A DNA stretch of 64,000 bases from Pedobacter glucosidilyticus DSM 23534 (GTDB taxonomy: Bacteria; Bacteroidota; Bacteroidia; Sphingobacteriales; Sphingobacteriaceae), in contig NZ_KE384311.1 in the NCBI RefSeq assembly GCF_000425145.1, forward strand, positions 186,001 to 250,000, in the 5' to 3' direction. The first letter of the stretch is position 1. The number at the start of each line of letters is the position of its first letter. Below the pieces are notes generated by a model. That model was not told where the DNA came from and ran no database searches. It was given only the letters and a program-made list of their open reading frames with translations. The position numbers and the translations under genes were made by a program. Positions 1-64,000 of this stretch are shown piece after piece.

Positions 1-2
1 CT

Positions 3-71
3 TCAACACAGTTTGAAAGCATCACCCTAAAACCTAAAAACTGGGATAATGATGAAGATCCTCCGTTTTAA
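3..71 (+). CDS. C-terminal end of an unidentified gene (5' part outside window)
   Basis: A frame open from the left edge encodes 22 residues rich in Asp, Asn, Lys and Pro, ending in DNDEDPPF and a TAA stop at 69-71. The acidic, Pro-containing end looks like a natural C-terminus, and it converges tail to tail with the minus-strand chromate transporter, overlapping its stop by a few bases. Too little is visible to name the product. A chance open stretch of this length is possible, so confidence is limited. Confidence 0.45.
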   Translation, partial: STQFESITLKPKNWDNDEDPPF

Positions 72-1291
72 CTTAATAATAAAGGAATACAACCTAAAAG
101 AACCCCAGCTAATATCAAGTATGGGGTTTTTATTTTAGTAAATTGTAACAATAAAAAGGTTGACAAAACAATCATTAAAGAGGTATAGCTTGTACCAATA
201 GGAATAATTAAAAGGATAAAGGCAGCAACCATAAAACCTACGCCAACGGCGTTTATGCCTGATAAGGATTTTTTAATTCGGGTAATTTTTTTCAAATCAT
301 CCCAAAAGGGAACTATAAATAAAATCAGGATGATTCCTGGTAAATTGATGCCTAAAACAGCTATAAAAGCCCCCATCATTTGCCCTGTTATACCGTAACC
401 ATTGTTAGCTAATGTCATGGCCCCAAGAAAAGAAGTGAAAGAAAAAGTGGGTCCGGGTAAACCCTGCTGAATAGCAAAACCACTTAGAAATTCATTACTG
501 GTTAAATAATGTTTCATCTCCACAAACTCGGTATACATTAAAGGAACAAGAACATTTCCACCTCCAAAAATTAGTATGCCGTTTCTGTAAAAGTTCTCAA
601 ATAACCTTACAGGTAAGCTAAAAGGCGATGTTCTGTTGATAGTAGCTCCTAATAAACCAAAGAAAAGTAATACCCCAATAAAGTAGATTACTTTTTTAAT
701 ATTGATATTAGAAAAGAGCCTTACCCTCAATTCATTCTCTTCCTTTTTTGTTTCTGTGGCTGATGTAATGATCCCTCCTATCAAAATCATGATAGGAAAA
801 GCGTAGGCATTTTTTAGGATAAGCGAACAAATAACAGCACCTATGGTTAAAGCGGCTGTAACTTTAGATTTGATGATTTTTTTACCAAAAGAATAAGCTG
901 CAAAGGCAACTATCCCTAAAGCTATAGGTTGTATATATTGATTGATATTAACAAATGCTTGGCTTAAAGATAAATTCTTGTAGCTGATAGCCAGAAAACA
1001 CATGATTCCGGCAGAAGGTAATGCCCAAATAAAAAATGTAAGAATAGCTAGATAGTATCCCCCTACTTTATAAGCTATCCCAATAAGGGTTTGGGTTGAG
1101 GCAGGCCCAGGTAAAATCTGAGAAAGAGAATACAGCTCTAACAATTCCTCTTCTGTGAGGTAAGCTCTTTTAAGTACAAATTCTTTTAAAAGGATAGCTA
1201 TATGCGCTTGCGGGCCACCAAAAGAGGTGAGCATAAAACCTATTACATCTCTTAAAAAAATAATGTGTCTTTTTCTCAAAATATCAATCAA
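68..1291 (-). CDS. chrA: Chromate transporter, CHR family, two-domain form
   Basis: Inner-membrane transporter of the CHR superfamily, whose characterised members export chromate. The 407-residue protein has two homologous halves. The first has SFGGPQAHIAIL near residue 23 and a LPGPAS motif near 60. The second has IFGGGNVLVPLMYTEF and QQGLPGPTFSF near residues 240-275. About ten hydrophobic segments follow the usual CHR pattern. The start is TTG, because the next Met lies inside the first conserved motif. It overlaps the stop of the upstream TPR gene by 8 bp, which suggests translational coupling. Family membership is clear from the motifs; chromate as the real substrate is inferred from family members. 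Confidence 0.9.
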   Translation of the reverse strand: MIDILRKRHIIFLRDVIGFMLTSFGGPQAHIAILLKEFVLKRAYLTEEELLELYSLSQILPGPASTQTLIGIAYKVGGYYLAILTFFIWALPSAGIMCFLAISYKNLSLSQAFVNINQYIQPIALGIVAFAAYSFGKKIIKSKVTAALTIGAVICSLILKNAYAFPIMILIGGIITSATETKKEENELRVRLFSNINIKKVIYFIGVLLFFGLLGATINRTSPFSLPVRLFENFYRNGILIFGGGNVLVPLMYTEFVEMKHYLTSNEFLSGFAIQQGLPGPTFSFTSFLGAMTLANNGYGITGQMMGAFIAVLGINLPGIILILFIVPFWDDLKKITRIKKSLSGINAVGVGFMVAAFILLIIPIGTSYTSLMIVLSTFLLLQFTKIKTPYLILAGVLLGCIPLLLS

Positions 1292-1613
1292 ACAATTCGT
1301 CTTGTAAATTATTATACACGCCTAAAAGTTCGTTTAAAGCGTGTTGGTCTTTAATTTTTCTAGCTACCTGTATACCTTTCTCATAAGTTTTAAGCGCTTC
1401 TTCTTTTTGATTTAGACTTTCATAAAGCTTACCTAAATGATAGTAAGTTCCTACATAATCTTCGTGGTTGTTCACCAAATCAAGGTAAAACTTTAAAGCT
1501 AAATCTTCGTTATTTAGCCTAACATATTCTGTTGCCAATGCGTATTTTAGAAAGGGATCATTGGGCTCATTGTTAAAGAATTCTAATAATCGTTCTAATC
1601 TGTTTATTGGCAT
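1284..1613 (-). CDS. Small tetratricopeptide repeat protein
   Basis: A 109-residue soluble protein made almost entirely of TPR-type helical hairpins. Visible repeats include a segment around residues 20-50 (FLKYALATEYVRLNNEDLAL) and one around 55-85 (GTYYHLGKLYESLNQKEEAL), the latter with the classic TPR spacing of G, Y, A/L residues. No signal peptide is seen. TPR proteins act as protein-protein scaffolds; the partner is unknown. The ATG start is the first gene of a two-gene minus-strand unit whose second member is the chromate transporter, with an 8-bp overlap. A functional link to chromate transport is inferred only from this coupling. Confidence 0.8.
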   Translation of the reverse strand: MPINRLERLLEFFNNEPNDPFLKYALATEYVRLNNEDLALKFYLDLVNNHEDYVGTYYHLGKLYESLNQKEEALKTYEKGIQVARKIKDQHALNELLGVYNNLQDELFD

Positions 1614-1734
1614 GATAGAATTTGGCTTAATTCATTAAATTTGTTTTAAGAGGTGATAAAACTACATATAGTTTTGAAATCATCATACGCTAAAAATATA
1701 AAATCAATTATCTACACCAAAATAAATAAGAAAG

Positions 1735-2472
1735 ATGAAAATACTAGTTTGTATAAGTCATGTACCCGATACCACTACAAAAGTAACTTTTAGTGATAAC
1801 GATACACAGTTTAACCAGAACGGGGTTCAATTTATTTTAAATCCTTATGATGAAATTGCTTTAGCCAGAGCTATAGAATTAACAGATAACGGTGCAGGAA
1901 CCGTTACCGTTATACACGTTGGTGATGCTTCTACCGAACCCACCATCAGAAAAGCTTTAGCTATTGGTGCCCATGATGCAGTAAGGGTAAATGCCACGCC
2001 AAGCGATGCTTTTTTTGTAGCCACACAAATTGCTGCTTACGCTAAAGATCAAAATTTTGATTTAATCTTGGCAGGAAGAGAATCTATAGATTATAATGGT
2101 GCAAAAGTTCCAGCGATGCTAGCAGAGATACTAGATATTCCATCAGTATCTATCATTAAAAAATTAAGTGTTGAGGGCAATCAAGGTATTGTAGAGAGAG
2201 AAATTGAAGGCGGTAAAGAAGTATTAGCTATCCCCTTCCCTTTTGTAGCCGGTACAGCCGAAGGTGTTGCAGAATGGAAAATCCCTAACATGAGAGGTAT
2301 CATGTCTGCCAGAACAAAACCTTTACAAGTTTTAGAGCCTGTTGAGGTACAAACTTCTTCTAAAATTGTAAAATTTGAGACACCAGCGCCTCGCGGACAA
2401 GTTACCTTGATTGATGCCTCAGAGCCGCAGAAATTGGTAGACTTACTACACGCAGAAGCTAAAGTTATTTAA
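1735..2472 (+). CDS. etfB: Electron transfer flavoprotein beta subunit
   Basis: Small subunit of the heterodimeric electron transfer flavoprotein, which passes electrons from acyl-CoA and other dehydrogenases to ETF-quinone oxidoreductase in the cytoplasm. The 245-residue length is normal. The N-terminal KILVCISHVPDTT and the AGRESIDYNGAKVPAML segment near residues 117-134 are typical of the AMP-binding beta subunit. The alpha subunit follows after 28 bp, so the two are co-transcribed. An ATG start sits about 120 bp downstream of the divergent TPR gene start, and the shared intergenic region probably carries both promoters. Confidence 0.96.
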   Translation: MKILVCISHVPDTTTKVTFSDNDTQFNQNGVQFILNPYDEIALARAIELTDNGAGTVTVIHVGDASTEPTIRKALAIGAHDAVRVNATPSDAFFVATQIAAYAKDQNFDLILAGRESIDYNGAKVPAMLAEILDIPSVSIIKKLSVEGNQGIVEREIEGGKEVLAIPFPFVAGTAEGVAEWKIPNMRGIMSARTKPLQVLEPVEVQTSSKIVKFETPAPRGQVTLIDASEPQKLVDLLHAEAKVI

Positions 2473-2500
2473 TCTATCCACTAAAAAAAATTAAGAAAAG

Positions 2501-3478
2501 ATGTCAGTTCTAGTATATGTAGAAAATGCAGAAGGCAAATTCAAAAAATCAATTTTTGAAGCCGTATCTTATGCAAAAGCAATTGCAGACCAATTAAATA
2601 CCAGCTTAACAGCTGTTTCTATAGGTAATGTTGCCCAAGATGAGTTACAAAAATTGGGTAATTATGGTGCTGCAAAAATTTTAAATGTAAATCAGGATGC
2701 TTTAAAAAGCTTTATCAACCAAGCTTATGCCTCGGTTATTGCTGAGGCAGCAGAAAAAACTGCTGCTTCTGTGGTGGTTTTATCTAATTCTTTCTCCGGA
2801 AAAGGCTTAGCCCCTCGTATAGCTGTAAAATTAAATGCGGGTTTGGTAGATGGTGCTATTTCTTTGCCAGAGCTAAACGATGGTAAGTTTATCGTTAAAA
2901 AAACAGCTTTCTCCAATAAAGCTTTCGCTTATGTAGAGCTTCATGCCGATAAAAAAGTTATTTCGCTAACTCCAAACTCCTATAAAATTGTAGAAACAGG
3001 AAGTCAGGCTGTTATAGAAGACTTTGCGGCTACAGTTAAACCAACAGACTTAACTGCTTTAATTAAGGATATTGTGAGAGCAACAGATAAAGTTTCTTTA
3101 CCTGATGCCGAGTTGGTAGTTTCTGCCGGTAGAGGATTAAAAGGACCTGAAAATTGGGGTATGGTTGAAGAATTGGCTAATCTTTTAGGTGCTGCTACAG
3201 CTTGTTCTAAACCTGTTTCTGATGCGGATTGGAGACCACATTCTGAACACGTTGGACAAACTGGAATAGCTATTAGTCCTAATTTATATATAGCTATTGG
3301 TATTTCTGGAGCTATACAACACCTAGCCGGAGTATCATCATCAAAAGTTATTGTGGTGATTAACAAAGACCCAGAAGCACCATTTTTCAAAGTTGCAGAT
3401 TATGGCATAGTTGGTGATGCTTTTGAAATTGTACCAAAATTGATTGAAGAGCTTAAATCTTTCAAAGCAAATAACTAG
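2501..3478 (+). CDS. etfA: Electron transfer flavoprotein alpha subunit
   Basis: FAD-binding large subunit of ETF, partner of the preceding gene. The C-terminal FAD domain is evident: SAGRGLKGPENWGMVEEL near residue 208, HVGQTGIAISPNLYIAIGIS near 250, and VINKDPEAPFFKVADYGIVG near 287. These contact the flavin in characterised ETFs. The length of 325 residues is slightly larger than the usual 310-320. A purine-rich leader (ttaagaaaag) precedes the ATG. The gene ends 14 bp before a bifunctional-nuclease-family gene that is probably in the same transcript. Confidence 0.96.
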   Translation: MSVLVYVENAEGKFKKSIFEAVSYAKAIADQLNTSLTAVSIGNVAQDELQKLGNYGAAKILNVNQDALKSFINQAYASVIAEAAEKTAASVVVLSNSFSGKGLAPRIAVKLNAGLVDGAISLPELNDGKFIVKKTAFSNKAFAYVELHADKKVISLTPNSYKIVETGSQAVIEDFAATVKPTDLTALIKDIVRATDKVSLPDAELVVSAGRGLKGPENWGMVEELANLLGAATACSKPVSDADWRPHSEHVGQTGIAISPNLYIAIGISGAIQHLAGVSSSKVIVVINKDPEAPFFKVADYGIVGDAFEIVPKLIEELKSFKANN

Positions 3479-3492
3479 GTTTGTCTAATTAA

Positions 3493-4113
3493 ATGAAAAA
3501 ATTAAAATTAGATATCATAGGATTATCCTATAGTCAAACTCAATCCGGGGCTTATGCCCTGGTATTGGGCGAGGTTAATGGAAGAAGAAGACTACCCATC
3601 ATTATAGGTGGATTTGAAGCTCAGGCTATTGCTATAGAAATTGAAAAAATGACCCCTAGTCGTCCGTTAACGCATGATTTATTCAAATCTTTTGCGGATG
3701 CTTATCATATCAATATTCAAGAAGTTATTATTTATAACCTGGTTGAAGGTATTTTTTACGCTAAACTTATCTGTAATGATGGTAAAAAAACTTTAGAAAT
3801 TGATGCTAGAACGTCAGATGCAATCGCCCTAGCGGTAAGGTTTGAATGCCCCATTTATACTTATGAATTTATATTAGCATCGGCAGGAATTGTTATTGAA
3901 GGTAACGACTTTTTGTTTTTAGACAATATAGAACCCGTTGCAGAAGACGGTCCTTTAACCACTGTCACTAGCAGTTCTTCTAGTTCTGGCGATAAATTTT
4001 CTGGTTTTTCTAATGAAGAATTGCAAACTAAACTTCAGGAAGCTTTGGCCGAAGAAGCTTATGAAAAAGCAGCTAAAATTAGAGATGAATTAAATAAAAG
4101 AAAATCATCATAA
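3493..4113 (+). CDS. Bifunctional nuclease family protein (DUF151) with C-terminal UVR motif
   Basis: A 206-residue cytoplasmic protein. Residues 1-135 match the DUF151/BFN fold (LPIIIGGFEAQAIAIEIE, then ARTSDAIALAVRFECPIY). The last 40 residues form a UVR-type helical hairpin (LQTKLQEALAEEAYEKAAKI), as in UvrB/UvrC/McsA partner-binding motifs. DUF151 plus UVR is common in Bacteroidota. BFN members have been reported to have nuclease activity, but the role here is not known. A Ser-rich linker near residues 155-165 joins the parts. It sits 14 bp after etfA and 35 bp before the nucleoside transporter, so it is likely in that operon. Confidence 0.88.
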   Translation: MKKLKLDIIGLSYSQTQSGAYALVLGEVNGRRRLPIIIGGFEAQAIAIEIEKMTPSRPLTHDLFKSFADAYHINIQEVIIYNLVEGIFYAKLICNDGKKTLEIDARTSDAIALAVRFECPIYTYEFILASAGIVIEGNDFLFLDNIEPVAEDGPLTTVTSSSSSSGDKFSGFSNEELQTKLQEALAEEAYEKAAKIRDELNKRKSS

Positions 4114-4148
4114 TTTTTTTATCTTCATTGCCACACTAATTAACTTTT

Positions 4149-5450
4149 ATGAGTCCGATTCTGGAAAATGTTTTAAGGGGTTTGCTAGGCGTAGTGATTA
4201 TCCTCTTCATTGCTATCGCATTTAGCAGCTCAAGAAAATCTATCAGCTGGAAAATTGTTTCTGCTGGCCTGCTCATCCAAATTATTTTTGCATTAGGGGT
4301 TTTAAAGGTTCCTTTTATAAGATCTTTTTTTGACTCTGTTGCCAGTGTTTTTGTGGTTATACTAGACTTCACAAAAGAAGGATCGCTTTTTTTATTCGGA
4401 GATTTAATAGGTAACACTAAAAGTTTTGGATACATCTTTGCTTTTCAGGTCTTACCAACAGTTATTTTTTTCTCTGCCTTAACTTCTCTACTTTATTATT
4501 TGGGCATTTTACAAAAAATAGTTTACGTTTTTGCTTGGGTGGTATCCAGATTTATGAAGCTCTCGGGAGCTGAAAGTTTAGCTTCTGCTGGTAATATTTT
4601 TCTGGGGCAAACAGAAGCTCCTTTATTGGTTAAGCCATATATAGAAAAAATGACAAAATCCGAATTGTTATGTCTGATGATTGGAGGCATGGCAACTATT
4701 GCAGGTGGGGTTTTGGCTGCTTATGTAGGCTTTTTAGGAGGAGAATCTAAAGAAGCGCAGCAAGAATTTGCAACACATTTATTATGCGCATCTGTTATGT
4801 CTTCTCCAGCTGCCATTCTAATTTCTAAAATATTATTACCTGAAAAAGAAGAGGTAAATAAAGATTTAAAAATATCGGATGAAAAGAACGGTTCTAATGT
4901 GTTAGAAGCTATAGCTATTGGTACCACAGATGGTTTAAAGCTTGCTGTAAATGTTGGCGCTATGTTATTGGTTTTTACTGCACTGATGGCCTTGCTTAAC
5001 TATATTTGTTTTCATTTTATTGGTAGTTTTTTTAATATCAATGATATGATTAAAGCTAGCAGTGGTGGAAAATATGATGGTTTAAGTTTGCAATATATGC
5101 TAGGTTATATTTTCGCACCTTTAGCTTGGGTAATTGGTGTTGATAGCCAGAACATGACAAATGTTGGGCAGCTTTTAGGAGAAAAAACCATTTTAAATGA
5201 ATTTTATGCTTACGCTTCTTTAGCTAAGTTAAAGGCTTCTGGTATCATGACAGATCCTAGATCTATCATCATTACTACTTATGCTTTATGTGGCTTTGCT
5301 AATTTCGCATCTATTGGTATTCAAATAGGTGGTATTGGTTCTTTAGCTCCCGGACAAAGAAGTAATTTGTCTAAACTAGGATTAAAAGCATTACTAGGTG
5401 GTACTTTAGCCTGTTTACTTACAGCAGCTATAGTAAGTATGATTATATAA
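4149..5450 (+). CDS. Concentrative nucleoside transporter, NupC/CNT family
   Basis: Inner-membrane H+ or Na+ coupled nucleoside importer of the CNT family. The 433-residue protein has eight or more hydrophobic helices and the family landmarks: FAFQVLPTVIFFSAL near residue 97, the substrate-site segment NIFLGQTEAPLLVKPYI near 148, IGGMATIAGGVLAAYVG, SSPAAILISK, and near the end IGIQIGGIGSLAPGQRSNL. It is the last gene of the etf run and is followed by a strong terminator. Specificity (uridine, purine or other) cannot be read from the sequence. Confidence 0.92.
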   Translation: MSPILENVLRGLLGVVIILFIAIAFSSSRKSISWKIVSAGLLIQIIFALGVLKVPFIRSFFDSVASVFVVILDFTKEGSLFLFGDLIGNTKSFGYIFAFQVLPTVIFFSALTSLLYYLGILQKIVYVFAWVVSRFMKLSGAESLASAGNIFLGQTEAPLLVKPYIEKMTKSELLCLMIGGMATIAGGVLAAYVGFLGGESKEAQQEFATHLLCASVMSSPAAILISKILLPEKEEVNKDLKISDEKNGSNVLEAIAIGTTDGLKLAVNVGAMLLVFTALMALLNYICFHFIGSFFNINDMIKASSGGKYDGLSLQYMLGYIFAPLAWVIGVDSQNMTNVGQLLGEKTILNEFYAYASLAKLKASGIMTDPRSIIITTYALCGFANFASIGIQIGGIGSLAPGQRSNLSKLGLKALLGGTLACLLTAAIVSMII

Positions 5451-5478
5451 AGAAACTTTAAAAGATATATCATCAATA

Positions 5479-5521
5479 GAGGTTGCCTTACAAACGATTT
5501 TGTAAAGTAGCCTCTTTTTTT
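5479..5521 (+). terminator. Hairpin terminator between convergent genes
   Basis: An imperfect 14-bp stem (GAGGTTGCCTTACA against TGTAAAGTAGCCTC) with a 7-8 nt loop is followed by eight T residues. It ends the nupC transcript. The last T residues overlap the end of the minus-strand lipoprotein gene, for which the same hairpin probably also serves. The left arm closely resembles the arm of the hairpin at 61932. Confidence 0.8.
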
Positions 5522-6143
5522 ATTCTGGAATGGAAATGACTATAGGCTTAAAACCTGTGTATTCTACATAAGAATCAAGACCACTTACTCCTACAATCTT
5601 ATCTAAATTAAAAATTAGGGTTTTATTTTTCTCATCAATAAGCAATACATTAAAGTTATGAGCACCAGCTTTAACATCATCATGAGCATTACTTTTAAGT
5701 GCTAATGTTGATAATGGATTAAAACTGTTTCCAGTATTTTCATGATTATATAAAAACTGCTTGATGTGTAATGTAAAATCTTGAGGTCTTAACTGGTAAA
5801 TATCAACATCTGGCGACGAACTGGCTATACTAGGGCTAATGTTAAACTCTATATAATGTCCTAATGCTCCCTCTCCTACCTCCTTGATTTTGATGATGAT
5901 GTTTGTGCCATTGTTGTGTGCTTTTTCAACAGACAATATCTTAAAGCATTTTTTAACTGATGGAAAATTATTTGCGTATAAGGTTTGTGTGTTTCGCACC
6001 ACTCTTTTTTCCAAGAAAAAATCTCCGTTACATACAAATTCTGGATCTTCTTCTTTACAGGATGATAAAAATATACTTAAAGCTGATATAAATATAAACT
6101 TAAATGTTTTTTTAAGATTAATATTTATCAATTGTTCCTTCAT
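5520..6143 (-). CDS. Lipoprotein of unknown function
   Basis: A 207-residue protein with a basic N-terminus, a hydrophobic segment and a lipobox ending SIFLSSC at about residue 29, so it is predicted to be exported by Sec and lipidated. The mature part is mixed alpha/beta with no recognisable family. It lies alone on the minus strand, converging with nupC. The start could also be a little further downstream, but the proposed Met gives a normal n-region. Function is not assigned. Confidence 0.75.
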   Translation of the reverse strand: MKEQLININLKKTFKFIFISALSIFLSSCKEEDPEFVCNGDFFLEKRVVRNTQTLYANNFPSVKKCFKILSVEKAHNNGTNIIIKIKEVGEGALGHYIEFNISPSIASSSPDVDIYQLRPQDFTLHIKQFLYNHENTGNSFNPLSTLALKSNAHDDVKAGAHNFNVLLIDEKNKTLIFNLDKIVGVSGLDSYVEYTGFKPIVISIPE

Positions 6144-6270
6144 AGTTAAAGCAAAATTAATTAATTTTTTTAACTATCTAATTTTGACTCGGAACATTTT
6201 AATTACGGGTAAAGATGCTTTAATAAAAACGAGACTATACCCAATCCATCAATTGATGCTTTGGGTGAAT

Positions 6271-6311
6271 GGAGTCGAAACTTTATTCCTATTAGATTAC
6301 ATTTCGACTCC
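6271..6311. repeat. Degenerate copy of a GGAGTCGAA palindromic repeat
   Basis: A perfect 10-bp inverted repeat, GGAGTCGAAA and TTTCGACTCC, is separated by 21 bp and followed about 40 bp later by TTTGACAAAT. The better preserved relative at 61958-62032 carries the same GGAGTCGAA arm, the same ACATTTCGACTCC sequence and a closing TGACAAA. The two look like members of one dispersed intergenic palindrome family. The rest of the 229-bp gap (6144-6372) holds only a 12-bp palindrome at 6247-6258 and no gene. Confidence 0.55.
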
Positions 6312-6372
6312 TTGCCAACCGAACAGTTAGGTGTTCAATTTGACAAATAAGCTCTTTGACAATATCAATAAG

Positions 6373-7743
6373 TTATTTGCTTAAATCTGCAAAATGCTTA
6401 AAGAATAAAGGTATGGTTTCTATGCCTTTATAATAGTTATAAATATCATACTTCTCATTAGGAGAATGTAGGTTATCGCTATCTAAGCCAAATCCCATCA
6501 AAACGGTTTTAATATTTAATTCTTGCTCAAACAAAGCTACAATTGGGATACTACCTCCGCCCCTTGTTGGCACAGGTGCCTTACCAAAAGATTCTTCTAT
6601 AGCTTTGAAAGCTGCTTTAAAGGCTACAGAATCAACCGGTGTAACGTAAGGCATACCACCATGGTGAGCCGTTACTTTTACCTTAACAGATTTTGGAGCA
6701 ATACTTTCGAAATGATTTTTGAATAAATCTGATATTCTTTGCCAATCTTGACCAGGAACAAGTCGCATAGATATTTTAGCTTCAGCTTTAGAAGGTAAAA
6801 CTGTTTTAGCACCTGGCCCTGTGTAACCACCCCAAATACCATTTACTTCTAGCGTTGGTCTGGTGCCTGTACGCTCTAAAGTGCTGTAACCTTTTTCTCC
6901 CCAAACATCATCAACAGCTAAATCTTTTTTGTATTCTTCTAAATCAAAAGGAGCTGCATTTAAAGCTTTCTTTTCATCATCAGATAATTCTATAACACCA
7001 TCATAAAAACCGGGTATGGTAACATGATTGTTTTCATCGTGTAAAGAAGCAATCATTTGGCAAAGGATTGTTGCGGGGTTCGCAACAGCACCTCCATAAA
7101 CACCAGAGTGTAAATCTCGGTTAGGTCCAACAACCTCAACCTCCATGTAGGCTAAACCTCTTAACCCTGTTTCCAGAGATGGGTTTTCCATGCTAATCAT
7201 AGAAGTATCAGAAATAAGCACTACGTCGGCTTGTAATCTGGCTTTATTATCTTTTACAAATTGTCCTAAATTATCAGAACCTACTTCTTCCTCCCCTTCA
7301 ATCATAAATTTGATATTGCAAGGAAGTTGTTGGGTGTTCATCATCGTTTCAAATGCTTTGATGTGCATATAAAACTGACCTTTATCATCGCAAGCGCCAC
7401 GGGCATATATTTTACCGTCACGTACCGTTGGTTCAAAAGGAGGTGTTTCCCAAAGCTCTAAAGGGTCTGGAGGCTGAACATCATAATGCCCGTAAACTAG
7501 AACTGTAGGCAAACTGCTATCAATAAGCTTTTCGCCATAAACAATAGGATAACCTGTCGTAGGACAAACTTCTACCAAATCAGCACCAGCTTCAGCTAGT
7601 TTAGAAGCTACAAATTCAGCCGTTTTTAATACATCACCTTTGTATTTAGGGTCTGCACTTACTGATGGAAATCTTAATAATGCAAATAACTCCTCCAAAA
7701 AACGAGGTTTATGTTGCTCTATATATTCTTTTATCTCTTGCAT
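6373..7743 (-). CDS. M20 family metallopeptidase (dipeptidase)
   Basis: Cytoplasmic zinc peptidase of the M20/CNDP-like group, which cleaves dipeptides and similar substrates. From the preferred ATG the protein has 456 residues. Metal and catalytic residues are visible: H86 and D88 in VLVYGHYDVQPPDP, the bridging Asp in YARGACDDKGQ near 119, and the catalytic Glu in MIEGEEEVGS near 151. A lid-domain His lies in LHSGVYGG and a late His in LHSPNEKYDI. A TTG 18 bp upstream would add six residues, but the ATG at 7741-7743 gives the usual N-terminus. It stands alone, with a hairpin separating it from the upstream small lipoprotein gene. Confidence 0.92.
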   Translation of the reverse strand: MQEIKEYIEQHKPRFLEELFALLRFPSVSADPKYKGDVLKTAEFVASKLAEAGADLVEVCPTTGYPIVYGEKLIDSSLPTVLVYGHYDVQPPDPLELWETPPFEPTVRDGKIYARGACDDKGQFYMHIKAFETMMNTQQLPCNIKFMIEGEEEVGSDNLGQFVKDNKARLQADVVLISDTSMISMENPSLETGLRGLAYMEVEVVGPNRDLHSGVYGGAVANPATILCQMIASLHDENNHVTIPGFYDGVIELSDDEKKALNAAPFDLEEYKKDLAVDDVWGEKGYSTLERTGTRPTLEVNGIWGGYTGPGAKTVLPSKAEAKISMRLVPGQDWQRISDLFKNHFESIAPKSVKVKVTAHHGGMPYVTPVDSVAFKAAFKAIEESFGKAPVPTRGGGSIPIVALFEQELNIKTVLMGFGLDSDNLHSPNEKYDIYNYYKGIETIPLFFKHFADLSK

Positions 7744-7802
7744 AAAATTGCTTTTATGCAAATATAAGATTATCTGAATATGATGATTTGGAGATGTAAA
7801 TT

Positions 7803-7842
7803 ATAAAGGGAATTGTTACAAGATTTTGGCAATTCCCTTTAT
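7803..7842 (-). terminator. Perfect 13-bp hairpin, probable terminator
   Basis: ATAAAGGGAATTG pairs perfectly with CAATTCCCTTTAT around a 14-nt loop, just after the stop of the 48-residue lipoprotein gene and before the dipeptidase start. On the minus strand the 3' side continues into an AT-rich stretch with short T runs. It most likely terminates the small gene, although an attenuator or mRNA-stability role for the dipeptidase leader is possible. Confidence 0.6.
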
Positions 7843-7853
7843 GGTATGGGGTA

Positions 7854-8000
7854 TTATTCTCCGTAAGTAGTTGTAAGTTTTGTTGCTCCATGCATTATCA
7901 TAGGCTTTTCTGCTTTGCTTTCTATCTTGATGTCATCTTTTTTGCATGAAGTTGCGAAAATCGTTAAAGACGCAACAAAAAGTAAGAATAATTTCTTCAT
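7854..8000 (-). CDS. Small lipoprotein, 48 residues
   Basis: A short gene reading MKKLFLLFVASLTIFATSC followed by a Lys/Asp-rich tail that ends TTTYGE. The Lys-Lys n-region, hydrophobic h-region and lipobox FATSC (Cys at residue 19) make a textbook lipoprotein signal, leaving a mature peptide of about 30 residues. The start is ATG and a perfect hairpin follows the stop. Small lipoproteins of this kind are common in Bacteroidota and rarely have a known role. Confidence rests on the signal peptide, the clean stop and the terminator. Confidence 0.7.
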   Translation of the reverse strand: MKKLFLLFVASLTIFATSCKKDDIKIESKAEKPMIMHGATKLTTTYGE

Positions 8001-8198
8001 AATTTCTATATTTAAATGTTAATAATATTTAAATATATATACTTGTGTTTAATACAAGAAATAAAATTTAACTTTTATAATATTTTATTATTTAATTAAT
8101 TAATTGTTTTTATTTAAAAACAAATTATGTTTTTTTTTACTGTTGTAAAAAAAATTTAATTTTTATAGATACATTTACTTTTCAACTAATTGTACTTA

Positions 8199-9665
8199 AT
8201 GAAATTTTATCAATTACTTCTTATACTGTTTTTCTTAAACTTTTGTTCTTTATTAAAAGTTAATGGAGCAAATATTAAAGATTCAGTAAAAGTCATTAAG
8301 TTTAATCAAGAAGCTTCATCACTAAAATTTACAAATCCTTTAGAAGGGATAAAAATTGCAAATAAAGCTTTTGAATTAGCAACCTTAATTAACTACAAAA
8401 AAGGAATAGCAGAATCTTATAGAATCAAAGGTTTAAATTATAGCTATTTATCAAATACAATTGATAGCACTAGCTTCTATTACTATAAAGCACTTGAAAT
8501 ATTTAAAAAAAATAATTTTAAAGAAGGTCACGCAAGATGCCTAAACAACTTAGGTAGTATGTTTTTAAATACTGACTATAAGAAATCTTTATTTTATTTT
8601 AAAAAATCATTGGAAATCGCTACCAAAATAGAATTAAAAGATTTAATAGCAGGGTGTAATTTGAATATTGGAACTCTTTATATTACAAAAAAGCAGTATA
8701 AAGATGCGGAACAATATTTAGTTAAAGGTATGATTTATTTTAAAAATCTTAATAATAAAATTGGCTTATCTTCTGCTTATCAAAATTTAGGCACAGTATC
8801 TTATTATTTGAATGATTATGATAAAACGATTGATTATGCAAAAGCAAGTTTAGCTATCTCAGAAAAGGAAAATTTAAAAAACATCTCATTAACATCTTAC
8901 GAACTACTCGGGCATGCTTTTTTAAAATTAAATAAATTTTTAGAATGTGAACAAGTAGCTAAATATGGCTTAAGTGTATCAGAAAATCTCAATAATCAAA
9001 AAGCAAATTATGATTTCAAAATGTTATTATATGAATTAGAATCAACAAAACAAAACCATAAGCAAGCTTTAAAATACTTAAAAGAAGTTCACTCATTAGA
9101 TAGCATAGAATATCAAAAAAATTTAGCGAATATTGTAAAGCTCAACGAGGAACAAATCAAAAATGCAGAAATTCAAAAACAATACGAGGTTGGCTTAGAA
9201 CGCCAAAAAAACAACAGAATACTCTTTATGGCTGCTATCATCGTTTCTATTCTTTCTGCTATCATCATATTTATCCTCATTAGAAGTAAAAGAAAAACTG
9301 AAAAAAGTAATCAAGAACTTATAGCCTTAAATAAAGAAGTTATTCGACAGAAAGAAGATTTAGATAGGGTTAATCTTAAATTAGAAGAAATCATTGCCGA
9401 GCGTACCAAAGATCTACTCAGCAAAAATCAAAAACTTTCCGAATATTCTTACCACCTCTCCCATCAAGTACGTGGACCTGTTGCTACTTTAAAAGGTTTA
9501 ATTATGCTTTCGCAGGATAATTTAATTGAGGAAAAGGAATGTATCGTACAAATGAAAAAATGCGTGGATGATATTGATGAACAAATTATGGATATCAATA
9601 TTGCTTTGCATGACCCATCCAGACATGGTTTAAAAAATCCAAATCAAGATAGTGGAAATCTTTAG
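8199..9665 (+). CDS. TPR sensor-like protein with histidine-kinase dimerisation domain but no ATPase domain
   Basis: From the ATG at 8199 (a TTG three codons upstream is less likely) the protein has 488 residues. Residues 1-23 are a signal peptide or membrane anchor, and about 40-330 hold five or more TPR units. A transmembrane helix (about 341-361) precedes a coiled coil and a HisKA-like segment with SHQVRGPVATLKGL, where His422 is at the H-box position. The protein ends about 66 residues later with no N, G1 or G2 boxes, so no HATPase_c domain is present. Such ATPase-less TPR/HisKA proteins occur in Bacteroidota. It may signal by dimerisation or as a phosphotransfer partner; this is inference. 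No response regulator is adjacent. Confidence 0.78.
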   Translation: MKFYQLLLILFFLNFCSLLKVNGANIKDSVKVIKFNQEASSLKFTNPLEGIKIANKAFELATLINYKKGIAESYRIKGLNYSYLSNTIDSTSFYYYKALEIFKKNNFKEGHARCLNNLGSMFLNTDYKKSLFYFKKSLEIATKIELKDLIAGCNLNIGTLYITKKQYKDAEQYLVKGMIYFKNLNNKIGLSSAYQNLGTVSYYLNDYDKTIDYAKASLAISEKENLKNISLTSYELLGHAFLKLNKFLECEQVAKYGLSVSENLNNQKANYDFKMLLYELESTKQNHKQALKYLKEVHSLDSIEYQKNLANIVKLNEEQIKNAEIQKQYEVGLERQKNNRILFMAAIIVSILSAIIIFILIRSKRKTEKSNQELIALNKEVIRQKEDLDRVNLKLEEIIAERTKDLLSKNQKLSEYSYHLSHQVRGPVATLKGLIMLSQDNLIEEKECIVQMKKCVDDIDEQIMDINIALHDPSRHGLKNPNQDSGNL

Positions 9666-9718
9666 GCTATAACATGAAGATTATTTCCTAAGCATTCTTT
9701 AATTTAGCGTCTTGTTAA

Positions 9719-9732
9719 AAGGAGACGATTTG
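9719..9732 (+). promoter_or_regulatory. Strong Shine-Dalgarno site that sets the helicase start
   Basis: AAGGAG at 9719-9724 stands 5 bp before a TTG at 9730-9732. That TTG gives the N-terminus LDYLKGLNTSQRQAV, which fits the helicase family. A TTG at 9712 lies upstream of this ribosome binding site and is therefore unlikely to be used. Such a clear Shine-Dalgarno site is uncommon in this window. Confidence 0.65.
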
Positions 9733-12030
9733 GATTATTTAAAAGGATTAAACACTTCACAAAGACAAGCTGTAGAACAAACACAAGGCCCAGTAATGAT
9801 TGTTGCTGGTGCTGGTTCTGGTAAAACAAGGGTTATTACTTATCGTGTTGCACATTTAATATCAAAAGGTGTAGATCCGTTTCAGATATTGGTTCTTACT
9901 TTTACCAACAAAGCGGCAAAAGAGATGCGTGAGCGTATCATGAAAGTAGTGGGTGCCGAAGCTAAAAACATCTGGATGGGTACCTTCCACTCAGTATTTG
10001 CCAAAATACTTAGGGTTGAAGCGCATAAAATAGGCTATCCTAATAACTTTACCATTTATGATACCGATGATAGCAAAAGCTTAATCAAAGCTATCTTAAA
10101 AGAAATGAATCTTGATGATAAGCTTTACAACCCAAATTTTGTGTATGGAAGAATTTCTATGTGCAAAAACAATTTAATATCTGCCGCAGAATATAATCAG
10201 AACGAGCAAATACAAGCCGAAGATTTTTCTACTGGCAGAGGCATGTTGGGTAAAGTTTATGAAACCTATGCTGCCCGTTGCTTTAAAGCCGGAGCTATGG
10301 ATTTTGACGACCTACTCTTTAAAACCAATGTATTGTTAAAAGAACATCCGGACGTTTTGCATAAATATCAACATAAGTTTAAATACTTAATGGTAGATGA
10401 GTATCAGGATACCAATTTTTCACAATACCTGATTGTAAAAAAACTAGCGGCTGTTAATTATAATTTATGTGTAGTTGGTGATGATGCCCAAAGCATTTAT
10501 GGTTTTAGAGGTGCTAACATCCAAAATATTCTAAATTTCCAAAAAGATTATCCAGATGTTAAAATTTATAAGCTAGAGCAAAACTACCGCTCAACGCAAA
10601 ATATTGTCAATGTTGCCAATAGCATCATTGCAAATAATAAAAATCAGTTAGATAAGAATGTTTTCTCTGAGAACGATATCGGTGATAAAATAAAAATAAC
10701 CCGCTCTTTTTCTGATAATGAGGAAGGTAAAAGTGTTGCCGAATCTATTCTACAAGAAAGAAGCAATAACGCTTTAAACTGGAGCGATTTTGCCATTTTA
10801 TACAGAACAAACGCTCAGTCTCGTTCTATGGAAGAGGCTTTAAGGAAGCTCAGCATTCCTTATAAAATTTATGGTGGTTTATCTTTCTATCAAAGAAAAG
10901 AGATTAAAGATTTGATAGCTTATTTCCGCTTAACTTTTAATCCAAGTGATGAAGAGGCATTTAAAAGAGTTATCAATTATCCGGCAAGGGGAATTGGAAA
11001 AACTACGATAGATAAAATTATTGTAGCTGCAGATCAGCAAAACCAAACCATGTTTGAAATTATTAGCGATGCTGCTCAACACCTTGATAATAGAGCAGCA
11101 TTATCTGTGAGTAATTTTGCCACTACTATTAAAAGTTTTGCTGCAGTTGCAAAAAATAGTAGTGCCTATGATGCTGCTTTACATATCGCCCAGCATTCTG
11201 GTTTATTAAAAGATTTATATGATGATAAATCTGTAGAAGGCTTAAGCCGATATGAAAATATCCAGGAATTGTTGAATGGTATTAAAGAGTTTTCTGAGCG
11301 TGAGGATATTGAAGATAAAGGTCTGGATGTTTTTATGCAAGATATAGCATTACTTACCAATGATGATAACGATAAAGGAGACAATAAGGATACCGTTTCT
11401 TTAATGACCATCCACTCTTCTAAAGGCTTAGAGTTTCCTCAGGTTTATATCGTAGGCTTAGAAGAAAATCTTTTCCCTTCTCAAATGGCATTAAACTCTA
11501 GGGCAGATTTAGAAGAAGAGCGTCGCTTATTTTATGTTGCCATTACCCGGGCCGAAAAGAAATTGCATATCAGCTATGCAACTTCCAGATTTAAATTTGG
11601 TAGCTTAATTAATTGCGAGCCGTCTAGGTTTCTAGATGAGATAGATCCTAAATATCTGGAGTTAGATTTTGTTAAAAAAGCCCCAACAGGGAATCCGTTT
11701 TTTGAGAATGAACGGTCGCAATGGCAAAGTAAAACTACTTCTAGCAATAATAGTGGCGACCATTTTTCTAAGCCTAAACCGCCAGTAACAGGTAAAGTAA
11801 AAACCACTTCTTTATTAGCAAAAGCACATGTACCAACAGTAGGTTTTACACCAGATGATACTTCTAACCTACAGGTTGGAGAAGAAGTAGAACACGAGCG
11901 TTTTGGTTTTGGAAAAGTAATCCAAATAGAAGGTACCAAACCAGATATTAAAGCAACCATTTTCTTTAAGGAGATTGGGCAAAAACAACTGCTCTTAAAA
12001 TTTGCGAAATTAAGAATTGTTAAAAATTAG
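9730..12030 (+). CDS. ATP-dependent DNA helicase, UvrD/PcrA family
   Basis: Superfamily 1A 3'-5' helicase acting in nucleotide-excision and mismatch repair and in removing stalled complexes. The protein has 766 residues from the TTG chosen on its ribosome binding site. The motifs are all present: Walker A AGAGSGKTR near 27, LTFTNKAAKEMRERI, motif II DEYQDTN near 227, GDDAQSIYGFRGA near 251, LEQNYRST, motif V TIHSSKGLEFPQVYIVGLEE, and motif VI RRLFYVAITRAEKK. A Ser/Thr/Pro linker leads to a C-terminal tudor-like module (EVEHERFGFGKVIQIEG) as in PcrA, which binds RNA polymerase. Naming as uvrD or pcrA is a matter of convention. Confidence 0.96.
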   Translation: MDYLKGLNTSQRQAVEQTQGPVMIVAGAGSGKTRVITYRVAHLISKGVDPFQILVLTFTNKAAKEMRERIMKVVGAEAKNIWMGTFHSVFAKILRVEAHKIGYPNNFTIYDTDDSKSLIKAILKEMNLDDKLYNPNFVYGRISMCKNNLISAAEYNQNEQIQAEDFSTGRGMLGKVYETYAARCFKAGAMDFDDLLFKTNVLLKEHPDVLHKYQHKFKYLMVDEYQDTNFSQYLIVKKLAAVNYNLCVVGDDAQSIYGFRGANIQNILNFQKDYPDVKIYKLEQNYRSTQNIVNVANSIIANNKNQLDKNVFSENDIGDKIKITRSFSDNEEGKSVAESILQERSNNALNWSDFAILYRTNAQSRSMEEALRKLSIPYKIYGGLSFYQRKEIKDLIAYFRLTFNPSDEEAFKRVINYPARGIGKTTIDKIIVAADQQNQTMFEIISDAAQHLDNRAALSVSNFATTIKSFAAVAKNSSAYDAALHIAQHSGLLKDLYDDKSVEGLSRYENIQELLNGIKEFSEREDIEDKGLDVFMQDIALLTNDDNDKGDNKDTVSLMTIHSSKGLEFPQVYIVGLEENLFPSQMALNSRADLEEERRLFYVAITRAEKKLHISYATSRFKFGSLINCEPSRFLDEIDPKYLELDFVKKAPTGNPFFENERSQWQSKTTSSNNSGDHFSKPKPPVTGKVKTTSLLAKAHVPTVGFTPDDTSNLQVGEEVEHERFGFGKVIQIEGTKPDIKATIFFKEIGQKQLLLKFAKLRIVKN

Positions 12031-12057
12031 TACAAAAGAGGAAAATAAAAAAACATT

Positions 12058-12091
12058 GCAATTTTATTTATTTTCTTAAATTGCGGCTTTT
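12058..12091 (+). terminator. Weak hairpin after the helicase gene
   Basis: GCAATTT and AAATTGC form a 7-bp stem with a 13-nt AT-rich loop, followed by GG and four T residues. The position, 28 bp after the helicase stop, suits a terminator, but the stem is short. The rest of the 220-bp gap before the DUF4290 gene probably contains its promoter; no clear TAnnTTTG box was found. Confidence 0.4.
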
Positions 12092-12250
12092 AGCTACATA
12101 ATTAAAATTACTTACTGTTTTTTAACCTGCCTTATTAAATTATTTTGATTTTTACAATCTCATAATCAGACGGATAGGTTAATCATTACATTAAAAAACA
12201 TTATCAGTATAGAAAGAAAGCTTACACCATTTAGCTTTAATAATTCAAAA

Positions 12251-12982
12251 ATGAATAACACTGTTGAAAATAAATTTGATTACAATACTTCAAGAGATAA
12301 ATTAATCTTGGCAGAGTATGGTAGAAATGTGCAGAATATGGTTGAATATATCTGCGAGTTACCAACCAAAGAAGAAAGAAATAAATACGCCCAAGTGGTG
12401 ATAGATATGATGGGCTTTTTAAACCCACATTTAAGAGATGTTCCAGACTTTAAACACAAACTTTGGGATCACTTACATATCATTTCAGGTTTTAGGATAG
12501 ATGTAGATTCGCCTTATCCTACTCCAACTAAAGAGGGTATCAATTTCAGACCAGAAGTTTTAAGCTATCCGCAAAACCGTATTAAGTTTAAGCATTACGG
12601 AAAAACCATTGAGCTTATGATCAAAAGAGCAAAGGAAATTACCGAGCCTGAGAAAAAACAGCACATGGTAAATTCTATCGCTAATTTTATGAAAATGGCT
12701 TATGTACTTTGGAATAAAGACCATGTTGCTGATGAACAAATCATTTCTGATTTAAATGATTTATCTGGTGGAGAGTTAGACTTAAGTCAGGTTGTTTTAA
12801 ACCGCGTTGATGTTAAACAAAACACCCCATCAAGCAGTAACAATAATGGACGCTCTCAGAAAAACAACAACCAAAATAACAGAGGTGGTGGTGGCCAAAG
12901 ACATAATAACAACCAAAATAACAACAACAAAAACCGCCCTAGAAATTTCCAAAACAATGGTGGCGGTAAAAGATCAAACTAA
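12251..12982 (+). CDS. DUF4290 domain protein with Asn/Gly-rich tail
   Basis: A 243-residue protein conserved in Bacteroidota. Residues 1-185 are the helical DUF4290 domain (DKLILAEYGRNVQNMVEY near the start, MIKRAKEIT, YVLWNKDH). Residues 190-243 are low-complexity, rich in Asn, Gly, Gln and Arg, with runs of N and an RGGGGQR motif, resembling nucleic-acid-binding disordered tails. The function is unknown. It lies 24 bp upstream of murA in the same direction, so the two are probably co-transcribed. Confidence 0.88.
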   Translation: MNNTVENKFDYNTSRDKLILAEYGRNVQNMVEYICELPTKEERNKYAQVVIDMMGFLNPHLRDVPDFKHKLWDHLHIISGFRIDVDSPYPTPTKEGINFRPEVLSYPQNRIKFKHYGKTIELMIKRAKEITEPEKKQHMVNSIANFMKMAYVLWNKDHVADEQIISDLNDLSGGELDLSQVVLNRVDVKQNTPSSSNNNGRSQKNNNQNNRGGGGQRHNNNQNNNNKNRPRNFQNNGGGKRSN

Positions 12983-13006
12983 TCAAAATCAAAAAACCAA
13001 TTCTAT

Positions 13007-14314
13007 ATGATGAATGCATTTGAGATTCGTGGTGGTAAACCTTTAAAAGGCGAAATCATACCCCAGGGAGCAAAAAATGAAGCATTGCAAATTCTTTCTG
13101 CTGTTTTATTAACACCAGAAAAAGTTACCATAAGCAACATACCCGATATTAAAGATGTAAATAAGCTTATTGAGCTTTTGGGTGACCTAGGTGTTGAAGT
13201 TAACAGACTATCCAAAGATACCTACGAGTTTACAGCAGCCAATATCAACCTAGAGTTTTTTCAATCTCAAACTTTTAAAGCAAAAGGTGGCAGCTTAAGA
13301 GGTTCTATTATGATTGTAGGTCCGCTTTTAGCCCGTTTTGGTAAAGCCGCGATTCCTAAACCAGGTGGAGACAAAATTGGCAGACGACGTTTGGATACGC
13401 ACTTTTTAGGTTTCGAAAAATTAGGTGCTAAATTTATTTATAATGCAGAAACCAATTTCTTTAATGTTGATGCAACAGAATTAAAAGGAACTTTCATTTT
13501 ATTGGATGAAGCATCTGTAACCGGAACAGCCAATATTGTGATGGCGGCAGTTTTAGCAAAAGGAACTACTACCATTTATAATGCAGCTTGCGAGCCTTAT
13601 TTACAACAACTTTGTAAAATGCTTAATCGCATGGGTGCGAAAATTACGGGTATTGGCTCTAATTTATTAACCATAGAAGGTGTAGAAGCTTTAGGCGGTA
13701 CAGAACACCGTTTATTGCCAGATATGATAGAAATTGGCTCTTTTATTGGTCTAGCTGCCATGACAGCGTCTGAAATTACTATCAAAAATGTTTGCTACCA
13801 AGAGTTAGGTATCATTCCTGATGTTTTCAAAAGGTTAGGTATCAAAATGGAACTACGTGGTGATGATATTTTTATACCGGCTCAAGAAAGTTACGAAATA
13901 GATACATTTATTGATGGTTCTATTTTAACCGTTGCTGATGCCCCTTGGCCAGGCTTTACACCAGATTTACTTTCTATCGTTTTGGTAGTGGCTACACAAG
14001 CCAAAGGCTCGGTATTGATTCACCAGAAAATGTTCGAGAGTCGTTTATTCTTTGTAGATAAATTGATAGACATGGGTGCACAAATTATTTTATGCGACCC
14101 ACACCGAGCGACTGTTATTGGTTTAGATAAGAAATATCAGTTAAAAGGTATAGAAATGACTTCACCTGATATTAGAGCTGGTGTTTCTTTATTAATTGCA
14201 GCACTTTCTGCATCAGGAAGATCTACCATTTATAATATTGAACAAATAGAAAGAGGTTATCAAGATATTGATACCCGATTAAGAGCACTCGGTGCTGATA
14301 TCAGAAGAATTTAA
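13007..14314 (+). CDS. murA: UDP-N-acetylglucosamine 1-carboxyvinyltransferase
   Basis: Cytoplasmic enzyme that transfers enolpyruvate from PEP to UDP-GlcNAc, the first committed step of peptidoglycan synthesis. The 435-residue protein has two EPSP-synthase-like domains. The substrate-binding Lys-Asn pair is in GAKNEALQ near residues 23-24. The loop that normally carries the catalytic, fosfomycin-target Cys115 reads KPGGDKIGRRRLDTH, with Asp122 in that place. Two Met codons are adjacent at the start; the second gives the common MNAFEIRGG N-terminus. A good terminator follows. Confidence 0.96.
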   Translation: MMNAFEIRGGKPLKGEIIPQGAKNEALQILSAVLLTPEKVTISNIPDIKDVNKLIELLGDLGVEVNRLSKDTYEFTAANINLEFFQSQTFKAKGGSLRGSIMIVGPLLARFGKAAIPKPGGDKIGRRRLDTHFLGFEKLGAKFIYNAETNFFNVDATELKGTFILLDEASVTGTANIVMAAVLAKGTTTIYNAACEPYLQQLCKMLNRMGAKITGIGSNLLTIEGVEALGGTEHRLLPDMIEIGSFIGLAAMTASEITIKNVCYQELGIIPDVFKRLGIKMELRGDDIFIPAQESYEIDTFIDGSILTVADAPWPGFTPDLLSIVLVVATQAKGSVLIHQKMFESRLFFVDKLIDMGAQIILCDPHRATVIGLDKKYQLKGIEMTSPDIRAGVSLLIAALSASGRSTIYNIEQIERGYQDIDTRLRALGADIRRI

Positions 14315-14320
14315 ATTTGA

Positions 14321-14347
14321 AACTCTCCTTTTTAGGAGAGTTTTTTG
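14321..14347 (+). terminator. Intrinsic terminator of murA
   Basis: AACTCTCCT and AGGAGAGTT form a perfect 9-bp stem with a 4-nt T loop, followed by a run of T residues, 6 bp after the murA stop codon. Confidence 0.9.
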
Positions 14348-14465
14348 TTTATAAGTCTTGAAAGTAGATAGTACAGAGTAGAAAGTAGAAAGACTATCTT
14401 GCGCTCGTTTGCAACCTACCGTGTACCCATAAAAGTATAAAGTACGGAGTATAAAGTATAAAGAG

Positions 14466-14783
14466 CCTAAAGAGCAGATATTTAGGAACTTCCAATAATA
14501 TTAAACCAAACTTTCCGAAGAACGAAAGACGGCCTATGAAGATTTGGCAGGAAAGACCCATAAATCTTTTGCATAAACTTTCATTATGCACTGGCGAGAA
14601 ACAATCCGACGGGTGTTGTAGTAGCTTTCAATATACAAAAACCTTCACACCACTCAGGATTGTGGATAAAGATTTATTTAGACGAAACAACAAATCTTCA
14701 TCAGCCTTGAATTTTGGGGCACTTTTTTTTTCAAGAAAAAAGTGCCTAGGGTTGGCCGCCCATGAGGCCGGAAAGCCTTGTGC
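14466..14783 (+). repeat. Dispersed repeat R1, copy A
   Basis: A 318-bp element running from CCTAAAGAGCAGATATTTAG to a GAGGCCGGAAAG-CTTGTGC end. It contains the box CCGAAGAACGAAAGACGGCC, a conserved ACAATCCGACGGGTGTT core, and an 11-bp hairpin with arms GGCACTTTTTT (14718-14728) and AAAAAAGTGCC (14736-14746). A GGCC-N8-GGCC inverted repeat follows. Copies B and C have nearly the same length and high identity by eye. Confidence 0.85.
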
Positions 14784-14825
14784 TCCGAGCCCATTAATTC
14801 AAATATCTTTAATGAGAATAATTAT

Positions 14826-15018
14826 CCGCCTCTATCGCCGGCGGGGCTCGTTCCTTTTGCGGGACCAAAAGGAACCAAAAGTCCTGATCAATCCCACAGG
14901 AGCCTTTGTCGCACATCCCTTACCCACACTCAAAAACAGGGAGCGCTTATTTTTGCTCGTTTATGCTTATTGAAAGTTAGTAAAAACTCGAACACAAAAC
15001 CGCATGCGCTATAGGCTT
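14826..15018 (+). repeat. Dispersed repeat R2, copy 1
   Basis: An element of about 190 bp starting at CGCCTCTATCGCCGG and ending at CGCTATAGGCTT. It includes a perfect 10-bp hairpin, GTTCCTTTTG (14850-14859) and CAAAAGGAAC (14866-14875), and a long block around TCCTGATCAATCCCACAGG that is identical in the copy at 29176-29370. Confidence 0.85.
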
Positions 15019-15118
15019 TATTTAAGTAAAAAGTCAAAAGTATAAAGTAAAAAGACCTAAATGCTGGCTATTTAAAACATTTTAAAAGTATAAAGTACGG
15101 AGTATAAAGTATAAAGAC

Positions 15119-15435
15119 CCTAAAGAGCAGATATTTAGGAGCTGCCTTTAATATAAAACTCATTTTCCCGAAGAACGAAAGACGGCCTATGAAGATTTGG
15201 AAGTGTAGGCAAATAAATCTTTTGCAAAAACTTTCATTATGCACTGGCGGGAAACAATCCGACGGGTGTTGTAGAAACCTTCATCAAGTAAAACCATTCA
15301 CACCACTCAGGATTGTAGTTAAAGATTTATTTAGACGAAACAACAAATATTCATCAGCCTTGATTTTTTGTTTACTTTTTTATCAAGAAAAAAGTAAATA
15401 GGGTTGGACGCCCATGAGGCCGGAAAGCCTTGTGC
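15119..15435 (+). repeat. Dispersed repeat R1, copy B
   Basis: This is a 317-bp relative of copy A in the same orientation. Its hairpin arms are TTTACTTTTTT (15371-15381) and AAAAAAGTAAA (15388-15398): both arms differ from copy A but pairing is kept. The 3' flank continues into a CCATTAC-A-GAAAGGAAAG segment also seen after copies C and D. Confidence 0.85.
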
Positions 15436-15651
15436 GAAAATGCCATTACAAGAAAGGAAAGAAGCTGCAACCCGACTAGAGCAAAACACTTAATTTTAAA
15501 CCCTAATAAATACTTCAATGGTAGATTTTTTGAAATATCACACACTTAATGATGTTGATTAATGAAATTTTCATGAAAATCTAAAAATTCTTTAAAACTT
15601 AATCCTCATTTTAAGCTTTTAAGACTATATTTAAAACAAACACATCACATT

Positions 15652-17781
15652 ATGTCTAATCATAAAGAAAATAACATCAAACATGTTCTTGCACAGCTTA
15701 TCACTGATATTTTTGAAAAAAACGGTAATAAGCCTCTCAATTATAAACAAGTAGCGGCTAAACTAAATATCAGTGATCCAGAATCAAAAAAAACTATATA
15801 CGACGTTCTTAAAGATGTTACTAAAGAAGGTTTGTTTATAGAAAAAGAGAAAGGCAAATATCAATTACATGAGATAGAAACTTTTGTAACTGGAAAAATT
15901 GATATGGCTAATGATGGCTCTGCATTTTTAATCCCTGATGATACCTTTGAAAATGATATTTATATAGCTCCACGTAAGTTAAGAACTGCTTTACATGGCG
16001 ATATTGTAAAACTATATGTTTACGCCAGCAAAAAAGGCAAGCGTAAAGAAGGTGAAGTGGTAGAAATCATCACCAGAGCCAAATTAGAATTTACAGGTTT
16101 GGTAAAAGTATCTCAGCATTTTGCGTTTTTTATTCCTGATGATAGAAAAATGCTTCATGATATTTTTATCCCTTTAGAGGATTTAAATGGCGCCAGAAAC
16201 GGTGTAAAAGCTTTAGCAAGAATTGTTGATTGGCCTGATGGCGCTAAAAACCCAGTAGGCATTATCAAAAGTATTTTGGGAAAACAAGGTGAGAATGACA
16301 CCGAAATGAACGCCATTCTAGCAGAATATGGCTTCCCATTGGCTTTTCCTGAAGTGGTAGAAAAAGAAGCTAATGCTATATCAGACCAGATTTCTAAAGA
16401 AGAGATAGCTAAAAGAAGAGATTTTAGAAAAATCACCACCTTTACCATAGACCCTTTTGATGCGAAAGATTTTGATGATGCTATCTCTTTCCGACAATTA
16501 GAAAATGGAAACTATGAGGTAGGTGTTCATATTGCCGATGTTTCTCATTATGTCATACCAGAAACAGAATTAGATAAAGAAGCTTTTGATAGAGGAACTT
16601 CTGTTTATTTGGTAGACAGGGTGATACCAATGTTGCCAGAGCGTTTATCAAATGGTTTATGTTCTTTACGACCAAAAGAAGAAAAGCTATGTTTTTCTGC
16701 TGTTTTCGAATTAGATACTGAAGCAAATATCCAGAACGAATGGTTTGGCAGAACAGTCATTTACTCAGACAGACGTTTTGCTTATGAAGAAGTACAAGAA
16801 ATTATCGAGCAAAAAACAGGTGATTTTGTTGATGAGATATTAATTTTAAATGATTTAGCTTACAAACTTAGAGACCGTAAGTTTAAACATGGTGCTATCA
16901 GTTTTGAATCTACCGAAGTTAAATTTAAACTTGATGATAAAGGCAAGCCTACTGGTGTTTATATCAAAGAACGTAAAGATGCGCATAAACTTATCGAAGA
17001 TTTTATGTTGCTAGCCAACAGAAGAGTTGCCGAGTTTATCGCTAAAAAAGGAAAAGGAAAAAACAAATTAACCTTTGTTTACCGGGCACATGATTCGCCA
17101 AAACCAGAAAGCTTAGCCAATTTCTCTCAGTTTGCTTTAAAATTTGGGCATAAAATCTCTACCAAATCAGACCGAGATACAGCCAGGTCCTTAAACAAAT
17201 TAATGGCAGATATTGAAGGTAAAAAAGAACAAAACGTATTAACTCAATTAGCCATACGTTCTATGGCGAAAGCTATTTACACCACCAAAAGTAGCAGTCA
17301 TTATGGTTTAGCTTTTGATTTTTATACGCACTTCACCTCTCCTATTCGTCGTTACCCCGACGTAATGTCGCACCGTTTACTACAACATTATTTAGACGGT
17401 GGTGCCAATGCCAGTGCAGAACATTACGAAAAACTTTGTCAGCATGCTTCCCAAATGGAGAAAAAAGCTGCCGATGCAGAAAGAGCTTCTATCAAATATA
17501 AACAAGCAGAATTTTTGCAAGATAACATCGGGCAAACCTATTTGGGGATAGTTTCTGGTGTAACTGAGTGGGGAATGTATGTGGAAATTGAAGAGAATAA
17601 ATGCGAGGGAATGATTAGACTGAGAGATATTTCTGATGATTTCTATACCTTAGACGAGAAAAATTATTGTATTATTGGGCAAAGAAAAAAGAAAATCTAT
17701 CAGTTGGGTGATGAAGTGAGTATCAGAGTGAAAAGAGTAGATTTAAGCAAGAGACAAATAGACTTTACGTTAATTTCCTAA
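15652..17781 (+). CDS. rnr: Ribonuclease R
   Basis: Processive 3'-5' exoribonuclease of the RNase II/R family that degrades structured RNA. The 709-residue protein has a winged-helix segment (about 10-70), two cold-shock OB domains (about 75-220), the RNB catalytic domain with FDAKDFDDAISFRQ near residue 268 (metal-binding Asp residues), and HFTSPIRRYPDVMSHRLL near 562 with the conserved Arg. A C-terminal S1 domain (about 625-708) begins YLGIVSGVTEWGMYVEI. It ends within the S1 domain and lacks the basic tail of E. coli RNase R. It begins a run of six same-strand genes with short gaps. Confidence 0.95.
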   Translation: MSNHKENNIKHVLAQLITDIFEKNGNKPLNYKQVAAKLNISDPESKKTIYDVLKDVTKEGLFIEKEKGKYQLHEIETFVTGKIDMANDGSAFLIPDDTFENDIYIAPRKLRTALHGDIVKLYVYASKKGKRKEGEVVEIITRAKLEFTGLVKVSQHFAFFIPDDRKMLHDIFIPLEDLNGARNGVKALARIVDWPDGAKNPVGIIKSILGKQGENDTEMNAILAEYGFPLAFPEVVEKEANAISDQISKEEIAKRRDFRKITTFTIDPFDAKDFDDAISFRQLENGNYEVGVHIADVSHYVIPETELDKEAFDRGTSVYLVDRVIPMLPERLSNGLCSLRPKEEKLCFSAVFELDTEANIQNEWFGRTVIYSDRRFAYEEVQEIIEQKTGDFVDEILILNDLAYKLRDRKFKHGAISFESTEVKFKLDDKGKPTGVYIKERKDAHKLIEDFMLLANRRVAEFIAKKGKGKNKLTFVYRAHDSPKPESLANFSQFALKFGHKISTKSDRDTARSLNKLMADIEGKKEQNVLTQLAIRSMAKAIYTTKSSSHYGLAFDFYTHFTSPIRRYPDVMSHRLLQHYLDGGANASAEHYEKLCQHASQMEKKAADAERASIKYKQAEFLQDNIGQTYLGIVSGVTEWGMYVEIEENKCEGMIRLRDISDDFYTLDEKNYCIIGQRKKKIYQLGDEVSIRVKRVDLSKRQIDFTLIS

Positions 17782-17802
17782 TCCATTATCTTTTACAGTT
17801 AA

Positions 17803-18777
17803 ATGTACAGCATTTCTAATCTTCAACAATTAATCACCAGAGCTATAGCTCAACAAAAATATCCTGTAAACCCATCAGAACTGTATGAGCCTATCAGCTA
17901 TCTCATGAATTTAGGTGGTAAAAGGTTAAGACCTGCTTTGTTGTTAATGGCTACAGACTTATTCAAAGGCGATGTTGAAAAGGCCATTAAACCAGCTTTA
18001 GCGATTGAGGTTTTCCATAATTTCACCTTAATGCATGATGATATCATGGATAAAGCACCTTTGAGAAGAGGAAATCCTACGGTACATGCTAAGTGGAATG
18101 AGGCTGTGGCTATTCTTTCTGGAGATGTGATGCTGGTAGAAGCTTATAAACTCATCATGCAGGTTAAACCGGCTATCCTACCAGATATTTTAAAGATATT
18201 TAATGATACTGCCGTTGGTGTTTGTGAAGGTCAGCAAATTGATATGAACTTTGAAAACTATCAGGAAGTAAAAGTTGATGAATACATCAATATGATAAGA
18301 CTTAAGACAGCTGTTTTATTGGGTGGAGCATTAAAAATTGGGGCTTTAATTGGCGAAGCCACAGAAAATGATGCTGAGTTACTGTATGATTTTGGCGAAA
18401 AACTAGGAATTGCTTTTCAGCTTCAAGATGATATTTTAGATGTTTATGGCGACCCAGAGAAATTTGGAAAACAAGTAGGCGGAGATATCATTTCTAATAA
18501 AAAAACCTTTTTACTGATAAGAGCTTTAGAGCTTGCGCAAGGAGCACAAAAAGAAGAGCTTCAAAACTGGTTAAATAAAACAAACTTTAATACTCAAGAG
18601 AAAGTAGCGGCTGTTACCGCTATTTATAACAGCTTAAACATTCAAGAAATTGCTAAAAAAGAAATGGAGAGCTATGCCGCGAAAGGTTTAGCATCTTTAA
18701 ATAAAATAGCTGTTGATGAAGAAAGGAAATCTGTTTTAAGAGAGTTTGCAGATATGCTGATGTTGAGAGATAATTAA
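17803..18777 (+). CDS. Polyprenyl diphosphate synthase, short-chain type
   Basis: Trans-isoprenyl diphosphate synthase (324 residues) that condenses isopentenyl diphosphate with allylic primers. The first Asp-rich motif is LMHDDIMDKAPLRRG and the second is LQDDILDVYGD. FHNFTLMHDD places Phe five residues before the first motif, and there is no two-residue insertion in DDxxD. An aromatic at that position is associated with short products (C15-C20) in characterised synthases, so a farnesyl or geranylgeranyl product is more likely than a long quinone side chain; this is inference. It starts 21 bp after rnr. Confidence 0.9.
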   Translation: MYSISNLQQLITRAIAQQKYPVNPSELYEPISYLMNLGGKRLRPALLLMATDLFKGDVEKAIKPALAIEVFHNFTLMHDDIMDKAPLRRGNPTVHAKWNEAVAILSGDVMLVEAYKLIMQVKPAILPDILKIFNDTAVGVCEGQQIDMNFENYQEVKVDEYINMIRLKTAVLLGGALKIGALIGEATENDAELLYDFGEKLGIAFQLQDDILDVYGDPEKFGKQVGGDIISNKKTFLLIRALELAQGAQKEELQNWLNKTNFNTQEKVAAVTAIYNSLNIQEIAKKEMESYAAKGLASLNKIAVDEERKSVLREFADMLMLRDN

Positions 18778-18783
18778 AGTTCG

Positions 18784-19176
18784 ATGATGTTAGCACTTAA
18801 AAAGATACATCATATTGCCATTATTTGTAGTGATTATGCTGTCTCAAAGCATTTTTACACTCAAACATTAGGACTTCAAATTATAAGAGAAGTATACCGC
18901 GAGGCTAGAGATTCTTATAAATTAGACCTAGCCTTAGGCGATGATTATTGTATAGAACTATTTTCTTTTCCAAAGCCTCTTACTCGGCCATCATTCCCAG
19001 AAGCTTGTGGACTAAGATATTTGGCTTTCGCTGTTGATAATTTAGATAGCGTTAAGATAACTTTAGAACATCAAAACATTAAGGTAGAGGATATTAGGAC
19101 AGATGAGTTTACAGGTAAAAGATTCACATTTATTGCTGATCCTGATGGATTGCCTATAGAATTTTACGAGTGTTAG
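18784..19176 (+). CDS. VOC family protein, YaeR/GloA2-like
   Basis: A 130-residue vicinal-oxygen-chelate protein closely resembling E. coli YaeR. It has KKIHHIAIICSDYAVSKHFY at the start, a middle EVYREARDSYKLDLALGDDY block, and TGKRFTFIADPDGLPIEFYE at the end. Family metal ligands would be a His at 9 or 10, Glu58, a His in CGLR-H-LAF and Glu126. Here the third is Tyr79 (CGLRYLAF), so the metal site is altered or vacant. Tandem ATG codons open the gene 6 bp after the prenyl synthase, implying coupled translation. The substrate is not known. Confidence 0.88.
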   Translation: MMLALKKIHHIAIICSDYAVSKHFYTQTLGLQIIREVYREARDSYKLDLALGDDYCIELFSFPKPLTRPSFPEACGLRYLAFAVDNLDSVKITLEHQNIKVEDIRTDEFTGKRFTFIADPDGLPIEFYEC

Positions 19177-19215
19177 TGTAACAGAAATCTGAAATAAAAG
19201 CTATCTAAAAATGCG

Positions 19216-19223
19216 TACCTTTG
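19216..19223 (+). promoter_or_regulatory. Candidate Bacteroidota -7 box (TACCTTTG)
   Basis: TACCTTTG matches the Bacteroidota -7 consensus TAnnTTTG and lies 7 bp before the ABC-F start codon, which would give a very short leader. No convincing -33 TTTG is placed at the right distance, so this is a moderate call. Confidence 0.45.
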
Positions 19224-19230
19224 CGCCCAA

Positions 19231-21150
19231 ATGATTGCGATAAATAATTTAACTTTCCGTATAGGTTCAAGAGCTTTATATGAAGAAGCTAACTGGCATA
19301 TCAAACCAGGAGAAAAAATAGGTTTAATTGGTGCTAATGGAACCGGAAAATCTACACTTTTAAAGATTATCGTTGGCGAGTACTCTCCTTCGGAAGGTAC
19401 CGTTTCTATGTCAAAAGACATTAAAATAGGTTACCTTAATCAAGATTTACTTTCTTACGATTCTCATCATACCATTTTACATGTGGCTATGGAAGCTTTT
19501 GAGCGCCAAAACCAGCTGCATGATGAAATAGAAGTGTTACTTAAAAAAATTGAGACTGATTATTCTGATGAACTCATCAATAAATTAAGTGATAAACAAC
19601 AAGAGTTTGAAGCTTTAGACGGTTATAATATCGAGTATAGAGCCAATGAGATTTTAGCTGGTTTAGGTTTCAGCACAGAAGATCAGCATAGGCCGCTTAA
19701 TACCTTTTCTGGAGGTTGGCGTATGCGTGTCATGCTGGCAAAAATACTGCTACAAAATCCTGATATTTTGCTATTAGATGAGCCTACCAACCACATGGAT
19801 TTACCTTCTATAAAATGGTTAGAGACTTATTTAAATGGTTTTGAAGGGGCTATTGTGATTGTATCTCACGATAGGTATTTCTTAGATAGAATTGTAAATC
19901 GTATTGTAGAATCCCGTAAAGGAAAATTAACTATTTATTCTGGTAATTATTCGTTTTATTTAGAAGAAAAAGCGCTTAGAGCAGAAATTCAGAAAGGCGA
20001 ATTTAAAAACCAACAAGCCAAAATTAAGCAAGAAGAGCGTTTGATAGAGCGTTTTAAGGCTAAAGCATCTAAAGCAAAAATGGCGCAATCCAGAATGAAA
20101 GCTTTAGATAAAATGGAGCGTGTTGAAGATGTTGATGATGATAATCCAACGGTAAATTTCAGGTTTAAATTCTCTAAACCTTCTGGCAGACATGTCATCA
20201 AAATAGAAAATGCTACTAAAAGTTATCCAACGATAGATATTTTAGACAATGCCGAAGCACTTATAGAAAAAGGTGATAAAATAGCTTTGATTGGAGCTAA
20301 TGGTAAAGGTAAGTCTACCCTATTAAGGATGATTGCAGGTACAGAAGCTTTTAGCGGGAAATGTGAAACTGGGCATAATGTAACTACAACTTTCTTTGCA
20401 CAGCACCAATTAGAATCTTTACATTTAGATAATGCTATTTTAGAAGAGCTACAGGCTTTTGCTCCTAAACATTCTGATACCGAGTTACGCTCTATTTTAG
20501 GATGTTTTTTGTTTACAGGTGATGATGTATTTAAGAAAATTAGGGTATTATCTGGAGGCGAAAAATCCAGGGTTGCCTTGGCTAAATCCTTAACTACGGA
20601 CTCCAATTTCTTGATTCTGGATGAGCCTACCAACCACCTAGATATACAATCGGTAAACATCTTAATACAAGCCTTACAGCAATATGAAGGTACTTTTATA
20701 GCCGTTTCTCACGATAGGTATTTCTTAGACAATGTGGCTAATAAAATTTGGTTTATTGAGGATAAACAAATTAAAGAATATCCGGGTACTTATGCCGAGT
20801 ATGAAGAATGGCAAGCCAGAAGAGCAAAAGAGATTGTTCCGGGTGGAGGCATCAAACATGCTAAAGTAGAAAAGGCCAAGAAAGAAGAAGCTAAGCCACA
20901 AGTTTCTGATGATAAAGCTAAACAACTGAAAAAGCTAAATCAGCAATTGCAAAAGCTTGAAGATGATGTAGCAGCACAAGATAAATTGGTAAAAGAAGCT
21001 GAAGCTGAAATTGCCAAAGAAGAAGTTTATAGTAATCCTCAAAAATTAAAAGAGGTTAACGAGCGTTATCATCAATTAAAAGAACAGTTAGGTGCTTTAC
21101 AATTACATTGGGAGCAACTGGCTGATGAGATTTTAATTTTAGAAGGCTAA
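19231..21150 (+). CDS. ABC-F family ATPase (ribosome-associated)
   Basis: A 639-residue cytoplasmic protein with two ABC ATPase domains and no transmembrane part. Domain 1 has Walker A GANGTGKST, signature FSGGWRMRVMLAK and Walker B LLLDEPTNHMD. Domain 2 has GANGKGKST, LSGGEKSRVALAK and LILDEPTNHLD. A charged interdomain linker (RLIERFKAKASKAKMAQSRM) and a C-terminal coiled coil (about 560-639) resemble YheS/Uup-type proteins. ABC-F proteins act on the ribosomal E site. Motifs give no reason to call it an antibiotic-resistance type. Confidence 0.92.
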   Translation: MIAINNLTFRIGSRALYEEANWHIKPGEKIGLIGANGTGKSTLLKIIVGEYSPSEGTVSMSKDIKIGYLNQDLLSYDSHHTILHVAMEAFERQNQLHDEIEVLLKKIETDYSDELINKLSDKQQEFEALDGYNIEYRANEILAGLGFSTEDQHRPLNTFSGGWRMRVMLAKILLQNPDILLLDEPTNHMDLPSIKWLETYLNGFEGAIVIVSHDRYFLDRIVNRIVESRKGKLTIYSGNYSFYLEEKALRAEIQKGEFKNQQAKIKQEERLIERFKAKASKAKMAQSRMKALDKMERVEDVDDDNPTVNFRFKFSKPSGRHVIKIENATKSYPTIDILDNAEALIEKGDKIALIGANGKGKSTLLRMIAGTEAFSGKCETGHNVTTTFFAQHQLESLHLDNAILEELQAFAPKHSDTELRSILGCFLFTGDDVFKKIRVLSGGEKSRVALAKSLTTDSNFLILDEPTNHLDIQSVNILIQALQQYEGTFIAVSHDRYFLDNVANKIWFIEDKQIKEYPGTYAEYEEWQARRAKEIVPGGGIKHAKVEKAKKEEAKPQVSDDKAKQLKKLNQQLQKLEDDVAAQDKLVKEAEAEIAKEEVYSNPQKLKEVNERYHQLKEQLGALQLHWEQLADEILILEG

Positions 21151-21171
21151 ATATTAAATAAACTTAATGGT

Positions 21172-22494
21172 ATGAGAAAGAGTTTGATATATCTGTTTTT
21201 AACGCTATTAAGTTTATCTTCTTTTGCGCAAAAGAAACCTAAAAAAGTTAGGGCTTTTGTTGCTCCTACGCCAGAATCTGCCACGGTTTATGATAATAAA
21301 AATTATATCCCTGAGATTAAAAGTGTAGAGTTTTTTAATGCCGAGAAAGACCAAAGCTTTCCGGTATTAAATTTAGGTAGCAGTCAGCAAATTATTTTAA
21401 AGTTTGATGATTTACGTGGTGGAAGTAGAAATTTGTTTTACACCTTAGAACATTGCGATGCTGATTGGAAACCTTCGTCCTTATCTCCTATTGAGTACTT
21501 ACAAAGCTTTACCGAAGAGCGTATTAATAACTTTAGATATTCCTTTGGTACTTTTATTAGCTATACGCATTACGAGTTAAGCTTGCCCAATAGCAGTATC
21601 ATCCCTAAAATATCTGGTAATTACTTACTTAAAGTTTATGAAGATGGCGACCAGCGTAAAATACTCATCAGCAGAAGGTTATATATTATACAAGCAAAGG
21701 TTAATGTACAAGCAGAAATTACACAATCTGCAATTGTAGCTAAAAGAGATGAGCGTCAGAAAATTAATATCAATGTTGCGCATCCGGGTTTGGCTATTCA
21801 AAATCCTTATCAGGAAATAAGAATCGTTACCTTAAAAAATAACCGAACAGATTTAATCAAAACCATCAATAAACCTCTTTTTGTAAGAAACAACTTATTG
21901 GTTTATGCAGATAATTTAACCAATGATTTTGATGGCGCTAATGAATTTAGAAGGTTTGATACCAGAAGTTTAAGGTTTAAATCAGAACGAGTGGGGCAAA
22001 TCGTATTGGATAGTTTATACAGAATTTTATTATTTCCTGATGCTGTTTTAAATACGCCAAACTATTCCTATCAGTTTGATGAAAATGGCAAGTTTTATAT
22101 TATCAATCAGGATGGTAATAGTGATGACTATGCTGGTGATTATGCAGCCATAACTTTTACCTTAAACGCCGAAGAGCCAGATGCAAACGGGCATGCTTAC
22201 ATCATTGGGCAGTTTAATGCTTACCAAAAAAATGCAGATAGCAGATTGATTTATAATCCTGAAAGCAAACAATTTTCAAAAACGATGCTTTTAAAACAAG
22301 GTGTTTATGATTATAAATACACTTGGGCTACAGAAGACGTTAAAATTATCAATGATAACGCTTTTGATGGTTCTTTTTTTGAAACCGAGAATGATTACCA
22401 AATATTGGTTTATTATAGAGCCCCAGCTTCCAGATTTGAAGAATTAATAGCCTTTAGAGAATTAAACAGCAGACAATTACCCAGAACAAACTAA
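21172..22494 (+). CDS. DUF5103 protein, type IX secretion plug protein
   Basis: A 440-residue exported protein with signal peptide [20 protein letters not shown]. The mature part is beta-rich and matches DUF5103, which is now described as the plug protein that closes the T9SS outer-membrane translocon. Recognisable stretches are [19 protein letters not shown], the [16 protein letters not shown] segment, and a C-terminal [10 protein letters not shown] block. It lies 21 bp after the ABC-F gene and 5 bp before the thioesterase gene. Its presence fits the T9SS cargo encoded at 47.9 kb. Confidence 0.86.
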
Positions 22495-22499
22495 AATAT

Positions 22500-23021
22500 A
22501 TGAGCGGCAAGAAAGCAAAAGATTCATTAATTACCATGAACGAGTTGGTATTACCCAATGACACCAATACCCTAAACAATTTAATGGGTGGTCGTTTATT
22601 ACATTGGATGGATATAGCGGCTGCAATTTCTGCACAAAGACATAGCAACCACATTGTGGTAACCGCATCTGTAGATAATGTTTCTTTTAAGCAGCCTATA
22701 AAATTGGGCGATGTGGTAACGATAAATGCCAAAGTTACAAGGGCTTTCCATACTTCTGTTGAAGTTAGGTTAGATGTTTGGGCAGAAAACATTCCGTCAG
22801 GAACACGTATCAAATCTAATGAAGCGTATTATACTTTCGTAGCTTTAAATGATGAAGGTAAAACAGTTCCTGTTCCAGAGTTAATTCCAGAATCTGATGA
22901 AGAAAAAGCACTTTATGATGGCGCTTTAAGACGCAGACAGTTACGACTTATCTTATCAGGAAAAATGAATCCTGATGATGCTACAGAACTAAAAGCTTTG
23001 TTTAATGCAGCGAAGCAGTGA
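22500..23021 (+). CDS. Acyl-CoA thioesterase, hotdog fold
   Basis: A 173-residue hotdog-fold thioesterase of the YciA/acyl-CoA hydrolase group, which hydrolyses acyl-CoA to free acid and CoA. The characteristic N-terminal block is LVLPNDTNTLNNLMGGRLLH followed by WMDIAAAISAQRH. The conserved VDNVSFKQPIKLGDVV strand and ESVEVRLDV-like helix-strand follow. It starts 5 bp after the plug-protein gene and is probably the last gene of the rnr-to-thioesterase run. The next 179 bp (23022-23200) contain purine-rich simple sequence and no gene. Confidence 0.9.
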   Translation: MSGKKAKDSLITMNELVLPNDTNTLNNLMGGRLLHWMDIAAAISAQRHSNHIVVTASVDNVSFKQPIKLGDVVTINAKVTRAFHTSVEVRLDVWAENIPSGTRIKSNEAYYTFVALNDEGKTVPVPELIPESDEEKALYDGALRRRQLRLILSGKMNPDDATELKALFNAAKQ

Positions 23022-23200
23022 GGAGAGTGAGAAGTTGAAAGTTTTAAGTGAAAAGTTAAAACAATTCATCATTCAAAAATCAACTAGTTAATAAGTCCTC
23101 CCCCAGCTTTGTGTTCTTTGCAAGCTTAGTAGGTATTAAACAAACAATATAATCGTTGCACTAATATTAAATAAGTGTAAGCTAGATTATATAAATAACA

Positions 23201-23926
23201 CTAATTACAAGATTTATATTCATCTAATACTTTTTTAACACACCTACAATCATATAAATCGTATATATCTCCTCCTTTCATTTTTGCAAGCTTACTAACT
23301 TTTGGCCATACTCTTTTACAAAAGAATACGCTGTTTTTGCATATAATGGAATTAAGATCATGATAATAATATCCATCACCTTCTCTCTCCTCATTTTGCA
23401 CTAATCCTCGGTATATTACAGCATACATATTGGTATATTTTACACAAAAATCAAGCTTATAAACAAAATTATCCTCACTATCATAACAAGATAAAATAAC
23501 TAGTCTTTCAAAATTATTGATTTTATTTACAAGTTCTGATTTGTAAAAGCAAGAATCATAAATTGCAAATTCTGCCGGCGATTCAGGTATTGCATTTAAA
23601 ATAAGCTTATAATCGATTTTCGAATTTACAATCTGTTGATTAACAATTTCAAATTTATAAGAATCCAAACTTGATTTTAATCCTTTTGCTGTATCCAAAA
23701 TTTCCAATATCGAATATAAATTTTTCTTATAACCCTCTCTTATATGATAGAAGGAATCTTTTCCTATAATTTTAATCACATAAGCACTATCATAGACAAA
23801 TTCTTCATCTGCTACTAAAGTGCTTATAGTATCTTTTACCTCAACTTTATCTATATTCTTTCTGTTAGGATTTCCACAAGAAATAAATAAAATGAATAAT
23901 AAGGTTTTTAAAAGAAAATTCTTCAT
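23201..23926 (-). CDS. Lipoprotein of unknown function
   Basis: A 241-residue protein with n-region MKNFLLK, a hydrophobic core and lipobox LFISC at residue 17, so it is predicted to be a lipoprotein. The mature protein is rich in Asp, Tyr and Lys and contains several Cys in the C-terminal third (CKNSVFFC, CRC), which might form disulfides. No family is recognised. Codon use is more AT-rich than in the neighbouring housekeeping genes, and it is a stand-alone minus-strand gene between convergent and divergent units, so it may be accessory. Confidence 0.7.
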   Translation of the reverse strand: MKNFLLKTLLFILFISCGNPNRKNIDKVEVKDTISTLVADEEFVYDSAYVIKIIGKDSFYHIREGYKKNLYSILEILDTAKGLKSSLDSYKFEIVNQQIVNSKIDYKLILNAIPESPAEFAIYDSCFYKSELVNKINNFERLVILSCYDSEDNFVYKLDFCVKYTNMYAVIYRGLVQNEEREGDGYYYHDLNSIICKNSVFFCKRVWPKVSKLAKMKGGDIYDLYDCRCVKKVLDEYKSCN

Positions 23927-24019
23927 TTTTTATTCTATTATATTAGATAAAACCTTAAAATAAACCATTAAATTAGATAGATGTAATCCTTCAATCAATT
24001 AAAAAACAACTTACTTCTT

Positions 24020-24093
24020 CGTTCTTCATCGAAATAACGACCCTAACAAACTAACTAACTAACACCTAACAAACTAACCAACCATCTAACCAC
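24020..24093. repeat. CTAAC-rich simple-sequence tract
   Basis: Directly after the stop of the 151-residue minus-strand gene is a C- and A-rich tract built from CTAAC, CTAACAAACTAAC and CCTAAC units. A similar tract directly follows the stop of the minus-strand gene at 59985. On the minus strand both read as G/T-rich GTTAG repeats. Confidence 0.55.
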
Positions 24094-24549
24094 CTAATAC
24101 GGTCTTTTCAATATCGCTTCGTTAATAACGGCTTGTCTTAAATCAAAGTCGTAGCTTTCTTGTTCTTCTTGTTTAGGCAGGCTGATACCATGCTTGTGTT
24201 TTTCGTGTATAGCTCTGCCTTTCATAACTTCTGCACTAGGAATTTCTGGATTATAATAGTCTTTAGGTTTCTGATTTGGAGTTTTTAATCGCTCATAAAC
24301 CATACGTTCATACTGTTCTTTTTCGTATTTTTCTGGCTTAGAAAGTTTATAATCAGGTTTAAGCTCGGTAGCCTCAGTACGCTCTTCTATCATAGGTTGG
24401 GTTTGTACCTCATCTTTAACCGTAATTTCTGGCTGTTCTGGGATGCTTAAATTACGTTTTCTAGCCTTCTCTTGCTCTTTTTGGAAGTTTTGGTAAGCTT
24501 TAAAGAGAAAAAGTGCGATAGGTGCTAAAATGTATATGAGGTTTTCCAT
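24094..24549 (-). CDS. Conserved hypothetical membrane-anchored protein
   Basis: A 151-residue protein with one N-terminal hydrophobic helix (residues 4-20), then a long charged region rich in Glu, Lys and Gln, ending in FDLRQAVINEAILKRPY. A closing motif of this type (aromatic, D, L, R, then AVI, EIL, RPY) is shared by several small Bacteroidota membrane proteins. The topology suggests a cytoplasmic tail. It is divergent from smc, with 62 bp between the start codons, so the two promoters are close or overlapping. Function unknown. Confidence 0.75.
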   Translation of the reverse strand: MENLIYILAPIALFLFKAYQNFQKEQEKARKRNLSIPEQPEITVKDEVQTQPMIEERTEATELKPDYKLSKPEKYEKEQYERMVYERLKTPNQKPKDYYNPEIPSAEVMKGRAIHEKHKHGISLPKQEEQESYDFDLRQAVINEAILKRPY

Positions 24550-24611
24550 ACTGCAAATTAAGAAATTAATTAGTTTTGAGGAATTAAAAGATACACTGTT
24601 TTTATTAATGC

Positions 24612-27600
24612 ATGCAGTTAAACAAATTAGAAATTAAGGGTTTCAAGAGTTTTGGAGATAAGATTACCATCAACTTTAATGAAGGCGTAACCGCTATTGT
24701 AGGGCCAAATGGTTGTGGTAAATCTAACGTGGTAGATGCTATCAGATGGGTTTTGGGCGAGCAAAGTACCAGAATGCTGCGATCAGAGAAAATGGAAAAC
24801 ATCATCTTCAACGGCACAAAATCCAGAAAACCAGCCAACCTAGCTGAAGTATCTTTAACTTTTGACAATACCAAAAACATCCTGCCGACAGACTTTTCGC
24901 AGGTAACCATAACCCGTAAACTTTATCGTACGGGCGAATCAGAATATCGTTTAAACGATGTACAATGTAGGCTAAAAGATATTACCGATTTATTTTTAGA
25001 TACTGGTATCGGGCCAGACTCCTACTCTATCATCGAGTTAAAAATGATAGATGAAATCATTACCAACAAAGAAAACTCAAGAAGAGCTTTATTTGAAGAA
25101 GCATCAGGAATATCCAAATATAAACTCCGCAAAAAGCAAACTTTTAATAAGTTAAAAGATACTGAAGCAGATTTAAGTCGGGTTGAAGATTTACTTTTCG
25201 AGATTGAAAGAAACCTTAAAACCTTAGAAAATCAGGCTAAAAAAGCAGAACGTTATTATCGTTTAAAAGAACAATATCATGCTTTAAGCATTGTATTGGC
25301 ATCTTTCAGGATTATTGGTTTTAGAGATTCGTTAGCACAATTAGATGAACGTGAAAAAGAGCAATTAGAAGTTAAACAAGGTATCAATACTTTAGCTGAT
25401 CAGTTGGATGCAGACATCCAAAAACATAAATTTAACAACCTTACAAAAGAGAAAAACTTATCTGTTCAGCAAAAAGCTACTAACGAGTTTGTAAGTAAAA
25501 TTAGAGCATACGAAAGCGAGAAAAAGATTAAAAACGAACAGCTTAAGTTTTTACAAGACAAAGAGAGTAAACTTAATGATGATTTAGAGAAAGATAAAAC
25601 ACAACTGAATCACATTTTTTATAATATCAAACGCTTAAACGAGGAAAGATTACAGGAAGAGCAAAATCTGCAAAGCATCAGCACAAAATTAGAGGCTTTA
25701 AAAGCCGAGGTAGAGGAATTACGTATACAGCAGCAATCATCTAAACAAGGGCTAGACCAAATGCAAAACCAATCTAATGCTTTGCAAAATCAGGTTTACC
25801 AGGTAGAGAAAGATATTGAGATTTTAAACATCCAAAAGGAAGCTTTAGACCAAGAAACACGTAGAAATATAGCCGATACCGACTCTAGAAAAATTGAATT
25901 ATCTAATTTTAATAAGGCTATAGCCGATATTTCTGAAAGTTTAGAGAGTAAGAAACATCAGCTAGAACATTTACAAGAGCTAGAAGAAGAATTAAAGGAA
26001 AATTTAGCTTCTACAGAGGCTATTTTAGCCGATAATAAAGAACAATTTAACAGCATCAGCAGAAAGCTGGATGCCAAACAAAATGAATATAACCTTACCA
26101 AAAGTATGGTTGACAATTTGGAAGGCTTTCCAGAATCTATTCGCTTTTTAAGAAAGAATACCCAATGGACAAAAAAGGCTCCGCTACTTTCTGATATTCT
26201 TTTTTGTAATGAGGAGTATCGTGTAGCCATAGAAAATTTTCTAGAGCCTTTGATGAACCATTATGTAGTAGAGCAATATAGCGATGCAATTGAGGCTATA
26301 CAGCTTTTAAGTAATTCTTCAAGAGGAAAAGCTAACTTCTTTATATTAAATAATTTAGAAGATAAAGAAGTGCAAGAATTAGTAGCTCCAGAAGGTGGTA
26401 TACCCGTATTATCTGTTACAGAAACAGATAAGAAATACAAAAAGCTATTCAACCATTTGCTAAGTCATGTCTTTTTAGTTGATGATAGCCGAGAGCAAGA
26501 TTTAAACGCTGAACTTTTAAATTCTCCTATGGTATTGATAGGAAAATCAGGAAAGTTTAATAAGAGTAAATACACCCTTTCAGGTGGTTCTGTTGGTTTA
26601 TTTGAAGGTAAAAGAATTGGTAGGGCTAAAAATCTTGAAAACCTCAATAAAGAAATTAAAGAGGCAGAAGTACAGCTTAAAAAACTTAAAGACCATATAG
26701 AAGAAGGCGCTTTAAAAGTACAAACACTTAAAGCTGCTACTAAAATACAGGAGATTAATACCTTATCAGCTCAGATTAATCTTCTACAAAACGAGTTGAT
26801 ATCGGTGCAAACCAAACAAGAACAATATCAATCCTTTATAGAAAACAGTCAGAACAGAAAACAAGATATAGAGCAAAAACTGCAATATATTGCCTCAGAA
26901 TTATTAGAAAAACAGCCTTTAATTGCCGAGTTGATAGCTCAAAAGCAAATCATAAACGAGCAATTGATAGCACAACAATTGGCTTTTAACGAGCTTAGCG
27001 AGGTTTTAACCATGCGTTCTTCTGCTTTCAATGCTGAAAACATCAAATTTCACCAGCAGCAAAATAAAGTTAGCAGTTTAGATAAAGATTTAGAGTATAG
27101 AGAATCGCAACAAGAAAATCTGGAAAACAGAATCAATAAACACAGTGCCGAGCTAGAAGAAACCAAGCTTACCATTAAAGATACTTTGCAGTTTGTAGAC
27201 CATGATGATGAAGACCTTATTGCCATGTACAACCAAAAAGAAGAAATGGAAAAAGCGCTTCAAGAAGCAGAAAAAGACTATTATGCGGTACGTGGTTTGG
27301 TTAACGATTTAGAAAATCAGCTATCAGAAATTAGAAGAAAAAAAGAAAATATAGATGTTTTACTAACGGAGATTAAAGACCAGAAAAACAACCTCAAACT
27401 AGAATTAAATGCTTTAAAAGAGCGTTTATCGGTAGAGTTTAATATAGAAATTGAAGATTTATTAGATACCGAAATCCCTGAAGGAGCCGAAGAACAAGAT
27501 ACCAAAGAAAAGGTAGATAAAATCAAAAAACAATTGGATGAATTTGGCGCTATCAACCCCATGGCTATGGAAGCCTATAAAGAAATGGAAGAGCGTTATA

Positions 27601-28148
27601 CTTTTATTCAGGCTCAGAAAAAAGACTTATCTGAAGCAAAAGCTTCTCTTTTACAAACTATAAAAGAGATTGACGATACAGCGAAAGAGAAATTCATGGT
27701 AGCTTTTACTCATGTAAGAGAAAACTTTATGCGTGTTTTCCGCTCTTTATTTAATGAAGAAGACAACTGCGATTTAATTCTTACCAACCCGGATATGCCT
27801 TTAGATTCTGATATTGATATTATTGCTAGGCCAAAAGGTAAAAGACCATTGTCTATCAATCAATTATCAGGAGGTGAGAAAACCTTAACCGCTACGGCTT
27901 TATTGTTTTCGCTTTACTTATTAAAACCTGCACCATTCTGTATTTTTGACGAGGTTGATGCCCCGCTAGATGATACTAATATTGATAAATTCAATAATAT
28001 CATACGTAAGTTTTCTAACGAATCTCAGTTTATTGTAGTTTCTCATAACAAGCGTACCATTGCCAGTACAGATATTATTTATGGCGTTACCATGGTAGAA
28101 CAAGGCGTTTCTAGAGTTGTAGCAGTTGATTTAAGAGAAGTAGCCTAA
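24612..28148 (+). CDS. smc: Chromosome segregation ATPase SMC
   Basis: A 1178-residue SMC protein of the condensin core that organises and segregates the chromosome. The N-terminal ATPase half has Walker A GPNGCGKSN near residue 33 and QSTRMLRSEKMENIIFNG after it. Long coiled coils (about 170-500 and 670-1020) flank a hinge (about 510-650) with PLLSDILFCNEEYRVAIENF. The C-terminal half has signature LSGGEKTLTATALLFSLY and Walker B FCIFDEVDAPLDD. The start at 24612 is four bases after another ATG in a different frame. It is followed after 3 bp by the GH25 gene. Confidence 0.96.
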   Translation: MQLNKLEIKGFKSFGDKITINFNEGVTAIVGPNGCGKSNVVDAIRWVLGEQSTRMLRSEKMENIIFNGTKSRKPANLAEVSLTFDNTKNILPTDFSQVTITRKLYRTGESEYRLNDVQCRLKDITDLFLDTGIGPDSYSIIELKMIDEIITNKENSRRALFEEASGISKYKLRKKQTFNKLKDTEADLSRVEDLLFEIERNLKTLENQAKKAERYYRLKEQYHALSIVLASFRIIGFRDSLAQLDEREKEQLEVKQGINTLADQLDADIQKHKFNNLTKEKNLSVQQKATNEFVSKIRAYESEKKIKNEQLKFLQDKESKLNDDLEKDKTQLNHIFYNIKRLNEERLQEEQNLQSISTKLEALKAEVEELRIQQQSSKQGLDQMQNQSNALQNQVYQVEKDIEILNIQKEALDQETRRNIADTDSRKIELSNFNKAIADISESLESKKHQLEHLQELEEELKENLASTEAILADNKEQFNSISRKLDAKQNEYNLTKSMVDNLEGFPESIRFLRKNTQWTKKAPLLSDILFCNEEYRVAIENFLEPLMNHYVVEQYSDAIEAIQLLSNSSRGKANFFILNNLEDKEVQELVAPEGGIPVLSVTETDKKYKKLFNHLLSHVFLVDDSREQDLNAELLNSPMVLIGKSGKFNKSKYTLSGGSVGLFEGKRIGRAKNLENLNKEIKEAEVQLKKLKDHIEEGALKVQTLKAATKIQEINTLSAQINLLQNELISVQTKQEQYQSFIENSQNRKQDIEQKLQYIASELLEKQPLIAELIAQKQIINEQLIAQQLAFNELSEVLTMRSSAFNAENIKFHQQQNKVSSLDKDLEYRESQQENLENRINKHSAELEETKLTIKDTLQFVDHDDEDLIAMYNQKEEMEKALQEAEKDYYAVRGLVNDLENQLSEIRRKKENIDVLLTEIKDQKNNLKLELNALKERLSVEFNIEIEDLLDTEIPEGAEEQDTKEKVDKIKKQLDEFGAINPMAMEAYKEMEERYTFIQAQKKDLSEAKASLLQTIKEIDDTAKEKFMVAFTHVRENFMRVFRSLFNEEDNCDLILTNPDMPLDSDIDIIARPKGKRPLSINQLSGGEKTLTATALLFSLYLLKPAPFCIFDEVDAPLDDTNIDKFNNIIRKFSNESQFIVVSHNKRTIASTDIIYGVTMVEQGVSRVVAVDLREVA

Positions 28149-28151
28149 TTT

Positions 28152-29033
28152 ATGCCACCAGCAAGAAAAACAACAAGCCGTACAACTACTAAAAAGCCAG
28201 TTACCAGAAAGAAAAGAAGCACCAAAAAGACTTTTGCTCAAAAGCATAAACTTAAGTTTATCATTACTTTGGTTGTTCTTTTATTGTTTTCCCCTTTATA
28301 TTATGGCAAACTTTTTAGAACAGCTGTTTCTACAGGTAGATGGGTTAAAGACTTATTTATTTTTGATGAATATCCTCATCATGATGAGTTTGGTATCCGT
28401 ATTCCGCGTAAGTACCATGTTCATGGTATAGATGTTTCTTCCTATCAGGGTAAGATTAATTGGGAAAAAGTGGTGGCAATGGAATCATACAGCGTAAAGC
28501 TATCCTTTGCGTTTATCAAAGCTACAGAGGGTGTTACCTTGGTAGATAGTTATTTCCAAAGAAATTGGCGAGAAAGTAAAGAAGCAGGTATCATTAGAGG
28601 AGCTTATCATTATTTTAAACCTAAAAAATCTGGTAAGTGGCAAGCCAAATTCTTTTTGCAAACTGTTAATTTAGAAGCCGGCGACCTCCCCCCTGTTATT
28701 GATATTGAAGAAACCGGAGGATTAAGCAAACTAGAACTTCAACTAAATTTACAAGAGTTTCTTAATGAAATTGAAGCCAAAAGCAAAACTAAACCTATCA
28801 TTTATACGGGTTATAAATTCTTTGAAGACAATTTAAAAGATAAGTTTAGCGATTATACCATTTGGATAGCTCATTACTATCAGCCTAAGCTAAAATTACC
28901 AGAAACAGCTTGGCATTTTTGGCAACATGCCGATAATGCCCATATAGATGGTATTAAAGGTAAAGTTGATATGAATGTTTTTAATGGCGATGAGGTAGAT
29001 TTAAGTGCTTTATTGATTCAGAAAAGCTATTAA
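28152..29033 (+). CDS. Membrane-anchored GH25 lysozyme-like muramidase
   Basis: A 293-residue protein with a very basic Lys/Arg/Thr N-terminus (1-33), one transmembrane helix (about 34-55) and a periplasmic GH25 domain. GH25 landmarks include HGIDVSSYQGKINWEKV near 94, FAFIKATEGVTLVD, the catalytic-site DIEETGG near 186, and YTIWIAHYYQPK. GH25 enzymes cleave the MurNAc-GlcNAc bond. It starts 3 bp after smc, which suggests co-expression with chromosome segregation, though that arrangement may be fortuitous. It is the last gene before a 1.3-kb repeat region. Confidence 0.9.
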   Translation: MPPARKTTSRTTTKKPVTRKKRSTKKTFAQKHKLKFIITLVVLLLFSPLYYGKLFRTAVSTGRWVKDLFIFDEYPHHDEFGIRIPRKYHVHGIDVSSYQGKINWEKVVAMESYSVKLSFAFIKATEGVTLVDSYFQRNWRESKEAGIIRGAYHYFKPKKSGKWQAKFFLQTVNLEAGDLPPVIDIEETGGLSKLELQLNLQEFLNEIEAKSKTKPIIYTGYKFFEDNLKDKFSDYTIWIAHYYQPKLKLPETAWHFWQHADNAHIDGIKGKVDMNVFNGDEVDLSALLIQKSY

Positions 29034-29175
29034 AATATAGATGTTGGGGATATTCATCTTGCGCTCGTTTGCAACGAGTGCTTAATTGGTTTTTCGATTA
29101 TATCGATGACCTATGAGGGCAGAGAGACTTGCGGGCAACAGCTAATTAGTTCACAATCTCTAAAAACACTAAACA

Positions 29176-29370
29176 TCCGTCTCTATCGCCGGCTAGGCTC
29201 GTTCCTTTTGCGGGACCAAAAGGAACCAAAAGTCCTGATCAATCCCACAGGAGCCTTTGTCGCACTAGGCTTTCCCACAATTCAAAAACAGGGAGCGCTT
29301 ATTTTTGCTCGGTTGTGGTTTTTGATAGCTTCTGCAAACTCTGACTCAAAACCGCATTCGCTATAGGCTT
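29176..29370 (+). repeat. Dispersed repeat R2, copy 2
   Basis: Near-identical to R2 copy 1 at 14826-15018, including the 10-bp hairpin GTTCCTTTTG / CAAAAGGAAC (29201-29226) and the closing CGCTATAGGCTT. Confidence 0.85.
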
Positions 29371-29502
29371 GGTTGTGCTAACTTTTTGTTTCTGCTTCTG
29401 TTTTTGAATTTTTTCCGGCTCTGGAGGATTGCTCATGTGCTTCGGTAAGGTCTGTTTTTTTATGAATGTTTGTCCCTTTCTGGAAGTAGAAAGTATAAAC
29501 AC

Positions 29503-29820
29503 CCTAAAGAGCAGATATTTAGGAACTTCCAATAATATTAAACAAACCTTTCCGAAGAACGAAAGACGGCCTATGAAGATTTGGAAGTGGAGGCAAATAA
29601 ATCTTTTGTATAAACTTTCATAACATAACTATCGGAAAACAATCCGACGGGTGTTTTAGAAGCTTTCAATATGCAAACCCCTTCACACCACTCAGGATTG
29701 TGGATAAAGATTTATTTAGACGAAACGACAAATATTCATCAGCCTTGAATTTTTGGCAACTTTTTTTTCAAGAAAAAAGTGGCTAGGGTTGGCCACCTAT
29801 GAGGCCGGAAAGACTTGTGC
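29503..29820 (+). repeat. Dispersed repeat R1, copy C
   Basis: A 318-bp copy in the same orientation as A and B. The T-rich hairpin has arms GCAAC-TTTTTT and AAAAAA-GTGGC, with one mismatch. The following segment CCATTACAGCAAAGGAAAAG and CTACTATCCAGCTAGG is repeated after copy D. Confidence 0.85.
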
Positions 29821-29925
29821 GGATGCCATTACAGCAAAGGAAAAGCTACTATCCAGCTAGGGTAAGAAAGCCTTGAGCGCATTAGCTAATTAGTTGTAAA
29901 TACTTTCAACAAAGCACAAACTTTA

Positions 29926-30115
29926 CCACGACTCCCGTTTGCGGATAAAAGATTTATGGAGGATTTACAACAAATATTCATCAGCCTTGATTTATTCATT
30001 TTTTGTTTATGGTTTTCTAAGGCATTCATGAACTCGTTCCTCGTTTTTTGTTCACTTTTTTATCAAGAAAAAAGTGAATAGGGTTGGCCGCCTATGAGGC
30101 CGGAAAGACTTGTGC
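29926..30115 (+). repeat. Dispersed repeat R1, partial copy D
   Basis: Only the 3' half of R1 is present, beginning around a GGATAAAAGATTTAT segment and interrupted by about 55 bp of unrelated sequence after CATCAGCCTTGA. The hairpin arms are TTCACTTTTTT and AAAAAAGTGAA, again different from the other copies but fully paired. Confidence 0.75.
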
Positions 30116-30329
30116 GGATTCCATTACAGGAAAGGAAAAAGCTACTATCCAGCTAGGCTTAGGAAGCCTTGAGCGCAATAGCCAATTAGTTCACAATCTC
30201 TAAAAAATAATCATCATCCATGTATTGTAATTTTTAAAATATTTCTCCTCTTATTATTCGTTTAAATATTATTTTACAAAGTATTAAAACATGGTTTCAT
30301 TTTTGATTCGATTTCAATAAAACAGTACG

Positions 30330-32336
30330 ATGCCAAACAGACTTATACATTCCTCATCACCTTATTTATTACAACACGCCAATAACCCTGTAGACTGGTA
30401 TCCTTGGGGAGAAGAAGCTTTAACAAAAGCCAAAGTAGAAAACAAGCTACTTTTGGTAAGTATTGGCTACTCTGCTTGCCATTGGTGCCATGTTATGGAG
30501 CATGAAAGCTTTGAAGATGAAGAAGTCGCAAAGCTGATGAACCGTTTTTTTGTGTGTATTAAGATAGACCGAGAAGAAAGGCCAGATATAGACCAAATTT
30601 ACATGAATGCCGTACAATTGATGACTGGCAGAGGCGGTTGGCCATTAAATTGTTTTTGCTTGCCAGACCAACGTCCTATCTATGGCGGCACATATTTCCC
30701 TAAAAAAGATTGGAAAAATTTATTAACCAATTTAGCCCATTTCTGGGATACTAAACCAGATGAAGCCATTGAATATGCGGTAAGGTTAACAGAAGGCATC
30801 CAACAAGCAGACAAATTGGCTATTGTTAAAGAACATCAACCCTATAGCTTAAAAAATATAGAAGATGCTTTAACACCTTGGAAAAAACTTTTTGATTTCT
30901 CTGAAGGCGGACACAACAGAGCACCAAAATTCCCAATGCCTAATAACTGGGCCTTCTTGATGAAAGTTGCCCATTTACTTAAAGACGAAGCTGCTCATGT
31001 TATTGTGAGGTTAACATTAGATAAAATGGCAGCAGGTGGTATTTATGATCATCTGGGCGGTGGTTTTGCTCGCTACTCGGTAGATGGAAAATGGCATATC
31101 CCCCATTTTGAAAAAATGCTTTATGATAACGGACAGTTGTTAAGTTTATATGCCGATGCTTATAAATGGTGTAAAGAAGAACGCTATAAAGAAGTAGTTT
31201 ATGAAACCGTAGCATGGTTAAAAAGAGAGATGACATCGCCAGAAGGAGGCTTTTACTCGGCCTTAGATGCCGATAGTGAAGGTGTTGAAGGTAAATTTTA
31301 CACTTGGCATAAAACAGAAATTGATGAGCTTTTAGGTGCCGATGCCGAATTATTTAACGCCTACTTTGAAATTACGGAAGAAGGAAACTGGGAAGAAGAA
31401 GAAATCAATAACCCTTGGATAAGGAAAGAAAAAGAAGATGTAGCCAAGCATTTTGGTTTAGCCATAGATGATTTTAATAGCAAGATAAAACAGGCAAAAG
31501 CTATTTTGTTTCAGCAACGTTCTACCAGAGTAAGACCTGGTTTAGATGATAAGATTTTAACCTCATGGAATGCCTTAACCATTAAAGGCTTATGTGATGC
31601 TTACAAAGCTTTCGCTGATGAAGAATTTAAAAGTTTAGCTTTAAATAATGCTCAGTTCATCATCAAAAACTTATATAAAGAAAACGGAGGCTTATATAGG
31701 ACTTATAAAGATGGTAAAGCCAGTATCAATGCTTTTTTAGATGATTATGCACTATTAGCCGAAGCCTTCATAAGCGTGTACGAAATTACCTTTGATGAAA
31801 ACTGGTTACTAGAGTCCAAGAAACTTTGTGATTTTGTAACCGCCCATTTCCATGATGAAGAATCAGGATTATTCTTTTATACTTCTGATGAGGATGAAGC
31901 TTTAATAGCAAGAAAGTATGAAGTGATGGATAATGTAATACCGGCTTCAAACTCGGTTTTAGCCTGGAATTTTAAGAAACTTGCTATTTTTTACGATTGC
32001 CAAAATTACCAGCATATCTATCAGCACATGCTAAAAACAGTAGAGCCTCACATAAAATCTTATGCTTCTGCTTATTCTAATTGGGCATCTTTATTGTTAA
32101 ACGAGATTCAAGGAAGCTTCGAAATAGCAATTACTGGTTCAGATTTCGAAGAAAAAAGAAAAGAATTAGAAAAATATTACATTCCTAATAAGATTATTTT
32201 AGGAGGCGAAAAAGGAAACTTACCTTTGCTACAAGACAAGTTTATTGGTGACACCAGAATTTTTGTTTGTGAAAACAAAACCTGCCAATTACCCCTAAGC
32301 GAGGTTGAAGAAGCAATTAAACAAATATATAAATAG
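30330..32336 (+). CDS. DUF255 thioredoxin-fold protein (YyaL/SSP411 family)
   Basis: A 668-residue cytoplasmic protein. Residues 1-165 form the DUF255 thioredoxin-like domain with the redox-type motif [16 protein letters not shown] near 49 and the [13 protein letters not shown] segment. The rest is an alpha/alpha barrel resembling GlcNAc 2-epimerase and six-hairpin glycosidases ([42 protein letters not shown]). The family is widespread from bacteria to mammals (spermatogenesis-associated 20) and has no firm function. It lies 32 bp upstream of the FKBP gene in the same direction. Confidence 0.92.
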
Positions 32337-32368
32337 AAATGCTTTGATCATTTCAAAAACACAACAGC

Positions 32369-32863
32369 ATGAAAATTGAAAACAATCACGTAGTATCATT
32401 AACCTATGATTTATACGTAACAGAAGAAGGCGAAAAAAAACACGTAGAAAGCGCAACTACAGAAAGACCATTGGTTTTTTTATATGGCGCTGGTATGATG
32501 CTTCCAAAATTTGAAGAACACTTAAGTGGCTTAGCCATTGGCGATAATTATGCATTTTCTTTAGATGCTGTTGATGCTTACGGAGAATATGACGAAGCAG
32601 CAGTTGCTAATTTACCTAAAGATATGTTTACACAAGCTGGTTTGCCAGAAGTAGGTACAGTTTTACCTTTACAGGATAATAATGGCAACCAATTTCAAGG
32701 CAGAGTAGTATCTGTAGTTGAGGATGCTGTATTGGTTGATTTAAACCACCCTATGGCTGGTCACGAGTTACATTTTAACGGAACTATCCAAGATGTAAGA
32801 CCTGCAACACAAGAAGAAATAGACCATGGTCATGTACATGGCGAGGGTGGTCATCACCACTAA
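32369..32863 (+). CDS. SlyD-like FKBP-type peptidyl-prolyl isomerase
   Basis: A 164-residue FKBP of the SlyD group: a split FKBP domain (VSLTYDLYV, PLVFLYGAGMMLPKFEEHLS) with an inserted chaperone flap (GEYDEAAVANLPKDMF) and HPMAGHELHFNGTI returning to the FKBP core. The C-terminus is His-rich (DHGHVHGEGGHHH), as in SlyD proteins that bind nickel or other metals. The expected role is proline isomerisation and chaperoning, possibly with metal handling. It follows the DUF255 gene by 32 bp and is followed by two hairpins. Confidence 0.92.
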   Translation: MKIENNHVVSLTYDLYVTEEGEKKHVESATTERPLVFLYGAGMMLPKFEEHLSGLAIGDNYAFSLDAVDAYGEYDEAAVANLPKDMFTQAGLPEVGTVLPLQDNNGNQFQGRVVSVVEDAVLVDLNHPMAGHELHFNGTIQDVRPATQEEIDHGHVHGEGGHHH

Positions 32864-32869
32864 CAAAAT

Positions 32870-32943
32870 ATCATCTTATTGTCTGCCGTATGGGTAGAGA
32901 ATAAGATGATTATCATTCTTTAAAAGTATCAATGATAATTTTT
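32870..32943 (+). terminator. Two consecutive hairpins, the second a terminator
   Basis: A perfect 11-bp stem (ATCATCTTATT and AATAAGATGAT, 19-nt loop) is followed at once by a second perfect 9-bp stem (ATTATCATT and AATGATAAT, 13-nt loop) ending in TTTTT. The second shares two bases with the first, so the structures compete. Together they end the slyD-like transcript. Confidence 0.7.
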
Positions 32944-33036
32944 GAGGAGTAAATTATCCTTATGATGGAGAAATTGACTGTCATCCAAGAGCAGAGCCAG
33001 AGCCCAAGTACACGTTTCTACTCCTTCTATTTAAAT

Positions 33037-34488
33037 TTATTTAATAAAGGGTAAACTAAACCAAAATTCAGAGCCTCGACCAACATCGCTATCAACACCT
33101 ATTTTACCTCCATGTTTTAAAACTATTTCTGCTGCAATATATAAGCCTAAACCTAAGCCCATAAAAGTATTTTTAGGTAAAGTATCTACACGGTAAAAGC
33201 GGTCGAAAATTGCTTGTTGCTTATCTTTAGCTATACCAATACCAAAATCCCGAACACAAACTTTCACTTCATCTAGTTGCTTTAACATCCGGATATGAAC
33301 TTCGTATTTACCAGGCGAGTATTTAATGGCATTGGTTAAAAAGTTAATGATAACCTGTGCTATACGGTCTTTATCTCCTTCTATTAAAATAGTCTCATTA
33401 GCAAGATTATAAACAAATTGATATTGTGGGTTTGCTGCTTTTATACCTTCTATGCAATCTTTCACACAAGCTGTTAAATTAAATAAGGAAAAGTGGTAGT
33501 TTAATTCTCCAGCTTTAATATGAGTAGATTCTAGCATATCAGTAATTAAACCCAAAAGTCTGTTTAGCTGACTATCCATTTTAGCTAGCATTTGTAGAAA
33601 ATCAATATATGTACTTTTATCTATACTCATTTTCTGTGTTAGTAACTGTAAGTAACCTTTCAATACTGTAACAGGAGATTTTAACTCATGTGTAGCCATG
33701 TGTATAAAATCTTCTTGCTGTTTTTCTTTTTCTAACCTATCTGTAACATTACTAAAATGTAGAACCAATGCTTTTATGTTAGCCTCTTGTAAAAGGTTAG
33801 AAATACTTAATTCGGCCCAAACTTGCGTATTATCAATAGTGACAAACCTAAACTGTTTCTTTTTGAAATTACCTTTGTGTGCTATAAGTTTCATCAGAAA
33901 TAAGGTAAAGTCATTAACCTCTTGTTGGTGAAGTAGTGTAGCTAAAGATTTACCTTTAAGCTCTTGCTCTTGATAACCTAGAAATGTAGTTACAGACGGG
34001 CTGCTGTAAAGAATGATGCCATCTCTATCTAACATCAAGAAACCTTCTTCTATCTGTTCTACCATACTCCTATATTTTTCTTTACTTAACAACAATTTGC
34101 TGTAAATCATTTGAATATACCTTACTAGAGCACTGATGAGCAGACCATTTAGTAAAAAGATAACAGCTTGAAAAGCAATAATTTCAAAATGGTCTTTTAG
34201 TAAATACGAGTTAGAAAACAATAAATAAACAACTATACTAAAAGTAATGAGGGTCGCAAAAAAAGCAGATTTACAACCTCCATAAGATGCGCTAATTAAA
34301 ATAACTGAGATAAACATTAAATATGGAACTGCAAAAAAATAATGGTTAAAAAAGCTGATCTTAAACCACATAGCTAGTATTGATAAAAGTAAAGGAACCA
34401 AAAGCATTTTGAAATTACTCTTATTCGTCATTCTTTCTGTATTCCAAATATGGCTATACCATATTTTATGCAAATTAAACTTGGTCAT
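33037..34488 (-). CDS. Membrane histidine kinase with PAS domain
   Basis: A 483-residue sensor kinase. The N-terminal third has four hydrophobic segments (about residues 27-130) with very short loops, resembling a DUF4118/KdpD-type membrane input. A PAS domain follows (about 140-255; GFLMLDRDGIILYSSPSV), then HisKA with ATHELKSPVTVLKGYLQLL and HATPase_c with NFLTNAIKYSP, RDFGIGIAKD and MGLGLGLYIA. Its start overlaps the stop of the upstream receiver gene by 14 bp, so the two are translationally coupled and probably a pair. The signal is unknown. A second Met at residue 20 is an alternative start. Confidence 0.9.
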   Translation of the reverse strand: MTKFNLHKIWYSHIWNTERMTNKSNFKMLLVPLLLSILAMWFKISFFNHYFFAVPYLMFISVILISASYGGCKSAFFATLITFSIVVYLLFSNSYLLKDHFEIIAFQAVIFLLNGLLISALVRYIQMIYSKLLLSKEKYRSMVEQIEEGFLMLDRDGIILYSSPSVTTFLGYQEQELKGKSLATLLHQQEVNDFTLFLMKLIAHKGNFKKKQFRFVTIDNTQVWAELSISNLLQEANIKALVLHFSNVTDRLEKEKQQEDFIHMATHELKSPVTVLKGYLQLLTQKMSIDKSTYIDFLQMLAKMDSQLNRLLGLITDMLESTHIKAGELNYHFSLFNLTACVKDCIEGIKAANPQYQFVYNLANETILIEGDKDRIAQVIINFLTNAIKYSPGKYEVHIRMLKQLDEVKVCVRDFGIGIAKDKQQAIFDRFYRVDTLPKNTFMGLGLGLYIAAEIVLKHGGKIGVDSDVGRGSEFWFSLPFIK

Positions 34489-34852
34489 AGCTAGTAAGAT
34501 TTTTCACATGTTTAAATAGAGTAACCAGATCGAAAGGTTTAGACAGGAATATATCATATCCATAATTACCTAAAGAATAAATTAATCTATCAAAAGCAGA
34601 TATAAGTATTACCGGTATAAAAGCTGATGTTGGATTTTTCTTAATAACCGAGCAAATTTCACCGCCGTTAAGTCCATTGATAAGAAAATCAAGAATGATG
34701 AGCTGAGGTTGATGTTCTTTAATAAGAGTGAAGATGTCATCTGTGAAAGGAGTAGCTATAACTTCAAAACCTTGGTCTTGAAGATAAGATTTTAAAATAT
34801 CAAGAAAATCTTGATCATCATCTAAGATTAATACTTTAGGCATAAATTTCAA
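34475..34852 (-). CDS. Single-domain response regulator (receiver only)
   Basis: A 125-residue CheY-like receiver with the acidic pocket DDDQDF near residue 11, the phosphoacceptor Asp in LIILDFLINGLNGGE near 55, and the conserved Lys in FLSKPFDLV near 106. No output domain is present. It overlaps the downstream kinase gene by 14 bp, so it probably receives phosphate from or modulates that kinase. A 7-bp inverted repeat, CCTGCAA-N19-TTGCAGG (34862-34894), sits just upstream in its leader. Confidence 0.88.
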   Translation of the reverse strand: MKFMPKVLILDDDQDFLDILKSYLQDQGFEVIATPFTDDIFTLIKEHQPQLIILDFLINGLNGGEICSVIKKNPTSAFIPVILISAFDRLIYSLGNYGYDIFLSKPFDLVTLFKHVKNLTSYDQV

Positions 34853-34973
34853 AATAGGTAGCCTGCAACGTAATCAAACCTTTATACTTGCAGGAAAATA
34901 CTAAAGTACACAGGTTAATTAACTATTTAGCAAGGGTTAATACCTATTAGGCACCGTAAAAATACGTTTAAAT

Positions 34974-35621
34974 TTAGTCTATTATACCATTTAAAACCGC
35001 ATATTTGATAAGTGCTGCCGTATTTTTAACCTTAGTCCTATCAAGAAGATTTTGTCTATAACCTTCTATAGTTCTTTTGCTAATGAAAAGCTTATCAGAC
35101 ATTTCATTGTTGGTATAACCTTCAGACATCAGGTGTAAAATTTCTATCTCTCGGGCAGAAAAACTATACTTTAAAGTCTGGTTTTTATCTTGAGATGGTA
35201 ACTTCATTAATTTCGCTAAAAGACTCAAAGAAAGCTCATTACAAATATACTTGTTACCATTACAAACATACTTTAAAGCGAAAATCAATTCATCAGCATT
35301 AATATTTTTAAATAAGTAGCCTGATGCTCCTTCTTTAAAAGCTTCAATAATATATTGCTCATTATCTAACATAGAAAGAATGATGATTGGAATATGAGGA
35401 TACTTTTGTTTCATTATTTTCACCAGAGTTATACCATCCATTTCCGGCATATTGATATCGGCTACAACAATATTTACTATCAAATCGGTTTGTAGGAGTT
35501 TCAATACTTCTTTACCGTTTACTGTTTCTGCCACAACTCTTAAATCTGCATCTCTTTCTAATAGTATCTTTATACCATTTCTAACAATGTTATGATCTTC
35601 AGCAAGTATAATGTTTATCAT
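34974..35621 (-). CDS. NarL/FixJ-type response regulator
   Basis: A 215-residue DNA-binding response regulator. The receiver domain (about 1-120) has EDHNIVR, the phosphoacceptor region VVADINMPEMDG and KNINADEL. A LuxR-type helix-turn-helix (about 148-212) follows: FSAREIEILHLMSEGYTNNE, then KLFISKRTIEGYRQNLL. The gene lies 13 bp after the HisKA_3-type kinase gene in the same direction, so it is the cognate regulator. Its likely targets are the neighbouring stress genes, by position only. Confidence 0.92.
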   Translation of the reverse strand: MINIILAEDHNIVRNGIKILLERDADLRVVAETVNGKEVLKLLQTDLIVNIVVADINMPEMDGITLVKIMKQKYPHIPIIILSMLDNEQYIIEAFKEGASGYLFKNINADELIFALKYVCNGNKYICNELSLSLLAKLMKLPSQDKNQTLKYSFSAREIEILHLMSEGYTNNEMSDKLFISKRTIEGYRQNLLDRTKVKNTAALIKYAVLNGIID

Positions 35622-35634
35622 AATGGATATTTTA

Positions 35635-37098
35635 TTAAATAATTGATAATGCAGCTACTGCATCTTCTATCATAAATTTAATAGCAATATGTGTACCTTT
35701 TCCTTTTCTTGATTGGATATTGAGTTCTCCGTTCAACAAAAAAACTTTACTTTTAATATCTTTTATTCCAGATCCTTTAAGTGTTTCAGGGTGTTTAGTA
35801 TCAAATCCTTTCCCATTGTCATGAACGATTAAATCAATTTTTTCTTTGTCAGTAAATACAATAATCTCGGCAGACGTGGCTTTAGCATGTTTAATACAAT
35901 TATTGATTAATTCTTGTATGATTCTAAATAACGATAATTGAATTTCAGGATGAAGCTGGTCTGATAGCGTATTAATGTAAGCCTTAATACTAAAATTTGT
36001 GGTACTTAGACGCTCTGCCAGCTCCTTAATCCCAATACTAAACCCAAAATCAATTAAAATAGAAGGTTTCAACTCATAAGCTATCGCTCGGGTTTCTTTT
36101 ACAGCTTGGTCTATCAACTGGTTAATATTTTTAAACTCTTCATTTTTATGACCAGAAAGTTGTAGACTTTGTATATTAAGTCTAATACCATACAGTAATT
36201 GACTTACACTATCATGTAAAACCTCACTTATTTTTTTTCGTTCTTTCTCCTGAGCCCTATAAATCGCATCTAAAACCACACGTTGCTGATTTAAACGTAA
36301 GTTTTCTGCTTGCTTTTGTAAGCTTTTCTTTTCAGTAATATCTATTAAAAAACCTGCTAAATAATACTGTTGATTCTCCTTTTTTATTAAATGCCCTCGC
36401 ATTGATAGGTAGACCGGATAATTTTGCTGATTTATGATTCTAAATTCTATATCTAGATCTTTTCTATTTTTTACTGCTTCTACTATTGCAATTTGCACAG
36501 TATCTCTGTCGTCTTGATAAATATACCTAGTAAAATCCTCTATTAGATAAAAAAATGCAGTTTCAATACTTTTAAAGAGGTTTTTGCTAAAATTGTGGAT
36601 TTTGAAACTAAAATCATCCAAATTAATGATCCATGTTGCAGTTAAAGAAGATTTTAGAATACAGTTTAATTCTTGGTCTTTTACTAAATTTGTATCAGCC
36701 TTTTGTTCATATATATTAACAAAATAAATTAAGTCGTCGCCTATCTTACCTTTTTTTAAAAGTACTTTAAACTTTTTTTCTGTTTCATTAAATTGGAAAT
36801 AAAAGATAGATACTTCATCCAATATCAAATTTTTAAGTTCATTTTTAATTTGCTCGTTTTCTGTTTCTTTTAAATGGAGTATATGTAAAAAATCTACATA
36901 CTTTAAATGAATATCTTCTTTAACTAACAATTTAGGTACTTCTTTATTATACTTTAAAATCTTAAAATCCTTATTTAAGATAAGACATGGAAGAGGTACC
37001 AGTTCTAAAACCTCATCATGTAAAATACAATTATTAAAATTAGTATAATTATCTGTCTCTTGCTGATTAATACTAAGTTGATGGAGTAACTTTTTCAA
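35635..37098 (-). CDS. Cytoplasmic sensor histidine kinase, NarX-like HisKA_3 type
   Basis: A 487-residue soluble kinase without membrane segments. Two PAS-like regions (about 30-130 and 145-260) sense an unknown cytoplasmic signal. The dimerisation domain has EKERKKISEVLHDSVSQLLY near 288, where the H-box His is phosphorylated. The compact ATPase domain has ELINNCIKHAKA, HDNGKGFD and GSGIKDIKSK. This form pairs with NarL/FixJ regulators, and one follows after 13 bp. It lies 52 bp after the SPW gene start on the same strand orientation, upstream in transcription of the regulator. Confidence 0.9.
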   Translation of the reverse strand: MKKLLHQLSINQQETDNYTNFNNCILHDEVLELVPLPCLILNKDFKILKYNKEVPKLLVKEDIHLKYVDFLHILHLKETENEQIKNELKNLILDEVSIFYFQFNETEKKFKVLLKKGKIGDDLIYFVNIYEQKADTNLVKDQELNCILKSSLTATWIINLDDFSFKIHNFSKNLFKSIETAFFYLIEDFTRYIYQDDRDTVQIAIVEAVKNRKDLDIEFRIINQQNYPVYLSMRGHLIKKENQQYYLAGFLIDITEKKSLQKQAENLRLNQQRVVLDAIYRAQEKERKKISEVLHDSVSQLLYGIRLNIQSLQLSGHKNEEFKNINQLIDQAVKETRAIAYELKPSILIDFGFSIGIKELAERLSTTNFSIKAYINTLSDQLHPEIQLSLFRIIQELINNCIKHAKATSAEIIVFTDKEKIDLIVHDNGKGFDTKHPETLKGSGIKDIKSKVFLLNGELNIQSRKGKGTHIAIKFMIEDAVAALSII

Positions 37099-37150
37099 AA
37101 GTATAAGTAATTAGAATCATACAAAGCAAAATTGAGTCCATTAAGTCCAC

Positions 37151-37570
37151 TTATACCTTTCTCCTCCGTGATCTTGATTTTCTAAAACGATACTTATCTA
37201 AAACTAAAGTTTCCTGAGCTTTTTCTTCCTGAGATTTTTTTTCTGTAAAGAGTCCAAATAAAATCCCTAAGCCTCCAATAAATAATGGTGGAACCAATAC
37301 TTCTCTATAAAAATTAAATAACCAAGGCGATGCGGCTAAAAACACCCCTATAATTACATCAATAAACAAATGTGTTTTCATACTGATGATTTTTTGAAAG
37401 CCGCCTTCATACCTGGTTAATAAAGACATCATCACAATCATTAATCCAACTGTGATGACGATCAATCTGGCGGATACCACATGTTCAAATTGAAACAACC
37501 ATGGTGCTAACAATAGAAAAATACCTGATAAATAATCAATAATAGCATGTAATATCCTACTTATATTCAT
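37151..37570 (-). CDS. SPW repeat membrane protein
   Basis: A 139-residue integral membrane protein with four hydrophobic helices arranged as two repeats, each carrying the family signature: LLAPWLFQFEH near residue 20 and LAASPWLFNFYRE near 80. The C-terminus is basic (RFRKSRSRRRKV) and likely cytoplasmic. The SPW family has no known function but often appears with stress genes. It starts 5 bp after the stop of the small lipoprotein gene, so they share a transcript. Confidence 0.85.
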   Translation of the reverse strand: MNISRILHAIIDYLSGIFLLLAPWLFQFEHVVSARLIVITVGLMIVMMSLLTRYEGGFQKIISMKTHLFIDVIIGVFLAASPWLFNFYREVLVPPLFIGGLGILFGLFTEKKSQEEKAQETLVLDKYRFRKSRSRRRKV

Positions 37571-37575
37571 GATAC

Positions 37576-37806
37576 TTAACGTGTGGTGGTGTTGGTGTCA
37601 GAATCATCATTCAGCATCGTATCAGCATTATGGTCTAAGCTATCCTGATAGCTATTACCGCCAGAAGGTGCTGTGCCCATACCATCTTCTTGGTCATACT
37701 GGTCTGAGTTTGCTGGTGATTTATCTCTGTTATTACCACCGCAGGCGGTTAATAAGCTGCCTCCAATTAACATTGATGCAGCTAAAGTTAAAAATGACTT
37801 TTTCAT
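37576..37806 (-). CDS. Small Asp/Ser/Asn-rich lipoprotein
   Basis: A 76-residue protein with a clear lipoprotein signal: MKKSFLTLAASMLIGGSLLT followed by ACGG, with Cys at residue 22. The mature part is disordered, acidic and rich in Ser, Asn, Asp and Gly. No family is recognised. It is 42 bp downstream of the manganese catalase gene and 5 bp upstream of the SPW gene, so it belongs to the same stress-type cluster. Confidence 0.75.
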   Translation of the reverse strand: MKKSFLTLAASMLIGGSLLTACGGNNRDKSPANSDQYDQEDGMGTAPSGGNSYQDSLDHNADTMLNDDSDTNTTTR

Positions 37807-37848
37807 AGTGTTTTTATTTTATTGATAAATATTTGATATAGAGCTTAA

Positions 37849-38697
37849 TTATAAATGCTCATTGGGTTTAATTTTTTGTTCTGTTTGAGCGTATGCTTCA
37901 TCAATAGGTGGTGCTAATATAGGCTCGTTTCCTTCTGGAAAACCATTAATAAATTCGAAACTACCTTTACCGTCTGGAGACTGCCCCATTGTCCAGCGTT
38001 CTCCCGGGTCTTCCGGATTGTTGATATTTGTAGAAACAAAGGCGTAGTTAAAAGCTAGATTTTCTTTATCCTGTGGGAAGCTATTTGGAATAGGATGAAC
38101 ACCTTTTAAGCCTCCTAAATCTTCTAAAACGGCTAGCCATTGGTTCTGGTGCATCGTATCCCTTGCAATTAAAAACGATAACATGTCTTTCATACCAGAA
38201 TCTTCAGTAGACTGCCATAAACGTGTAGCCAATAATCTTCCGGTTGATTCTGCCATTACATTAGCATACATATCCGCTGCTAAATTGCCACTAGCAACCA
38301 CCCAAGAACCATTAAATGGGACTCCGTTACTATCTGCTGCCATAGCCGCCAAACCTGCTGATAGGTAATGACGAGGATCCATCCCTCCCATTATTTGTTT
38401 AACAACAGGGTTGCTTGATACTACCTCATCAATAATATTACCTTTTGCACCCTCAAGGTTTAAGGCTACTGCTGTACAAAGCATTTCTATATGTGAAATC
38501 TCTTCTGTACCAGTCTCCAATAACATATCTCGGTATTTTTGCGGGCCACGGTTGCCCCATGCCTGGAAAAGATACTGTAAGCAAACCCTAATTTCGCCTT
38601 CTATACCGCCTATAGCTTGTTGTAGCAAACGGGCAAATTGAGGGTCAGGCTTATCAACCTTTACAGTATACTGTAATTTTTTGTCGTGAAAAAACAT
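37849..38697 (-). CDS. Manganese catalase
   Basis: Non-haem dimanganese catalase that dismutates hydrogen peroxide. From the ATG at 38697 the protein has 282 residues and begins MFFHDKKLQY, the normal family N-terminus; a GTG 57 bp upstream would add residues not expected in the family. The five metal ligands are visible: Glu35 (GIEGEIRVC), Glu66 and His69 (EEISHIE), Glu150 (NVMAESTGR) and His183 (RDTMHQNQW). It sits in the middle of a same-strand run with a lipoprotein, SPW protein, DUF2243 and a dehydrogenase, suggesting a shared oxidative or desiccation stress response. Confidence 0.94.
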   Translation of the reverse strand: MFFHDKKLQYTVKVDKPDPQFARLLQQAIGGIEGEIRVCLQYLFQAWGNRGPQKYRDMLLETGTEEISHIEMLCTAVALNLEGAKGNIIDEVVSSNPVVKQIMGGMDPRHYLSAGLAAMAADSNGVPFNGSWVVASGNLAADMYANVMAESTGRLLATRLWQSTEDSGMKDMLSFLIARDTMHQNQWLAVLEDLGGLKGVHPIPNSFPQDKENLAFNYAFVSTNINNPEDPGERWTMGQSPDGKGSFEFINGFPEGNEPILAPPIDEAYAQTEQKIKPNEHL

Positions 38698-38799
38698 AAT
38701 TCTGATTTTTAATGGTAAATGATTATTGACTATATAGTACCAAGTAAGTGCCACAAAAACCGCTATTTATACGGTATTTAATGTGATAAATACTTAATA

Positions 38800-39051
38800 T
38801 TATGTAGCCTTTCCTTTATGCTCCCAGTGGTCTTTAATGATATTTCCTGATGCGTCTTCTTTTAGCCGACGAGCAAATCTTTCCCCTTTAACGTTCTCTT
38901 TATCCTCCATCTTACCTAAAAACAGTAGGATCGGCCTACCCTTTTTATCGGTTTTAAAAACCAAATCATACTGTTGGTAACGGATATGTATTTTAGAAGA
39001 TGCTTCGTAATTTTTATTTAATATCTTCTGTATTTGTTCTCCAATTTTCAT
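38800..39051 (-). CDS. Small conserved-looking protein of unknown function
   Basis: An 83-residue soluble protein, strongly charged (many Lys, Glu, Asp), starting MKIGEQIQKILNKN and with a central beta-type segment (YDLVFKTDKKGRPILLFLG). No domain is recognised. The gene overlaps the end of the DUF2243 gene by 38 bp in another frame. That is a long overlap but common enough in this dense cluster, and the good ATG and absence of stops support it. It precedes the catalase gene by about 100 bp. Confidence 0.65.
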   Translation of the reverse strand: MKIGEQIQKILNKNYEASSKIHIRYQQYDLVFKTDKKGRPILLFLGKMEDKENVKGERFARRLKEDASGNIIKDHWEHKGKAT

Positions 39052-39688
39052 AAGATGGATTTTTAATTTTATAGATAAGAAAGCATCCTAATACGATGAT
39101 GAGGATAGAAAAAGCAAGGAAAGATAAATTCCAAATTTGAGGATTTACATCAAAATCTTTTACTGAGTGGAATTTAAAAATATGATGATTTAATATCCCT
39201 TCAATAAGGTTAAAGAATCCCCATCCTAAGAGCAAACCTCCTATAAATAAATTCTGATGTTTAAATAATGTATTATGTTGTAACAGCCTATGTAAAAGAA
39301 TGATACCAAAAAATGTAATAAAGAAAGTAAATGCATTGAATATGCCGTCCCAAAACATATTCACACTTTTAGATGTAAAGTCTAGTGGGACAATTTTTGC
39401 AGAAACCATTTCATGCCATTGTAATATTTGATGAAATACAATGCCATCTATAAAACCTCCTAATCCAATACCTAAAACACAGGCTGTTGCTACCAATGGA
39501 GTTATACTTAAAACTTTTTTAGGATTATTCTCAAAAGCTAAAGCTTTGTATCCCAAGAAAGCAGTTAATAGTCCTAATAGTATAAAAGGAATAAATAGTT
39601 GCACCAGTTCTATCCCTGTTAGGCTAGCTGTTATAGCTGTTTGCAAAGGCCTATTGCAAGTAACGCAAAACACAATTAAATCATCCAT
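39014..39688 (-). CDS. DUF2243 membrane protein
   Basis: A 224-residue integral membrane protein with about six hydrophobic helices. The DUF2243 hallmark is GIGLGGFIDGIVFHQILQWHEM near residues 74-95, with conserved Asp and His, and the block NMFWDGIFNAFTFF follows. A C-x-x-C (FCVTC) lies at the N-terminus. DUF2243 is found with oxidative-stress and cytochrome-related genes and has no proven function. It lies 18 bp after the dehydrogenase gene and overlaps the next small gene by 38 bp, so it is part of the operon. Confidence 0.85.
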   Translation of the reverse strand: MDDLIVFCVTCNRPLQTAITASLTGIELVQLFIPFILLGLLTAFLGYKALAFENNPKKVLSITPLVATACVLGIGLGGFIDGIVFHQILQWHEMVSAKIVPLDFTSKSVNMFWDGIFNAFTFFITFFGIILLHRLLQHNTLFKHQNLFIGGLLLGWGFFNLIEGILNHHIFKFHSVKDFDVNPQIWNLSFLAFSILIIVLGCFLIYKIKNPSYENWRTNTEDIK

Positions 39689-39706
39689 AGGTAGTTGGGC
39701 TAAATG

Positions 39707-40882
39707 TTAATTAAAAGGTTTAAAAACCGCTCGCATACATTTATTGGTTTTATCGTTAAACATTTCATAAGCTTTTTGGCCAGCCTCTAGAGAAACAGGA
39801 TGCGTTAATAAAAACTCTGGATTGATGATTTCTCTTCTTATTAAATCAAATAACATAGGCACATATTTTTGTCCATGCATTTGCCCTCCTCTTATGGTTA
39901 AACCTTTATTCATGAAAAGCCCCATAGGAATTTTATCTACCAAACCAGCATAAACCCCAACTATAGAAACTGTCCCGCCTTTACGGCAAGCAGCAATAGC
40001 TTGTCTTAAAACAGCAGCCCTATCAGATTCTAATCGTAAAAACTGTTTAGTTTTATCGTAAACATGCTCTATACCAGTGGTATGTGCCTCCATACCTACA
40101 GCATCAATACAACAATCAGGTCCTCTGCCTCCTGTAGCTTCTTTTAGTTCCTCTAATACATCGGTATCTTCATAATTAATAATATCTGCACCACTATATC
40201 TTGCAGCATTGGCTAAACGATAATCTAACCTATCTATAGCAATTACCCTTTCTGCGCCCATCGCATAAGCGCATTGCATAGCCATTTGTCCAACACCACC
40301 TGCGCCCCAAACAGCTACAATATCACCGGGTTTAACAGCTGCCATCTCAGCGGCCATGTATCCGGTAGGCACTCCATCAGAAACAAAGACAGCTTTTTCA
40401 TCAGAAATATCTTCGGGGATTTTAAAAGCTCCATGATCTGCAAAAGGGACACGAATATACTCGGCGTGGCTACCTGCATAACCACCAAAAAGATGCGAAT
40501 AACCAAATATACCCGCTGTTGGATATTGATAAATTTTTTCCTGTAATAAACCGTTGGGGTTAGAGTTATCGCACAAAGACCATGTTTCTTCTTTACAATA
40601 TTGGCACTCGCCACAACCAATAACAGAAATAACCACCACACGGTCGCCTTTCTTTAAGTTTTTTACCCCTGCTCCTGTTTCTACTACTTCGCCAATAAAC
40701 TCATGACCAATAATATCACCAGCCTTCATAGAGGGTACAAAACCGTTAATCAGGTGTAAATCAGAACCACAAACAGAGCTCATGGTAACTTTTACAATAG
40801 CATCTTTAGGATTTAAAATTTCAGGATCTGGTACGCGTTCAACCCTTAAATCGCGTACGCCATTCCAACATAAAGCTTTCAT
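39707..40882 (-). CDS. Zinc-dependent alcohol dehydrogenase, formaldehyde dehydrogenase-like
   Basis: A 391-residue medium-chain dehydrogenase/reductase. Catalytic zinc ligands lie in VCGSDLHL (Cys near 38) and GHEFIGEVVE (His-Glu near 60). A four-Cys structural zinc lobe is present (CGECQYCKEETWSLC near 90-104). The Rossmann motif is WGAGGVGQMAMQ near 191. The long form with an extra lobe resembles glutathione-independent formaldehyde dehydrogenases and related enzymes. NAD(P) use is expected; the substrate is not known. It belongs to the stress cluster, 24 bp after the SRPBCC gene. Confidence 0.9.
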   Translation of the reverse strand: MKALCWNGVRDLRVERVPDPEILNPKDAIVKVTMSSVCGSDLHLINGFVPSMKAGDIIGHEFIGEVVETGAGVKNLKKGDRVVVISVIGCGECQYCKEETWSLCDNSNPNGLLQEKIYQYPTAGIFGYSHLFGGYAGSHAEYIRVPFADHGAFKIPEDISDEKAVFVSDGVPTGYMAAEMAAVKPGDIVAVWGAGGVGQMAMQCAYAMGAERVIAIDRLDYRLANAARYSGADIINYEDTDVLEELKEATGGRGPDCCIDAVGMEAHTTGIEHVYDKTKQFLRLESDRAAVLRQAIAACRKGGTVSIVGVYAGLVDKIPMGLFMNKGLTIRGGQMHGQKYVPMLFDLIRREIINPEFLLTHPVSLEAGQKAYEMFNDKTNKCMRAVFKPFN

Positions 40883-40906
40883 AAATTATTGTTTTTACGT
40901 ATGATA

Positions 40907-41629
40907 TTATTTTCTTCCTGATGGTTGCCCCTTGATGGTTGCTACTTCTCCAGCCTCTATTACTTGTTTAAAAGCTCTGATGTCTTCTTTTAAAATTGTT
41001 TTAAAAAGCGGGTTAAAAAGCTTAGCTACTCCCTCGCCCAAAGCACCTGCTGGCGGATGGTAACTAAAAATAACTTTAAGAACAGTGCCTTGCCCCCTAG
41101 GAGCATCATAAAACTCTACCTTTCCAGCATTATTAATGGTAGAGTTTTCTATAGATTGCCAGCCAATGAGCTCATTAGGTATTTCTTTAACAATCTCTGC
41201 ATTCCATTTAATAATGCCTACACCACCAGGTATTCTAGCTATCCATTCAGATTCTACATCGTTTTTTTGTTCAACACGTTGTAAATGGCTCATAAAAAAA
41301 GGCAAGTTTTCTAGCTGACGCCAATACCTATAAACTTCTTCTCGTGGTTTATTTACCGTAAAAATAACCCTTGTATTAATGGCATTTGTTTCATTACTAT
41401 TTTTATCTAAGCCTGTATACAGCGGGCAGTTACCACTTAAACCCCTGTAAACTAGAAAAGCCCCAGTTAGTACTTTGATAGGGTTTGCTAAGGGATGTTT
41501 ATAATGTTTAGCCAACAGCATACCTCCCGCAGCAAGAGAAATTAGACGTTCTGCATTGTTCACATTAATAAATTCCTTTTTGTGCTTACGCTGATGTTTA
41601 CCTGAATGGATAGCATGTTCTGTTTTCAT
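40907..41629 (-). CDS. DUF2892-SRPBCC fusion protein (polyketide cyclase-like)
   Basis: A 240-residue protein. Residues about 25-70 form a DUF2892-type membrane hairpin (LISLAAGGMLLAKHYKHPL, then GAFLVYRGLSGNCPLY). Residues about 85-225 form an SRPBCC/START-like ligand-binding domain (VNKPREEVYRYWRQLENLPF, ELIGWQSIENSTINNAGKV). Proteins with this pairing recur in stress and desiccation gene sets of many bacteria, with no defined ligand. It is the first gene of the minus-strand run towards catalase, so its upstream region (41630-42101) probably contains the cluster promoter. Confidence 0.85.
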   Translation of the reverse strand: MKTEHAIHSGKHQRKHKKEFINVNNAERLISLAAGGMLLAKHYKHPLANPIKVLTGAFLVYRGLSGNCPLYTGLDKNSNETNAINTRVIFTVNKPREEVYRYWRQLENLPFFMSHLQRVEQKNDVESEWIARIPGGVGIIKWNAEIVKEIPNELIGWQSIENSTINNAGKVEFYDAPRGQGTVLKVIFSYHPPAGALGEGVAKLFNPLFKTILKEDIRAFKQVIEAGEVATIKGQPSGRK

Positions 41630-42101
41630 AATAGTATTTTTTTAGATATGATAAAAAGCCCAAAGTTTGTGCCGTAGAAATGATTTATAAATGAAAACAG
41701 TATTAATACTGTTAAAAGATTTTTAGTTAAATCAGCCTTGGTATCGTTAAAAAGATTTTTTTTAACATCCGCTTACCTTTTATAGAAGTATAAAATAATA
41801 TCCTAAATAAAATTCAGGTATTTACACCCTAAAGAAACCGTATTTACCGGTTCTACTTCTGCATCATATTTGTTTTTACCTGTACGGATTTAGCCAAACT
41901 ATAAAAAGAAATTTTATAAATTTTAAAAACCCTACATCTACCTATTTCGAAAGCTTGTATGGTAAAAGCCATACAAGCTATAATGTTGTAGACTATCTAC
42001 AATATTTAAAAATCCAAAAGATATAAAGAGATTAGCATGTTCCTTTACTAAACCAACAAACTATTAACAAACAAAGTATTTCTAACTAAAAATATATCAC
42101 T
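41630..42101. promoter_or_regulatory. 472-bp divergent regulatory region with hairpins
   Basis: No gene is seen between the SRPBCC gene (minus) and the small charged protein (plus). The region holds AACCG-N7-CGGTT near 41836-41855, a perfect 11-bp hairpin AGCTTGTATGG / CCATACAAGCT at 41952-41979 (6-nt loop), and immediately after it a 7-bp hairpin TTGTAGA / TCTACAA at 41986-42002. The two hairpins lie about 100 bp before the small plus-strand gene and could be operators or leader structures. Confidence 0.4.
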
Positions 42102-42284
42102 ATGAAAAACAAAGCTAAAGACCAACAAAAAACAGAGATTAAAGTAAGAGAAACAGACATCATAAAAGGCGCTAAAAAGGAAGACCAATTAGAAAAACTA
42201 GCACCTAAAAATGATGAAGAACGCAACCAAAAAGAAAAGCAAACGGGTGCAACACCAGCTAAACGTGTGGATGATGGCACTTAA
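42102..42284 (+). CDS. Small highly charged hydrophilic protein, 60 residues
   Basis: A 60-residue protein with about half its residues Lys, Glu, Asp, Arg or Gln, and no Cys, Trp, Tyr or Phe. It is predicted to be fully disordered, like small hydrophilic stress proteins. A clean ATG follows an AT-rich leader, and the stop is well defined. It is divergent from the SRPBCC gene at the edge of the stress cluster. No family is recognised. The opposite strand has an equally long frame, but its composition (Ser/Phe-rich, no start context) is less convincing. Confidence 0.6.
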   Translation: MKNKAKDQQKTEIKVRETDIIKGAKKEDQLEKLAPKNDEERNQKEKQTGATPAKRVDDGT

Positions 42285-42463
42285 AGGCCTAGTTTAAAGT
42301 ATTAAATTTAAATCTTACTCTTAAATTTCTTAAGAAGAATTGCTTACGCTTATTATGATGAGTTGATAATCATGATTGGGAGGAATTGACTGTTATACAA
42401 GATAAAAGTCTAAGACAATCATCTCTCCCCCCTTTTCGCTTTCACCTCAATTTACATATACCC

Positions 42464-43591
42464 CTACTCTGCTACATCTAACAAAAGCATCATTTTATTA
42501 AATGCTGTCTTTGCCAACTTTGGTAATTTACTTACACGTTCGCTTAATATTTTTAAATCATCCCTAGAAACAACAAAATCTTCTTGATATCTGGATTGAC
42601 AATAAGTAAGATTAAGAAGTTCTAACAAACGCTGTCCTTCTATATCCTCTACAGGAAATACCATACACATTTCGGGTGCTATCTGTTTCAGTTCTTTATT
42701 TAAGGCAAACAAATCATGCGTTTTTTTCTCTTTACCTCTAAAAGCAGTAATTAGTGCTCGGCAGCTATGCTCGGCACATTGGTGTAGTAAAAAGGCTGCT
42801 AAACGAGGGCTATCTTCTAAGCAATCCTGAGATTGAACATAAAAAGAGTCCGCTAATTGAATAGTCCAACGAAATACATTTTCACTTTTTGCTTTCCGCT
42901 CTAATAAATCTATACTAGAAACCTTGGGCATAGGTTTACCAGATAAATCATAAATCAAATTCTCAGGGCGACAATGACTCAGATAAAGCAAATCACAAGT
43001 TTTAAAAGCTTCTACCAAAGCTCCGTTTACACATAAGCTACAATGTAAATGGCTTTGTGCAGCATGTATAAAATCTAGTTGGGGTTGTAAATCGGCAAAC
43101 TTTTGTTGTAAACGGTCTTGTAAAACAAAGAGGACTTCTATTTCTTCATTCAAACTCGAATTACTATGTTGTTTTTTCCAAAGAAATGCTTTTTCTGGTT
43201 GTATGACCCTAATCAATAGTTCTATTGCAGGTGCCAGTTCTGTGCTTACTGCTGGATGACATTTTTTTAAACCAATAACATCATCTAAAACAACTTTGGT
43301 AGTTTCTTTACCTTCTTTCATGGTAACATAAGCTGCAACCAGCAGGCAGTTTAAGCGGTAATAGTAAAAATACATATCCTCTAAGTGGTCACAATCTGTA
43401 TCTGCACCGAGTATAGCCCGGTATTTAAGCCAGCCCTGATACATTTTATCTAACATCTCCTGTGCTTGCGGCACCGGGTGGTCTAAATAAAAGCAATCTA
43501 GTTCTAGCTTTACCAGTTTTGGGTTTTCTGCATCTATGATACAAGCTTTTTGCGTTAGCTCGGGATATTTTAATATTTTTTCATCATTCAT
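42464..43591 (-). CDS. HEPN domain protein with unknown N-terminal region
   Basis: A 375-residue soluble protein. The C-terminal 120 residues look like a HEPN domain: SPRLAAFLLHQCAEHSCRAL near 261, FRGKEKKTHDLFALNKEL near 284, then LLELLNLTYCQSRYQEDF. Arg285-x6-His292 fits the Rx4-6H signature of HEPN ribonucleases. The N-terminal 250 residues are helical and match no family I know; no nucleotidyltransferase motif is visible. It is divergent from an XRE regulator, with a small palindrome in the shared promoter region. It may be an RNA-targeting toxin or defence effector, or a non-catalytic HEPN protein; this is inference. Confidence 0.7.
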   Translation of the reverse strand: MNDEKILKYPELTQKACIIDAENPKLVKLELDCFYLDHPVPQAQEMLDKMYQGWLKYRAILGADTDCDHLEDMYFYYYRLNCLLVAAYVTMKEGKETTKVVLDDVIGLKKCHPAVSTELAPAIELLIRVIQPEKAFLWKKQHSNSSLNEEIEVLFVLQDRLQQKFADLQPQLDFIHAAQSHLHCSLCVNGALVEAFKTCDLLYLSHCRPENLIYDLSGKPMPKVSSIDLLERKAKSENVFRWTIQLADSFYVQSQDCLEDSPRLAAFLLHQCAEHSCRALITAFRGKEKKTHDLFALNKELKQIAPEMCMVFPVEDIEGQRLLELLNLTYCQSRYQEDFVVSRDDLKILSERVSKLPKLAKTAFNKMMLLLDVAE

Positions 43592-43653
43592 AAGATAGGG
43601 ATTTTATTTAAGCCAAATCTTTCTATCTTACTTGATGTACCCAACCATAAGAA

Positions 43654-43668
43654 ATTGTATTTTACAAT
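43654..43668. promoter_or_regulatory. Palindrome ATTGTA-TTT-TACAAT, candidate operator
   Basis: A perfect 6-bp inverted repeat with a 3-bp spacer lies between the divergent HEPN and XRE genes, 47 bp upstream of the XRE start. It is a plausible binding site for the XRE protein encoded next to it, but nothing in the sequence proves this. TACATTTA at 43688-43695 resembles a -7 box for the XRE gene. Confidence 0.35.
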
Positions 43669-43714
43669 CATCTGCTTGTTTCGTACATTTACTTAAAAAG
43701 CATAAATTTATAAC

Positions 43715-44110
43715 ATGACAGACACTTTACACATCGGCCAAAAAATTTCTCGCATCCGCGAATTAAGAGGCATGAAACAAGAAGCCTTAGCTCAGGAATT
43801 AGGCATCAGCCAACAAGCCATTTCTAAACTAGAGCAAAGTGAGAAAATTGAAGAAGAAGTGCTGGATAAGATTGCAAAGGCTTTAGGGGTGACTGCCGAA
43901 GGGTTAAAAAAATTCAATGAAGAAACAATTCTAAATATCATTTCTAACACTTTTACAAGTAATGATACCTCAACAATAAATGCTATAAATATTCAGCCTA
44001 CCTTTAATCCTATTGATAAATTAATTGAGGTTTATGAAGAAAATAAGAAGCTTTATGAAAAATTACTAGCCAGTGAGCGTGAGAAAATAGAAATCTTAAA
44101 AAACAAATAA
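43715..44110 (+). CDS. XRE-family transcriptional regulator
   Basis: A 131-residue protein. Residues 7-62 form a Cro/C1-type helix-turn-helix (KISRIRELRGMKQEALAQEL, then GISQQAISKLEQSEKIEEEV). Residues about 95-131 form a short coiled coil (LIEVYEENKKLYEKLLASER) suited to dimerisation. It is divergent from the HEPN gene and 16 bp upstream of the lipoprotein gene. It may autoregulate and control the HEPN gene through the palindrome at 43654. Similar free-standing XRE regulators are common in Pedobacter relatives. Confidence 0.88.
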   Translation: MTDTLHIGQKISRIRELRGMKQEALAQELGISQQAISKLEQSEKIEEEVLDKIAKALGVTAEGLKKFNEETILNIISNTFTSNDTSTINAINIQPTFNPIDKLIEVYEENKKLYEKLLASEREKIEILKNK

Positions 44111-44126
44111 CACATTATCATCTACC

Positions 44127-44645
44127 ATGAAAACAAACCTTTACCTTTCAACAATTTTGTTAGGTCTAACACTTACTGTATTTACAGGATGTAAAAAGGA
44201 CTTAAAAACTGCTACTTTAAATATTAAAGTACTAGACCCTAATAATAGATCAGCTGGAAATATAAAGTTTGATATTTTACAGCATCAAGGTGAATTCTTT
44301 CAAACCCTAAGTACAATAGTAAGCTCTTCTAACGGAGAAACACTTATCAATCTAAGAAAGGATAAAATCTATTATATTTACTTAGTGCCCCAAGAAAGAT
44401 ATACGGATTGGTATATGGGTAACTCAGCTGCTCAACTTTTTAATGTCGGACTTTTTCAGTCTTTAGATGAAATTAATAACCTTCCAATACACAAACCAAC
44501 ACCCAAGATAGGTGACGTCAAATATGCAGATATCAATGGTGATGCAATTATCAGTGTAGAAGATTTGGTTTTAAAAGTAGATTTGGAAGAAGATATTTTA
44601 ATGACAGTTAATCTGGTAGCTGGGAAGATGAGGTTGCATAGGTGA
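44127..44645 (+). CDS. Lipoprotein with carboxypeptidase-regulatory-like fold and dockerin-like loop
   Basis: A 172-residue protein with a lipoprotein signal (TLTVFTGC, Cys at residue 22). The mature part begins with a beta-type segment (TATLNIKVLDPNN) and a Gly/Asn-rich core. It ends with a calcium-loop-like sequence, GDVKYADINGDAIISVEDL, matching the DxNxDxxxxxxD pattern of dockerin and EF-hand loops near residues 134-148. Only one such loop is present, so calcium binding is uncertain. It follows the XRE gene by 16 bp; function unknown. Confidence 0.72.
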   Translation: MKTNLYLSTILLGLTLTVFTGCKKDLKTATLNIKVLDPNNRSAGNIKFDILQHQGEFFQTLSTIVSSSNGETLINLRKDKIYYIYLVPQERYTDWYMGNSAAQLFNVGLFQSLDEINNLPIHKPTPKIGDVKYADINGDAIISVEDLVLKVDLEEDILMTVNLVAGKMRLHR

Positions 44646-44683
44646 GTTAGTTATAAGAAGAAAAATATTCCAATTTTATTTAC

Positions 44684-45070
44684 TTAATCAACTCTTACTA
44701 AATATATTAAATCATTATCTGGTTTATTATATATAACTAACTCTTTAGTATCAACCTTAATAATTTCCAAATCCCCCAAATCTTCTTTAGTTTTTAAATC
44801 TCTGAGCTTAATAATTCTTTTAGCTGGTATATAAGTCCAACTTTGTTCTTCCACTTGGCCACCACCAATAAAAGTTAAAATACCCGATTTAGCAAATATC
44901 ATATAAGCTTTAATACTATTATGCATAACCACAGTCTTTCCATTGTGCACTGCCTTTTTAATTAACCATTTATGAGTTAATAAATCTTTGGTATACTTTT
45001 CCTTTTGAAGAGTCTTTTGCTGTGCAAAAACAAAGTTTGAAATAACACAAAGAAAATTTGTCTGAATCAT
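44684..45070 (-). CDS. Small exported protein, lipocalin-like
   Basis: A 128-residue protein whose N-terminus (MIQTNFLCVISNFVFAQQ) looks like a short signal peptide cut after FAQ. The mature part begins with a helix and LLTHKWLIKKAVHNGKTVV, then beta strands (YMIFAKSGILTFIGGGQVEE, WTYIPAKRIIKL), as in small lipocalin-like Bacteroidota exported proteins. No specific family is assigned. The gene lies 4 bp after the GxxExxY gene on the same strand, so the two are probably co-transcribed. Confidence 0.65.
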   Translation of the reverse strand: MIQTNFLCVISNFVFAQQKTLQKEKYTKDLLTHKWLIKKAVHNGKTVVMHNSIKAYMIFAKSGILTFIGGGQVEEQSWTYIPAKRIIKLRDLKTKEDLGDLEIIKVDTKELVIYNKPDNDLIYLVRVD

Positions 45071-45073
45071 GAT

Positions 45074-45487
45074 TTACTCGATTTTAGGATGAGCAGGATT
45101 CAGGTTGTACTTAGAATTAAACACTTTTTTAAATTGCAAACTCGTACTTCCAAAGTTTATTAAAAGTCCTATTGGCTTATTATAAGCTATTAAATAATTT
45201 TTGGCTTGTGCTAAGTGTACATCCTCCAAATTGATGAGTGCTTTAAGTTCAACGATAATGTCATTTTCAACAATAAAATCTGCTCTTCTTGTACCTACGT
45301 GAATACCATCGTAAAAAATATCCTGCTCTAATTCACGAGCAAAACCTAAGCCAGCCCTTTCAAGTTCGATTGCCAAGCATCGCTGGTAAATGACCTCCTG
45401 AAAGCCATTGCCAAGTAGGTTGTGAACCTTCATAGCACAACCATTAATTTTATATGTAATGCTATCGTAATTATTCATCCTGAGCAT
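45074..45487 (-). CDS. GxxExxY family protein (PD-(D/E)XK-like)
   Basis: A 137-residue protein of the GxxExxY family: the defining motif is in LLGNGFQEVIYQ near residues 25-36. A nuclease-like core, RRADFIVENDIIVELKA near 67-83, has the Asp and Glu-x-Lys arrangement of PD-(D/E)XK enzymes. The family is abundant in Bacteroidota and Cyanobacteria, with unknown function. Two ATG codons are available (45487 and 45478); both overlap the stop of the preceding 60-residue gene by 8-17 bp, so they are coupled. Confidence 0.85.
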   Translation of the reverse strand: MLRMNNYDSITYKINGCAMKVHNLLGNGFQEVIYQRCLAIELERAGLGFARELEQDIFYDGIHVGTRRADFIVENDIIVELKALINLEDVHLAQAKNYLIAYNKPIGLLINFGSTSLQFKKVFNSKYNLNPAHPKIE

Positions 45488-45653
45488 CTTTTAATCCTGA
45501 AAATTCTGATTCAGATAATTTTAAGAAATGAATAAGCGGAAAATCCTTAACAGGTTCGTCAATGGCTGCTGCGTTGCCTTCGTCATTAAACATAAAAAAC
45601 TGGTGCGTTTTCTCCACTAAAAATTTAAACATATAATCTCTGCGTTTTAACAT
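45471..45653 (-). CDS. Small protein of unknown function, 60 residues
   Basis: The ATG at 45651-45653 is preceded by a G-rich GAGGGGGG ribosome binding site, which decides the start over a TTG 21 bp upstream. The product (MLKRRDYMFKFLVEKTHQ at the N-terminus, acidic C-terminus) has no recognised domain. It sits between the 321-residue gene upstream and the GxxExxY gene that overlaps its stop, so it reads as the middle gene of a compact unit. It may be a small partner of the upstream protein. Confidence 0.6.
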   Translation of the reverse strand: MLKRRDYMFKFLVEKTHQFFMFNDEGNAAAIDEPVKDFPLIHFLKLSESEFSGLKDAQDE

Positions 45654-45666
45654 AGAGCCGCCCCCC

Positions 45667-46632
45667 TCACCCAAAATTCAACTCCGTTTGGTAAAACACC
45701 TTACCTATAGGTACTTCCGGAACTGTTTCTTTCTTATCCGTAGCTTTTACAACTACAGTCTTAGGTTTTAAGGCTGGCGAACTGCTATTTTTACCACGCT
45801 TTTTATTTATTTCTTTTAAAATTTCTTCTCCGCGGTAATTATCTAAAGGATAGCGCATACGCTCCTCTTCTGCTGTTTCTACTAGCTGGGTAGATTCTTC
45901 TTCGGAAATATGGAAAGCGCCAATAAGCTCGGCAGGACTAAAATCTTTACTGTTGATGCTTTGCGCCTGGCCACTTACATCTGTTAAACCACTATAATGT
46001 AAAGATGCACTAACCAATAGGATACTTCCAGGAGGTAGTACCACATCAGGATTCCATTCTTGTTCTGGAATAACAGCACCTTTAGCAATGTCAATATCCT
46101 GATAGCTTAAGTATTCATAATAGTTTTCTCTAAAATTAACAGCTACCAACATCAAGCGTAACACCGCATGTCTACCATATTTCAACTGCTGTAATTGGGT
46201 ATTTTCTTTAATTTCTGGGAGCTTTACTTTAAGCCTACCTGCTTCCATAAAACAAAGCGGACGCACAGCTAAAGCCATATTCATAGGAGAATGCGCATTA
46301 AACTGAAAACCCAGCAAATGTTCTAAATTTCCATCGTGTAAATCGCGGTTACCACGTTCTTTAGTTAGATTATCTTTAATACATTTCAGCAAAGTAACGT
46401 TCAGTCGGTTAATCATTTTACCATCGCTATTGCAGCAAAATGTAGAAAACACCGATCTTAAAATACGTCCACAGTTACTGGCAAGACCAAATTCCATAGC
46501 ACTCTCTTTGGTAGAAAGTGTTTGTTTTACTTTGGCTGCTTTGGTTTGTACAATTTCAGTATCACCAACGGTGCGGTAAACGAGGTTTCCTATTTTACCG
46601 TGTATACGTCCTTTTTTATCAATAATTGCCAT
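45667..46632 (-). CDS. Hypothetical protein, full-length copy of a duplicated gene
   Basis: A 321-residue protein beginning MAIIDKKGRIHGKIGNLVYR. The N-terminal Gly-Lys-Ile/Val-Gly-Asn block resembles the DUF6266-type Bacteroidota proteins, but the assignment is uncertain. The body is mixed alpha/beta and the C-terminal 60 residues are basic and Pro/Lys-rich. The first 174 residues are encoded again, identically at the protein level, by the truncated gene at 46978-47511. No signal peptide is seen. Function unknown. Confidence 0.75.
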   Translation of the reverse strand: MAIIDKKGRIHGKIGNLVYRTVGDTEIVQTKAAKVKQTLSTKESAMEFGLASNCGRILRSVFSTFCCNSDGKMINRLNVTLLKCIKDNLTKERGNRDLHDGNLEHLLGFQFNAHSPMNMALAVRPLCFMEAGRLKVKLPEIKENTQLQQLKYGRHAVLRLMLVAVNFRENYYEYLSYQDIDIAKGAVIPEQEWNPDVVLPPGSILLVSASLHYSGLTDVSGQAQSINSKDFSPAELIGAFHISEEESTQLVETAEEERMRYPLDNYRGEEILKEINKKRGKNSSSPALKPKTVVVKATDKKETVPEVPIGKVFYQTELNFG

Positions 46633-46757
46633 ATCGTAGATTTTAAGGTTAAATATAAGAATTGTTTGTTTTAGATTCTTATCATTAATAGATAAATTAA
46701 TAATTATTAAAAGTATAAGTCCACAAAAAATAATAAAAACGTGGATTTACTATGGAA
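46111..46757. repeat. 647-bp direct duplication, copy 1
   Basis: Covers the 5' 522 bp of the 321-residue gene and 125 bp of its upstream region. It matches 46990-47636 with a constant offset of 879 bp, no insertions or deletions, and 12 mismatches counted by eye (about 98% identity). Seven mismatches are in coding sequence and all are synonymous. Confidence 0.95.
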
Positions 46758-46989
46758 TTATTATGGAAATAGTATTGATTTAATATGACTATAAATAGAT
46801 GAATTTAAGGTATTAAATGGTTATTTAAGACTATTATTACTTTGTTGAATTATAGCTGGGTGGTCACATGAAAGCTGTAAACTTTTATTGTAAGATGTTT
46901 TACTTTGTTACCATTGACGTTTTTAATAACATATTAATTTTCAATCAATTGCAAATTTAGCTCATTTGCTTTTTTAATCATAAAGGCAG
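46758..46989. other. AT-rich spacer between duplicate copies
   Basis: 232 bp with no supported gene apart from the last codons of the truncated copy. It contains a GCAAAT / ATTTGC hairpin (46951-46969) followed by six T residues, a terminator-like structure on the plus strand with no obvious plus-strand gene in front of it. Confidence 0.5.
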
Positions 46990-47511
46990 GTATTCATAAT
47001 AGTTTTCTCTAAAATTAACAGCTACCAACATCAAGCGTAACACCGCATGTCTACCATATTTCAACTGCTGTAATTGGGTATTTTCTTTAATTTCTGGGAG
47101 CTTTACTTTAAGCCTACCTGCTTCCATAAAACAAAGCGGACGCACAGCTAAAGCCATATTCATAGGAGAATGCGCATTAAACTGAAAACCCAGCAAATGT
47201 TCTAAATTTCCATCATGTAAATCGCGGTTACCACGTTCTTTAGTTAAATTATCTTTAATACATTTCAGCAAAGTAACATTCAGTCGGTTAATCATTTTAC
47301 CATCGCTATTGCAGCAAAATGTAGAAAACACCGATCTTAAAATACGTCCACAGTTACTGGCAAGACCAAATTCCATAGCACTCTCTTTGGTAGAAAGTGT
47401 TTGCTTTACTTTGGCTGCTTTGGTTTGTACAATTTCAGTATCACCAACGGTGCGGTAAACCAGATTTCCTATTTTACCGTGTATACGTCCTTTTTTATCA
47501 ATAATGGCCAT
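46978..47511 (-). pseudogene. Truncated duplicate of the 321-residue hypothetical gene
   Basis: Encodes 177 residues, the first 174 identical to the full-length neighbour, then Leu-Pro-Leu and a TGA from non-duplicated DNA. The upstream 125 bp, presumably with promoter and ribosome binding site, is also duplicated, so it can still be expressed. It is labelled a pseudogene because the C-terminal 147 residues are missing. Yet all seven coding differences are synonymous, which suggests selection or gene conversion rather than free decay. Confidence 0.75.
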
Positions 47512-47636
47512 ATCGTAGATTTTAAGACTAAATATAAGAATTGTTTGTTTTAAATTCTTATTATTAATAGATAAATTAATAATTATTAAAAGTATAAGTC
47601 CACAAAAAATAATAAAAACGTGGACTTACTATGGAA
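46990..47636. repeat. 647-bp direct duplication, copy 2
   Basis: Second copy of the duplication described at 46111-46757, in direct orientation. The junction with unique DNA is at GTATTCATAA on the 3' side of the gene fragment and at TATGGAA upstream of the gene. No target-site duplication or transposase is visible. Confidence 0.95.
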
Positions 47637-47877
47637 AGATATTTGAAATAATATGGATTTAGTAAGAGTATTATATAAAGATTTTAATACTAGATATAAA
47701 CAAACTCTAATATTAGGCTGTACATGCTTAATTAGTTCCTCATTGTCATATTTGATTGTTTTTTGATCATATCTGCTATGTAGTCAGCGGTAAATTTGTT
47801 GTTGAAATAAATATCACCAAGCATGTATACAGAGCAAAACATGTGTTACATATTTTCTAATCCATTCTTATCAAAAA
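47637..47877. other. Intergenic region before the repeat-protein gene
   Basis: 241 bp, AT-rich. A 36-codon minus-strand frame at 47732-47842 has an ATG and no family match; it may be a relic or chance. The region presumably carries the promoter of the T9SS cargo gene, but no convincing TAnnTTTG box was found. Confidence 0.4.
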
Positions 47878-50502
47878 ATGATGTTTAAAAAAATTACACT
47901 TTTATTTAGTTTAAGCATTTGGACAATCATCCTCAATGCCCAAACTTGGCAGCCATTAGGACCAGATGATTTTAATCAAGCTAGTTTTGGAGGTGTCACG
48001 TTCCCCTATCTTGTCTTTAATGGATCTACACCTTACATAGCTTATCAAGATGCCGATAATAACAGTAGACTAACGGTTAAGAGATTTAATGGTACATCCT
48101 GGGAGTTTGTAGGCGCACCAGGCTTCTCAGCAGGTACACTCGTTTATACTAGTTTAGCTTTTGCGGGTACTACTCCTTACATAGCTTATCAAGATGCTGC
48201 AAACTCCAACAAAGCAACTGTTCAAAAATTTAATGGTACTTCTTGGGAAATAGTGGGTACCGCTGGCTTCTCCTCATCAACAGCCAATTATATTTCATTA
48301 GCTATCCATAACAATACACCTTATGTAGCCTATAGAGATGGAGGTAATAGTAATAAAGCCACTGTAAGAAAGTTTAATGGCACAGCATGGGAAGTTGTTG
48401 GTACTGCAGGTGTATCCACCGGTGTGGCTCTTTATACTACCATTATATTTAATAATGCTATCCCTTATTTGTTATATACTGATGGTGGAAATTCTTTTAA
48501 AGCAACATTGAAAAGATTTAATGGAACAGACTGGGAACTTGTTGGCGTAAACGGTTTTACAGCCGGACAGGCCTCTTATGCAAATATCGCATTTGATGGG
48601 ACTACTCCTTATGTAGCTTATACAGATGCTGCAAACTCAAACAAAGCTACAGTACAAAGATTTAATGGAACCACTTGGGAACTGGTTGGTAACGTAGGTT
48701 TTTCTACCAATACTGCTTTTCATATAAATTTAGCTATGAGCGGTAGTACACCTTACATTATTTACAGTGATGGCGCAAATTCTAGTAAGATAACCGTACA
48801 GAAATTTAATGGTAATACTTGGGAATTGGTAGGTAATGCTGGTTTTTCAGCTGGTAACTCAACTAGGACTCATATAGCTTTTAATGGAAATACCCCTTAT
48901 ATTATCTATCAAGATGGGGGGTTATCAAACAAAGCTATTGTACAAAAATATGAGGGTAATACATGGGAATTTGTAGGGCTTATCAATGGGTTTACTACAG
49001 GTCAAACCCTGTATTTGAGCTTGGGACATGATGGTACCACACCGTTTGTGTTTTATCGTGATGAAGAGAATCAATATAAAGCAACTGTAAAAAAATATAA
49101 TGGTACTTCTTGGGAAATTGTAGGTAATGCGGGTTTTTCTGCTGGTCAGGTAGCTTATAATCAGATTACATTTGATGGAAGTACACCTTATGTAGTGTAT
49201 CAAGATGCTGCAAACTCAAATAAAGCTACCGTACAAAGATTTAATGGTACAACTTGGGAAGTTGTTGGAAATGCGGGTTTTTCTGCCGGAGGAGTTTTAT
49301 ATACAACTATTAGTTTCAATAATCATATTCCTTATGTAGCTTACCGAGATGTGGCAAATTCCAATAAAATTACTGTACAAAGGTTTAATGGTACCAGTTG
49401 GGAACAAGTAGGTACTGCTGGCTTCTCTGCTGGTGTAGCATTTTATGTTAATTTGGCGTTTTCTGATGATAAGCCTTATGTTGTATATGGTGACGGTGCA
49501 AATTCAAGCAAGGCTACTGTACAAAGATTTAATGGAACCACTTGGGAGCTTGTAGGTACAGCTGGTTTTTCTGCCGGGGAAGCTATATATACCAGTATAG
49601 CTTTTGATGGCTTAACACCTTATGTAGCTTATCAAGATGCTGCTAACTCTTTTAGAGCTACCGTTCAAAAGTTTAATGGTACTTCTTGGGAACTTGTTGG
49701 TACTGCAGGATTTTCACCTGGTTCAGCATCCTACACCAATATCATGTTTTATGGGAATACACCTTATTTGGTTTATGGCGATAACGCAAATGGTGGTAGA
49801 GCTACTGTTCAGAAGTTTAACGGAACAATTTGGGAAAATGTAGGTAGTGCTGGCTTCTCTCTAAAACAAGCTAATTACACCAATATAATTTCTACAGGTA
49901 GCGAGCTTGTGGTAGCTTACGCTTCTTTTAATGGCGCATTTGCCAAGAGCTTCCCTTTAGGTACTTTACCTGTAAAACTTAAGGATTATAAGGCAAGTGT
50001 TAAATTTGATAAACAGGTTAATTTAACGTGGGAAACGGCAACAGAGCATCATAATAGCCACTTTACAGTTTCAAAAAGTAGAGATGGCAAAATATTTGAA
50101 ACTTTAAGTGTCGTACAATCTAAAGGTAATGGTGCTATTTACGAAACCATAGACTTTAATCCATCTAATGGCTTAAGCTATTATCAACTAAACCAAACGG
50201 ATGTAAATGGTAAAACAGAAGTATTGGGTATAAGACCCATAACTTTTGCAAGTTTATCACAAAAAGAACTTTTGGTTTACCCAAATCCGATTACTGATGA
50301 TACCATAAATATTAATTATGCCGGTTTAGAGGGTAATCAAGTATTGATGCTGTATGATCTTTTAGGAAGGGAAGTTTTTAAAGGATATATCCCATTTTCA
50401 AACGGAAATGCAACTTTTAAGCTAAGCAAGAAGTTAAATCCTGGTGCTTATTTTTTAATACTTCAAGAAAATGGTGCTAAAATTAAAGTATTGGTTAAAT
50501 AA
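47878..50502 (+). CDS. Secreted 14-repeat protein with T9SS C-terminal sorting domain
   Basis: An 874-residue exported protein. The signal peptide ends ILNAQ near residue 22. Residues 24-692 are 14 tandem repeats, mostly exactly 48 residues, with consensus W-E-x-V-G-x-A-G-F-S-A-G, then a beta strand, TPYVAYQDAANS, then ATVQKFNGTS. Repeats 2-13 are 48 or 49 long; repeat 1 is 51 and repeat 14 is degenerate. The layout suggests beta-propeller blades. A linker (LPVKLKDYKA, then VNLTWETATEHHNSHF) leads to a type A sorting domain (LVYPNPITDD, LYDLLGREV, LNPGAYFLI, KVLVK), so it should leave by type IX secretion and be surface-attached or released. Binding target unknown. Confidence 0.88.
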   Translation: MMFKKITLLFSLSIWTIILNAQTWQPLGPDDFNQASFGGVTFPYLVFNGSTPYIAYQDADNNSRLTVKRFNGTSWEFVGAPGFSAGTLVYTSLAFAGTTPYIAYQDAANSNKATVQKFNGTSWEIVGTAGFSSSTANYISLAIHNNTPYVAYRDGGNSNKATVRKFNGTAWEVVGTAGVSTGVALYTTIIFNNAIPYLLYTDGGNSFKATLKRFNGTDWELVGVNGFTAGQASYANIAFDGTTPYVAYTDAANSNKATVQRFNGTTWELVGNVGFSTNTAFHINLAMSGSTPYIIYSDGANSSKITVQKFNGNTWELVGNAGFSAGNSTRTHIAFNGNTPYIIYQDGGLSNKAIVQKYEGNTWEFVGLINGFTTGQTLYLSLGHDGTTPFVFYRDEENQYKATVKKYNGTSWEIVGNAGFSAGQVAYNQITFDGSTPYVVYQDAANSNKATVQRFNGTTWEVVGNAGFSAGGVLYTTISFNNHIPYVAYRDVANSNKITVQRFNGTSWEQVGTAGFSAGVAFYVNLAFSDDKPYVVYGDGANSSKATVQRFNGTTWELVGTAGFSAGEAIYTSIAFDGLTPYVAYQDAANSFRATVQKFNGTSWELVGTAGFSPGSASYTNIMFYGNTPYLVYGDNANGGRATVQKFNGTIWENVGSAGFSLKQANYTNIISTGSELVVAYASFNGAFAKSFPLGTLPVKLKDYKASVKFDKQVNLTWETATEHHNSHFTVSKSRDGKIFETLSVVQSKGNGAIYETIDFNPSNGLSYYQLNQTDVNGKTEVLGIRPITFASLSQKELLVYPNPITDDTININYAGLEGNQVLMLYDLLGREVFKGYIPFSNGNATFKLSKKLNPGAYFLILQENGAKIKVLVK

Positions 50503-50503
50503 G

Positions 50504-50536
50504 GTTTAGATAAGTTTTTTTTTCTGTTATCTAAAC
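50504..50536 (+). terminator. Hairpin with T-rich loop after the repeat-protein gene
   Basis: A perfect 10-bp stem, GTTTAGATAA and TTATCTAAAC, encloses a 13-nt loop with eight T residues. It begins one base after the stop codon. There is no T tract 3' of the stem, so it may stabilise the mRNA end rather than terminate. Confidence 0.45.
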
Positions 50537-50601
50537 TCCATAATTCTATCAAATGAAGCGTTTTTAACCTCTAATTGTTATATTATGTACCTGTGAAAAA
50601 G

Positions 50602-50653
50602 AAGTCGGAGCATCATCTGATATATTCTGAAAAAGTTCCGACTTTTCTTTTTT
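50602..50653. terminator. Bidirectional terminator
   Basis: AAGTCGGA and TCCGACTT form an 8-bp stem with a 27-nt loop. A-rich sequence lies before it and TTTTCTTTTTT after it, so it can act on both strands: for the repeat-protein gene (plus) and the AraC gene (minus). Confidence 0.65.
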
Positions 50654-50728
50654 AGTTTAGAATTAGTTGATGATTTTAGAAACTCTTCAACTGGCTAACA
50701 TGTATTTTTCAATACACACACCTACATC

Positions 50729-51742
50729 CTACTCATCAATTAATTTCACTATAGCTGCTGGGGGCAAACGATACACTTCTTTAAATGTTCTGCTAAAATT
50801 AGAAGCATTACTAAAACTAAGTAAATATGCTACCTGTTTAACCCTGTGGCCTTGTTGTAGTAGTTCAAAAGCATATCGCATTTGTACTTCTCTAAAATAA
50901 TCAAAAGCGGTTTTACCAGTTTGCCTTTTAAACTGCCTGCGCATGGTAGGTACTGTCATTTTGCCTAATTCTGCCAAATAATCTAAACCTGGGAAGCCCT
51001 TTCTGAAATGGTTATGGATATAGTCTTTGATATTTTCAATACCATCAAATTCTTCTGGCTGTGCAGGTACATTTAAAACGGATAAAGGATCAGTTACGAT
51101 ACTAAAGAAATCGGCTATCAGTGCCATGGATAATTTTTTTACTACCAAGCTATAAACTGGTGATCTTTTATGACTGGATAAAACATGGTTCAGCTCGTCA
51201 TAGGTGTCTTTATAAAAGCTATCGTTAAAATAAGCTATGCCATCCATTTCTTTTGCCAATACTTTCATAAAACCAGCTTGCTTATCAACACTACTCAAAT
51301 CTATATGTTGCATTAACCATTCTTTCTTAAAGCAAAATATAAAGGCTCTAATACCTGCTTTCTCCTCAAAATTAGTCTCGTAATCAAACGCATTGTTATA
51401 AAAACTACATATTCTGGGTAAGGATAGGGCTTTAGATTGTTGATAATTATCTTTATGAGGTGTTTTGTTTACCCCACCCCTAATCAGTTGATAAGAAAGG
51501 CAAAAGTATTCTACTTCACGATCACCTAAAATAGCAATTTTTGTTGCTTCTAAAGCTTCCATATCTACCACAAATAAATAGCACCCTTCTTCTATTTTCT
51601 CATATTGAAAAGTGGTACGTAAATCTTGTGTATGCGCTTGTATTTGCTGATTTTGATGATTATGTTGTACAGAAGGATAATGTTCTATTTCTGCAATAAA
51701 TTTTTCGGGATAAGAGATTTTCCAAGTTGTAGTATCCATCAA
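50729..51742 (-). CDS. AraC-family transcriptional regulator
   Basis: A 337-residue regulator. Residues about 1-220 form an unassigned N-terminal sensing domain. Residues about 240-335 form the AraC double helix-turn-helix: LAELGKMTVPTMRRQFKRQT in the first, VAYLLSFSNASNFSRTFKEV in the second, followed by LPPAAIVK. AraC proteins of this architecture in Bacteroidota usually respond to a small ligand. No target operon is adjacent; the upstream side abuts a decayed region. Confidence 0.88.
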   Translation of the reverse strand: MMDTTTWKISYPEKFIAEIEHYPSVQHNHQNQQIQAHTQDLRTTFQYEKIEEGCYLFVVDMEALEATKIAILGDREVEYFCLSYQLIRGGVNKTPHKDNYQQSKALSLPRICSFYNNAFDYETNFEEKAGIRAFIFCFKKEWLMQHIDLSSVDKQAGFMKVLAKEMDGIAYFNDSFYKDTYDELNHVLSSHKRSPVYSLVVKKLSMALIADFFSIVTDPLSVLNVPAQPEEFDGIENIKDYIHNHFRKGFPGLDYLAELGKMTVPTMRRQFKRQTGKTAFDYFREVQMRYAFELLQQGHRVKQVAYLLSFSNASNFSRTFKEVYRLPPAAIVKLIDE

Positions 51743-51788
51743 AACAAATATAATGAAAAACGATGATGAGAAAGTTTAATATGACATA

Positions 51789-51917
51789 TCACTTTCCGAA
51801 ACAAAAGGCACTACCAACAAATCTTTCTTCTTTGTCTGCTGGTTTAAATGCTCCAATACCAATAATTATTTCATCTTCATTATTGGCTTGTAAACGCCAG
51901 GGAATGCCTCTCACTAT
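51789..51917 (-). pseudogene. Fragment resembling a prokaryotic Argonaute PIWI domain
   Basis: On the minus strand an open stretch of about 42 codons reads RGIPWRLQANNEDEIIIGIG, then AFKPADKEERFVGSAFCFGK and a stop. The sequence G-I-P-W-R-L, then E-I-I-I-G-I-G-A-F and V-G-S-A-F-C-F resembles the PIWI region of short prokaryotic Argonautes as I remember it. There is no start, and the flanks are not open. This is recognition by motif memory only; a protein search is needed. It is treated as a gene relic. Confidence 0.42.
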
Positions 51918-51979
51918 ACAGCAACAATCAAAATTAAAGAATAAGGGTAATTATTTATAACTTGAAACAAATAATTGCG

Positions 51980-52123
51980 ATGAAAAAATCAAAATTAAAA
52001 AAACTGGTTCCTGACCTTAGCTTGGACAAGCAAATGTTGCAGGATGTGATTTCGAAGCCCGTATTCCGTAAACAGGCAGCGGTATGGTTACCGGATCAAT
52101 ACTATAGAAAGTATTGGGATTAG
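51980..52123 (+). pseudogene. Remnant of an IS3-family transposase OrfA
   Basis: A 47-codon frame begins MKKSKLKKLVPDLSLDKQML and continues QDVISK. L-K-K-L-V-x-D-L-S-L-D-K-x-M-L-Q-D-V matches the C-terminal end of OrfA in IS3-family elements, upstream of the usual frameshift to OrfB. No OrfB, terminal inverted repeats or target duplication are visible, so only a scar of the element remains. The frame runs into the end of the hsdM fragment on the other strand. Confidence 0.55.
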
Positions 52124-52420
52124 CTTTTTCTATTTCTCGCATGGCACTTTGTATAGCCCTACCTACGTTGGTATTAGTTTTCCTTACGATATTCCAATGT
52201 GCTTCTTGGAGGTTACTAAGAAATGGTGATGTTCTACAAAAACTGAGTATTCTCCTTGGCTCTTTTTTAAAGCTTTTTCAAATTCTTCATCATATACATC
52301 GCATATTCTTTTAAATAATAAAAGCGGAAAAATGTATTATTTATAATCTCCGGTATCTATGGTACCATGCAATACTTTTGCAGCACCCTAAAGGTATTTT
52401 TCTAGTTCTTGTTGGGTCAT
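52104..52420 (-). pseudogene. hsdM: Decayed N-terminal fragment of type I restriction methyltransferase HsdM
   Basis: Starting from an ATG at 52418-52420 the minus strand reads TQQELEKYL-stop-GAAKVLHG, then TIDTGDYK-stop-YIFPLL, LFKRICDVYDEEFEKALKKS and, after a frameshift, HWNIVRKTNTNVGRAIQSAM and REIEKANPN. This matches the helical N-terminal domain of HsdM with a Trp and a Gln codon changed to stops. The catalytic methyltransferase domain is absent. Its ATG overlaps the TGA of hipT as ATGA, showing it was once translated right after the toxin gene. Confidence 0.85.
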
Positions 52421-53370
52421 ACAGCAGTGTTAAAATATTTTATACGTTGGCTAATAATGGCTTTATATTGTTTTTTATTTTCATCGTTTAAAAAAGAATC
52501 ATCAATCAGTTGGATGGCTTTTGGAAGCCAGCTACCAAGCTTTTTATAAACAGCATGAATTTGTTTGTTATTTAATTGCAAAACATGGCCAAACCTATCA
52601 AAATAGCCCTTATCAAAATTTTTCTTTTTACCTCCTAACAATAGGGCTGTTTCATCAGTATCTTTTGGTAAAATAAGTTTTACGTTTAACAAATCATAAG
52701 CTGGCGCTAGCACCCAACCCATGTCTGAAAGCCACATAGAGAAGTTTTTTAAGTGCATATCGTTATTAGCAATGATAAAGTTAAAAAGCGTTAGCTCAAA
52801 AAAGCGCAACTTATCCATCAGGGTATTTACAGATAATTCTCCGATGGTTTTACCTAAATTTTCCATAGAACCTAAATACTTATCTTCTAGTTCTAAAATT
52901 TGCAGAAAGTCTATCATGTGTATTTTTGCATGGTCTTTCTTACGGTCTATACGTTTGGTTAGGTAACACAATTGGCCAGAGGCTAAACGAATGAGGGTAG
53001 ATGGCACTACTTCTATTTTAAATAATGCAGCCAATTTCATGGATAAATGTTCGTTTTCTGGCATTTGCGAATACTGCGAATTTTGTGGTTTTAAAATATA
53101 CAGTCCCTCTAAAGCATCCATAATGGTTAAACGGCCTTTATGCCCATTTTCTAAGGTATCTTTTATCCAAGCTAATGATAGTTTTGGCTGTACCCCAGGT
53201 ACGGTAATAGATAATTCTACCGCTTGTTTAGCCAGCATTTCCATATCCTGTAATTGATATGGTAAACTTGGTGCCCCACTTGTTCCATAAAAAGCTTTGA
53301 TACATTTAGGATGATAGTCTGCTGTGTGGCTAGTATCTAATGGCTGGTAACAATATAAACACTTAAGCAT
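52417..53370 (-). CDS. HipT-like serine/threonine kinase toxin (HipA C-terminal family)
   Basis: A 317-residue HipA-family kinase without the usual N-terminal subdomain. A zinc-knuckle-like start (CLYC, then HPKC) is followed by the core: ELSITVPGVQPKLSL near 52, YILKPQ near 91, MPENEHLSMKLA near 103, the catalytic loop FNFIIANNDMHLKNFS with Asn203, Asp204 and Asn209, and LAPAYDLL with Asp226. In the E. coli tripartite HipBST system the toxin HipT has an SIS autophosphorylation motif before GxQPKL; here it is SIT (54-56). Characterised HipA/HipT kinases phosphorylate aminoacyl-tRNA synthetases. It overlaps hipS by 8 bp and the hsdM relic by 4 bp. Confidence 0.88.
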   Translation of the reverse strand: MLKCLYCYQPLDTSHTADYHPKCIKAFYGTSGAPSLPYQLQDMEMLAKQAVELSITVPGVQPKLSLAWIKDTLENGHKGRLTIMDALEGLYILKPQNSQYSQMPENEHLSMKLAALFKIEVVPSTLIRLASGQLCYLTKRIDRKKDHAKIHMIDFLQILELEDKYLGSMENLGKTIGELSVNTLMDKLRFFELTLFNFIIANNDMHLKNFSMWLSDMGWVLAPAYDLLNVKLILPKDTDETALLLGGKKKNFDKGYFDRFGHVLQLNNKQIHAVYKKLGSWLPKAIQLIDDSFLNDENKKQYKAIISQRIKYFNTAV

Positions 53371-53698
53371 TTTGGTTTTCAGTTACAGGATGAACACTTA
53401 CTGCACCAATAGTATTTTGGCAACACGCTAACAGCAGGCCCATCCTATCGTTTCTATTGATTTTCCAACTTTCGGCCGCTATTGCTAATAACCAACCTTC
53501 TGGAATTAAGCCATCAAAAAAAGGAAAAAGCCTTTTACTTTTGTATGGACTTGTTCTTACAGGCATTTGAAAAGTGATAAACAAATCAGCATGATTTTGA
53601 ATATATTTTTCATCATAAACAAATTCATACTCGCCAGAGTCTAGCTCTGTTAAAATGCCTGCATTGCTATTGTTATATTTTACAAGAGCTTGTCTCAT
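53363..53698 (-). CDS. HipS-like protein (HipA N-terminal subdomain)
   Basis: A 111-residue protein equivalent to the N-terminal subdomain 1 of HipA: MRQALVKYNNSNAGILTELD, then FQMPVRTSPYKSKRLFPFFD, GLIPEGW and NDRMGLLLACCQNTIGAVSV. In the HipBST arrangement this separate small protein (HipS) is the antitoxin that neutralises HipT. It overlaps hipB by 4 bp (ATGA) and hipT by 8 bp, so all three are translationally coupled. The split is a natural gene boundary, with its own start and stop, not a frameshift in one gene: both parts begin with family-typical N-termini. Confidence 0.85.
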   Translation of the reverse strand: MRQALVKYNNSNAGILTELDSGEYEFVYDEKYIQNHADLFITFQMPVRTSPYKSKRLFPFFDGLIPEGWLLAIAAESWKINRNDRMGLLLACCQNTIGAVSVHPVTENQNA

Positions 53699-53898
53699 GC
53701 TTGTTTCTGATTTACAGGAGCTAAAACTTGCCCAAACATTCTTAATACTTGATTAACTTTAGACAAACTAAGGTTTTCTTTACCTTGTTCAATTTTTCTT
53801 ATTACGGTAAGAGCTACGCCTGCCTTTGCGGCAAACTCCTCCTGTGTGCATTTTAATTGCTTACGTCTGTTTTTAACAAAGTCTGCTAAAGGATTCAT
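53695..53898 (-). CDS. HipB-like XRE antitoxin/repressor
   Basis: A 67-residue helix-turn-helix protein: LADFVKNRRKQLKCTQEEFA, then AGVALTVIRKIEQGKENLSL and a final VNQVLRMFGQVLAPV. It is the DNA-binding member of the HipBST trio and is expected to repress the operon by binding the three 20-bp inverted repeats that start 3 bp upstream of its ATG. Order is hipB-hipS-hipT, as in the tripartite systems. Confidence 0.88.
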   Translation of the reverse strand: MNPLADFVKNRRKQLKCTQEEFAAKAGVALTVIRKIEQGKENLSLSKVNQVLRMFGQVLAPVNQKQA

Positions 53899-53900
53899 TT

Positions 53901-54000
53901 TTATATGCTTTTACATACAATAATAACAAAAATAAGTTATTTATATGCAATTAAATATAAAATATTGATTAAACAGTAATTTATATGTTATCAGATATAA
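53901..54000 (-). promoter_or_regulatory. Three operator-like inverted repeats upstream of hipB
   Basis: Site 1 (53901-53920) is TTATAT-N8-ATACAA, site 2 (53941-53960) is TTATAT-N8-ATATAA, and site 3 (53981-54000) is TTATAT-N8-ATATAA. Starts are exactly 40 bp apart, near four turns of DNA. The 6-8-6 geometry is close to the TATCC-N8-GGATA operators of E. coli HipB. The promoter of hipBST presumably lies among them. Site 3 overlaps the end of the relic at 53991. Confidence 0.65.
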
Positions 54001-54176
54001 TTTTTAAGTTTTTCTTTAAACTTTTGTTCTGTCTGCAAGCTTTCTTCCCGAGCTTTTTTTAAATCTGCCAAAGCCACTTCTACCTTAAGTAAATTATCTT
54101 CAATAATTTTTTATACATATGAGGAGCTAATTGGTGGCGTACGATGTTTTCTATAGGCTGTAGATTAATAGACGCT
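53991..54176 (-). pseudogene. Relic of an unidentified coiled-coil protein C-terminus
   Basis: On the minus strand, in two frames joined by one frameshift, the sequence reads ASINLQPIENIVRHQLAPHM, then IEDNLLKVEVALADLKKARE and ESLQTEQKFKEKLKNYI before a TGA. The last 38 residues form an amphipathic coiled coil. There is an upstream in-frame stop and no start. I cannot name the parent gene. It is upstream of hipB on the same strand and, by position, may have belonged to the same former operon. Confidence 0.5.
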
Positions 54177-54306
54177 TATTGTCATATAAACATTGTTGCT
54201 TAACAGCATTATAGCAACAAATTTACTAAATAAACAGTAAACAAGCAACAAGTAAAAATAAACAAACAATTGAAAAACAAGCAGTTAACAAACGAGAATA
54301 GGTGAA
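54177..54306. other. AT-rich spacer before mnmE end
   Basis: 130 bp rich in AACAA and ACAAAC motifs with no gene or clear terminator; with the relic and operators it makes up the 408-bp gap between hipB and mnmE. Confidence 0.4.
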
Positions 54307-55692
54307 TTACTTCCCTATACAAAACTTACTAAATATATTCTCCAACAAATCATCCGTAGTAACAGTGCCTGTTATCTCACCCAAATAGTATAAAGCCTGT
54401 TTAATATCCATAGCTAAAAAGTCAGAAGTTACAGGGTTATCTATACCATTTAAAACTCGGCTTAAGGATGCTTCTGTTTTTTGTAAAGCCTCTAAATGAC
54501 GGATGTTGCTTACAATCACTTCATCTTTATTGATTTGACTAAGGTTTGCTGCTTTTAAAAGCTCATCTTCTAATAATTGAATATTGTGTTTTTCCTTTGC
54601 TGAGATATATAAAATCTCGCCTAAAGATTCAAAGCCACTTAAGGCATCGTTAACCTGTGTTTCATCGATTTTATTGGCTACCAAAAGTAACTTGCTATTA
54701 TTTTCTTGGATAACTTGTTGTAAATCATCAATAATAGCTTTTAATTCTGTTAAGGATGTCTCTCTTGGGTCGAACAGATAAAGCACAATGGCTGATGATT
54801 TTATCTTCTCAAAAGTGCGCTCTACTCCTTTTGCTTCAATAATGTCTGCTGTTTCTCTTATCCCTGCGGTATCAATAAATCTAAAACGCACACCTTGCAA
54901 AGTAATTTCGTCTTCTACGGTATCTCTGGTAGTACCAGCAATATCAGAAACGATGGCTCTTTCTTCATTTAATAAAACATTTAACAAGGTAGATTTTCCA
55001 ACGTTGGGCTTTCCTGCAATTACAACGGGTACACCGTTTTTAATCACGTTACCCATCTCAAATGATTGTATCAACCTTGAAACAACTTTATTAATAGCCA
55101 AAATAAGTTGTTTAAGCTGGTCGCGGTTTGCAAATTCTACATCTTCTTCGCTAAAATCTAATTCCAGCTCTATCATAGATGCAAAATGAATGAGTTGCTC
55201 TCTTAAATTCTTCAACTCGTTAGAAAAACCACCACGCATCTGCTGTAAAGCCAGCTGGTGTGCTGATTTTGAACTTGAAGCAATTAAATCTGCAACAGCT
55301 TCTGCCTGAGACAAATCTAAGCCACCATTTAAAAAAGCCCTTAAAGTAAATTCGCCCGCTTTTGCTGCTCTCGCACCATTTTTTATCATCAATTTAATGA
55401 TGCTGGCAATGATATAATCTGAGCCATGGCAGCTAATCTCCACCACATTCTCTTTGGTATATGATTTTGGAGCTACAAAGAGCGAAACTAAAACTTCATC
55501 AATAATAAAACCCTCATCTCTTATGGTTCCAAAATGTATGGTATGCGAGTCTTGGGTTTCTAAATTTTTACCATAAAAAACTTTATTGGTAATGCTAATA
55601 GCTTCTGGTCCTGATAACCTGATAACGCCTATAGCCCCTATTCCTGCTGGTGTTGCTAGTGCAACAATGGTTTCTTCTTGATGTAAAGACAT
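54307..55692 (-). CDS. mnmE: tRNA modification GTPase MnmE
   Basis: A 461-residue GTPase that, with MnmG, installs the 5-carboxymethylaminomethyl group on wobble uridine of certain tRNAs. The N-terminal folate-binding domain includes IVALATPAGIGAIGVIRLSG, and the central helical domain is interrupted by the G domain: GKPNVGKST near 225, TTRDTVED, DTAGIRE near 272 and NKID. The C-terminus is CIGK, the conserved Cys motif. A TATCTTTG box lies just upstream of its ATG. Confidence 0.97.
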   Translation of the reverse strand: MSLHQEETIVALATPAGIGAIGVIRLSGPEAISITNKVFYGKNLETQDSHTIHFGTIRDEGFIIDEVLVSLFVAPKSYTKENVVEISCHGSDYIIASIIKLMIKNGARAAKAGEFTLRAFLNGGLDLSQAEAVADLIASSSKSAHQLALQQMRGGFSNELKNLREQLIHFASMIELELDFSEEDVEFANRDQLKQLILAINKVVSRLIQSFEMGNVIKNGVPVVIAGKPNVGKSTLLNVLLNEERAIVSDIAGTTRDTVEDEITLQGVRFRFIDTAGIRETADIIEAKGVERTFEKIKSSAIVLYLFDPRETSLTELKAIIDDLQQVIQENNSKLLLVANKIDETQVNDALSGFESLGEILYISAKEKHNIQLLEDELLKAANLSQINKDEVIVSNIRHLEALQKTEASLSRVLNGIDNPVTSDFLAMDIKQALYYLGEITGTVTTDDLLENIFSKFCIGK

Positions 55693-55699
55693 ATACCTG

Positions 55700-55707
55700 C
55701 AAAGATA
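55700..55707 (-). promoter_or_regulatory. Candidate -7 box (TATCTTTG) for mnmE
   Basis: On the minus strand TATCTTTG matches TAnnTTTG and is 7 bp from the mnmE ATG, similar in spacing to the box before the ABC-F gene. The -33 region reads TTCAAC rather than TTTG, so the match is partial. Confidence 0.45.
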
Positions 55708-55802
55708 TTGTTTTATGTTAGATGATGTTGAACCCTATTATTGTAAATTTTATGTAGGCTTAACACATAATTTGAGGTAAATCTGTTAAATTGGGTATAT
55801 AG

Positions 55803-57254
55803 ATGAAAATTATGCTATTCAACTCAGATTTTAGATTACAGGTAAGCTCAGAAATTGGAACTTTAGAAAGATTACTCATCCATAGTCCTGATAGTGGATT
55901 GGGGCGTGTAGTACCCTCTAAAGCGCAAGATTGGTTGTTTGAAGATATTGTTCATTTAGATACCATCAGAAAAGACGAGTACGATTATTACGTAAAGCTA
56001 CTTTTGTATTTCTTAGATCCATCAAAAATAAAAGGTAAGCTTAAAGATATTGATGGCGATAAAAGCAGAGCCTTTTATAAACCGGGTCATGCTAACTTTT
56101 ATAAATCAGACAAAGTTATAGAAATACAGGTCCTACTTCAAGACATTTTGGGGGATGAAAATATCAAAAAGAAACTTGTAGCTGCCGTTTGCGCTATAGA
56201 AGACTGTAATTACCTTTTGCAGCAGGAGTTATTAGAGACATCGCCAGAGGATTTGGCTAAAGTGATGATTTCTGGTTCTTTAAACGATGATACCATGATT
56301 TTTGCGCCTATCCCAAATCTTATTTTTACTAGGGATATTGGTATCACCATCAATAATTTTGTTTTGCTTAATAAACCTGCTAAAAAAGCTCGTTCTAGAG
56401 AAGCTCTTTTAGCAAAATATATTTTCTTTAATCATCCTTTATTTAAAGCTTATAAAGCCAACATTATTGAAATACCTGATTCTTTGCAGTATTTCTTGAG
56501 GCCTGGTGAAGAGCAAATAGAAAAAAACACCCTAGAAGGTGGTGATGTTATGGTGGTAAGCAAAAACCATGTAATTATTGGGCATAGCGAAAGAACATCC
56601 GCTCGTGGTATTAATGAAGCTATAAAGATACTATTTGAGAAGAACGTGGTAGATAAAGTTTCGGTAGTTAAAATTCCGCATAAGCGAGATTTTATGCATA
56701 TAGACACTGTGTTTACTCAGGTTAAGCGCAATGTTTGGGTGATTTTACACGCTATTGGAAAAGCAGATTTTAGTGGCGATGGCTCTGAACCTATAGATCA
56801 TTTATTAAAAGAACAAGTATCAGAAAAAGCTGAAATTACGCAATTTGTGAAAGGTAAAATTCAGTACCCTAAAAAATTTGCTTGTATTGAAGATTTACTA
56901 CAAGACATCAGTGTAAACGATTTAAAATCAACAGAAAAAGTAGAATTTATTTATTCTGGTAATGAGAAATTCCCTTATGATTCTCGTGAACAATGGACAG
57001 ATTCTTGTAACCTGCTTGCCATTAAAGAAGGTGTTGTTTTGGGTTATGATAGAAACGACCATACCCTAGAGGCTTTTAAGCAAAAAGGATTTAAAGTTAT
57101 CCCTGTAAAGAAACTGCTGCAAAAGCTAGAAAACAACGAGTTACAGGTAGAAGATTTAACAGATACTTTCATCACCATGCCATCAGCAGAGTTATCAAGA
57201 GCTCGTGGTGGTTTCCATTGTATGAGTATGCCTTTACTAAGAGCAGATATTTAA
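55803..57254 (+). CDS. Arginine deiminase-like amidinotransferase family protein
   Basis: A 483-residue guanidino-group-modifying enzyme. It has SEIGTLERLLIHSPD at the start, FTRDIG near 180, the active-site ENTLEGGDVMVVS near 240, PHKRDFMHIDTVFTQ near 294, and RGGFHCMSMPL at the end with the catalytic Cys at about 473. These match arginine deiminase (arginine to citrulline plus ammonia), but the protein is about 70 residues longer than typical ArcA. An ATG three codons in is an alternative start. It is 22 bp upstream of a second guanidino-hydrolase gene in the same direction. Confidence 0.88.
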   Translation: MKIMLFNSDFRLQVSSEIGTLERLLIHSPDSGLGRVVPSKAQDWLFEDIVHLDTIRKDEYDYYVKLLLYFLDPSKIKGKLKDIDGDKSRAFYKPGHANFYKSDKVIEIQVLLQDILGDENIKKKLVAAVCAIEDCNYLLQQELLETSPEDLAKVMISGSLNDDTMIFAPIPNLIFTRDIGITINNFVLLNKPAKKARSREALLAKYIFFNHPLFKAYKANIIEIPDSLQYFLRPGEEQIEKNTLEGGDVMVVSKNHVIIGHSERTSARGINEAIKILFEKNVVDKVSVVKIPHKRDFMHIDTVFTQVKRNVWVILHAIGKADFSGDGSEPIDHLLKEQVSEKAEITQFVKGKIQYPKKFACIEDLLQDISVNDLKSTEKVEFIYSGNEKFPYDSREQWTDSCNLLAIKEGVVLGYDRNDHTLEAFKQKGFKVIPVKKLLQKLENNELQVEDLTDTFITMPSAELSRARGGFHCMSMPLLRADI

Positions 57255-57276
57255 TTATTGATCAATAAGAAACATC

Positions 57277-58191
57277 ATGCAAACCACTTCTCAAATTTTA
57301 ATGATTAGACCTGTAGCCTTTGCCCTTAACCAGCAAACGGTAGCTAGTAATGCTTTCCAGCGTGTACAAACTGAACAAGAAAATGTACAAGAAAAGGCTT
57401 TACAAGAATTTGATGCTTTTGTTGAAGTACTAAAAGCTAATCAAATCAATATCAATATCATACAAGATACTTTAGAACCTCATACACCAGATGCTATCTT
57501 TCCCAACAACTGGATTTCTTTTCATGAAAACGGTCAGGTTTTTCTTTACCCCATGTTGGCAGAAAACCGTAGACAAGAGAGAAGATTAGATATAATTGAA
57601 AGTTTAAGAGAACATTACCAAGTTAGTGAAATAAAAGATTTAAGCTTTTACGAGAAAGAGCATAAATTTTTAGAAGGTACGGGTAGCATGGTGCTAGACC
57701 GTGAAAATAAAATAGCTTATGCTTGCTTATCAGCCAGAACGCATCAAGAAGTTTTACATGAATTTTGTAAACAGATTGGTTTTGAAGCTCTTATGTTTCA
57801 TGCAGAAGACAGCCAAGGTTTAGCTATTTATCATACCAATGTGATGATGTGCGTAGCTACAAAATTTGCTATTGTTTGTATGGATGCTGTTAAAGATTTA
57901 AAAGAGCAACAACTTATTAAAGATAGTTTAAGTAAAACTGGGAAATTATTGATTGACATTTCTTTAGCACAAATGAACCAATTTGCAGGTAATATGCTAG
58001 AGCTAGAAAACATGAAGGGAGAACATTTTTTGGTAATGTCTAGAAGTGCCTATAAAAGTTTAAATAACAATCAGAAACAGCAAATAGAACAGTTTGTTAA
58101 GATTTTGGAAGCACCTTTAGAAACCATTGAAAAAAATGGCGGAGGAAGTGCCCGCTGTATGATAGCTGAAGTTCATTTACCGCTTATATAA
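57277..58191 (+). CDS. ctlX: CtlX-like citrulline/arginine-family hydrolase
   Basis: A 304-residue amidinotransferase-fold protein of the CtlX type, proposed to hydrolyse citrulline. Landmarks are MIRPVAFALNQQTVASNAFQ, DAIFPNNWISFHENGQVF near 70, FLEGTGSMVLDRENKIAYA near 130, TNVMMCVATKFAIVC and the final GGGSARCMIAEVHLPL with the catalytic Cys near 294. It follows the deiminase-like gene by 22 bp, so citrulline made by one could be used by the other. The CtlX name is by family; activity is inferred. Confidence 0.85.
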   Translation: MQTTSQILMIRPVAFALNQQTVASNAFQRVQTEQENVQEKALQEFDAFVEVLKANQININIIQDTLEPHTPDAIFPNNWISFHENGQVFLYPMLAENRRQERRLDIIESLREHYQVSEIKDLSFYEKEHKFLEGTGSMVLDRENKIAYACLSARTHQEVLHEFCKQIGFEALMFHAEDSQGLAIYHTNVMMCVATKFAIVCMDAVKDLKEQQLIKDSLSKTGKLLIDISLAQMNQFAGNMLELENMKGEHFLVMSRSAYKSLNNNQKQQIEQFVKILEAPLETIEKNGGGSARCMIAEVHLPLI

Positions 58192-58282
58192 GCACTCAAA
58201 AGGCACAACAAATTAAAATTACAATAAGACTAACATTTTTTCGATTTTTAATTACATTTTTGCGAAAATTTTATTCTAAAGA

Positions 58283-59674
58283 ATGCAGAGTTACGAAGAA
58301 TTCTTAGACCTCAGTGTTGGTTTTCCACAAGAAGGTTTTGACATTATTGATGATGAATTATATTTTCATGATCTAAACTTAATGGAGATGATTGAAACGT
58401 ACGGTACTCCCCTGCGTTTCACCTATTTACCTATCATCAGTAAAAAAATTCAGCAGGCCAAGATTCTATTTCAAACTGCTATTCTTAAAAACAATTATCG
58501 TGGTAGCTATAAATATTGCTATTGCACTAAAAGTTCGCATTTTAAACATATTGTAGAGGAAGCTTTAAAGAATGATATTCACTTAGAAACATCATCGGCT
58601 TTTGATATGCCTATGATTGATGCTTTGGAGAAAAAAGGTGCTGTAAAAAAGGATATTACGGTTATTTGCAACGGTTTTAAAACTTTCCAATACAAGCAAT
58701 ATATCATTGATATGCTGCATGATGGTTTTACAAATATCATCCCCGTACTGGATAATAAGGAAGAGTTTAATTTATATGATGATGAGGTTGAATTAGATAT
58801 CCCTTGTAATTTGGGTATCAGAATTGCAGCAGAAGAGCAACCAGATTCTCAGTTTTATACTTCACGTTTAGGAGTAAGACAAGAAGATGTTATAGATTTT
58901 TATAACTCAAAAATCAGTAAAAACCCTAATTTCAGAGTTAAATTACTGCATTTCTTTATTAACTCTGGTATTTCTGATACACCTTATTATTGGAACGAGT
59001 TAGAAAAATACGTTACCTTATATTGTAAGTTTAAGAAAATCAATCCAGAATTAGATACTTTAGATATTGGTGGTGGTATGCCATTTAAAGATTCTTTAGT
59101 TTTTGATTTCGATTATGAATACATGATTAACGAGATTGTAAAACGTATTAAAGAAATTTGTGCCGAGCATGAAGTAATGGAACCAGATATTATTACCGAA
59201 TTTGGTAAATATACTTGTGCCGAGGCTTCGGGTATTTTATACAAAGTACTAGGTAGAAAACAGCAAAACGACCGTGAAAAGTGGTTAATGCTTGATGGTT
59301 CTTTCATTACCAATCTTCCTGATGTTTGGGCTTTAAATCAGCGTTATATTTTATTACCTATTAATAATTGGGATGCTGAATATGAACGTGTTAACTTGGG
59401 TGGTATTACTTGCGACGGACAAGATTATTACAACCAAGAAGCACACATGAACAGCGTTTTCATGCCTAAAACACGTAAAGTACAGTATTTAGGTTTCTTC
59501 CATACGGGGGCTTATCAAGAAGTATTAAGTGGCTATGGAGGTATACACCATTGCTTATTACCTTCTCCTAAGCATGTTATCATCAGAAGAAATAGAGACG
59601 AAACTTTTAACTACGAGGTTTTTGGCGAAGAGCAAAACAGTAAACAAGTTTTGAAGATTCTAGGGTATATTTAA
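58283..59674 (+). CDS. Arginine decarboxylase, PLP-dependent, Bacteroidota type
   Basis: A 463-residue fold-III PLP decarboxylase resembling the short arginine decarboxylases of Bacteroidota that feed polyamine synthesis. The probable PLP-binding Lys is in YKYCYCTKSSHFKH near residue 74. The glycine loop LDIGGGMPF is near 258, EFGKYTCAEASGI near 309, and the second-site Cys-Asp in GITCDGQDYY near 376. It is the third arginine-related gene in a row, 91 bp after ctlX. A T-rich TTACATTTTTG sequence upstream could be its promoter. Ornithine- or carboxynorspermidine-type specificity cannot be excluded. Confidence 0.82.
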   Translation: MQSYEEFLDLSVGFPQEGFDIIDDELYFHDLNLMEMIETYGTPLRFTYLPIISKKIQQAKILFQTAILKNNYRGSYKYCYCTKSSHFKHIVEEALKNDIHLETSSAFDMPMIDALEKKGAVKKDITVICNGFKTFQYKQYIIDMLHDGFTNIIPVLDNKEEFNLYDDEVELDIPCNLGIRIAAEEQPDSQFYTSRLGVRQEDVIDFYNSKISKNPNFRVKLLHFFINSGISDTPYYWNELEKYVTLYCKFKKINPELDTLDIGGGMPFKDSLVFDFDYEYMINEIVKRIKEICAEHEVMEPDIITEFGKYTCAEASGILYKVLGRKQQNDREKWLMLDGSFITNLPDVWALNQRYILLPINNWDAEYERVNLGGITCDGQDYYNQEAHMNSVFMPKTRKVQYLGFFHTGAYQEVLSGYGGIHHCLLPSPKHVIIRRNRDETFNYEVFGEEQNSKQVLKILGYI

Positions 59675-59745
59675 TTGAAAATTCAAAATTCAAAAGTGAA
59701 AATTCAAAAGTGCTTAATAAAGTAAAAATTCAAAAATAAAAATTC

Positions 59746-59787
59746 AAATTGCTTAAATTCTGTAGAGTTTAAGCAATTTTTGTTTTT
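59746..59787 (+). terminator. Strong intrinsic terminator of the arginine decarboxylase gene
   Basis: AAATTGCTTAAA and TTTAAGCAATTT form a perfect 12-bp stem with a 10-nt loop, followed by T residues broken by one G. Confidence 0.88.
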
Positions 59788-59794
59788 AAGACTA

Positions 59795-59920
59795 ATTATA
59801 CAATTTTATAGGTCCTAATCAACTAGTGAACCAATGATTATACAATTTTATAGGTCCTAATAACCTAGTGAACCAATGATTATACAATTTTATAGGCCCT
59901 AATAATCCAGTGAACCAATG
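59795..59920. repeat. Three tandem 42-bp repeats
   Basis: Units start at 59795, 59837 and 59879. Each reads ATTATACAATTTTATAGG, then CCTAAT, a variable 6-8 bp, and AGTGAACCAATG. Differences are confined to a few bases in the second half. There are no spacers, so this is a minisatellite and not a CRISPR array. Confidence 0.9.
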
Positions 59921-59984
59921 AACTAAACCCTCTAACTAACCTACTAATAAACTAACCAACTACCCCCCTAACAAACTAGTACAT

Positions 59985-60707
59985 CTACCCCACCAAATCA
60001 ACATACCAGAAGCCTAGGTTTTTGGGTTTGTCGTCTTTAGTGAAGCATACATCGTCTTCGTTTTTGGGTGTTGGATAGCTTTTAAAAACTTTCTCGCCTA
60101 AAGTATAAGTAATAGCGTTTTTAAATATCGGGCCTTCAAACACAAAAGTATGGAATTCTCCGTTTTCTCCGCATGGGTCTATATTTTCTGGCAAACTGTT
60201 TATGAAAGCTATATCAATAACTTTCCCTGCATAAGCTCCTAAATTTTCTTGGGTACAAGCTATTACAGTTTTAAAACCTAAATTCAAGAAGTCTTGAATT
60301 AACGTTTTAGTATCTTTCTTCCACAGTGGAAATACGGCCTCCATCCCTACTTCTTGTAATTTCGATTCGCGGTAAGCTTTTAAATCCTCTAAAAAAATAT
60401 CTCCAAAAACAGCATGTGTAATTCCTTCTTCTTTCAGGATGGTTAAATTTTGATGCATGATTTCATCATATTCTTTCATACCGGGCATTTCTGGTAATCT
60501 AATTTGATATAATGGAATACCTAAACTTTCTGCTTGTTTTAGTAAAAGCGATTCTCGCACTCCATGCATAGAAATACGATTCAGACTATCATTTACAGTA
60601 GTTACCAAGTATTTAACCTCATAATCTGGGTTTTGCAAAAGATAATATAAAGCTAAAGCCGAGTCTTTACCGCCGCTCCAATTGAAAATACAAGGTTTCC
60701 TATTCAT
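59985..60707 (-). CDS. Dph6-type ATP-pyrophosphatase (diphthine-ammonia ligase-like)
   Basis: A 240-residue N-type ATP pyrophosphatase. The PP-loop is FNWSGGKDSALALYYLL near residue 8. HGVRESLLLKQAESLGIPLY and GDIFLEDLKAYRE follow, and the later block CGENGEFHTFVFEGP is the family hallmark of Dph6-like enzymes. Bacteria lack diphthamide, so the amidation substrate here is unknown. Its start overlaps the sirtuin gene stop by 8 bp, so the two are coupled. Confidence 0.9.
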   Translation of the reverse strand: MNRKPCIFNWSGGKDSALALYYLLQNPDYEVKYLVTTVNDSLNRISMHGVRESLLLKQAESLGIPLYQIRLPEMPGMKEYDEIMHQNLTILKEEGITHAVFGDIFLEDLKAYRESKLQEVGMEAVFPLWKKDTKTLIQDFLNLGFKTVIACTQENLGAYAGKVIDIAFINSLPENIDPCGENGEFHTFVFEGPIFKNAITYTLGEKVFKSYPTPKNEDDVCFTKDDKPKNLGFWYVDLVG

Positions 60708-61392
60708 GTTTCAGCAGTTTTTCAACTAAAAGAGGAACAGCAAGACTAGCTTTCTCTTCTATTTTAATCAATGGATTAGAGATTCTAACTTCTGGTATTT
60801 TAGGATCTACCACATAAACAGGCACCTCCTTACGAGCAAGCTCTAATAAACCAGCAGCTGGATACACCGCTAATGAGCTGCCAATTAGGATAACCATATC
60901 TGCCAAAGGCATTTCATGCATAGCCTTGGTAATCATAGGTACAGCCTCGCCAAACCACACTACATGCGGACGTAACTGACTGCCTAACTTGCACAACTCT
61001 CCCATTTCTATATCTGGCTTGTCTAGTTTATAAAGCAAGGCCGGGTTTTGTGAAGAACGGGCATAAACAATTTCTCCATGTAAATGCATCATATTTGAAG
61101 AACCTGCTCGCTCATGTAAATCATCAATATTTTGGGTAATGATTAAAACATTAAACTTTTCTTCTAATTTTTTCAAAGCGAGATGAGCCGCATTAGGCTG
61201 AGCAGCTAAAACACTCCTCCTCCTTTCATTATAAAACTGCTGTACTAAAGCAGGGTTTCTTTGCCAAGCTTCTGGCGTAGCAACATCTTCTATAGCATAA
61301 CCTTCCCATAAGCCATCAGCATCTCTAAAGGTTTTTAAACCACTTTCTGCACTGATACCGGCACCTGTTAAAACAATGATTTTCTTTTTCAT
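60700..61392 (-). CDS. cobB: NAD-dependent protein deacylase, Sir2 family
   Basis: A 230-residue class III sirtuin removing acyl groups from Lys. NAD-binding motifs are GAGISAESGL near 10, FRDADGLW, TQNIDDLHERAGS near 99, and the catalytic His in HLHGE. FYNERRR near residue 53 carries the Tyr and Arg that bind the carboxylate of succinyl- or malonyl-lysine in CobB/SIRT5, so desuccinylation is likely. The zinc-ribbon Cys pairs are missing; only one Cys remains in that region. It lies 8 bp after cobU and overlaps the Dph6-type gene by 8 bp. Confidence 0.92.
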   Translation of the reverse strand: MKKKIIVLTGAGISAESGLKTFRDADGLWEGYAIEDVATPEAWQRNPALVQQFYNERRRSVLAAQPNAAHLALKKLEEKFNVLIITQNIDDLHERAGSSNMMHLHGEIVYARSSQNPALLYKLDKPDIEMGELCKLGSQLRPHVVWFGEAVPMITKAMHEMPLADMVILIGSSLAVYPAAGLLELARKEVPVYVVDPKIPEVRISNPLIKIEEKASLAVPLLVEKLLKHE

Positions 61393-61400
61393 AAGGCAAT

Positions 61401-61904
61401 TTACTTTAGCATAAGTGGTAAACCTGACACCATAAAGATAGCTTTATCCGCTTTTCTAGCAATGTATTGATTACACCAACCTTGTAAATCGGTAAACTTC
61501 CTTCCGGATTCTGTATCGGCATGTAAGCCCATTCCTAATTCATTAGAGATGACGATAAAAGTAGCCTCTTGTTGTGTTAAATCATCAAAAGCTTGTTTTA
61601 TTTGTTCTAAAGATGCTTCTACATCGTATTTAGTATCAACAAAAAAATTGGTAAGCCATAAGGTTACACAATCTATAACTACTACTTTGCCTGTAAAATC
61701 AATTTTAGCGGGATATTTCTCTTCTTCTATATTCTCCCAGCGCTCATCTCGATCTTGTTGATGCCTGATGATACGTTTTTCAAAATCTTTATCCCAATTA
61801 CGGGCTGTAGCCAAATAAACAGGCCTATTGGTTAAAGATAAAGCAAGATTTTGTGCATAACTACTTTTCCCAGAACGGGCACCCCCAGATATATAGTAAA
61901 TCAT
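61401..61904 (-). CDS. cobU: Adenosylcobinamide kinase/guanylyltransferase
   Basis: A 167-residue bifunctional enzyme that phosphorylates adenosylcobinamide and transfers GMP to it, a late step of cobalamin assembly and corrinoid salvage. The P-loop is GGARSGKSSYA near residue 7. YLATARNWDKDFEKRIIRHQ includes the His guanylylation region, followed by DRDERW. The VVVIDCVTLWLTNFF strand and VISNELGMGLHAD complete the family pattern. It sits between the DUF6580 gene and the sirtuin gene on the same strand. Other cobalamin genes are not in the window. Confidence 0.93.
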   Translation of the reverse strand: MIYYISGGARSGKSSYAQNLALSLTNRPVYLATARNWDKDFEKRIIRHQQDRDERWENIEEEKYPAKIDFTGKVVVIDCVTLWLTNFFVDTKYDVEASLEQIKQAFDDLTQQEATFIVISNELGMGLHADTESGRKFTDLQGWCNQYIARKADKAIFMVSGLPLMLK

Positions 61905-61931
61905 GATAGTTCTTGAATTTTAAACATAAAA

Positions 61932-62056
61932 AAAGAGGTTGTCTTACAACATCATTTTTTGTCAGGCTGAGCGGAGTCGAAGCCTTTTTTGAGTAATTCA
62001 GAGTACATTTCGACTCCGCTCAATGTGACAAATACGATTATTTAGACAACCTCTTT
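61932..62056 (-). terminator. Nested hairpin: terminator-like stem with an inserted palindromic repeat
   Basis: The outer stem is 13 bp, AAAGAGGTTGTCT (61932-61944) and AGACAACCTCTTT (62044-62056). Inside is a second long hairpin, TTTGTCA plus TGAGCGGAGTCGAA (61958-61981), with its complement TTCGACTCCGCTCA plus TGACAAA (62009-62032), separated by a 3x3 internal loop. It lies between the DUF6580 and cobU genes and may reduce read-through into cobU. The outer arm resembles the nupC terminator at 5479. Confidence 0.7.
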
Positions 62057-62074
62057 AAGGTATACCATTTGGCA

Positions 62075-62653
62075 TTAGTATGCCAATTCTTTTTGACTTT
62101 TTAAAATCGTGAATTTAGATTTTGCTAATTCAAAACCACCATATAAAACTGCACCAAACACTAAGTTTCCTAACAATAGGTTTTTCTCAAAAGGAATTGC
62201 TGCAATTAAAGATTGGTAATAACCTGTAATGTCTTTATTGTATAAAGTACCACCTAACCAAGGTTCAATATCAGTAACTAACCAATGAATTAAAACACCA
62301 GCTAATGAACCTAATAAAACAGTATTTACATTAACTGTTTTAATTAAGCTACCAATAAATACCATCGCTACAAAGCAGATATAAACCCAAACAAAGCCAT
62401 CATAAAACAAAGTAAATTCGCCTGTATAAGAATAAGTCACAAACAAATCACTGATGAACAAAGTAATTAGAGGAACTAAATAAGCTTTGTATTTATTGGT
62501 GAAATAAGTACCACCAAACATGGCAATTGCACCTACGGGTGTAAAATTAGACCAAGCAGTTTGTTCGCCTAAACTTAAAAATCTTGTAGCAGCTGCGGCA
62601 AGAATCATCATTACCAATACCCAGTTTCTTACGTTTATTTTATTTAAAGACAT
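62075..62653 (-). CDS. DUF6580 family putative membrane transport protein
   Basis: A 192-residue integral membrane protein with five to six hydrophobic helices, resembling ECF-type S components in size and topology. Recognisable stretches are AAAATRFLSLGEQTAWSNFT, then VGAIAMFGGTYF, and LIHWLVTDIEPWLGG with conserved Trp residues. It lies 34 bp after the TonB receptor gene and before cobU, so a role in moving a corrinoid or precursor across the inner membrane is plausible by context. No ECF ATPase is visible here. Confidence 0.78.
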   Translation of the reverse strand: MSLNKINVRNWVLVMMILAAAATRFLSLGEQTAWSNFTPVGAIAMFGGTYFTNKYKAYLVPLITLFISDLFVTYSYTGEFTLFYDGFVWVYICFVAMVFIGSLIKTVNVNTVLLGSLAGVLIHWLVTDIEPWLGGTLYNKDITGYYQSLIAAIPFEKNLLLGNLVFGAVLYGGFELAKSKFTILKSQKELAY

Positions 62654-62687
62654 ACATTATAATTTATGATGGTAAATTTATTAAATC

Positions 62688-64000
62688 TTATTGAAAAAGA
62701 AAGCTTATACCTGCATTAAAGTTTGTACCCATGGTATTATAGCCTGCAAAATCATTATATCTGGCATCAAAGAGATTTTTTACATCTGCAAAAAGCGTAA
62801 TATTTTTCTTTGCTTTATACTGTACATAGGCATCAAACTTATGATACGATGTTAAAACTACATTTTGTTCGTTAAAATTGGTATCGTAATAAATATCTCT
62901 TCTACTATCTGTCCATTTGTACAATAGGCTAAAGCTTAGGTTTTTGTTCAAGTTATAGCTCACATTAGCGCCTGATGAATTTACTGGTCTTCTAGAAAGA
63001 TTAAAAGCCCCCGGCGTACCCGGAGATTTAACTACCCTACCATATACATAAGCATAAAATGCGCTAATACTTAAATTATTATGGGGTTTAAAACCAATTT
63101 CGGTTTCTATACCTTCATCATTTTGCTGGTTCTGATTTAAATAACCAAAGCTACCATCTGCTCTAGAACCAAAATCAATCACATCATCAATCTCTCTGAA
63201 AAAGACGCTGGTATTGATGTTTAATTTATTCTGGAATAAATCTGTACTAAAGCCAGCCTCATAGTTAAAAGATGTTTCTGGTGCTAATCCCGCTGGGTTT
63301 GAATATTCTGGTGAGGTTAACTGATATAAACTTGGTACTCTAAAAGCAGAAGAAATATTACCATAAACCTTAACACTATTGAATAGTAATACAGAAGGAT
63401 TAAAAGTATAAGTAAAATTATCTCCAAAAGCGCTATGGTTATTGTACCTACCGCCTAGCTCCATCCTAAAAACATCTTTTACGTTAAAGAATAGAGAGGT
63501 AAAAAGACTAGCGATATTGTTATTAGCATTTCCGGCAGTAAGTGGTGCACCAAAACCACTAAATTGGTCGGTAGCACTGTATTTATAATTAGCCCCTGAT
63601 GTTAAATCTAAAAAGTTATTCACTTTGTATGAGAATATACTTTCTATATTGGTAATACTACCTTTATAATAACTATTAGCGCCATTATTATCAAACTTAT
63701 TAGATACATTATTTTGGCTAGCTATTAAGCTTAAATTACCTTTTCTTAAAGCTACATTAACACCAATATTTCCTAATAAAGCTACTTTATTGTAGTTATA
63801 GTTGGTATTGTCTTGAAAAGCTCCACCATCTAAACCAGATTTATTATTATTAAGTTGTAAACCACCTAATATTTTTACTGTGCTATTGAGATATTGTGAT
63901 AAATTAAGACTTAAACCTTGCTGACTAAATTTGTCTTTCTCGAATGGAGAAGGTGTGTTTAAAGGCTGGGCCGATGAAAATCCTTTACTATCTAAATTAG
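62688..64000 (-). CDS. TonB-dependent receptor, BtuB-like (5' part outside window)
   Basis: The frame is open from the right edge to a stop at 62688, giving 437 residues of outer-membrane beta-barrel. It contains repeated amphipathic strands, Asn- and Gly-rich turns, GNISSAFRVPSLYQL and PETSFNYEAGFSTDLF typical of TonB receptors, and a terminal strand ending GISFLFQ. The plug domain and TonB box lie beyond the window. A GTG at 63621 is internal, not the start. The DUF6580 and cobU neighbours point to cobalamin or cobinamide as substrate; the barrel alone does not show this. Confidence 0.88.
   Translation of the reverse strand, partial: NLDSKGFSSAQPLNTPSPFEKDKFSQQGLSLNLSQYLNSTVKILGGLQLNNNKSGLDGGAFQDNTNYNYNKVALLGNIGVNVALRKGNLSLIASQNNVSNKFDNNGANSYYKGSITNIESIFSYKVNNFLDLTSGANYKYSATDQFSGFGAPLTAGNANNNIASLFTSLFFNVKDVFRMELGGRYNNHSAFGDNFTYTFNPSVLLFNSVKVYGNISSAFRVPSLYQLTSPEYSNPAGLAPETSFNYEAGFSTDLFQNKLNINTSVFFREIDDVIDFGSRADGSFGYLNQNQQNDEGIETEIGFKPHNNLSISAFYAYVYGRVVKSPGTPGAFNLSRRPVNSSGANVSYNLNKNLSFSLLYKWTDSRRDIYYDTNFNEQNVVLTSYHKFDAYVQYKAKKNITLFADVKNLFDARYNDFAGYNTMGTNFNAGISFLFQ

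Follow-up and report, generated by a model that had tools for sequence, protein, structure and literature searches.

Three inverted repeats lie between mnmE and the hipB-hipS-hipT operon of Pedobacter glucosidilyticus DSM 23534, directly upstream of hipB, which raises the question of whether they are operators and for which protein. They were studied within the window, i.e. the whole analysed stretch of 64,000 nucleotides, and in related loci. The earlier note had placed the repeats at 53901, 53941 and 53981 and had described two of them as exact and one as carrying a single mismatch; these coordinates and matches were confirmed and correspond to start-to-start distances of 40 and 40 bp. The gap between the proximal repeat and the start codon of hipB (53898, minus strand) is 2 bp. 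As set out below, the three repeats very probably serve a HipBST toxin-antitoxin operon as autoregulatory operators, with HipB as the predicted binding protein. The features of the locus are listed in Table 1.

Table 1. Genes, candidate operators and predicted promoter element at the hipBST locus, in positions of the window.
Feature	Position	Strand	Basis or remark
hipT, 317 aa, HipA_C kinase, presumed toxin	52417..53370	-	PF07804 E 2.4e-42
hipS, presumed antitoxin of 111 aa, stand-alone HipA N-subdomain 1	53363..53698	-	PF13657 Couple_hipA E 5.8e-23
hipB, 67-aa Xre/Cro-type repressor	53695..53898	-	TIGR03070, PF01381, model, fold match
Proximal candidate operator, TTGTATGTAAAAGCATATAA (read towards hipB)	53901..53920	-	1 mismatch to TTATAT-N8-ATATAA; same place in relatives
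Predicted -7 element, TATTTTTG, exact TAnnTTTG, between proximal and middle operators	53927..53934	-	Register from PMC6847099
Middle candidate operator, TTATATTTAATTGCATATAA, over expected -33 region	53941..53960	-	Exact TTATAT-N8-ATATAA
Distal candidate operator, TTATATCTGATAACATATAA	53981..54000	-	Exact TTATAT-N8-ATATAA; 40-bp pitch kept in relatives
mnmE	54307-55692	-	

The three minus-strand ORFs of the operon overlap by 4 bp (hipB/hipS) and 8 bp (hipS/hipT). HipB matched TIGR03070 with an E-value of 1.2e-19 and 69.9 bits, slightly below the cut-off of 71.65, and its best match by sequence was Legionella HipB (E 1.5e-5). HipB structures were also the best matches by fold; these matches were weak and only 2 of 573 had E-values of 0.001 or lower, both of them to Legionella HipB. 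In the model, the predicted recognition helix comprises residues 30-37 and contains T31 and K35, four residues apart. PF13657 spans residues 6-102 of the 111 residues of HipS, and HipT carries NNDMHLKN at 202 and YDL at 225, which we take to be its catalytic motifs. Since HipS consists of HipA N-subdomain 1 alone and HipT is a HipA_C kinase, the operon is by its domain composition a tripartite HipBST and not hipBA. The array was rightly placed before hipB in the earlier note; hipS and hipT, which follow hipB, are separate, overlapping ORFs. Among solved structures, Legionella HipT was closest to HipT of the window (E 5.9e-39) and that of E. coli O127:H6 was more distant (E 6.8e-12); the HipBST type thus appears closest to the Legionella subclade.

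The split hipS/hipT arrangement was also present in 64 of 80 loci, taken from the best 80 of 138 relatives. The split pair was lacking in 25 of 110 window-type loci, duplicates included, with neither gene found in 18, hipS only in 4 and hipT only in 3. Contig ends truncate some of these loci, and others resemble solitary hipB genes. In Algoriphagus (L044, L045, L053, L058) and others, hipB and the operators were kept with hipS and hipT undetected downstream, as for apparently solitary HipB repressors.

One reading of the repeats is that they are chance palindromes in AT-rich intergenic DNA, and the frequency of the single motif agrees with it. With up to one mismatch, TTATAT-N8-ATATAA was found 4 times in the window versus 1.84 times expected, and 9 of 100 shuffles contained at least 4 copies. 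Exact copies numbered 3 in the 4.02-Mb genome, and the reversed-pattern control also gave 3. The arrangement of the sites is another matter: two exact sites and one near site lie inside 100 bp, and triples with equal spacing (20-100 bp) are expected about 1e-7 times per 64 kb, as calculated from the shuffle rate. When a longer consensus (see below) was searched with up to two mismatches, it was found at 22 places in the genome versus 11 in the control; in the list of the 22, read by eye, only the window's three sites had a neighbour at 39-41 bp. Because the single motif occurs at background frequency, the spacing rather than the motif carries the weight. The operator reading withstood the frequency check named in the earlier note: the single TTATAT-N8-ATATAA is at chance level, but the array lies far above it. 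Elsewhere in the same genome, two near-matches to the consensus lie 96 bp apart (G000 contig 34, 23294 and 23390; L237), with no hip gene within the 3 kb fetched.

Related loci came from a scan of genome contigs with HipB, in which the 80 best of 138 relatives were used; their titles name many Bacteroidota groups. Further loci came from a search of 301 genomes of the window's own family and from two more match listings, with about 30 loci fetched from each of the three. Of the 102 distinct loci in the window-type set, 101 had an upstream region of 150 bp or more. With up to two mismatches to TTATATGY-N4-RCATATAA, a pair of sites at 39-41 bp was found in 92 of these 101 loci and a triple in 44; all 141 spacings between neighbouring sites were 39 (16), 40 (123) or 41 bp (2). 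The shuffle control yielded such a pair in 0 of 2020 cases. With up to three mismatches, the numbers rose to 95 loci with pairs and 68 with triples, and 168 of 168 spacings were 39-41 bp; three members were present in 86 of 101 loci once a right half-site was allowed as the third. No pair at up to two mismatches was found in 9 of the 101 loci and no site at all in 4, and with a looser pattern of the outer framework, 4 of 139 spacings in window-type loci fell outside 39-41 bp. In 90 of the 101 loci, the middle site occupies a fixed place, with its start between -66 and -55 relative to the start codon. As the consensus had been read from these same loci, they were also aligned on the start codon with no motif supplied as a check, and the alignment of the 101 loci revealed three conserved blocks and a promoter stretch. 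The comparison of regions upstream of hipB orthologs, proposed earlier for the repeats, hence bore out the conservation of both the repeats and their spacing. A chance origin was rejected, as pitch and sequence are conserved, and is to be regarded as extremely improbable.

The conserved site, TTATATGY-N4-RCATATAA, is longer than first noted. Among window-type half-sites, 68% have G at -4 and 89% have C or T at -3, and the 6-8-6 description was rejected for this reason: the palindrome is real, but an 8-4-8 layout fits better. A search of a plasmid collection revealed no window-type hipB: 11 of 72,556 records matched at E-values of 1e-5 or lower, all with less than 60% identity.

The repeats could alternatively be operators of another regulator than HipB, such as a host Xre protein or a nucleoid protein, and the genomic surroundings contain an observation in favour of this. 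The window aligns over a long distance with two close relatives, G007 and G001, up to the stop codon of mnmE (window 54307); beyond this point, the alignment is limited to a stretch of 63-65 bp over two operators. Two window-type operators 40 bp apart are present in both genomes, with 0 and 2 mismatches in G007 (L221 2087-2146) and 0 and 0 in G001 (L222 2087-2146). No hip genes were found within the 11 kb fetched from either, and no window-type HipB in a search of the genomes. The next gene after the operators is a type IIG restriction-modification enzyme in G007 and a short ORF matching the HsdM N-terminus in G001. Two genomes without window-type hipB thus keep two good sites after mnmE; these may equally be described as orphan or captured candidate operators. 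In G005, a sister-type hipB occupies the mnmE site and hipS and hipT were undetected. No array of this kind was seen in the short flanks of the other mnmE loci fetched from the genus. With different defence or hip genes in three relatives, the 3' end of mnmE looks like a site of turnover of defence and toxin-antitoxin genes at which operators are left behind.

Against another regulator stand the array's position before hipB in many Bacteroidota hosts and a half-site that varies in step with the recognition helix of its neighbouring hipB. A sister HipB clade, about 53% identical to HipB of the window and represented in the window's own genome as well (G000 contig 16), has upstream regions with a pitch of mostly 40 or 41 bp and sites of the form TTATACCY-N4-RGGTATAA. 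The sister copy of the window's own genome has its sites at -104, -63 and -23 with 3, 2 and 0 mismatches, respectively. A nested subclade of five loci carries TTATATCC. Covariation was assessed over 173 distinct loci, with half-sites picked only by the outer TTATA/TATAA framework at 1 mismatch; framework sites were found in 98 of 102 loci with T31/K35, 20 of 40 with R31/E35, 24 of 24 with R31/D35, 5 of 5 with N31/D35 and 1 of 2 with H31/D35. At base -5, T31/K35 loci had T in 424 of 474 half-sites and N31/D35 loci in 27 of 28, and C was present in 66 of 68 for R31/E35 and 99 of 120 for R31/D35 (165 of 188 for all R31). At base -4, K35 loci had G in 386 of 474 half-sites, R31 loci with either D35 or E35 had C in 178 of 188, and N31/D35 loci were mixed (17 C and 9 G among 28). 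The changed bases -5 and -4 hence track HipB residues 31 and 35, both of which lie in the predicted recognition helix. In E. coli HipB, Lys38 is reported as a base contact (PMC8420761).

In a HipB tree of 70 columns, whose bootstrap had not settled, T31/K35 formed one clade and N31 one clade nested in R31. Because each change corresponds to one clade, the data amount to two independent contrasts (T31 versus R31, and N31 within R31) and not to 173. In the comparison of the two main clades, residue 35 is confounded with residue 31. On the tree, D35 and E35 replace each other many times and -4 stays C. Whole-site patterns at up to three mismatches were tried for class assignment and rejected as a separator of the N31 loci, 4 of 5 of which tied and 1 of which scored best with the window-type pattern; with the same scoring, 10 of 101 T31/K35 loci tied and 4 had no site. 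Symmetric framework sites at 1 mismatch were missing from 20 of 40 R31/E35 loci, and the CC pattern gave the best score for 36 of 39 R31/E35 loci when 3 mismatches were allowed. The two H31/D35 HipBs (L206, L207) have upstream repeats resembling TATAC-N7-GTATA, one base out of register as judged by eye. A general rule of residues 31 and 35 covering every HipB was dismissed as too strong in view of this register shift and of the D35/E35 interchange with -4 constant. One genome (G137 contig 32, 131609 and 134556) contains an N31-type and a T31-type hipB about 3 kb apart. Since the half-site varies with the helix of the adjacent hipB, the nested change included, operators of another regulator are considered improbable. 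The proposal that these are HipB operators with half-sites unlike those of E. coli is supported by the array above chance, the conserved spacing and the covariation of half-site and recognition helix.

The -7 element of Bacteroidota is reported as TAnnTTTG (PMC6847099). With the register published there, transcription of hipB is predicted to start near 53922. Relative to this start, the proximal operator would extend from about +3 to +22 and the middle operator from about -38 to -19, over the -33 element. An exact TAnnTTTG near the middle site was found in 57 of 90 loci compared to 45 of 1800 shuffled 38-bp segments. It lies 5-6 bp downstream of the middle site in 34 loci and 15 bp downstream in 22, with both in one locus. 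Among 90 relatives, 24 share the TTA-to-TTG change of the proximal site. In 22 of these 24, the TTG is part of an exact TAnnTTTG placed 15 bp after the middle site, and the proximal TTG may be frequent because the -7 element there extends into the operator. The exact -7 element of the window itself is situated further upstream, and the operator-overlapping copy is imperfect. For 33 of the 90 loci, no exact TAnnTTTG was present in the vicinity of the middle site, and placement of promoters by the -7 element alone was rejected for its failure in these loci.

The proximal site would fall in the leader just before the start codon and, by inspection, TTATATGC-N4-GCATATAA is able to form a stem, so that the palindromes might act in RNA, with 8-bp stems and 4-nt loops tuning the translation of hipB. 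The middle and distal sites, however, would lie outside the hipB mRNA because they are upstream of the predicted transcription start, and the pitch and the covariation with HipB have no reason at the level of RNA. A function in RNA is consequently judged highly improbable, even more so than another regulator. The array, its conservation, its pitch, the covariation and the overlap with the predicted promoter are established at the level of sequence.

With the repeats as HipB operators, regulation could proceed as follows. A HipB dimer, probably carrying HipT and HipS, would bind each TTATATGY-N4-RCATATAA palindrome. As the middle and proximal sites flank the -7 element, their occupancy would block RNA polymerase at the -33 region and the transcription start and presumably repress the operon. 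The distal site, one 40-bp step beyond, may strengthen occupancy via contacts between neighbouring complexes. The 40-bp pitch is viewed as a fixed constraint on the architecture. HipB residues 31 and 35 on the recognition helix would set the half-site letters -5 and -4, and the difference in specificity would keep the two Hip modules of the genome off each other's operators. Repression of the hipBST operon by HipB has been published for E. coli O127 (PMC10627512) and operator binding for HipBST of Legionella (PMC10653801). The earlier claim that bound dimers are located on one face of the DNA is inexact: 40 bp equal 3.81 turns at 10.5 bp per turn, so that successive dimers would be rotated by about 69 degrees and would not strictly share one face.

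As a set of probable autoregulatory operators of a toxin-antitoxin operon, the array is ordinary in kind, yet it is real and widely conserved, and its specificity family and pitch were not found described in the literature searched. No description of HipB operators from Bacteroidota was found in titles and abstract starts of the open-licence literature on HipBST, HipB and HipBA operators; they may be described elsewhere. The Legionella operators are called the first identified for any HipBST system (PMC10653801). With the present array, a second family of operators would be delineated from sequence; it occurs in many Bacteroidota, keeps a fixed pitch and comes in three natural specificities. 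Two questions thereby become directly testable, namely which residues of HipB select the operator and whether neighbouring HipBST complexes are in contact on the DNA, and the operators offer a handle for finding HipBST modules, solitary hipB genes and orphan arrays. We put forward only tentatively, as a rather doubtful generalisation, that a modular code exists across Bacteroidota HipBST, in which the 40-bp pitch dictates a higher-order assembly, residues 31/35 set bases -5/-4, modules are insulated from each other and arrays outlive their operon and can be captured by other genes, such as the type IIG gene in a close relative.

Among known systems, HipBST_Lp of Legionella pneumophila shares the tripartite operon and three evenly spaced HipB operators, O1-O3, of which O1 overlaps the predicted promoter, and its homologues are reported as widespread in a group including Bacteroidota (PMC10653801). 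The HipBST_Lp operators have 18 nt with 6-nt repeats and gaps of 53 bp (PMC10653801), compared to 20 bp, an 8-4-8 structure and gaps of 20 bp here. The array of the window differs from the layout of the Legionella subclade (18 nt, 53-bp gaps), which was described for Legionella species and is perhaps not defining for the whole subclade. E. coli O127:H6 HipBST has the same three-gene order and a HipB that represses the promoter (PMC10627512); the Legionella operator motifs are said to be absent from it (PMC10653801).

HipBA of E. coli K-12 also has repeated palindromes before hipB, and with the centres aligned, T-9, A-8 and T-7 of the half-site are shared. Its operators, TATCC-N8-GGATA, differ by CC at -6 and -5 in place of AT, and neither TATCC nor GGATA was found at 53899-54060 by direct reading of the sequence. 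Four sites are spaced at 28, 39 and 28 bp, so that one spacing is close to the pitch described here, and hipA is unsplit in contrast to the separate hipS and hipT. By arithmetic only, spacings of 28, 39, 40 and 71 bp, the last one being the sum of 53 and 18 for Legionella, leave residual helical phases of 240, 257, 291 and 274 degrees, respectively. These values would fit a rotational offset shared by the three systems compared.
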